Shown piece by piece: positions 1 to 25,511 of a DNA stretch of 25,511 nt (its first letter is position 1; each line of letters opens with the position of its first letter). The notes below the pieces were generated by a model that was not told the origin of the DNA, made no database searches, and worked only from the letters and a program-made list of their open reading frames with translations. The position numbers and the translations under genes were made by a program. The stretch lies in IMG/VR virus record IMGVR_UViG_3300043446_001777, positions 1 through 25,511 of that record; one strand, given 5' to 3'. The DNA comes from a virus.

Positions 1-2
1 AC

Positions 3-326
3 CAGACCAATCGGGCCAATCAATTGCAGCCTTTGCAATCTTTGATGGGCACGAGTCAGACGGCGGCCAACACGCTTGGCAATGCTGCGCAAGGTTACGC
101 GCAGAATGCTGGCGAGGCTTACATGGGGGCTGGTAATGCACGGGCCTCTGGGTACATGGGTAGTGCTAATGCTTTGACTGGCGCTCTCAATCAAGGCTTG
201 AACATGTACCAAGATCAGCGACTCGTAAACAACATGCGATATCGCCCTGGTCAGGTTGGAAGTTCTGTTTCTTACCTGCCAGACAACATTGATGTCGGCG
301 GCGGCTTCAACCCTGTTTTGGGATAA
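3..326 (+). CDS. C-terminal part of an internal virion / DNA-ejection-type protein (5' truncated)
   Basis: The frame is open from the first bases of the window and ends in TAA at 324-326, so the start lies outside. The visible ~107 residues are rich in Gly, Ala, Asn and Gln, with repeated short motifs such as ARASGYMGSANALTG and a closing NMYQDQRL segment. In podoviruses and related phages, Ala/Gly/Gln-rich C-termini like this sit on virion proteins ejected with the DNA or at the tail. Its place just upstream of two more large Ala/Gln-rich proteins and the lysis genes fits a late structural role. No catalytic motif is visible. The function is inferred from composition and context; a tail or fibre component is an alternative. 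Confidence 0.55.
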   Translation, partial: QTNRANQLQPLQSLMGTSQTAANTLGNAAQGYAQNAGEAYMGAGNARASGYMGSANALTGALNQGLNMYQDQRLVNNMRYRPGQVGSSVSYLPDNIDVGGGFNPVLG

Positions 327-335
327 AAGTAGATC

Positions 336-1724
336 ATGCCAATTGATCCAAGAATCGCAATGGGCTTCCAGCCCACCACACAGCTTGAGTCCCCCCTGAA
401 CCGGCTTGCCAAGTTCCAACAGCTTGAGAGCGGGCAACGAGCCAATGAACTTGCTCGGATGCAGATGCAGGAGTATCAGCGCGGCTTGCAGGAGCAAGAA
501 GGGCTGAGGAATTATCTGGCTGGCAGTCCTGATCTGGCATCGCCAAAAGGTCAGTCTGAACTCATGCGGTATGGCAAACCCGGGATTGATTTTGCTGAAT
601 CTATGGCTAAAAAAGCCAAAACTGAAGCGGAAACAAAAGCCGCTCAGTTCAAGCATCAGCAAGAAATATATGCACATGGCATTCAAACAATAGGCGCCGC
701 AAAAAACGGTGCTGATGTTATTGCCGCGCTGGATGATGGCGTGAAGCGAGGCTATTTCTCGCAAGAACAAGCTGATGCAAAGAAGGCTGAACTTGCGGCA
801 TTGCAGACCATGCCTCAGTTGCAACAATGGCAGCAAAAAAAGCTCCAAGGATTGATGGATGCGAAGTCTCAGTTGGAAATGTCAATGCCTAAGCCAGGGC
901 CCAAGACAGATCTTGCAAAGCTGATTGAAGAACGAAACCGGTTCCAACCCGGAACATCTGAATACAACTTGTACACGCAAGCGATTACCAAGGCGACAAC
1001 TCACACCCCAAGCACGCAAGTGAATGTTGGCGGAGCCGTGTTGGAGAAAAAAGAGCAACAAGCAAAAGGCGAGTTGAATGTAAAGGGATATGAAGACGTT
1101 GCTAATGTTGCAAGAATGGCGGCAAGGACATTGCCCGCTTTAGAAACACAGGAAATGTTGCTCAACAAAGGGTTTGAAACTGGGTTCGGCGCTGACGCTC
1201 AGAAAGCCGGAGCTTCGATATTGTCTGCTTTGGGCGTCAAGGATGCTGAAAAGTTTGCCGCAAATGCAGAATCTTTCAATGCTGCTGCATCCCAAGCTGT
1301 TCTTGCAAAGCAAATAGAACAAAAAGGCCCTCAAACTGAAGCAGATGCTTCGCGTATTAGCAGAACTGGCGCCGAACTTGGTAACACAGTTGCAGGCAAT
1401 AGATTCATCATTTCAATTGCAAAAGCACAAGCGAAGAAGGACATTCAGCAACGCAATTTCTATGATTCTTGGTGGAAGAACAACAAGACATATGAAGGCG
1501 TTGAAGACGCTTGGTATGCTGGAGAAGGTGGCAAATCATTGTTTGAACGGCCAGAGCTTAAGAAATACATAGAGCAGCCAAACACTGGGGTTCCATTGCC
1601 ATCTGCTGGAGGTGCGCGGCCTACTAGTGCGGCACCATCCAGTCCGTTGCCGAAAAGTCCTCAAGGTATTGATCCAGCAATTTGGGCCGTAATGACTCCA
1701 GAGGAGCGTGCATTGTGGAAATGA
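336..1724 (+). CDS. Putative internal virion / ejection protein (462 aa)
   Basis: This 462-residue protein starts at ATG 336, 10 nt after the previous stop, and overlaps the next gene by ATGA at 1721-1724. Residues ~20-65 are Gln/Glu/Arg-rich and predicted helical (QLESGQRANELARMQMQEYQRG). A long Lys/Ala/Gln-rich middle follows, then a segment with ASQAVLAKQIEQKGPQTEADASRI near 310-335, and a Pro/Ser/Ala-rich tail ending in TPEERALWK. I see no signal peptide, enzyme motif or clear membrane segment. Helical, Gln-rich proteins placed between tail genes and lysis genes are typical of podoviral internal core or ejection proteins. That assignment is by context and composition, since I cannot name a family with certainty. 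Confidence 0.6.
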   Translation: MPIDPRIAMGFQPTTQLESPLNRLAKFQQLESGQRANELARMQMQEYQRGLQEQEGLRNYLAGSPDLASPKGQSELMRYGKPGIDFAESMAKKAKTEAETKAAQFKHQQEIYAHGIQTIGAAKNGADVIAALDDGVKRGYFSQEQADAKKAELAALQTMPQLQQWQQKKLQGLMDAKSQLEMSMPKPGPKTDLAKLIEERNRFQPGTSEYNLYTQAITKATTHTPSTQVNVGGAVLEKKEQQAKGELNVKGYEDVANVARMAARTLPALETQEMLLNKGFETGFGADAQKAGASILSALGVKDAEKFAANAESFNAAASQAVLAKQIEQKGPQTEADASRISRTGAELGNTVAGNRFIISIAKAQAKKDIQQRNFYDSWWKNNKTYEGVEDAWYAGEGGKSLFERPELKKYIEQPNTGVPLPSAGGARPTSAAPSSPLPKSPQGIDPAIWAVMTPEERALWK

Positions 1725-3448
1725 CAGTAGAGCAGCGGAAAGCCTTGGCGCTGGCAAGTGCCAGATTGCGGATGCAGCAACAGCAAACCACCCAAGGCCA
1801 ACCCAGTGAAGACATGCAACGCATGGCCTACATGGAGGCGCAAGCGGGCCTTGGTGAGGGCATGCCACAGCCGGGTATGAGAACAACTCGCGTTGCATCA
1901 GAAGCGCCGTTCAAAGCGCTTGCCGGGGCCGCTGATATGTTTCTTGAGGCTCCCCTAAATGTGTACAACCTTGGGAAAGCTGCAGTAGGTTATGGCGCGA
2001 CCGCTATGGGCCGTCCTGACCTTGCTCCTGAAGTTACCCCGAGCCCAAGCATGGTCTATAAGCTCGGCCAGCGCGCTGGGATAATTTCTCCTGAAGAGAC
2101 TCAGGCGCAAATGACGCCTGGGCAGCGTTATTTAGATGTTGGGTTACAGGGAGCAACAGGCGCGTTGATGGGTAAAGCTCCAGCCCCGGGGACTTTGGCT
2201 AGAACTATGGGGATTGGTGCGGCATCTGCCATTGGTGGGCAAGGCGTTGCTGAAAAGACAGAATCCCCTTTGGCTGGCATGTTGTTTTCAACAATGGCAG
2301 CAAAAAACCTGACTACTGGCGCAAACAAGTTAGCGGAACGCCAAATGGCTACTCGTGGTCGTGAACTTGCCTCGCGTAACGAGATGAGCAGAACTTTGGA
2401 AGCGGCTCAAAATGAAGGCTATGCCGTTCCAAGAGGTTACTACGAAGGAAAGCAAACGCTAAAGGAAAGAGCTTCCGGCGGGATTGAAAAGGAAGTTGGC
2501 CTTATCAATCAGGTTAATGCCAATAAAGTTGCTCAGAAAGAGTTGAATCTCCCAGAAAATGCGCCGTTGACCAAAGAAAGTATGCGTGACATTAGGCGTC
2601 AAGAATATGACGCAGGATACAAGCCTCTTGAAGACGTCGGCAGAGTTAGAACTGATACGGACTTTAAAAAGTCTATTGAGACTATAAAAAGCAAATATGC
2701 GTCTGTTTCTGAATCATTCCCTGCAGCGGCAAGAGATGAAGTAAAAAATTTAATCAACGCTTATGATGTGCGGACATTCAACTCAAAAGATGCCATGCAA
2801 CACATGAGATCTTTGAGAGAAGACGCTAGCAGCAATTTTGCAAAAGGTGAGAATTCCCTTGCAAAAACACAATTAGCGTTGGCTGATTTGTTAAAGGATG
2901 AAATCTTTAAACAGATCAAAAGAGATCAGCGTCCTAATGCTGATGCAATGATTCAGAGGTTTGAAGAAGCTAGGACAAGAATGGCAAAAAGTCACGCTAT
3001 TGAAAATTCCATTGTTGAAGGAACCGGCTCAATTAATGCAAAAGAGTTGGCAAAACAGCTTGATATGGGTCTTACTGGGGGCTTGCAAACAACTGCAAAA
3101 CTTGCAAATGCTGCCCCGAAAGTTTTCCCTGAAAAAAGCAACATCGGCCCCATGCAACCCCCAAGGCAAGCAGGCATCCCCGGAGGGCAGGCCGCAAACT
3201 TTCTTGGTAGAGTTGGCGGTCTGGCAGGATTCGGTGGTTATGCTGGCGGGCCGTATGGAGCTGCGAGTGGGGCGGCCCTTGCTGTCACTCCTGAGATAAT
3301 TTCTGCTGTGGCAAGGAATAGAGCTATTGCTGCATCTCGAACTGCTCCGTCAAATCTGAACGCGCTTAACATTCCGATGTTGGATCAGAATCTGATGAAT
3401 CGGCTTATGACTGCTGCGCCAGTAGGCCAACAACCTTTTGAACGTTAA
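1721..3448 (+). CDS. Putative internal virion / ejection protein (575 aa)
   Basis: The start is ATG 1721, whose ATGA overlaps the stop of the preceding gene; the upstream in-frame codons are shadow sequence inside that gene. The N-terminus is a Gln-rich helix (ALALASARLRMQQQQ). A Gly/Ala-rich, moderately hydrophobic region follows at about residues 60-180 (GATGALMGKA, IGAASAIGG), then a charged helical middle, and a second Gly/Ala-rich patch near 500-540 (GGLAGFGGYAGGPYGAASGAA). Alternating amphipathic helices and glycine-rich hydrophobic stretches are what ejected, membrane-penetrating core proteins of podoviruses tend to show. No lysozyme or transglycosylase motif is visible. It is probably co-translated with the previous gene. 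The exact role is inferred. Confidence 0.6.
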   Translation: MTVEQRKALALASARLRMQQQQTTQGQPSEDMQRMAYMEAQAGLGEGMPQPGMRTTRVASEAPFKALAGAADMFLEAPLNVYNLGKAAVGYGATAMGRPDLAPEVTPSPSMVYKLGQRAGIISPEETQAQMTPGQRYLDVGLQGATGALMGKAPAPGTLARTMGIGAASAIGGQGVAEKTESPLAGMLFSTMAAKNLTTGANKLAERQMATRGRELASRNEMSRTLEAAQNEGYAVPRGYYEGKQTLKERASGGIEKEVGLINQVNANKVAQKELNLPENAPLTKESMRDIRRQEYDAGYKPLEDVGRVRTDTDFKKSIETIKSKYASVSESFPAAARDEVKNLINAYDVRTFNSKDAMQHMRSLREDASSNFAKGENSLAKTQLALADLLKDEIFKQIKRDQRPNADAMIQRFEEARTRMAKSHAIENSIVEGTGSINAKELAKQLDMGLTGGLQTTAKLANAAPKVFPEKSNIGPMQPPRQAGIPGGQAANFLGRVGGLAGFGGYAGGPYGAASGAALAVTPEIISAVARNRAIAASRTAPSNLNALNIPMLDQNLMNRLMTAAPVGQQPFER

Positions 3449-3467
3449 CCAGTAAGCGACTCTACCA

Positions 3468-3692
3468 ATGGAAACCCAATTCATCTTCAACATTGCCGTC
3501 AGCGTAGCAGGCTTCTTCGGGGGCTGGATCTTGAGCCACATCTACCGGGCTATTGAGCGACTAGATATGGACATTCGATCAATGCCCTCCCGGTACGTTC
3601 GGCGCGATGACTACAGAGATGATATGGGCGAGATCAAAGTTTTGTTGGGCAAGATTAGCGACAAGTTGGATCACAAGGTAGATAAACCATAA
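3468..3692 (+). CDS. Small membrane-anchored protein of the lysis region (74 aa)
   Basis: One hydrophobic segment at residues ~5-25 (IFNIAVSVAGFFGGWILSHIY) is followed by a charged, helical C-terminal domain (RRDDYRDDMGEIKVLLGKISDKLDHK). This gives a type of small anchored protein with a short coiled-coil tail. Its TAA stop shares an A with the next gene's ATG (TAATG at 3690-3694), so it is probably coupled to the holin. Proteins of this shape are common just before holins in phages of proteobacteria and are usually left as hypothetical. A role as a holin partner or antiholin is possible but unproven. No spanin lipobox or classical Rz is seen here or nearby. Confidence 0.6.
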   Translation: METQFIFNIAVSVAGFFGGWILSHIYRAIERLDMDIRSMPSRYVRRDDYRDDMGEIKVLLGKISDKLDHKVDKP

Positions 3693-4207
3693 TGCTCACA
3701 CTCATCAGCACCATCTGTTCCTTCTTGGCTGGCGGCTTGCCTAAGTTCTTGGAGTTCCTCCAAGATCGAGGTGACAAGCGGCATGAACTTGAGCTGGCGA
3801 GGATGCAGATGGAACGTGAGTTGCAGTTGCGCAAGCTAGGGTTTGATGCTGAGGCAAAGCTGGAAGAGATCCGTAACGTCCAGCTGGAGATGGAGGCGGT
3901 CAATCAGCAGATCCAGTCTCGGATTGGCGCCCAGGTTGAGGAAACTAAATCCATTTACGTCCACGACGCAGCCATCCAAGACGGCACTAGCACTTGGGTC
4001 AGAAACCTGCGGGCAAGCGTGCGACCTGTCATCACCTATGGGTTCTTTTCGCTGCTTGTGTTGATAGACATCGGGATATTTATCCACGGCGTCAGGATGG
4101 GGGCATCGTTTGACAGCTTGGCCGCCCAGCTATGGGATGAAAACACCCAGGCCCTGTTTGCATCCATCATAGCGTTTCATTTTGGTGGTCGAGCCTTCGG
4201 TAAATGA
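3692..4207 (+). CDS. Holin, 3-TM (GTA-type) family
   Basis: The protein has 171 residues. An N-terminal hydrophobic stretch (LISTICSFLAGGLPKFLEFL) is followed by a highly charged coiled coil at ~25-90 (RHELELARMQMERELQLRK). Two C-terminal hydrophobic segments follow: PVITYGFFSLLVLIDIGIFI near 115-135 and a second ending in FASIIAFHFGGRAFGK. This architecture matches the 'holin of 3TMs' family found next to endolysins in phages and gene-transfer agents. Holins form lesions in the cytoplasmic membrane that release the lysozyme. The stop overlaps the lysozyme start (ATGA 4204-4207), which supports a coupled lysis cassette. The family call is from recognition of the layout; the role is well supported by the neighbour. 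Confidence 0.8.
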   Translation: MLTLISTICSFLAGGLPKFLEFLQDRGDKRHELELARMQMERELQLRKLGFDAEAKLEEIRNVQLEMEAVNQQIQSRIGAQVEETKSIYVHDAAIQDGTSTWVRNLRASVRPVITYGFFSLLVLIDIGIFIHGVRMGASFDSLAAQLWDENTQALFASIIAFHFGGRAFGK

Positions 4208-4728
4208 AGACATCCAAGGCCGGCATAGACCTCATTAAACACTTTGAGGGTGTCCGGCTTAAGCCTTATTTGTGCCCTGCTATGCTCTGGACGGTTGGAG
4301 TGGGGCACGTTCTTTACCCTGAGCAGCATTACCTATCGTTGGACGGTAGGCGACACCTGCCGTTAAAGCTGGAACATCGGCGCAGTTTTACAGAGGATGA
4401 AGTGAATGGAATTTTACGAAACGACCTTTATCGTTTTGAATCGGGCGTGGAAAGATTATGTGGAGCAAACCTGCCGCAACATCAATTTGATGCTCTGGTT
4501 AGCTTCGCCTTCAACCTCGGTCTCGGCACCCTGCAAAGATCAACCCTCAAAATGAAACTGACCCGAGGCGACATAAACGGCGCAGCGGATCAGTTTCTAA
4601 GATTTAACAAGGCAGGAGGAAAAATCCTGCCCGGCCTGCAACGTCGTCGAGTTGCAGAAAGATTGTTATTTCTTGGCTTACAAATAAATGCAAAAAAAGA
4701 TAACTATCAAAAACGCAAAGACGGTTAA
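4204..4728 (+). CDS. Endolysin, GH24 (T4-type) lysozyme
   Basis: The 174-residue muramidase cleaves the MurNAc-GlcNAc bond of peptidoglycan. The N-terminus carries the GH24 signature: Glu15 in HFEGVRLK, then Cys24 (YLCPA) and Thr30 in WTVGVGH. The spacing E-x8-C-x5-T matches the family's E-x8-(D/C)-x5-T catalytic triad, with Cys replacing Asp as in many phage members. A later QFDALVSFAFNLG motif is the usual helical lobe, and GLQRRRVAERLLFLG closes the domain. There is no signal peptide or N-terminal membrane anchor, so release should depend on the holin encoded just upstream (ATGA overlap). The frame stays open after the TAA into a hydrophobic segment; see findings. Confidence 0.92.
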   Translation: MKTSKAGIDLIKHFEGVRLKPYLCPAMLWTVGVGHVLYPEQHYLSLDGRRHLPLKLEHRRSFTEDEVNGILRNDLYRFESGVERLCGANLPQHQFDALVSFAFNLGLGTLQRSTLKMKLTRGDINGAADQFLRFNKAGGKILPGLQRRRVAERLLFLGLQINAKKDNYQKRKDG

Positions 4729-4802
4729 TTTTGCAGTCGTGTAAAACATCTTTTGTTCAGCGCAATTACAATCTCTACCTTGGCGGCAGTTTTTGTTGCA
4801 GT

Positions 4803-5066
4803 TCATACGATCTTTCCTTGTAATCGTTTGGCTACCAAAGTTGCGTAACCTGCAATGTCAACCCAACTATCCACATAGTTTGGATCACCGTTGACAATGC
4901 GCCCAAGTTTATGGGCGATCATTTCCAGCGCCTCAGCTTGATCGGCTGACAGCTCATAGTTCATATTGGCAAACATTGTCCTTTTGAGCTCTTGGGTAAT
5001 TCTTGCGTGCTCAACAAATTTCCCGTAACGCTCTCCGCGTTCTTGCAGTGTTGTTTCAATGTCCAT
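4803..5066 (-). CDS. Small conserved phage protein, DUF6378-like (87 aa)
   Basis: The sequence IETTLQERGERYGKFVEHARITQELK near the N-terminus, then QAEALEMIAHKLGRIVNGDPNYVDSWVDIAGYA, is the pattern I associate with the DUF6378 family of phage proteins. That family resembles all-helical MazG-like folds without an established activity. Two ATGs lie in tandem (5069 and 5066). An AAGGAG Shine-Dalgarno is 5 nt before the second and only 2 nt before the first, so I chose 5066. It is the last gene of the leftward operon and converges with the lysozyme; no clear terminator hairpin lies in the 74-nt gap. The family name is from memory. Confidence 0.75.
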   Translation of the reverse strand: MDIETTLQERGERYGKFVEHARITQELKRTMFANMNYELSADQAEALEMIAHKLGRIVNGDPNYVDSWVDIAGYATLVAKRLQGKIV

Positions 5067-5075
5067 CATTTCTCC

Positions 5076-5486
5076 TTATGTTGATTTGAATCTCATTTTG
5101 ATTGGAACACCAAGCTGGAACACGCTGTTTACCATCTTGGATTTTTTCTGCTTGTACCGCCGTTGATTTTCAGCCGGTGATGCTTTTGGCATCGGCTTGT
5201 CCTTCTTGTCGCCTACCGCATAAATCGGTCTAGGATACCGCCTGGCTCCTTCGGAGTCGTAAGTCCAGTCAAGGATATACACCCGTTTTGGTTTAGTAAC
5301 GCTTTGCCTCATTAAACGGCCAAGAATTGCACCGCTGCTGCTTTTAGTTGTGCCAATCTGCGCACAAATTTCTACGCTGGTCATCGGGCCAAACTCCTGC
5401 AATGCCCTCAGCATATCTTCGACTCTGCCTAGTTTTTTTTGCATTAGATTTCTCGAATTTAATGGCGGGGGCGCTTGGCTTACCAA
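5076..5486 (-). CDS. Winged-helix / HTH-like small protein (136 aa)
   Basis: The central part (VEDMLRALQEFGPMTSVEICAQIGTTKSSSGAILGRLMRQ, about residues 22-60) reads as a helix-turn-helix of winged-helix type, followed by a strand-rich piece (VYILDWTYDSEG) that would be the wing. The C-terminus is strongly basic (AENQRRYKQKKSKM). DNA binding is therefore likely, but the target and role are unknown. A TTG at 5486 has an AAGG sequence 6 nt upstream; the first ATG is at 5444 with only weak upstream pairing. I kept the longer form, and the 122-residue form remains possible. It lies 6 nt upstream of the DUF6378-like gene. Confidence 0.6.
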   Translation of the reverse strand: MVSQAPPPLNSRNLMQKKLGRVEDMLRALQEFGPMTSVEICAQIGTTKSSSGAILGRLMRQSVTKPKRVYILDWTYDSEGARRYPRPIYAVGDKKDKPMPKASPAENQRRYKQKKSKMVNSVFQLGVPIKMRFKST

Positions 5487-5513
5487 GTCTTACCTTTTAA
5501 GACCCCCAAAAAC

Positions 5514-5759
5514 TTACAGCAGCTTTTCTATCTTGGTGTCAAGGATGCCATCACAATGCTCAATGATGAACTCGCCCACTTGCTGGGCAGTCATCAAATT
5601 CTGCTCGAACTGCTTAAAAGCCCACAGAATTTCACCGACGTCAATCTCGGCAGAGTCCATATCATTCAAAACTCGAGCACGTGCGCCTTGATATCTTTTT
5701 TCCGCTTCCTCTTGACGCTTGAAATATTCGTTCAGATCGGTGTCGTTAGAGCAAAACAT
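5514..5759 (-). CDS. Hypothetical protein (81 aa)
   Basis: The start at ATG 5759 is preceded by a good Shine-Dalgarno (GGAAGGA, 6 nt spacing), giving 81 residues. The frame extends upstream to a GTG at 5816, but with no comparable ribosome site. The protein is acidic and predicted helical, with a charged N-terminal stretch (LNEYFKRQEEAEKRYQGARARV) that could be a coiled coil, and AEIDVGEILWAFKQFEQNLMTAQQVGEFIIEH after it. I recognise no family. It sits between two hypotheticals in the leftward operon. Confidence 0.6.
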   Translation of the reverse strand: MFCSNDTDLNEYFKRQEEAEKRYQGARARVLNDMDSAEIDVGEILWAFKQFEQNLMTAQQVGEFIIEHCDGILDTKIEKLL

Positions 5760-5824
5760 TTGGAGTCCTTCCGGTTGTTCGGTTGCGATGTGTGTATTGT
5801 GCAGATTGCACAGCACAATGTCAA

Positions 5825-6307
5825 CTATTTCTTGAACGGTCTTACAACAATGTCATCCTTTCGGCCCCTGCCTGCCAGCAGATCCCTGAACCTAGCCTCT
5901 GTTCTGACGTGGCATTGCATTAACGTCCTGGCGGGCACCGATGTGATGACTTCCGCATAGTCTTCCAAGACAGCCCGGAGTGCTGCTATCCCCTCTCCGG
6001 TAAGCCTGAGCACATTGTGCTTCTTGTAACGCTCTCCAGCCTCAGCAAGGGCTTTTATGGCGTCATTCAGTAGACCGCTGGCATCTGAACACACACCCAT
6101 TTCGGTCAAGGTCTCCATCATGTTCACGGCATCAGAGCAGGCAATCCAGTCGTGGAACGTTGGTGCCTCGGCTTGCTCAAGCGACCTAAGCCCCTCGTAC
6201 ATCTTGAGCAAGTGATGCCTTTGCTTTGCTTTCGGGATAGGCTCTGTTGCACTAGCCATCAACAGATCCCAATGCGAGTAGGTTGGGCGATCTCTATTCT
6301 TCTTCAT
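5825..6307 (-). CDS. Hypothetical protein (160 aa)
   Basis: I chose ATG 6307 (MKKNRDRPTYSHWDLL) because the more upstream in-frame start lies deep inside the VRR-NUC gene, whose end this one overlaps by 14 nt. A GGAA sequence lies upstream of 6307. The protein looks helical, with SHWDLLMASATEPIPKAKQRHHLLKM, then DWIACSDAVNMMETLTEMG and LLNDAIKALAEAGERYKKH, and a basic tail ending FKK. Similar small helical proteins occur in phage replication modules without assigned function. No catalytic motif is visible. Confidence 0.65.
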   Translation of the reverse strand: MKKNRDRPTYSHWDLLMASATEPIPKAKQRHHLLKMYEGLRSLEQAEAPTFHDWIACSDAVNMMETLTEMGVCSDASGLLNDAIKALAEAGERYKKHNVLRLTGEGIAALRAVLEDYAEVITSVPARTLMQCHVRTEARFRDLLAGRGRKDDIVVRPFKK

Positions 6308-6644
6308 TGCAGAATTCCAAAATGTGTTCTTTTGCAACTTCGGCGCCTTTGCATACGAGAACCAGGTAACCAATGTTGCGCAAGTAAGCTATCCAGTCCG
6401 TCTGCTCTGGGCTAACCACTCCGCCCTTCTTGCGCTTCATCTCAATCCAGACGTTCCATTCAGGGATGAACAGATCCGGTACACCTGCTGACACGCCTTC
6501 AGCCTTTAACCTGGCAGCGGTTGAAATGCTTCTGGCTCCTCCGTTCGGGATTGCAATGATCCGCACCCCTTTGCAATGCTGGCGGAACCATTTCACAAAT
6601 TCGCGTTGTTCTTCGTGCTCTGTTGGGATGTCATTCTTCTCCAT
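6294..6644 (-). CDS. VRR-NUC domain nuclease (116 aa)
   Basis: The signature of the VRR-NUC branch of the PD-(D/E)xK superfamily is plain: an N-terminal EHEEQREFVKWFRQH helix, then PNGGARS, AGVPDLFIP with the catalytic Asp, and WIEMKRKKG supplying the E-x-K pair, ending in GYLVLVCKGAEVA. These small phage nucleases act on branched or structured DNA, by analogy with the VRR-NUC domain of FAN1. It overlaps the previous gene by 14 nt and the next by 14 nt. In this operon it probably works with the recombination and replication proteins. The family call is firm; the substrate is not known. Confidence 0.9.
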   Translation of the reverse strand: MEKNDIPTEHEEQREFVKWFRQHCKGVRIIAIPNGGARSISTAARLKAEGVSAGVPDLFIPEWNVWIEMKRKKGGVVSPEQTDWIAYLRNIGYLVLVCKGAEVAKEHILEFCNEEE

Positions 6645-6798
6645 TGATTGCTTTCTGTATGAGTTCCATTTTCATCTGCAAATCAACAAGTTGGTACAGA
6701 GCAGACCGATATCCCTCCCATGCTTGCTCTGCACGTTTACGCTCTACTTCCAACAGCCTAGATATTCTTTCAAATTTCAGTTTTTCTTGCTTGTTCAA
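6631..6798 (-). CDS. Small coiled-coil protein with TTG start (55 aa)
   Basis: The frame is open to a GTG at 6819, but the best start is TTG 6798. GGAGG lies 6 nt before it, and TTGA overlaps the stop of the preceding gene (TGA 6797-6795). The product is about 55 residues: NKQEKLKFERISRLLEVER, then RAEQAWEGYRSALYQLVDLQ. It is highly charged and helical throughout, probably a short coiled coil. Its end overlaps the VRR-NUC start by 14 nt. I recognise no family. The same TTGA junction is seen again at 14780-14783. Confidence 0.6.
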   Translation of the reverse strand: MNKQEKLKFERISRLLEVERKRAEQAWEGYRSALYQLVDLQMKMELIQKAINGEE

Positions 6799-6989
6799 AA
6801 TGGAACCTCCTCTATCCACTCAGGACAAGAATTTAAAGAATTGGTAAATTCATCAGGCGGTTTCACATCAAACAGCGCACACCACCCAGCTTCGTTGTAG
6901 TTGTCGCAAGTGTGGCAACACCTCGGCACGGGTTCTTTCTTTCTTGCTCTGAACAGTACGACAACTTCAGGTTCTGGCGGTCTGCTCAT
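6795..6989 (-). CDS. Small Cys-rich, possible zinc-binding protein (64 aa)
   Basis: The protein carries CCHTCDNYNEAGWCALFD and a later Cys in SLNSCPEW, giving a C-x2-C...C...C spacing that suggests one bound metal ion. ATG 6989 overlaps the helicase stop as ATGA and lies 9 nt after a GGAG sequence; an alternative ATG at 6995 is too close to that site. A basic patch (FRARKKEPVPR) precedes the cysteines. Similar Cys-rich mini-proteins are common beside phage helicases and nucleases, and nucleic-acid binding is plausible. No family is assigned. Confidence 0.65.
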   Translation of the reverse strand: MSRPPEPEVVVLFRARKKEPVPRCCHTCDNYNEAGWCALFDVKPPDEFTNSLNSCPEWIEEVPF

Positions 6990-8566
6990 TTCCATTCTCT
7001 CCGTATCACTCGGTAAAATTTGCCATCCTTTTTGTACTCCACCAGTGACGGGGGATGTGAACCCTTCATTGATGCAACTGCTTCATCCAAGCTTTGCGCA
7101 CTTGTATGAACTCCTGCGCTTCTGGCGATAGTGATGAAGTTTTGCGCAGCTTTCTGGCCCGCATAGCCATCATGCATGACTGGCAGATACTCGGTCACAG
7201 GGACATCACTCAGCCCCCCGTAATAAGTCACAGCCAGCATCTCTTTCCCACTGGTGCGGCTTAGGTGTTTGCGCCACGTCCAGCTTGTGACCTCCATCTC
7301 AATCCCTTCAATGCCCATGATGTCGTCAAGATGGAGAGTCAACTCCTTTTTGACTGGTGGCGGGAAAGGGTGTCCGCATGCCGGGCAAGTTATCGCAGAG
7401 ATAGCGCACAGCTCGTCACAGTTATCGCAAACCTTAACAGGTGCCTCACCGTTACCGGATCCAGCCTTCTTAGGTGGCTGGACGTTGGTAATTGGCCCGT
7501 GCGTACTGACCACACCGGCAAAGTCCAGAACTAGACAATGATCGGTGTGGCTCTTTGGCCTGAGACCTCGGCCGGCCATCTGAACGTAAAGAGCTGGAGA
7601 CATCGTCGGCCGAAGCATGGCAATCAAGTCAATATCAGGGTAATCAAAGCCCGTCGTTAGCACATTGGCGTTGGTTAATGCCCTGATTTGCCCTGCTTTG
7701 TACTCCTTTAGACAACTTTCCCGTTCAGCCTTCGGCATCTCACCTGTAATGCACTTTGCAGTCACTCCGCAATCATTCAGCACATCGGCAACCGCATGAG
7801 CATGCTTCACGCCAGCACAAAAGAACAGCCACGCCTTACGATCACCTGCCAGCCTAATGACTTCTTGCACAGCAGCTAGGTTGTTCTCGTCCGTGTTCAC
7901 TGCGGCCTGCAACTCGGACTCTATGTACTCGCCACCTCTCTTGTGTACACCAGCGACATCTAGCTGAGACTTGGTTACTTTTGAACGTAATTGGGACAAA
8001 TGCTTCTTGTGAATCAGCTCCTCAATGCTAACCGGCTCAATCAGATCATCAAACAACGCGGGCTTGTCAGTGATCAAACCATGCCCCAGGCGGTAGGGTG
8101 TGGCCGTAAGCCCCACAATCCGCATGGCTGGGTTGATCATCTTTAATTCGGCCAGCAGAGTACGATAACCGCCCTCATCGTTGTGGTTCACTAGGTGGCA
8201 CTCATCAATCAGCACCAAGTCAATGTGCCCCAACAGCTTGGCTTTGTTGCGTAATGACTGAATGCCGGCAAAGGTAATCGGCTCGCCAAGTTGCTTTTTC
8301 CCTATGCTTGCACTATAAATACCCATTGGCGCCCCAGGCCAATGGAGGCGCATTTTCTCCGCGTTTTGCTCAATCAGCTCCTTTACATGGGTGAGCATTA
8401 GAACCCGGGTCTCAGGCCAATTTTGCAAGGCATCTTTGCACAGAGCCGCTACGATGTGGCTTTTACCTGATCCGGTGGGCAGCACTAGACAAGGATTGCC
8501 TTCGTTACCAGCGGCAAACCATGCGTAGAGTTGATTGATGGTTCGTTGTTGGTAGTCACGGAGCAT
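6986..8566 (-). CDS. SF2 DEAD/DEAH-type helicase (DECH box) with C-terminal zinc ribbon
   Basis: The protein has 526 residues from ATG 8566, which has AAGGAAA 6 nt upstream; a TTG two codons earlier lies too close to it. Motifs are: Q-motif-like LRDYQQRTI at 2-10, Walker A PTGSGKS (~30-36), Walker B as DECH (~121-124), motif III LTATPYR (~153-159), a second RecA lobe with TTGFDYPDIDL (~304-314), and motif VI QMAGRGLRP (~329-337). After the core comes a Cys cluster CDNCDELC...CPAC (~380-397) likely to bind zinc. This is the Rad3/SSL2-like helicase commonly found in phage replication modules, where it is thought to unwind or remodel DNA. It overlaps the upstream small gene by 11 nt and the downstream gene by ATGA. 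Confidence 0.9.
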   Translation of the reverse strand: MLRDYQQRTINQLYAWFAAGNEGNPCLVLPTGSGKSHIVAALCKDALQNWPETRVLMLTHVKELIEQNAEKMRLHWPGAPMGIYSASIGKKQLGEPITFAGIQSLRNKAKLLGHIDLVLIDECHLVNHNDEGGYRTLLAELKMINPAMRIVGLTATPYRLGHGLITDKPALFDDLIEPVSIEELIHKKHLSQLRSKVTKSQLDVAGVHKRGGEYIESELQAAVNTDENNLAAVQEVIRLAGDRKAWLFFCAGVKHAHAVADVLNDCGVTAKCITGEMPKAERESCLKEYKAGQIRALTNANVLTTGFDYPDIDLIAMLRPTMSPALYVQMAGRGLRPKSHTDHCLVLDFAGVVSTHGPITNVQPPKKAGSGNGEAPVKVCDNCDELCAISAITCPACGHPFPPPVKKELTLHLDDIMGIEGIEMEVTSWTWRKHLSRTSGKEMLAVTYYGGLSDVPVTEYLPVMHDGYAGQKAAQNFITIARSAGVHTSAQSLDEAVASMKGSHPPSLVEYKKDGKFYRVIRREWK

Positions 8567-8783
8567 TGTCAATTTCCTTGGAAATGCATCGTCTAATATC
8601 GTTCATTCCAATTGAATTGACATCCTCATCCCAAATATCAGCAAGTTCTGCAATCATATTTTCAACATAAGCAAGTGCGGCTAACCTTGCAAAATGTTTA
8701 AAAATAATCAAATTACTTCCCATGTAACAAATTGGGTTAAATCCTGCTTTATTTGCCAATTCAACAATTTGTTCGCTTTTCAT
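8556..8783 (-). CDS. Hypothetical protein (75 aa)
   Basis: ATG 8783 follows the methyltransferase TAA directly (TAAATG) and at the same time overlaps the stop of the alternative frame (ATGA, 8783-8780). The sequence MKSEQIVELANKAGF, then IIFKHFARLAALAYVENMIAEL, is predicted helical, with a mildly hydrophobic middle and an acidic C-terminus. Small phage proteins beginning in this way are common and uncharacterised. It overlaps the helicase start by 11 nt, so translation of the two is probably linked. Confidence 0.7.
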   Translation of the reverse strand: MKSEQIVELANKAGFNPICYMGSNLIIFKHFARLAALAYVENMIAELADIWDEDVNSIGMNDIRRCISKEIDNAP

Positions 8784-9601
8784 TTAGCCCCCAAGGAATC
8801 TGTATGCTGTTGCCGCTTGGAACGGGACTTGCGCGTTACCCAATCCTTTAAGACGGTGAACCCTATCGGAAACCCCATCATCCATTCGATCCACAACGGA
8901 TTCAACTTTCCACCAACTTGGCTCGCCAAAGTCGGTGTATTCCGTTTGGCTTCGCTCGGCGCGTTGGTTTCTTTGGCGTTGTGTGCCGTTGGAGTCGGCC
9001 ACATTTGACGACCGACAATCGTTTCCAGATTTGGAAATCGTTTGCTGTCCCATGCTGATGCTGGAGTTATCGTTGCCGCCATTGCTGCATTTGCCCTTGG
9101 CGTTGGCAAGTAAAAACCATCGGTCTCTCTGATGATTCGCTCCGACATCGGATGCGCGAATGCAACACCATCTTGCGTCATACCCCATCGAGGCCAAGTC
9201 TCCAAGTACGGTTCCCAACCCGTTACTAAGGATTGCTGATACGTTTTCCAAGAACAATTTTCTTGGTCGTACCACGCCAGCAATCCGCAAGACTTCTCGG
9301 TAAAGACCAGATCGGGTTCCCTCAGATACGCCTGCCTGCTTTCCAGCAATGCTAATGTCTTGGCAAGGGAATCCTGCATGTATGCAATCCACTTTTCCGG
9401 CGTACTCGGATGGATCAAACAATTGAACGTCCCCTTCCCACACTTGCAATCTTGGGAACCATCCGTCTGCTGCTCGTTCTCTGAGAACTTGGCAGGCATA
9501 TCCGTCTCGCTCAACAGCGATAACTGGCGTGTGCCCGAGGATGAGGTCTGCAAGCAGTCCTCCTCCGTGTCCAGCAAATAGGTGCATTGTTTTGATTTCA
9601 T
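8780..9601 (-). CDS. Second long ORF overprinted on the methyltransferase gene (273 aa)
   Basis: This frame, shifted against the methyltransferase, is open for 273 codons from ATG 9601, only 7 nt inside the methyltransferase start. It ends in a TGA that forms ATGA with the next gene. The translation carries motifs I recall from a widespread phage protein family seen beside C5 methyltransferases: STPEKWIAYMQDSLAKTL (66-83), CSWKTYQQSL (116-125), ETWPRWGM (134-141), LPTPRA and WPTPTAHN (165-170, 201-208), and LNPLWIEWMMGFPIG (233-247). The function is unknown. Motifs could be conserved only because the enzyme frame is conserved, so expression remains unproven. It would share the methyltransferase ribosome site or be re-initiated. 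Confidence 0.5.
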   Translation of the reverse strand: MKSKQCTYLLDTEEDCLQTSSSGTRQLSLLSETDMPAKFSENEQQTDGSQDCKCGKGTFNCLIHPSTPEKWIAYMQDSLAKTLALLESRQAYLREPDLVFTEKSCGLLAWYDQENCSWKTYQQSLVTGWEPYLETWPRWGMTQDGVAFAHPMSERIIRETDGFYLPTPRANAAMAATITPASAWDSKRFPNLETIVGRQMWPTPTAHNAKETNAPSEAKRNTPTLASQVGGKLNPLWIEWMMGFPIGFTVLKDWVTRKSRSKRQQHTDSLGAK

Positions 9602-9608
9602 GTTTCAT
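8784..9608 (-). CDS. dcm: DNA cytosine-C5 methyltransferase
   Basis: This enzyme transfers a methyl group from S-adenosylmethionine to cytosine C5 in DNA. From ATG 9608 (ATGA overlap with the nuclease stop; GAGG 8 nt upstream) it has 274 residues. Motif I is HLFAGHGG near 9-16. The catalytic loop is GFPCQDIS with Cys82. ENV follows at 121-123, QRDRWF at 160-165 and the C-terminal motif GLGNAQVP at 255-262. The variable segment of ~80 residues between QRDRWF and GLGNAQVP is the likely target-recognition region and is short and hydrophilic. No restriction endonuclease gene is adjacent, so protection against host restriction is the simplest role. Almost the whole gene is also open in another frame (see the entry at 8780-9601). 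The symbol is generic. Confidence 0.9.
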   Translation of the reverse strand: MKHEIKTMHLFAGHGGGLLADLILGHTPVIAVERDGYACQVLRERAADGWFPRLQVWEGDVQLFDPSEYAGKVDCIHAGFPCQDISIAGKQAGVSEGTRSGLYREVLRIAGVVRPRKLFLENVSAILSNGLGTVLGDLASMGYDARWCCIRASDVGANHQRDRWFLLANAKGKCSNGGNDNSSISMGQQTISKSGNDCRSSNVADSNGTQRQRNQRAERSQTEYTDFGEPSWWKVESVVDRMDDGVSDRVHRLKGLGNAQVPFQAATAYRFLGG

Positions 9609-10624
9609 TTCGCCACCCTCGACCCAGCCCATTCGCCTCTTAGCTTTTGAACAGCTTCATCAGCGCAAGCCTCAGCATTCGCCAACAGTTCTTTGCTTGA
9701 ATAGACGCCATCGCCTGGTTCGCCATTCGCCAAAGCTTTGCCGTTTATGATGTAGATGGCTTGCCATTCATTTGCGCTCTCTTTACGCTCCCAAGGCACC
9801 AGATCCGGGTGCAGCACGTGAGCCTCGCATCCGTGGTGCTGTGCATCAGTTGGAATAATGTCATCCCACCTAGCACAATGCCACGTGCTATCACTCAAAG
9901 CCGATGAATGCGCACAGGTGCGACAGTTCACTTCCTTGGTGGTCTTGCTGCCAAAACATTGATCATGGCCTGGGCAGTATTTGCACTCGTACCATGTTGG
10001 ATCAACGCTCAACGGCTCCGGCATGCGGTCAGACAAGGTGATCCGGCGGCCCCGATCCACAAACTTTTGAGCGGCTTCTTTGTCTAGGCGCACCCGCTCT
10101 GTGTAGAGCCGATCATCATCTTTGCAGACCGCCACATACAGAGCACGATCCAATCCAGTGCCCCACATGTAAACCTGCATCTGAGCCCAGTGCATCGGCT
10201 TGGCGGCTTGCACACCCTTTGAATTCAACTCATTAAAAGACTTTAACGAATGAGTCTTGAACTCAGCGATGTGAGGAGTCTTAACAGCACCTGGCACGCC
10301 TTTTTCAATACGGGCATCAATCGAGCCAGACACATGGCAATCAAAATCAACCCGGCTCTGGCCTTCAGAGGGAGTCCTAACATCAAGCCCAATTGCGCGA
10401 AGATCATTGATAATTTGCTGCTCTTCATTGTGACCCCTGCGAAATAGCCTCAACATGCGGCCAGAAAACTTTTCAACGACCGCCCACCTAAATGACAGCC
10501 ACAGCCAGCGGTCACACTTGTGACCCAGCATTGACGCGCCAAGGTGAGGGCGTGGTCTTTCTTGTTTTGCCTCGTGTACTTCGTCGATCAAAGTTGGTAT
10601 AGAATCAAGTTCTGGAATTTGCAA
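9605..10624 (-). CDS. Cas4/RecB-like PD-(D/E)xK exonuclease with Fe-S cluster cysteines
   Basis: The protein has 339 residues from a TTG start (10624) with a strong GGAGG site. The nuclease core shows Asp103 in SGSIDARIE and Glu121-x-Lys123 in IAEFKTHS, followed by the QMQVYMW helix with its Gln. Cys37 near the N-terminus and Cys214, Cys217 and Cys223 (YECKYCPGHDQC) after the core match the one-plus-three cysteine arrangement that holds a 4Fe-4S cluster in Cas4, AddB and phage RecB-like exonucleases. A second set, Cys234, Cys237, Cys250 and Cys266, follows and suggests an added zinc-finger-like module. It likely resects DNA ends for recombination with the Sak4-like and DUF669 proteins upstream. 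Its TGA overlaps the methyltransferase ATG. Confidence 0.85.
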   Translation of the reverse strand: MQIPELDSIPTLIDEVHEAKQERPRPHLGASMLGHKCDRWLWLSFRWAVVEKFSGRMLRLFRRGHNEEQQIINDLRAIGLDVRTPSEGQSRVDFDCHVSGSIDARIEKGVPGAVKTPHIAEFKTHSLKSFNELNSKGVQAAKPMHWAQMQVYMWGTGLDRALYVAVCKDDDRLYTERVRLDKEAAQKFVDRGRRITLSDRMPEPLSVDPTWYECKYCPGHDQCFGSKTTKEVNCRTCAHSSALSDSTWHCARWDDIIPTDAQHHGCEAHVLHPDLVPWERKESANEWQAIYIINGKALANGEPGDGVYSSKELLANAEACADEAVQKLRGEWAGSRVAK

Positions 10625-10660
10625 TTTGTCCTCCGTTTCTGCCTAAAAAGCAGTTGCAAC

Positions 10661-10687
10661 AGCCCCTCTCATGAGGGGCTTTTTTTT
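10661..10687 (+). terminator. Strong stem-loop with T8 tract, oriented to the right
   Basis: AGCCCCTC (10661-10668) pairs perfectly with GAGGGGCT (10673-10680) around a TCAT loop and is followed by eight T on the plus strand. This is a textbook intrinsic terminator for rightward transcription, yet both flanking genes run leftward. In the leftward direction the stem is followed by mixed sequence and only later by T5, so it would be weak. It lies in the gap between the DUF669 and exonuclease genes. Confidence 0.75.
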
Positions 10688-10689
10688 GG

Positions 10690-11169
10690 TTACTTCTTAA
10701 CCCAAAAAGGTGCAGCTTTTGCGTTCGTGGGCGCAGAAGGTGCGGCAGAAGGCAAGCCAGAGATTGCGCCTTCAACAGCCTTGAACCCTTTGACCTCGTT
10801 GCGATCACCATACTTCTCATCGGCTTTTACATCCAGCTTGATGACCAAGTTTCCGCCGATCAACTGGTCAGAATCGGTAACGCGGGCAAGCCCGATTGCT
10901 CGCATAATTTCGCCGAGTTGCTGACGCCCAATCTCCTCAGTTCTTGCGCTCTCATTCTTGATGTTGAGATTGCCAAAAACGACGCGGCCTTCGTGAGTAG
11001 GGCCAGTAATTGAATACTTTACGGCAATGTACTCGCCCGTTCCTGACTTGGTTTCCTTTACTTCTGCGCCGGAAATGGTCGCAGAGTACCAGCCAGCAGG
11101 CAGGGGGCTAAAGTTCTTGCTAGCTTCTGGCAGGTCGGAAACGTCAAATGATTGAGAGAGGAATGCCAT
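10690..11169 (-). CDS. DUF669 family protein, possible ssDNA-binding protein
   Basis: The protein has 159 residues from ATG 11169 with AAAGGA upstream; the previous gene ends 2 nt before. The N-terminus FDVSDLPEASKNFSPLPAGWYSATISGAEVKETKSG and the following GEYIAVKYSITGP and VVFGNLNIKN are typical of DUF669 proteins, which occur in phage recombination modules beside RecA/Sak4-type ATPases. A beta-rich core ending in VIKLDVKADEKYGDRNEVKGF is followed by a flexible Pro/Ala tail with PFWVKK, as in SSB-like proteins with disordered C-termini. The ssDNA-binding role is an inference from neighbourhood and fold predictions known for the family. Confidence 0.85.
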   Translation of the reverse strand: MAFLSQSFDVSDLPEASKNFSPLPAGWYSATISGAEVKETKSGTGEYIAVKYSITGPTHEGRVVFGNLNIKNESARTEEIGRQQLGEIMRAIGLARVTDSDQLIGGNLVIKLDVKADEKYGDRNEVKGFKAVEGAISGLPSAAPSAPTNAKAAPFWVKK

Positions 11170-11171
11170 GA

Positions 11172-11570
11172 TTAGTCCTTTCGTGTAATTGCAAAAGATG
11201 GCCGTGAGGCCGTGGTGGTAATTGCGTCAAGCAGAGGAGTTGTGATTGACTCATGAGCAGACTTCCACACGCTCATGTTGATCTCTGGCTTCCATCTGAA
11301 CAGACTGGCGAGGTGTTCGGTTAAACCGGCTTCCTCTGCTATGGCTTGCAGCTTATCAGAATTGACCTTTCGGTCAAGCCTGCTAGCTATCTTTATTTCG
11401 TAGAACCCGGCTCGCTCGGTGGTGGTACCCTCCAGGTTCTCCGGCAAAACCATGGCCTGAACAATCTGATCTTCAATGGTTCTGCGGCGTGTTGTTGCTT
11501 CCTTCTCTTCCAGCTTTGCAGCTTCCCACTGGGCTGCAAGGAATTGAAGGTCGGTTTTAATGAATGTCAT
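11172..11570 (-). CDS. Hypothetical protein of the recombination module (132 aa)
   Basis: The start is ATG 11570, which overlaps the preceding stop as ATGA and has a poly-G Shine-Dalgarno (GGGGGG); the longer upstream frame is shadow sequence. TDLQFLAAQWEAAKLEEKEAT is a helical N-terminus, followed by TTRRRTIEDQIVQAM, and a middle with YEIKIASRLDRKVNSDKLQAI then SLFRWKPEINMSVWKSA. This type of protein is often found directly next to DUF669 and nuclease genes in phages, with no known activity. The position suggests an accessory part in recombination or replication. Confidence 0.75.
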   Translation of the reverse strand: MTFIKTDLQFLAAQWEAAKLEEKEATTRRRTIEDQIVQAMVLPENLEGTTTERAGFYEIKIASRLDRKVNSDKLQAIAEEAGLTEHLASLFRWKPEINMSVWKSAHESITTPLLDAITTTASRPSFAITRKD

Positions 11571-11998
11571 TTGCCCCCCCTTGCTCTGATTGCGGTAGCC
11601 ATCTCTTTCCCAATCCCAGGTGCTACATACGCTTCGCACAGCTTCGCGCACTCCTCGCGCTCGGCTGCTGCGACTAGCTCTGCGAAATGCTCAAGCTCAG
11701 ATTGAAACATTTCCATGACGGGTGTTAGCTTTGCCTCGTCTGCCCGTTTAATGATGTGCTTTGATTCATTAGCGATTCGGTCTGCCTCTGCTGCTTGACA
11801 TAGGTCAGGATCCAATCTGAAACCTGCACCAAAAATTAGCGGGATGGGGTCGTAGTCGGTCCCCTCGGCTTCCTGTATACGCCCTTGCAGATCCAGGCAT
11901 TTGTCGTGTAGATCCATGACTTTTGCATAAAGATCTTGGCCTTGCTCTTGCATCGCGTTGTGCTCTTTTTTCAGGTCGTTAATTTGTTTTGGTGTCAT
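11567..11998 (-). CDS. Hypothetical protein with EREECAKLCE...AIRARG tail (143 aa)
   Basis: The N-terminal ~45 residues form a charged coiled coil (INDLKKEHNAMQEQGQDLYAKVMDL). The C-terminus AAEREECAKLCEAYVAPG...EMATAIRARGGK is a module seen at the ends of many unrelated small proteobacterial phage proteins, here with two Cys five residues apart. The module's function is unknown. The start overlaps the end of a small membrane protein and the end overlaps the next start, both as ATGA. A related AAAIRARG ending is found in the 14430-14783 gene. Confidence 0.7.
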   Translation of the reverse strand: MTPKQINDLKKEHNAMQEQGQDLYAKVMDLHDKCLDLQGRIQEAEGTDYDPIPLIFGAGFRLDPDLCQAAEADRIANESKHIIKRADEAKLTPVMEMFQSELEHFAELVAAAEREECAKLCEAYVAPGIGKEMATAIRARGGK

Positions 11999-12183
11999 TT
12001 CTTCCCTTTCTTTGCTGTACTGAAATACTGTTTAGATCGATAGCTTGCCACCCGCATTTCAAAACAGGATGCGAAGAAGCCCAGGGTGCACAGCGTGATC
12101 AATCCGTCTGCCAGTTCTGCAAATCCTTGGGCAATTCCAAGCAGGTGAGATGCGCGTGTTGGGTGTCTCCAGCGGTAAATCAT
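11995..12183 (-). CDS. Small membrane-associated protein (62 aa)
   Basis: A basic N-terminus (YRWRHPTRASH) is followed by a hydrophobic stretch LLGIAQGFAELADGLITLCTLGFFASCF with one Glu and one Asp in it, then a basic tail (YRSKQYFSTAKKGKK). This predicts one helix in or on the membrane. Its ATG overlaps the stop of an 11-codon ORF as ATGA, and its own stop overlaps the next gene as ATGA. It has no clear ribosome site of its own, so it likely depends on re-initiation. I recall similar small proteins in phage early operons, without function. Confidence 0.65.
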   Translation of the reverse strand: MIYRWRHPTRASHLLGIAQGFAELADGLITLCTLGFFASCFEMRVASYRSKQYFSTAKKGKK

Positions 12184-12215
12184 TTCATCGTCTCGCGGAT
12201 AAGTGATGTAGTCAT
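12180..12215 (-). CDS. 11-codon mini-ORF coupled to the membrane protein
   Basis: ATG 12215 follows a GGGGG Shine-Dalgarno placed directly after the upstream TAA. The peptide is MTTSLIRETMK and its TGA overlaps the ATG of the 62-residue membrane protein (ATGA at 12183-12180). The mini-ORF carries the only good ribosome site in this junction, so it may exist to deliver ribosomes to the next start. Whether the peptide itself matters is unknown. Confidence 0.45.
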   Translation of the reverse strand: MTTSLIRETMK

Positions 12216-12226
12216 ATCAATCCCCC

Positions 12227-12466
12227 TTAGCGTTGCACAAAACCCATGCGGCGAATGCCTAGCTCAATCAGCATGGCTGCGTCCTCAAGTCCGTTATCAC
12301 TGCTGCTCATGGCGGTTGCCCACTCTCCCCCTGTGCGCTTACCAACGATGCCAACGCTTATGACATTCCCCGCTTTTGCTTCTTTGAGCCAGGACTCCAG
12401 CAGGTTAATGGCGTCTTGTGTGTGCGGGCTTGCCACCTTAATGAACGGCTTCACGGTATCTGTCAT
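12227..12466 (-). CDS. Hypothetical protein (79 aa)
   Basis: ATG 12466 overlaps the preceding stop (ATGA) and has GGGAGGGGG upstream. The sequence HTQDAINLLESWLKEAKAGNVISVGIVGKRTGGEWATAMSSSDN, then LEDAAMLIELGIRRMGFVQR, predicts a small alpha/beta domain. Proteins with this central pattern occur as hypotheticals in many proteobacterial prophages. No function is assigned. Confidence 0.7.
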   Translation of the reverse strand: MTDTVKPFIKVASPHTQDAINLLESWLKEAKAGNVISVGIVGKRTGGEWATAMSSSDNGLEDAAMLIELGIRRMGFVQR

Positions 12467-12765
12467 TTCGTCCCCCTCCCAATCTCAGCAGCAGCTCGCG
12501 TAATTGCACGGCGGGTGTCAGCATATGAATCTTTGTTGTAATCTTCTGAGATAACTTCAGATCGACCATAAAAATCGCTTACTGTTACTCCATCATCTGG
12601 GTGCTGCCCGACCCAAAGATGCAACTTCACAGCCAGCCGGAGTGCATCACCGTCGTTGTTAAGTGGATCAAATAGCCAACGGCAATCAGTCGATAAACGG
12701 TCGCCGATTGCTTCTTCAATCCCCACTGCTTTCGCAGCAAACTTTAGTAGTTCGCGGTCTGTCAT
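12463..12765 (-). CDS. Hypothetical phage protein (100 aa)
   Basis: ATG 12765 overlaps the Sak4-like gene's TGA (ATGA) after a GGGGGG ribosome site. LLKFAAKAVGIEEAI, WLFDPLNNDGDALRLAVKLHL and the ending DTRRAITRAAAEIGRG form a layout familiar from phage 'ninX-like/DUF2591-like' small proteins, which carry an N-terminal AAKAxG helix and a WNPL(x)DDGDALRL core. I use this only as a resemblance. Function is unknown. Confidence 0.7.
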   Translation of the reverse strand: MTDRELLKFAAKAVGIEEAIGDRLSTDCRWLFDPLNNDGDALRLAVKLHLWVGQHPDDGVTVSDFYGRSEVISEDYNKDSYADTRRAITRAAAEIGRGTK

Positions 12766-13439
12766 CCCTGCCCCCCAATCTTGGCAATGATTGCACCCAA
12801 ATCAGGCGCTTCCCACATGTCCAACTTGCCTGAACGATCCTTAGCCAGCCAAACACCATCCCCATCGCACATCAGGGCGCGTTGGGTTTTGCCGTCTGCA
12901 TCCTTCTCAACACGCAAAGCCAGCACTTCGTCAAAAAAATAAGGCAATGCCTGGCCGGTCTTGTTACCAGGCATAGAGGGGCTATACATCATTTTGGCTA
13001 GTTCATCTTGGCTCTTTTCTAGCTTTGCACTCATGTAAACGTGGCGGCCAGGCAGATCCCGAAAGGCTCGGATCACATCGGCCATTTGCTCCTGCATAGA
13101 ACCGTAAGCGGCCCTCGGGTCTTTGTTGTGCTTTTTCTCATAGTTCAGCACCACCTCGGCAATCTCCGAGATAGAGTCAATCGCTACTGACTGGAAAGCC
13201 TCGGACTCCTTTGACTTTGTAAGCCACTCATAGGCTTCTCGCAGCTCATCCATGGAGCTGATCTCAATGAAGGGCACGTCGGCCCCGGCGATTGATAGGA
13301 GACCGCCTTCGGCAGATAAAACTACAGGGCTGGGAAGCGTAGGGATAAGGGAAGTCTTGCCTGCGCCAGCAGCGCCATATACGAGGAGCTTTACGCCCGA
13401 TGCGGCCAGTTGGCCTGTGGTTTTGAGATTGATAGCCAT
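12762..13439 (-). CDS. Sak4-like RecA-fold ATPase (single-strand annealing type)
   Basis: The protein has 225 residues from ATG 13439, preceded by AAGGAA. Walker A is GAAGAGKTS at 22-30 and the Walker B region is FQSVAIDSISEI near 92-103. RHVYMSAKLEK and the closing GDGVWLAKDRSGKLD are typical of the phage AAA_24/Sak4 group, a compact RecA-like family that acts in DNA single-strand annealing or recombination. The upstream extension of this frame into the GC repeat is artefactual, because the repeat is open in all frames. It lies 2 nt downstream of the Gly-X repeat gene and is followed by two small genes, then the DUF669 and nuclease genes. Confidence 0.85.
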   Translation of the reverse strand: MAINLKTTGQLAASGVKLLVYGAAGAGKTSLIPTLPSPVVLSAEGGLLSIAGADVPFIEISSMDELREAYEWLTKSKESEAFQSVAIDSISEIAEVVLNYEKKHNKDPRAAYGSMQEQMADVIRAFRDLPGRHVYMSAKLEKSQDELAKMMYSPSMPGNKTGQALPYFFDEVLALRVEKDADGKTQRALMCDGDGVWLAKDRSGKLDMWEAPDLGAIIAKIGGQG

Positions 13440-13441
13440 TT

Positions 13442-13711
13442 TTATTTCCTTGTTCTTGAGTTGTTGACGGTGCCGTCGCCATTTCCGAAGCCGTAGCCGT
13501 CGCCGTAGCCGTCGCCATTTCCGAAGCCGTAGCCGTCGCCGTAGCCGTCGCCGTAGCCGTCGCCGTAGCCGTCGCCGTCGCCATTTCCGAAGCCGTCGCC
13601 GTCGCCGTAGCCGTCGCCGTAGCCGTAGCCGTAGCCGTAGCCGTAGCCGTAGCCGTAGCCAGAGCCGTCGCCAGAGCCAGAGCCAGAGCCGTATCCAACG
13701 GGATAAAACAT
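13442..13711 (-). CDS. Strict Gly-X repeat protein (GY/GD/GS/GF/GN), 89 aa
   Basis: From ATG 13711, whose A is the last base of the upstream TGA (TGATG), the protein begins MFYPVG. From about residue 6 to 80 it alternates Gly with Tyr, Ser, Asp, Phe or Asn without a break. A GFGNGDG block occurs three times and a run of GY dipeptides lies near the N-terminus. The tail is TVNNSRTRK. The stop lies 2 nt before the Sak4 start, so the gene fills the space exactly. It is a low-complexity, probably disordered acidic/aromatic protein of unknown function. I recall similar Gly-Tyr-Asp proteins next to DUF6948-like genes in other prophages. Being open in all frames, the repeat alone does not prove coding; the tight junctions support it. 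Confidence 0.6.
   Translation of the reverse strand: MFYPVGYGSGSGSGDGSGYGYGYGYGYGYGYGDGYGDGDGFGNGDGDGYGDGYGDGYGDGYGFGNGDGYGDGYGFGNGDGTVNNSRTRK
13469..13692 (-). repeat. Hexanucleotide-based minisatellite (GGCTAC/GGCGAC units)
   Basis: The tract is built almost only of 6-nt units GGCTAC and GGCGAC (minus strand), with GGCTCT/GGCTCC-like units at the 5' end and three inserted copies of GGCTTCGGAAATGGCGAC. All three minus-strand frames remain open: Gly-X, Ala-Thr and Leu/Arg repeats. Unit number can change by slippage in steps of two codons without a frameshift. Confidence 0.9.
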
Positions 13712-14013
13712 CACAGACCCCAAGCGTCGTGAACGGGCACGCAGAAAATCTCAGCGCCTGCGGGCATATCCACATCAGCAATCGGCCGGAGGTCGGCGTT
13801 GGCGGTCTCGCACATCTTGGCGAAACCAATGTTCTCCCACTTAAATACGTGCACAGCGCGTGAGATTTGGATACGTCCGTTTTCACGCGTCACGTCGCCT
13901 GCAAAGATCCAGCCTCGATCAACGACGACCACAGCGCGAGTGCCTGTTGGCCGGGGGGTTACCGCTTCAGATGCGGGGATGTAGTCAATACCGTTAAGGG
14001 TGATTTTGCTCAT
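13711..14013 (-). CDS. DUF6948-like small protein (100 aa)
   Basis: The sequence opens with SKITLNGIDYIPASE, then RAVVVVDRGWIFAGDVTRENGRI, VHVFKWENIGFAKMCE and a closing IFCVPVHDAWGL. The VVVDRGWIFAGD block, in which a short strand leads into a 'new wave' of beta structure, is what I associate with DUF6948-like phage proteins, often encoded near recombination genes. The function is unknown. Its TGA overlaps the ATG of the Gly-X repeat gene as TGATG. A 123-nt gap upstream separates it from the HTPGPW genes and holds only a weak GGGGG/CCCCC hairpin at 14085-14102. Confidence 0.7.
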   Translation of the reverse strand: MSKITLNGIDYIPASEAVTPRPTGTRAVVVVDRGWIFAGDVTRENGRIQISRAVHVFKWENIGFAKMCETANADLRPIADVDMPAGAEIFCVPVHDAWGL

Positions 14014-14136
14014 GATGATTTTCTTAAAAAGGCGCCGGTGGCGCAGGTGGTAAAGGTTCTTGACGGAACGGGGTTTTGGGTGGCGGGGGTAAAAGCGCCC
14101 CCTTGTAAGTAGGGAAGGGCCAGTTATGGGGGACTT

Positions 14137-14433
14137 TTATGATTGTTCTCCGGTTGCTTTTGCGATTGCTGCTCGGGCCATTTCTAAACCGCGCGTTGTG
14201 TAGCCCTGAGCCACTTCAAGGCATGCTGCCAGCAGCTCGGGCGCAGCAGCGATCAGGCGGGCATTGGCTTCCATCTCTGGGCTACTTTTATCTGGCATAA
14301 AACAAATGTTTAGATAACCATCTTTAGCGTTTTCACCTTGAGACTCACACGCAATATCCATTGTGTGTTGTGGACGGTTGTTTCCGAGATTTATTCCCAT
14401 CCGAAACCACGGACCCGGAGTGTGTTCAGTCAT
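14137..14433 (-). CDS. HTPGPW-motif phage protein, second copy (98 aa)
   Basis: The protein begins TEHTPGPWFRMG and continues with NARLIAAAPELLAACLEVAQGYTTRG, the standard layout of a very common phage family of unknown function (N-terminal HTPGPW, internal LIAAAPELL). ATG 14433 overlaps the stop of its paralogue as ATGA. Its 3' third is nearly identical in DNA to the same part of that paralogue, so the pair arose by tandem duplication or was homogenised by recombination. The middle parts differ. Confidence 0.8.
   Translation of the reverse strand: MTEHTPGPWFRMGINLGNNRPQHTMDIACESQGENAKDGYLNICFMPDKSSPEMEANARLIAAAPELLAACLEVAQGYTTRGLEMARAAIAKATGEQS
14154..14247. repeat. 94-bp direct repeat, copy A
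   Basis: This stretch matches 14543-14636 with a single difference (A at 14186 against G at 14575), a spacing of 389 bp. It encodes the shared AAPELLAACLEVAQGYTTRG...AIAKA part of the two HTPGPW proteins. Confidence 0.9.
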
Positions 14434-14783
14434 GTGTTCCCCCTTGCGCGGATAGCTGCGGCGGCGTTGTCAAGTAAATCAACACCTTCAACTCCTCCGA
14501 TGTAACCCCATGCATCTTTTCTGTGCTCGTCAGTGGGTTCTATTGCTTTTGCGATTGCTGCTCGGGCCATTTCTGAACCGCGCGTTGTGTAGCCCTGAGC
14601 CACTTCAAGGCATGCTGCCAGCAGCTCGGGCGCAGCGGAGATTAGGCGGGCGTCGTGCTCTGAACAGACCGCGACTTGAATCCAATACTGAGGTCGCCCA
14701 TCAATTCCCACGTTCCAGTTATATAAAGGGCCCGCTTTTGGGTCTTGACGGATTGCCCAAGGCCCAGGTGTGTGCTTGCTCAA
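14430..14783 (-). CDS. HTPGPW-motif phage protein, first copy, TTG start (117 aa)
   Basis: I place the start at TTG 14783 because GAGG lies 6 nt upstream, the TTGA overlaps the previous stop, and the product then begins (M)SKHTPGPWAI as the family does. The longer frame from 14807 would run into the upstream gene. After HTPGPW come YNWNVGIDGRPQYWIQVAV, DARLISAAPELLAACLEVAQG and an extra C-terminal part ending LDNAAAAIRARGNT, similar to the tail of the 11567-11998 protein. Function is unknown. Confidence 0.75.
   Translation of the reverse strand: MSKHTPGPWAIRQDPKAGPLYNWNVGIDGRPQYWIQVAVCSEHDARLISAAPELLAACLEVAQGYTTRGSEMARAAIAKAIEPTDEHRKDAWGYIGGVEGVDLLDNAAAAIRARGNT
14543..14636. repeat. 94-bp direct repeat, copy B
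   Basis: This is the partner of 14154-14247 with one mismatch. The near-identity at silent positions as well shows a recent duplication or gene conversion rather than protein-level constraint. Confidence 0.9.
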
Positions 14784-14971
14784 AATGCCACCTCGTTTTC
14801 CATGCAATCGGTGTAATTGATAGCCAAGTCAAGGGCCTCGTCCATGTTCTCAACGGTGCCAAGCAAGCTGTACTTGCTGGGGTAGTCTGAAGACCAAACA
14901 GTCACATATGCGCCAGTTTGAGCGGCCCACACTTTGTAGAAGCCGAAAGTGTCTTGATGAATCAGTTCCAT
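14780..14971 (-). CDS. Hypothetical protein (63 aa)
   Basis: ATG 14971 has an AAGGAG site at good spacing, while the longer frame to 15064 lies inside the upstream gene. MELIHQDTFGFYKVWAAQTGAYVTVWSSDYPS, then LLGTVENMDEALDLAINYTDCME, suggests a small beta-hairpin plus helix domain. I recognise no family. Just upstream, a GGGGG/CCCCC hairpin (14987-15002) separates it from the preceding stop. Its own stop is shared with the TTG start of the next gene. Confidence 0.65.
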   Translation of the reverse strand: MELIHQDTFGFYKVWAAQTGAYVTVWSSDYPSKYSLLGTVENMDEALDLAINYTDCMENEVAF

Positions 14972-15008
14972 GCTTTTCTCCTTGACGGGGGCCGAAACCC
15001 CCATGAAA

Positions 15009-15287
15009 TCATTTGGATGTGGTCTTAACAGAGTAGACGGCGTTGATCTTGGTATGACGTGCAATCACGTCAGAGGTGATGCCTAGGTCGGCACACAGCG
15101 CTTTCCAATCCGTTGTTGATCGGTTTGACTCGATTACGGTCGAGCGGAAAAGCACACCTTCGTGAACCCCGCCTGCCTCCTTCATGGCAGTCTTAATTTT
15201 GTCCGCTTTTTTCTCCAGCACATCAATTTCAGCCATAAGCTGGCCGAGCTGGTCGGCTTGGGAAATTTGAAGGTCGTTTGCGTTCAT
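15009..15287 (-). CDS. First gene of the leftward operon, hypothetical (92 aa)
   Basis: The sequence has a helical N-terminal half with heptad-like charge (QLGQLMAEIDVLEKKADKIKTAMKEAGG), then VLFRSTVIESNRSTTDWKALCADLGI and a beta-like end. Short phage proteins of this shape (coiled coil followed by a WKAL helix) occur at the head of early operons. Its start lies about 45 nt downstream of the leftward promoter in the control region, so it should be the first gene transcribed. Function is unknown. Confidence 0.7.
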   Translation of the reverse strand: MNANDLQISQADQLGQLMAEIDVLEKKADKIKTAMKEAGGVHEGVLFRSTVIESNRSTTDWKALCADLGITSDVIARHTKINAVYSVKTTSK

Positions 15288-15331
15288 GTCTTGCTCCGTT
15301 TGCCTGCACCGTCAGGGGATCTGTTCGTGCA

Positions 15332-15372
15332 GTGTTGACACTATAGCTCAGTCGGTCGTATGATGTCAACAC
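15332..15372. promoter_or_regulatory. Symmetric operator with two opposed overlapping promoters
   Basis: GTGTTGACA (15332-15340) and TGTCAACAC (15364-15372) form a perfect 9-bp dyad with a 23-bp centre. Rightward: TTGACA (15335-15340), 18 bp, TATGAT (15359-15364). Leftward: TTGACA (15369-15364 on the minus strand), 18 bp, TATAGT (15345-15340). Both are near-consensus sigma-70 promoters, and each -35 overlaps the other's -10. A protein bound to the dyad would cover both. It lies between the leftward operon and the HTH gene. Confidence 0.75.
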
Positions 15373-15395
15373 CCCAACACAACATTTTTAACAAC

Positions 15396-15590
15396 ATGCT
15401 TACACTAGAACAGATTCGGGCCCAGCTCCAAGATCGACGCCTTACAGTCATCGCAGAGCGGACGGGCCTGCATCCCAACACTCTGAGAGACATTCGGAAC
15501 AATGCTGACTGCAATCCATCACATAGAGTGCTGGCGGCGTTGAGTGAGTACATTAGCAGCAGTGCCAAATCGGTTCTGCAACATGGCTGA
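15396..15590 (+). CDS. Small HTH transcriptional regulator (64 aa)
   Basis: I start at ATG 15396; the ATG at 15360 lies inside the -10 box and could not be used from that promoter. LTLEQIRAQLQDRRLTVIAERTGLHPNTLRDIRNNADCNPSHRVLAALSEYI reads as a Cro/C1-like fold with the helix-turn-helix at about residues 16-36 (TVIAERTGLHPNTLRDIRN). No clear Shine-Dalgarno is seen in the ~25-nt leader. Standing directly at the two opposed promoters, it is the best candidate to bind the dyad and set the balance between the leftward operon and its own transcript. The primase gene overlaps its end by 8 nt. Confidence 0.8.
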   Translation: MLTLEQIRAQLQDRRLTVIAERTGLHPNTLRDIRNNADCNPSHRVLAALSEYISSSAKSVLQHG

Positions 15591-17598
15591 CCTATCAAAA
15601 ATCTTGGGTGGCCCCTGGTCGCCCCCAGTGAGCCCTGTGCCTGCGGCACCGGAGTTGCAATTTGCTGAAGCCATTCGGCGCTCTGGCCTAGATGTACCGC
15701 CAGAAATAATTCTTGATGGAAAGCTGCGTCGATTCAGATCAACAGAATCCAAGAAGTTTGATCGTTCAGGCTGGTACGTAGGCCATGCTGATGGCATTCC
15801 TTGCATCACCTTTGGTTGCTGGCGTGAAGACATCACTCAGACTGTCAAAGCCGATATGGGCGGGAAAAAGTGGACGCCAGCAGAGGAAATGGCCCATATA
15901 GCTCGCGTTTCAGCCGCCAAAAAACAGCGCGATGCTGAGATAGAGCGGGATCGGTCCGTTGCCGCCAGCACAGTAGAGACAATCTGGTCTGGCGGCGTGC
16001 AAGCTAGCCCAGAGCATCCCTACTTGAAGCGCAAGGGCATTGAAGCCAATGGCGCTCGGGTGACGGGTGACGGCAGGCTGATGTTGCCCCTGTTCTCATC
16101 AGACGGAGAGCTATCAAGTCTCCAATATATAGATGAGTCAGGCGGCAAGCTGTACCACGCTGGTGGCCAGACGGGTGGCATGTATTGGATGCTGGGAACC
16201 CTTGACCACCCTGGTGTGCTTTACATCGCAGAAGGCTTTGCCACGGCCGCCACGATCCACCAGACCACAAATCGCCCTTGCATTGTTGCCTATAGTGCAG
16301 GCAATCTAGTACCGGTCACAGGCTCGCTTCGTGAGCAGATGCCCAATCAGGATCTAGTGATTGTGGCCGACCACGATGAGAGCGGGATTGGTCAGAAGTA
16401 TGCAGAGCAGGCCAGTGCAAAGCATGGTGCGAGGATGGTTTTGATTCCGATCAAGGGGGACGCGAACGATTACCAGCAAGCCGGCCATGATCTAAATCTT
16501 CTTCTTACCCCACCCCCACAGCAGTCTTGGCTAATCCCAGCAGATGATTACTGCGCCAAACCTGCACCAATCAAGTGGTTAATCAAAGGCTGGGTGCAGT
16601 CAGATGCTTTGGTCATGGTTCACGGCCCTTCTGGTGGTGGCAAAACCTTTGTGGTGCTGGATTGGTGCCTCAGCATGGCAAGTCAAAAGCCAACATGGGC
16701 CAACAACAAAGTCCGACCTGGCAACATAGTTTATCTAGCAGGCGAAGGCCACCACGGTCTCCGAGCTCGCATAGCAGCATGGAAGCATCACCATCAAGCC
16801 GGCCCCTTAAACATGTGGCTAAGTCGCTCTGGGTGCGATTTAAATACGCCAGAAGGCTACCTCTCCACATCCGCCAGCCTAAAGCAACTGCCAGTCACGC
16901 CAGACTTGATCGTGATCGACACCCTCCACCGATTCTTAGCCGGAGACGAAAACAGCGCCCAAGATGCAAAGACCATGCTGGACGCCTGCGCACGCATGAT
17001 GCAGGAATTCAACTGCTCCGTCCTGCTAGTGCATCACACCGGCGTAAGCGAAGAGGCCCAACACCGAGCTCGCGGATCTAGCGCCTGGCGCGGAGCCCTT
17101 GACATTGAAATAAGCATCATCCCAGCCAAAGAAGGTCAGCCCATGCAAATCGTCCAGCGCAAAAGCAAAGACGCCGAACTCTCAAATGAGGTCTACGCCA
17201 ATTTGCTTAAGGTTGAGATCCCAGGATGGATCGACGAAGACGACCAGCCAATCACTAGCGCCGTGATAGATATTGCCACCAAGCCAGTATTAAGCACCGA
17301 AGGCAATAAACTATCTAAACATAGGAAGTTATTTGAGAATGCTTGGTCTGCAACTGGAGCAGAAGAAAGAGGTGGCAAACCTTATTTGAGCCGGTCAGGG
17401 TTTATTGAATATCTGATTAATAACCTGGAATTGACCGAAGCATCGGCCGCTATGTACGCCAGACCAGCAGCCAAAGGGAAGCCAATTTCAGAGCTGCTTT
17501 TGGGCAAGATCATTGAACATTGTGAGCACGGATGGATCGTTCTGGACACCGTGCAAGCGGATGCAATGATGCTTTCGGCATTGAAGAAAAGTGCGTAA
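15583..17598 (+). CDS. Replicative primase-helicase (TOPRIM plus RecA-like ATPase)
   Basis: The protein has 671 residues from ATG 15583 (MADLSKIL). It has no N-terminal CHC2 zinc finger that I can see; residues ~135-210 form the primase-associated region (HPYLKRKGI, LMLPLFSSDGELSSLQYI). The TOPRIM part shows Glu217 (IAEGFATA), Asp263 and Asp265 (VADHDESG) and KGDANDY near 291-297. Walker A is GPSGGGKT (348-355), a Walker B-like VIDTLHRF lies near 435, and LLVHHTG follows. This is the RepA/DnaB-like fusion used by phages to prime and unwind at their own origin. It overlaps the HTH gene by 8 nt, and an iteron-like region begins within its final codons. Confidence 0.88.
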   Translation: MADLSKILGGPWSPPVSPVPAAPELQFAEAIRRSGLDVPPEIILDGKLRRFRSTESKKFDRSGWYVGHADGIPCITFGCWREDITQTVKADMGGKKWTPAEEMAHIARVSAAKKQRDAEIERDRSVAASTVETIWSGGVQASPEHPYLKRKGIEANGARVTGDGRLMLPLFSSDGELSSLQYIDESGGKLYHAGGQTGGMYWMLGTLDHPGVLYIAEGFATAATIHQTTNRPCIVAYSAGNLVPVTGSLREQMPNQDLVIVADHDESGIGQKYAEQASAKHGARMVLIPIKGDANDYQQAGHDLNLLLTPPPQQSWLIPADDYCAKPAPIKWLIKGWVQSDALVMVHGPSGGGKTFVVLDWCLSMASQKPTWANNKVRPGNIVYLAGEGHHGLRARIAAWKHHHQAGPLNMWLSRSGCDLNTPEGYLSTSASLKQLPVTPDLIVIDTLHRFLAGDENSAQDAKTMLDACARMMQEFNCSVLLVHHTGVSEEAQHRARGSSAWRGALDIEISIIPAKEGQPMQIVQRKSKDAELSNEVYANLLKVEIPGWIDEDDQPITSAVIDIATKPVLSTEGNKLSKHRKLFENAWSATGAEERGGKPYLSRSGFIEYLINNLELTEASAAMYARPAAKGKPISELLLGKIIEHCEHGWIVLDTVQADAMMLSALKKSA

Positions 17599-17705
17599 CA
17601 GCGTAACTTTTGCGTAACTGTTACGTTGTTACGCTACTGTGACAAAATCAACAAAGTGCGTAACGTAACGTAACTACTACCTTTAGGTAGTTACGGTAGT
17701 TACGC
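17593..17705. other. Iteron-like repeat region, candidate replication origin
   Basis: GCGTAAC occurs at 17593-17599, 17601-17607, 17612-17618 and 17658-17664. The reverse form GTTACGC is at 17628-17634 and 17699-17705, and shorter CGTAAC/GTTACG copies lie between. A dyad ACTACC-TTTA-GGTAGT sits near 17676-17691. The repeats lie directly after the primase-helicase gene in otherwise empty DNA. Such clusters are typical of initiator-binding origins, but binding is unproven. Confidence 0.55.
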
Positions 17706-17760
17706 TTTGATTGTGCGATGGTTCGTTATGGTTCAACTTGGTAAGTTAGGGAGGGCTAAC

Positions 17761-18252
17761 ATGATGGGCAGTGAAAAACAGATTCAAGAAATTCCGAAAC
17801 GGGGCCCAGGGGGTGCAAGGCCAGGTGCCGGTAGGCCTGCATTCGTCCCAACGGATGAGGAGCGGGGGCAGGTTGAGAAGTACGCGGGGCTAGGGTTATC
17901 TTACGATCAGATATCGGCCCTGGTGCGGGATGGTATTAACAGGCTTACGCTTATGGAGCACTTCCAACGCGAATTAGAATTAGGCAAAGCAAAAGCCCAC
18001 GCGAAGGTGGGCGGGAAACTATTCCAGAAGGCGATGGAGGGAGATACTGCCTCGCTTATATGGTGGACTAAAACTCAAATGCGCTGGGCAGAAACTCAGA
18101 AACACGAGATAGTACATACTGGTATTAGTATTACTACCGCGCTGGAGCAGGCCAAGTCCAGGCTCATTGAGCAGAACATCATTGACGCGACTGTGATCGA
18201 GCCTAGGAGCCTCGAAGGGCCCTCGGATGGGTCAGGGGAAGGGCAGACGTAA
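17761..18252 (+). CDS. terS: Terminase small subunit
   Basis: The start is ATG 17761, with GGGAGGG 5 nt upstream, giving 163 residues; an upstream frame exists but has no ribosome site. The N-terminal GPGGARPGAGRPAF block is a hallmark of many phage small terminases. It is followed by an HTH-like region (EKYAGLGLSYDQISALVRDGINRLTLMEHF), helical QRELELGKAKAHAKVGGKLFQKAMEGDTASLIWWTKTQMRW, and an acidic tail. The protein recognises the packaging site and recruits the large subunit. Unusually, terL lies about 1.8 kb further on, beyond an inverted gene cluster. The gene ends in a bidirectional terminator. Confidence 0.87.
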   Translation: MMGSEKQIQEIPKRGPGGARPGAGRPAFVPTDEERGQVEKYAGLGLSYDQISALVRDGINRLTLMEHFQRELELGKAKAHAKVGGKLFQKAMEGDTASLIWWTKTQMRWAETQKHEIVHTGISITTALEQAKSRLIEQNIIDATVIEPRSLEGPSDGSGEGQT

Positions 18253-18254
18253 AA

Positions 18255-18274
18255 AAAGCCCCTAATGGGGCTTT
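18255..18274. terminator. Bidirectional terminator between convergent genes
   Basis: AAAGCCCC (18255-18262) and GGGGCTTT (18267-18274) form an 8-bp stem around TAAT. The A7 run on the left reads as T7 for leftward transcripts. The hairpin overlaps the stop codons of terS and of the convergent small gene at 18273. Confidence 0.85.
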
Positions 18275-18461
18275 AAACACGTTTTGATTGGGTTGAATAG
18301 CGGTCTATCAGCACCCACGCTTTGAAGATCATGTGCCGGTCTACGTGGGCTTGGTGGTTGATGCCCTTGGCCAGGCCGATCAGGGCTTCAATGGCCTGGC
18401 TATAAGTGGGCAGGTTGGCGTCGGCCAGCAGTTTGTCGGCCTCGAGGATGGGCTGGTTCAT
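18273..18461 (-). CDS. Hypothetical protein (62 aa)
   Basis: ATG 18461 overlaps the stop of the zinc-ribbon gene (ATGA) and follows a GGGGGGG site. The longer frame upstream is the shadow of that gene. NQPILEADKLLADANLPTYSQAIEALIGLAKGINHQAHVDRHMIFKAWVLIDRYS is helical throughout. I recognise no family. It is the last gene of the inverted cluster and ends in the shared terminator. Confidence 0.65.
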   Translation of the reverse strand: MNQPILEADKLLADANLPTYSQAIEALIGLAKGINHQAHVDRHMIFKAWVLIDRYSTQSKRV

Positions 18462-18625
18462 CTTGCCCCCCCGATCTTGCCCAGGTAATAAGCCGCATCG
18501 CCCAAGAGGCTCCAACGGTATCCGCAGCCTGTACAGCCTAGGCGGCGCCGTTTGACGCCGTGGCGGGGGCTGTGGCGCGTTTCTAAGACCCTTGCGGGTG
18601 CCTGACACTTCGGACAGTAGCTCAT
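18458..18625 (-). CDS. Small zinc-ribbon protein resembling the NrdR N-terminus (55 aa)
   Basis: This gene is read directly from the minus strand: ATG 18625, AAGGAG 8 nt upstream, TGA at 18460-18458. The protein has Cys4-x2-Cys7 (YCPKCQAP) and Cys31-x2-Cys34 (GCTGCGYRW), with VLETRHSPRHGVKRRRLG between them. This closely follows the N-terminal zinc ribbon of the repressor NrdR (CPxC...V.DSR...RRRREC..C..RF), but the ATP-cone domain is absent. It may bind DNA or another protein through the ribbon. Both ends make ATGA overlaps with neighbours, which supports its reality. Confidence 0.75.
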   Translation of the reverse strand: MSYCPKCQAPARVLETRHSPRHGVKRRRLGCTGCGYRWSLLGDAAYYLGKIGGAR

Positions 18626-18753
18626 CGATAGAACTCCTTCTCAAGGATGTGGGTGGGGACGTTGAACTGGATCGAGGTCAGGATGACGGCGATTCGGAAG
18701 GGGTGGCCGGCCTTCAGCAGGCTCAGGAGGTGGGACTGGCGGGTCTGGCTCAT
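18622..18753 (-). CDS. Small hypothetical protein (43 aa)
   Basis: ATG 18753 shares its A with the stop of the 22-residue peptide (TGATG), and its own TGA overlaps the zinc-ribbon ATG (ATGA at 18625-18622). The sequence SQTRQSHLLSLLKAGHPFRIAVILTSIQFNVPTHILEKEFYR has an amphipathic first half. The AAGGAG ribosome site for the zinc-ribbon gene lies inside its last codons. No function is known. Confidence 0.55.
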   Translation of the reverse strand: MSQTRQSHLLSLLKAGHPFRIAVILTSIQFNVPTHILEKEFYR

Positions 18754-18821
18754 CAGAAGTACATCCCAAGGACTAGGCCGCCGATGATGCCCAGGGCGAT
18801 TGCGAAGAGGGCTTGTTTCAT
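18753..18821 (-). CDS. 22-residue membrane micropeptide
   Basis: ATG 18821 overlaps the preceding stop as ATGA after a GGGGG ribosome site, and the stop overlaps the next ATG as TGATG. MKQALFAIALGIIGGLVLGM plus Tyr-Phe is one uninterrupted hydrophobic helix with a single Lys at the N-end, with GxxxG-like Gly spacing. A short single-pass membrane peptide is predicted. It could regulate a membrane target or lysis, but nothing shows this directly. Confidence 0.55.
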   Translation of the reverse strand: MKQALFAIALGIIGGLVLGMYF

Positions 18822-19012
18822 GCTTGGCCCCCTTCGATCACAACGCGGGACACTGGCACAGTACCGCAGCGGTAGCTATCGCCTCGCAACGTCAAGCCCA
18901 TGAAACCTTTATTGAAGTCGTCTGCGTTAACAGTAAACAACTCCCCATCAACTTCAATGGTGTCTCCTGGGCGAATGAGGCTAATGTGCGTGGGGTGGAT
19001 GGTGTAGTTCAT
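18818..19012 (-). CDS. Hypothetical protein (64 aa)
   Basis: The sequence MNYTIHPTHISLIRPGDTIEVDGELFTVNADDFNKGFMGLTLRGDSYRCG suggests a small beta-barrel-like fold: a turn-rich RPGDTIEVDGELFTV followed by a LRGDSY strand. Similar short phage proteins with 'RPGDTVEHNGQLTTV...F.G.TLFGDSY' patterns are familiar as hypotheticals. The start at 19012 has only a weak purine site (GAAAG). Its stop overlaps the 22-residue peptide's start. Confidence 0.7.
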   Translation of the reverse strand: MNYTIHPTHISLIRPGDTIEVDGELFTVNADDFNKGFMGLTLRGDSYRCGTVPVSRVVIEGGQA

Positions 19013-19028
19013 GTTTTGCTTTCGTTGT

Positions 19029-19042
19029 GGGGCCGGAGCCCC
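19029..19042. repeat. GGGGC-CGGA-GCCCC hairpin after a gene end
   Basis: A 5-bp GC stem around CGGA lies 10 nt downstream of the stop of the 19052-19234 gene (minus strand). The same 14-mer recurs at 19295-19308. Neither has a T tract, so they are poor intrinsic terminators and may instead protect or process RNA. Confidence 0.6.
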
Positions 19043-19051
19043 TTGGGGTGA

Positions 19052-19234
19052 TTACATCTCGGCTAAAACGTAGCGAATCGCGTCATCAGGACTTGTCCAG
19101 CCTTCCGGATGCCGGTGCTTGGCCCATGTGACATCAAACCATTGCCCGTAGGCTTCCACCCAAACCTGTGGATACCAGTTGTATCCGTGCTCATTGAATG
19201 ATCGGCTGGCGCTTACTTTTGGATTAGCTTGCAT
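19052..19234 (-). CDS. Hypothetical protein (60 aa)
   Basis: ATG 19234 has an AGGAG site (AGGAGATATAAGC-ATG). The protein QANPKVSASRSFNEHGYNWYPQVWVEAYGQWFDVTWAKHRHPEGWTSPDDAIRYV is rich in Trp, Tyr and His and predicts a small strand-rich domain. I recognise no family. The leader CAGGAGATA is shared with the 19570 and 19768 genes. Confidence 0.65.
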   Translation of the reverse strand: MQANPKVSASRSFNEHGYNWYPQVWVEAYGQWFDVTWAKHRHPEGWTSPDDAIRYVLAEM

Positions 19235-19294
19235 GCTTATATCTCCTGGTTGGTTGCTGCGCTGTGCTGCCCATCTTGGATGGGCTTGGTTGAG

Positions 19295-19308
19295 GGGGCC
19301 GGAGCCCC
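19295..19308. repeat. GGGGC-CGGA-GCCCC hairpin, second copy
   Basis: It is identical to 19029-19042 and lies 8 nt downstream of the stop of the 84-residue gene. A separate perfect hairpin GCCCATC-TTG-GATGGGC is at 19269-19285, so the 81-nt gap before the next gene holds two stem-loops. Confidence 0.6.
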
Positions 19309-19315
19309 TTGGCGG

Positions 19316-19570
19316 TCAGGCTGCGAAACGTCTGTTGTGATCTGCGCGGATCTCAGCCTTAAAGGCTTTGACGTACCAAGCATTAAATTTGCGCATCTCT
19401 GAGAATGCTTTGTCATATGCCAGCTTGTCAGTTCGGTATTCGGGGCTCAATCGAACAGCATCAGCAACCAAGCCGATTGCATTGCGTGGATACGCCTGCA
19501 AAATTCTTCCCAGCCGGGTCACTTCGTTGTTAATCCGGGTTGATGCGGCTTTGGCAATTGCGTAGTTCAT
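19316..19570 (-). CDS. First gene of the inverted cluster, hypothetical (84 aa)
   Basis: ATG 19570 follows AGGAGATAGAAC. The protein is basic and helical: ASTRINNEVTRLGRILQAYPR, then AFSEMRKFNAWYVKAFKAEIRADHNRRF. It could bind nucleic acid by charge, but no motif shows it. I recall phage proteins with the FSEMRKFN pattern, of unknown function. It is transcribed away from the region at 19642-19712, which therefore probably holds control signals for both directions. Confidence 0.65.
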   Translation of the reverse strand: MNYAIAKAASTRINNEVTRLGRILQAYPRNAIGLVADAVRLSPEYRTDKLAYDKAFSEMRKFNAWYVKAFKAEIRADHNRRFAA

Positions 19571-19641
19571 GTTCTATCTCCTGTTAGGTTGATGCGCTGT
19601 CCGGGTGTCGTGTTGCGCAGTGATGTAAATGTACCCTACTT

Positions 19642-19672
19642 CTAGCGTCTGGACACTAGGGGAAACACTAGG
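19642..19672. promoter_or_regulatory. CTAG-bounded repeats, possible operator
   Basis: CTAGCGTC-TG-GACACTAG (19642-19659) is an almost perfect palindrome with one mismatch per arm. ACACTAGG occurs at 19653-19660 and again at 19665-19672, a 12-bp spacing. It lies just upstream of the promoter at 19684 and downstream of the leftward gene start. A regulator-binding role is inferred. Confidence 0.45.
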
Positions 19673-19683
19673 TTGTGAATTTA

Positions 19684-19712
19684 TTGACAACGCGCTACTC
19701 GCTTGCTATAGT
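19684..19712 (+). promoter_or_regulatory. Near-consensus sigma-70 promoter
   Basis: TTGACA (19684-19689), a 17-bp spacer and TATAGT (19707-19712) differ from consensus at a single -10 base. Transcription would begin near 19719 and first reach the 35-residue membrane peptide. Confidence 0.75.
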
Positions 19713-19767
19713 CCATTCATCGCATCAAACAGCAGCCGCTGACCGATGCAAACACCAGGAGATAGAG

Positions 19768-19875
19768 ATGATTGAATCAATCAAGAACGCAGCTCTCGTG
19801 GCCATCTTTGGCGTAGTCACGTTGGCCATAGCGGTTGGCATGGCAATGGCAATGAACCCGGCAACCTGGCGATAA
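19768..19875 (+). CDS. 35-residue membrane peptide
   Basis: ATG 19768 is preceded by AGGAGATAGAG. MIESIKNAALVAIFGVVTLA, then IAVGMAMAMNPATWR, is one long hydrophobic helix with a short charged N-end and a C-terminal Trp-Arg. It stands alone on the plus strand behind a strong promoter and ahead of a GC hairpin. Such short single-pass peptides in phages can act on host membrane proteins; that is speculation here. An upstream in-frame ATG (19675) precedes the promoter and is rejected. Confidence 0.6.
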   Translation: MIESIKNAALVAIFGVVTLAIAVGMAMAMNPATWR

Positions 19876-19880
19876 GAAGC

Positions 19881-19966
19881 GGGGGCGCATAGCCCCCAGC
19901 TCGCTGCCCTACGCCTCACGATGCTGCACGATCCTCGGTCGCGGCAGGCCCGATCCTGCGCTTTTT
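19881..19966 (+). terminator. Two hairpins after the membrane peptide gene
   Basis: GGGGGC-GCATA-GCCCCC (19881-19897) directly follows the TAA but has no T run. GCAGG-CCCGAT-CCTGC (19944-19959) is followed by GCTTTTT and is the better intrinsic terminator candidate. The rest of the gap up to terL contains a G9 run (19974-19982) and an A/T-rich stretch near 20025-20045, and no gene that I can support. Confidence 0.5.
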
Positions 19967-20081
19967 AAATCAAGGGGGGGGGTAGGGCCCTGCACGACCG
20001 GTCAAGCTGGAGGTAAGGTCTACACAAATTTTTATTTTTATTTTTGGGTATCATTAACTAACTCACACTACATTGACGCTT

Positions 20082-21647
20082 ATGCAAACCCCCAAATATT
20101 CCCCCCAAGACGAGACGGAGTTGATGAGTTTGATCTGGAGTGAGCGGATCAAGGATGACCCGTTGGCGTTTGTGATGTATGTGTTTCCGTGGGGTGAGAA
20201 GGGGACGCCGTTGGAGAGGTTTCGGGGCCCGAGGAAGTGGCAGAGGGAGGTTTTGGGGGATTTGAGGGAGCACATTAGGGCGAACAGGGCGTTAGCGGAT
20301 GCGAAGTTGCCGCATCAGAGTGAGGATGATGTTGCGTATAAGGTTTTGAGGGAGGCGGTGAGTTCTGGGCGTGGGATTGGGAAGTCGGCGTTGGTGTCGT
20401 GGGTGGTGATATGGATGATTTCGACGCGGATTGGGTCGACGACGATCATTTCGGCGAACAGTGAGCCGCAGTTGAGGTCGGTGACGTGGGCGGAGATTAC
20501 GAAGTGGTTAGCGATGGGGATTAACAGTCACTGGTTTGAGATCAGTGCGACGAGGGTATTGCCGGCGAAGTGGTTAACGGAGTTGGTGGAGAAGGATTTG
20601 AAGAAGGGGACGAGGTATTGGGGGATTGAGGGTCGGTTGTGGAGTGCTGAGAACCCGGATGCGTATGCGGGGGTGCACAATTTTGATGGTGTTATGGTGA
20701 TTTTTGATGAGGCGTCGGGGATTGACGATGCTATTTGGTCGGTGGCGACGGGTTTTTTCACGGAGAACACGCCGAATCGGTTTTGGTTGGCTTTTAGCAA
20801 TCCGCGGCGCAATGTGGGTTACTTTTTTGAGTGTTTTGGGTCTAAGAGGGATTTTTGGACGACGAAGGTGATTGATGCGCGGTCGGTTGAGGGGACTGAT
20901 AAGGCGGTGTATGACCAGATCATTGAGGAGTATGGGGAGGACTCGATCCAGGCGCGGGTGGAGGTGTATGGGGAGTTTCCGGCCGCGGGTGAGGATCAGT
21001 TTATTTCGCCTGTTGTCATTGATGAGGCGATGTCGAGGCCGAGGTGGAAGGATCAGACGGCGCCGATAGTGATTGGTGTGGATCCGGCGCGTGGTGGGAT
21101 GGATTCGACGGTGATTGTGGTGAGGCAGGGGCGGGACATTGTGGCGATTCGGCGGTATAAGGGGGACGACACGATGACGACGGTTGGGAATGTGATTGAT
21201 GCGATAGAGGAGTACAAGCCTGCGTTAACGGTGATTGACGAGGGTGGTTTGGGGTATGGAATTCTTGACAGGTTAACGGAGCAGAGATATAAGGTGCGAG
21301 GGGTTAATTTTGGCTGGAAGGCTAAGAATCCTGTGATGTGGGGGAATAAGAGGGCTGAGATGTGGGGTGCGATGCGGGATTGGTTAAAGACTGCGTCGAT
21401 GCCACAGGATCGGGCCATGAAGTCGGATTTATTGGGGCCGATGAAGAAGCCGGACTCGTCTGGGACGATTTTCCTTGAGGGTAAAAAGGAGATGAGGGCT
21501 AGGGGTTTGGCTAGTCCTGACGCGGCGGATGCGTTGGCGGTTACTTTTGCTTATCCGGTGGCGAGTCGGGAGTACAATCCGAAAAACGAGCGTCGGGTGG
21601 TAATGCAGGGTGGTGCTGGCGCGTCTAGTTCTTGGATGGGGAGCTGA
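20082..21647 (+). CDS. terL: Terminase large subunit (ATPase and nuclease)
   Basis: This is the packaging motor, about 521 residues from ATG 20082 (a TTG three codons earlier is possible; neither has a clear ribosome site). The ATPase shows a Walker A-like SGRGIGKS (95-102), Walker [10 protein letters not shown] (204-212) and the coupling-motif region around FSNPRR (238-243). The RNase H-like nuclease shows GVDPARGG with Asp334, [11 protein letters not shown] with Asp386, and [13 protein letters not shown] near the C-terminus. The enzyme pumps DNA into the prohead at the portal and cuts the concatemer. The coding strand is strikingly G/T-rich at third positions compared with the genes to the left. 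A 48-residue gene and the portal follow immediately. Confidence 0.92.
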
Positions 21648-21648
21648 A

Positions 21649-21795
21649 ATGCCGTTGGTCAAATCTAAGTCTCCAGAGGCTTTTCGCAAGAATGTCAAAG
21701 CTGAGGTGGCGGCTGGTAAGCCTGTTAAGCAGGCGGTGGCGATTGCGTATTCTGTGAAACGGCAAGCTGCGGATGCCAAAAAGGGCAAAAAATGA
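21649..21795 (+). CDS. Small basic protein between terL and portal (48 aa)
   Basis: ATG 21649 lies 1 nt after the ter[24 protein letters not shown], then [20 protein letters not shown] and a Lys-rich end, matches a very common mini-protein encoded next to phage terminases or portals (core KxGKPxKQAVAIAxS). Its function is not established, but its conserved place suggests a role in packaging or head assembly. Its TGA overlaps the portal ATG as ATGA. Confidence 0.8.
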
Positions 21796-23906
21796 GTAAA
21801 AAGGATCAGGACATCCTTTCAACGGCGCGGGCTCGTTTGAACATGGCTATTGCGGCGTATTCGGAGAGCCGCGAGGACGAGATTGACGATCTCAAATTCT
21901 TTGCTGGTTCGCCTGATAACCATTGGCAGTGGCCTGCGGATGTATTGGCGACTCGTGGGGCGGTGCAGGGGCAGACGATCAATGCGCGGCCCTGTTTGAC
22001 CATCAATAAGCTGCCGCAGCATGTGCGTCAGGTGACAAATGACCAGCGTCAGAATCGGCCTGCGATCAAGGTTATTCCGGTTGATGACAAGGCGGATGTC
22101 GAGGTTGCGGACATTTTTGACGGGCTGATGCGCCATATTGAATACATCTCGGATGCGGATGTAGCGTATGACACGGCGTGCGAGAACCAGGTTGCGTATG
22201 GTGAGGGGTACATTCGGATCTTGACCGAGTACTGCGACGATAACTCGTTTGATCAGGACATCAAGATTGGCCGGGTGCGGAACTCGTTCTCGGTGTACAT
22301 GGATCCGACGATTCAGGATCCGTGCGGTTCGGATGCAAAGTGGTGTTTCATTACTGAAGACATTTTGAAGGCTGATTACGAGCGGATGTTCCCGGACGCC
22401 AATCCGGTTTCGACGTTGCAGACGTTGGGAGTGGGTGATCAGTCGTTGTCTCAGTGGATCAATGAAGACACGGTCAGGATTGCGGAGTATTTTTACATTG
22501 ATTACGACCGCAAGACGCTGAACTTGTATCCTGGCAATGTATCTGTGTTTGATGGTACGCCTGAAGACAAGCAGATGAAGTTGATGGGCATGAAGCCTGT
22601 GCGCACTCGTCAGGCGGATGTGCAGAAGGTCAAATGGTGCAAGATCAACGGCTATGAGATTCTTGAAGAGCGCGACTGGGTTGGCAAATATATCCCGGTG
22701 GTTCGGGTGGTTGGGAACGAGTTTGAGGTTGATGGCCGAATCTATGTGTCTGGCCTTGTGCGCAACGCCAAGGACGCCCAGCGCATGTATAACTATTGGG
22801 TTAGCCAAGAGGCGGAGATGCTGGCCTTGGCGCCAAAAGCCCCGTTCATTGGCTATGGTGGGCAGTTTGAGGGTTACGAGCATCAATGGAAGACGGCAAA
22901 CACGCAAAACTGGCCGTATCTTGAGGTCAATCCTGACGTTACGGATGGGCAGGGTGCCGTCTTGCCACTACCTCAACGTGCCTTGCCTCCAATGGCCCAG
23001 ACAGGCCTTATTCAAGCCAAAATGGGGGCTTCGGACGACATCAAGAGCACGACGGGTCAGTATGATTCAAGCCTTGGTGCGACCAGTAATGAGCGATCGG
23101 GCAAGGCGATTCTTGCGCGTGAGAAGCAGGGCGACACGGGGACGTATCACTACGTAGACAATCTGGCCCGTGCTGTGCGGCACATTGGTCGGCAGATCAT
23201 TGATGCTGCACCAAAGATCTATGACACGCAGCGGATTGCGCGGATCATTGGCTTGGATGGCGAAACCAAGATGGCGAAGGTTGATCCGACGCAGCAAGAG
23301 CCTGTGAAGAAGATTGTTGATCAGGCAGGGATTGTGATTGATAAGATCTACAACCTGAGCGTTGGCAAATACGATGTTTGCGTGACGACTGGCCCGAACT
23401 ACATGACCAAGCGCCAAGAGTCTTTGGATGCGATGAGTCAGTTGTTGCAAGGTAATCCGCAATTGTGGGCGGTTGCTGGTGATTTGTTTGTAAAGAACAT
23501 GGACTGGCCTGGCGCACAAGAGATGGCAAAGCGGTTTGCCAAGACGATTGATCCGAAGCTGTTATCCGACGATGACAAGACGCCAGAGCTGCAAGCGGCC
23601 GAGCAGCAGATTCAGGCGATGGGTCAGGAGATGGAGCAGATGCACCAGATGCTGAAGAATGTTCAGCAGTCGATGGAAGCTCGTGACATTGCAATCAAGG
23701 AGTTTGATTCGCAGGTAAAGGCGTATCAAGCAGAGACACAGCGTATCAGTGCTGTGCAGGCTGGGATGTCTCCTGAGCAGATTCAGGACATTGTGATGGG
23801 TACGATTGCGGCGGCATTAGATACTGGCGACTTGGTTGGAGGCATGCCTCAAATGGGCTCTGCGCCTCGTGGCGAGATTGAAGAACAAGGAGAAATGCAA
23901 CAATGA
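21792..23906 (+). CDS. Portal protein, P22 type
   Basis: The protein has 704 residues, close to the ~725 of the P22 portal. The N-terminal [50 protein letters not shown] and [19 protein letters not shown] blocks are typical of this family. [18 protein letters not shown] and [26 protein letters not shown] follow. The C-terminus ([24 protein letters not shown]) is a long coiled coil like the barrel region of P22. Twelve copies form the DNA channel at one capsid vertex and dock the terminase. The start overlaps the small basic gene and the end overlaps the next gene, both as ATGA. Confidence 0.92.
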
Positions 23907-24265
23907 AGGCGTCAGACTTTGTGGGGATGTTGTTCTTAGCCCGTGACGTAGCCCATTCGGTTCATTTGAACACTCGCAGCTTTGCCAAGCATTCGGCATT
24001 GCAGGGGTTCTATGAGGGGATTGTGGATCTAGCCGATAGCTTTGCCGAGGCGTACCAAGGAAAGCATGGCCTGATGGGGCCTGTTGCGTTGATGTCTGCG
24101 AAGAAAACGACCAACATTGTTGAGTTTCTTCAAGACCAGATGGAAGAAATTGAAGAAGAACGCTACAAAATTGTGGATAAGGACTGCACTCCGTTGCACA
24201 ATATCATTGACGAGATTCTTGCGCTGTATCTGTCAACTCTCTATAAATTACGCTTTTTGGCGTGA
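23903..24265 (+). CDS. DUF5856-like helical phage protein (120 aa)
   Basis: The sequence FVGMLFLARDVAHSVHLNTRSFAKHSALQGFYEGIVDLADSFAEAYQGKHG begins a four-helix, Dps-like bundle with conserved His and Glu/Asp residues (H18, H21, H30, E38, D42, D45). It ends in PLHNIIDEILALYLSTLYKLRFL. This layout matches DUF5856 proteins found beside portal genes in podovirus-like phages. A ferritin-like fold has been proposed for the family; no enzymatic role is known. The start overlaps the portal stop (ATGA). Confidence 0.8.
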   Translation: MKASDFVGMLFLARDVAHSVHLNTRSFAKHSALQGFYEGIVDLADSFAEAYQGKHGLMGPVALMSAKKTTNIVEFLQDQMEEIEEERYKIVDKDCTPLHNIIDEILALYLSTLYKLRFLA

Positions 24266-24273
24266 GGTAAAAA

Positions 24274-24594
24274 ATGGAACTTCTGCGACCTTGCATGGAT
24301 GCGTCGTTTGGCGCCAAAAGCGTAGCGTATACGGGCACTGCTGGCACGACGACCACTTGGCCTGCTGGCCCACAAGGGGTACTGGTCTGGTGTACGACTG
24401 ATGCTTACATTCGCGTCGGTGAGGGTGTGACTGCTACGACGGCTGATACGCCTATTCCTGCTGGCACCCCGGTTCCGTTCAACGTGCCTAATCCTGCATC
24501 TGGCGTAAACGGCACTGGCGGCCCTTGGTCTGTAAGCGCTGTACAGGTTTCTTCTGGCGGCATTTTGTACGCCAAACCGATCAATATCCGATGA
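24274..24594 (+). CDS. Small structural protein (106 aa)
   Basis: The protein begins MELLRPCMDASFGAKSVAYTG and consists of Thr/Gly/Pro-rich beta-like segments (TTTTWPAGPQGVLVWCTTDAYIRVGEGVTATTADTPIPAGTPV), ending in SSGGILYAKPINIR. It has no signal peptide or enzymatic motif. Similar small beta-rich proteins sit next to portal and head genes in related phages and may be decoration or head-fibre attachment proteins. Its TGA overlaps the start of the fibre gene, which fits a joint assembly role. The function is inferred. Confidence 0.65.
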   Translation: MELLRPCMDASFGAKSVAYTGTAGTTTTWPAGPQGVLVWCTTDAYIRVGEGVTATTADTPIPAGTPVPFNVPNPASGVNGTGGPWSVSAVQVSSGGILYAKPINIR

Positions 24595-25511
24595 GCTGGG
24601 GCGTCGCTCTCAGAAACGCCGTTGGGCTGGGGCTTGGCGGTATTCCGTCTGTTCTGAATGCGCCACCTTACGCATCGTTAAAGCTGAATTTCACTGAAGT
24701 GAATGCGCTTGATCCGCGCATTACGTTCACGCGGGCAAGCAGCGCGACGTACTTCAACAGCGCTGGAGTTCTGAGCACTGCGGCAAACGACGTTGCGCGG
24801 TTCGACTACGACCCCGTAACGCTGGCTGCTCGTGGGCTGTTGATTGAGGAGCAGCGTACCAACAGCATTCGTAACAATACAATGCAGGGGGCAATTGTTG
24901 GGACGCCGGGGACGTTGCCGACTAACTGGGTTCGGTTTGTTGCTGGCACAGCAGCAACGGCGGTAGTGGGAGTTGGAACAGAGGCAGGCATCAACTACAT
25001 TGATGTGCGTTTTACACGCGCAAACAACGAAGGCACCTCATTCTTCATTGACGGTTTAATGCCTGCTAGTGCGTCAAACGGTCAAACATGGACTGGATCT
25101 GCGTATTACAGATTAATCAGTGGTTCTTTCTCAAGCGCCGCCGTTAATCATGCCGTGTACGAAGCGAGCTCAACCGGATCAAGTTTGGCAGTTACGGATG
25201 TGAGTCTTCTGGGCGTTTCTAATGCGCCGTTAATTACCCAGCGCATCTCATGCACTCGCACTAACAACGATGCTCTGACAGCGTTTGAACAACTGGCTAT
25301 TGTTATTGCTGGCACAGGCGCTTATGACTTTACCCTCCGCATCGGCCTGCCCCAGTTGGAACTAGGCGCATTTGCCACCAGCGTCATCCCCACCACGACC
25401 ACTGCGCTGACTCGTGCGGCAGATGTTGCGTCTATGACGGGGGCGAACTTCTCGGACTGGTATAACCAGGTTGAGGGGACTACTTACGTTGAGGCTTCAA
25501 CACTGCCAAGC
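24591..25511 (+). CDS. Head-spike / tail-fibre protein, N-terminal part (3' truncated)
   Basis: ATG 24591 overlaps the previous stop as ATGA and the frame is open for 307 codons to the window edge. After MSWGVALRNAVGLGLGGIPS comes the block LDPRITFTRASSATYF, then a repeat-like RFDYDPVTLAARGLLIEEQRTN. This is the signature of phage 'head spike fibre' and fibre-type proteins, seen at the N-terminus of receptor-binding or capsid-attached fibres. A beta-sandwich-like region follows, with LRIGLPQLELGAFATSVIPT near 265-290, as in carbohydrate-binding modules of such proteins. It likely projects from the virion and binds a surface glycan. The C-terminal receptor-binding part is outside the window. 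Confidence 0.82.
   Translation, partial: MSWGVALRNAVGLGLGGIPSVLNAPPYASLKLNFTEVNALDPRITFTRASSATYFNSAGVLSTAANDVARFDYDPVTLAARGLLIEEQRTNSIRNNTMQGAIVGTPGTLPTNWVRFVAGTAATAVVGVGTEAGINYIDVRFTRANNEGTSFFIDGLMPASASNGQTWTGSAYYRLISGSFSSAAVNHAVYEASSTGSSLAVTDVSLLGVSNAPLITQRISCTRTNNDALTAFEQLAIVIAGTGAYDFTLRIGLPQLELGAFATSVIPTTTTALTRAADVASMTGANFSDWYNQVEGTTYVEASTLPS

Follow-up and report, generated by a model that had tools for sequence, protein, structure and literature searches.

Can about 820 nt of phage DNA encode two proteins at once, and if so, what is the second one? The question is raised by a 25.5-kb viral record, analysed here over its whole length of 25,511 nt (the window), with genes for a P22-like portal, a terminase, a primase/helicase, a Cas4-domain exonuclease and a helicase. 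On its minus strand, the frame of a C5-cytosine methyltransferase (frame A, 8784..9608) is overlapped over ~820 nt by another open frame (frame B, 8780..9601). A first-pass annotation had reported both frames, and their positions and common strand were confirmed. It had offered two options, true overprinting or a protein family that is a translation shadow of methyltransferase genes; the former is upheld by selection on B, and the latter is contradicted by codon shuffles, four-fold sites and an internal control. To our knowledge, prokaryotes and dsDNA phages rarely have long same-strand overlaps in which both frames are conserved, and a role for the second product is known in few of them.

Two open frames and their junctions

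Frame A encodes 274 amino acids, from an ATG at 9608 to a TAA at 8786-8784, within an ORF that extends from 9632 to 8784. Its product, the probable large (catalytic) subunit of a C5-cytosine methyltransferase, matches phrog_363 (E 3e-58) and PF00145 (E 2e-31). Frame B is +1 relative to A, with its codon position 1 at codon position 2 of A, and runs from an ATG at 9601 to a TGA at 8782-8780. Its product of 273 amino acids, the probable small subunit, contains motif IX and a WPTPTA-type region and matches phrog_1008 (E 1e-19; 329 positions, labelled 'DNA methyltransferase'). The resemblance of both products to known families had been noticed beforehand. The phrog_1008 profile is matched by 53/53 B proteins tested; no family was matched by B in Pfam and NCBIfam.

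The two start codons lie 7 nt apart in the twin start ATGAAACATG (9599..9608, minus strand), A beginning at 9608 and B at 9601. Between them sits the TGA (9607-9605) of the upstream gene, a Cas4-domain exonuclease (9605..10624, minus strand; phrog_1990, E 1e-98); this stop overlaps the start of A, forming ATGA with its ATG, and the ATG of B is located 3 nt past it. At the other end, the TGA of B shares ATGA with the ATG (8783) of a downstream ORF of 75 amino acids (8556..8783, minus strand), and a helicase gene (6986..8572, minus strand; phrog_16, E 2e-100) also lies downstream. Both ATGA junctions were found as the first-pass annotation described them.

In 107 of 227 relatives, the first start codon of B lies exactly 4 nt after that of A (ATGAATGAG), A then reading MNEL(A/H)LFAG and B MSWLFSQALV; the 7-nt spacing of the window is present in 14 of the 227. 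Where A starts further upstream in frame, AATGAG is still visible at the same place. One ribosome-binding site could serve both starts. In a second group of loci B opens later, typically 140-150 nt in; B is probably shorter in these, which would make its first ~50 residues dispensable in part of the family.

Synonymous-codon shuffles of A contain on average 5.7 stops in the B frame, where none is observed, and 0/200 shuffles reach the open run of B. Over the aligned A region of 81 distinct loci, the B frame contains 286 stops versus 665 expected, many of the 286 falling outside the B ORF; there is no comparable deficit in the +2 frame across these loci. Among viral loci selected by the A profile alone, B is open over nearly all of A in 43/43 scorable ones, so the open frame is not a selection effect of the search. 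Frequent stops in relatives that keep the enzyme had been proposed as a sign against B, and it stays open in all these A-selected loci. In ordinary full-length C5 methyltransferases from bacterial genomes, the +1 frame is open over 60% in 0/60 cases, and none of the 60 passes the shuffle test.

Purifying selection on both frames

Every third-position four-fold site of A is a second codon position of B. Among close relatives, these sites are 76% identical in A, versus 45% in the upstream exonuclease (U) and 43% in the downstream helicase (D), which served as non-overlapping control genes in the same phage pairs and at matched amino-acid identity (0.74 versus 0.72). Identity is above that of the controls in 53/53 and 45/45 matched pairs, which are non-independent and constant in sign. 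Synonymous variation in the enzyme frame, suggested earlier as a check on B, is thus not normal. Between the window and the related locus L001, the third-position differences are 0.15 in A, 0.53 in U and 0.50 in D. Differences that are synonymous in A and nonsynonymous in B amount to 0.284 per site, versus 0.58 in both controls, and the dNN/dNS ratio is 0.46 for B, compared with 0.86 and 0.76 when the controls are read in +1, a frame without meaning there.

An internal control is provided by 51 loci in which B opens at least 30 codons into A. Inside B, four-fold identity is 0.63 at an A amino-acid identity of 0.59; outside B it is 0.36, near random, at an A amino-acid identity of 0.84. It is higher inside than outside in 123/126 pairs of that identity class. 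Constraint is maximal at ETWPRWGM, WPTPTA and LNPxWVEWLMG. Purifying selection is present in both frames, and its action on B, which makes this true overprinting, is strongly supported.

Division of the methyltransferase motifs between the frames

The enzyme frame had been credited with the full C5 motif set. This is not correct: A carries motifs I-VIII and X, and motif IX is in B. The SAM-binding and catalytic motifs I, IV (PCQ), VI (ENV) and VIII are present in A, with invariant PC, EN and G columns, and motifs I-VIII align to M.HhaI 13-182 (E 2e-38). The PF00145 match of A ends at profile position 210 of 324. In the AlphaFold model of A, pLDDT is >90 across most of the motif I-VIII domain and in the motif X helix; residues 182-262 (8847..9089, minus strand) are predicted to be unfolded (pLDDT <50), with no recognition domain. 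In C5 enzymes, the recognition domain and motif IX occupy the equivalent region, and both are absent from the A chain as judged by AlphaFold, the PF00145 profile match and a motif check. Read in frame B, the DNA of these residues encodes the WPTPTA region and motif IX. Identity in A is 0.09-0.15 over its columns 181-220, which are almost unconserved; in B it is 0.23-0.27 over B columns 181-220 and reaches 0.56-0.63 over motif IX (within columns 181-260).

The core of motif IX in B (LNPLWIEWMMGFP, 8867..8905, minus strand) was assigned by profile comparison, and four-fold identity in A, taken over the wide family, is 0.96-0.98 here, at LNPxWVEWLMG. The C-terminus of B, LNPxWVEWLMGFPxGWT, aligns with motif IX (RKLTPREaARLQGFPDxF) of 57 ordinary enzymes. 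In hhalign, this alignment scores 19.0 on motif IX, above a column-shuffled maximum of 12.6 (0/60), with an E-value of 0.005 and a probability of only 7%, which is low because the motif is short. With an HMM of motif IX alone, single B proteins are below significance, with 92/99 weak matches on the right motif; profile-profile comparison with shuffled controls was used in its place. With a chimera in which the VIII-X stretch of A was swapped for that of B (A-B-A), the PF00145 match still did not reach motifs IX-X. In 8/8 loci examined, motif IX of B lies a few codons 5' of motif X in the DNA. In the window, motif X (RLKGLGNAQVP, frame A, 8823..8855, minus strand) comes directly after it, and the helix that follows is mostly predicted with pLDDT >90. 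Since motif IX in B stands just before motif X in A, the order in the DNA is the canonical VIII-recognition-IX-X, its middle part being read in the other frame.

The AlphaFold model of B reaches a pLDDT of only 62, without a fold match in Foldseek, and PDB sequence searches with B gave no match. Its N-terminal half (SWKTxQ, ETWPRWGMM) has no methyltransferase counterpart, and no homologue was found outside the family. Residues 52-64 of B in the window (CKCGKGTFNCLIH, about 9408-9448) contain a CxC...CxxH pattern, possibly metal-binding, which is kept in close relatives and missing from most other clades.

A single-chain version is found in Gordonia phage Jabberwocky, where gp4 contains motifs I-VIII, a run of LPTP modules, motif IX and motif X in one ORF. 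The first part of this ORF is similar to gp80 (A frame; 50%, E 9e-70) and the last part to gp79 (B frame; 42%, E 9e-36) of Mycobacterium phage Arissanae. B of the window matches Samora gp35 (B frame, E 3e-7). In Arissanae and Samora, A stops a short way past motif VIII, and IX and X are both in B. Judged from their sequences, the loci fall into three layouts: one chain; two chains with partial overlap; and two chains with nearly complete overlap, as in the window.

Because B carries the motif IX that is missing from A, the two products are most likely subunits of one methyltransferase, B being the second; overprinting, as announced by the first-pass annotation, is borne out, and this relation between the products had been missed. 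We estimate at about 0.82 the probability that A and B are one C5-cytosine DNA methyltransferase, split into two polypeptides and encoded almost end to end in two frames. The large subunit A would provide the catalytic domain with motifs I-VIII and X, and the small subunit B would contribute motif IX and probably also the small domain for DNA recognition, which is absent from A. On one mRNA, ribosomes would begin either at the ATG of A or at that of B, 7 nt further on (4 nt in most relatives), and the separate chains would assemble into one active enzyme. Independent initiation of B, formation of the complex, its activity and target recognition by B are all inferred. By analogy with known phage methyltransferases, the phage probably uses the predicted enzyme to methylate its own DNA against host restriction.

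If B were a translation shadow that follows from the methyltransferase's conserved amino acids and codon usage, and its database family an annotation artefact, its conserved motifs would be expected opposite conserved parts of A, as they are; GenBank does sometimes annotate the B frame in place of A, and high G+C eases an open B in a few loci. Against this stand the 0/200 shuffles, the four-fold sites, the dNN/dNS of 0.46, the closed +1 frame in 60 ordinary enzymes, the conserved ATG 4-7 nt after the start of A and the homology of B to the C-terminal half of the single-chain enzyme. The 51 late-opening loci, with a four-fold identity of 0.63 inside and 0.36 outside B, refute the shadow, to which we give practically no credence. 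A real protein unrelated to methylation, for example in anti-defence, could also have arisen by chance on the methyltransferase gene, and the N-terminal half of B, lacking an outside homologue and a fold match, would be compatible with such an origin. This is unlikely, however, given the match and position of motif IX, the absence from A of this motif and of a folded recognition domain, the existence of a single-ORF homologue and the fact that B was never clearly found apart from A in the loci searched.

The order VIII-IX-X in the DNA, with IX in the other frame, would also be obtained if a single chain were made by programmed frameshifting, from A to B near motif VIII and back before motif X, the rest of B being a by-product; a natural indel in three loci (L016-L018), which joins the N-terminal part of A to the C-terminal part of B, points in this direction. 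Two shifts would be needed, however, and sequence conservation extends to the upstream half of B and to its ATG. In Samora and Arissanae no return shift is needed, because B carries IX and X, and we consider frameshifting very improbable. A methyltransferase split into two subunits remains the preferred reading.

Known split enzymes, origin and breadth of the overlap

The smaller gene of M.EcoHK31I is nested within the larger one in a different frame, and in vitro both polypeptides are needed. This enzyme and M.AquI are examples of two-polypeptide C5 methyltransferases that are already known (PMC3404938). In M.EcoHK31I (YGGCCR), the larger subunit has motifs I-VIII and X and the smaller has motif IX alone, as in A and B, the likeness being one of published motif layout (PMC3404938). 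The recognition domain of M.EcoHK31I is predicted in the large subunit (PMC3404938), whereas none is folded there in A of the window; the locus is thus a variant, rather than a plain member, of the M.EcoHK31I kind. It also differs in its near end-to-end overlap, its starts 4-7 nt apart and its wide phage family, M.EcoHK31I belonging to a restriction-modification system. M.AquI (CYCGRG) is split between motifs VIII and IX (PMC3404938), a layout shared by Arissanae gp80/gp79 and Samora gp34/gp35; in the window, unlike in M.AquI, the overlap is almost complete and motif X is retained in A. M.HhaI and other single-chain C5 enzymes have the recognition domain and motif IX in frame in their one chain. 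With the ShiLan element, too, a phage methylase gene encodes a second protein out of frame, an HNH endonuclease (PMC11855218). ShiLan is an inserted homing element; nothing is inserted in the window, where it is the enzyme's own coding sequence that is overlapped.

When C5 enzymes are divided between motif VIII and the recognition domain, the fragments complement each other well (PMC3404938, PMC5944983). A frameshift at this place may have yielded two chains able to complement each other, of which the second began within the first, in the +1 frame; A would later have read on through the recognition region and regained motif X, and each frame would have been written over the other, in different parts. 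We lean slightly towards such mutual overprinting, in which B would lie over the catalytic domain of A (5' two thirds) and A over the recognition domain and motif IX of B (3' third), about 820 nt would encode nearly both whole subunits, and the N-terminal half of B would be a new domain, arisen de novo on the methyltransferase gene and kept across several host phyla.

No paper on this methyltransferase overlap was found in the literature search, and what is new, within the literature searched, is that the overlap is almost full-length, how widely it occurs and what phrog_1008 is. The overlap spans the whole enzyme gene, occurs in phages of many hosts and has a testable reason, namely that the second frame carries a part that the first lacks. 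The split enzyme would assign a function to the large unexplained family phrog_1008, would correct phage annotation that shows one frame and loses the other, and would give a reason for possible inactivity of phage C5 methyltransferases when just one frame, recoded or codon-optimised, is expressed.

The overlap layout is shared by hundreds of other phages and prophages and is retained down to about 25-35% B identity. B is present in loci from many bacterial phyla, including phages of Pseudomonas, Acinetobacter, Salmonella, Vibrio, Klebsiella, cyanobacteria, Mycobacterium, Streptomyces, Porphyromonas, Bacteroides, Paenibacillus, Rhizobium and Xanthomonas. In 17/299 genomes of one bacterial phylum phrog_1008 is matched, and all but one weak match overlap A. 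No clear case of a stand-alone B was found among 80 genome loci, the viral loci or these 17 phrog_1008-positive genomes, and almost no close B homologues were found on plasmids. Locus L382, a candidate for B without A (E 4e-4), contains four stops and was rejected.

GenBank usually annotates A and sometimes B alone, as in Stenotrophomonas SOVA965 (where it is called methyltransferase), Vibrio 1.236.O, Pseudomonas phPA-G and Microcystis Mwe-JY08. The phrog_1008 label 'DNA methyltransferase' is without a stated basis, B not being a catalytic domain, and the annotation of B as methyltransferase in such records probably accounts for it. In Escherichia phage K1ind1 (L398), both frames are annotated (1070-1894 and 1158-1850) and each is called a DNA methyltransferase; the record does not appear to comment on the overlap.

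Streptococcus and Faecalimonas phage enzymes that have their own motif IX keep a B-like N-terminal +1 ORF open, so motif IX is not the sole reason for the overlap. These ORFs carry the N-terminal motifs of B (L397, 1334-1829; L401, 1403-1826; L402, 1193-1718; 0/200 shuffles) and end in CSLSDILEE..KYFLS, a segment that A lacks there; compared by eye, SLSDILEE..KYFLS resembles the stretch after motif VIII in ordinary enzymes. The three loci may represent a further split layout.

A single indel swaps the frames mid-gene in L016, L017 and L018 (around 3550 in L016) and in L026 (around 3335), joining the front of A to the back of B or the reverse. The indel of L016-L018 looks like a real allele, since it comes from three different metagenomes. 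In L053 (2237-2987), ~130 HNH endonuclease-like codons lie in frame within the methyltransferase, directly 5' of the catalytic GGFPCQD, and in L093 (3373-4033), ~600 nt, perhaps an intron or homing element, interrupt both frames at one place. A LAGLIDADG endonuclease gene lies beneath the methylase match in Gordonia phage Keitabear (H79; MN329677.1 3375-4286). The Acinetobacter locus L105 (2850-3800) is about 80% identical, over 60% of its length, to E. coli prophage DNA in the chromosomes of PT62, LP5-1, PCP07014 and 23CRST032, an identity that is unusually high for intergenus blastn and expected of doubly coding DNA; the PCP07014 copy is an annotated pseudogene with an internal stop.
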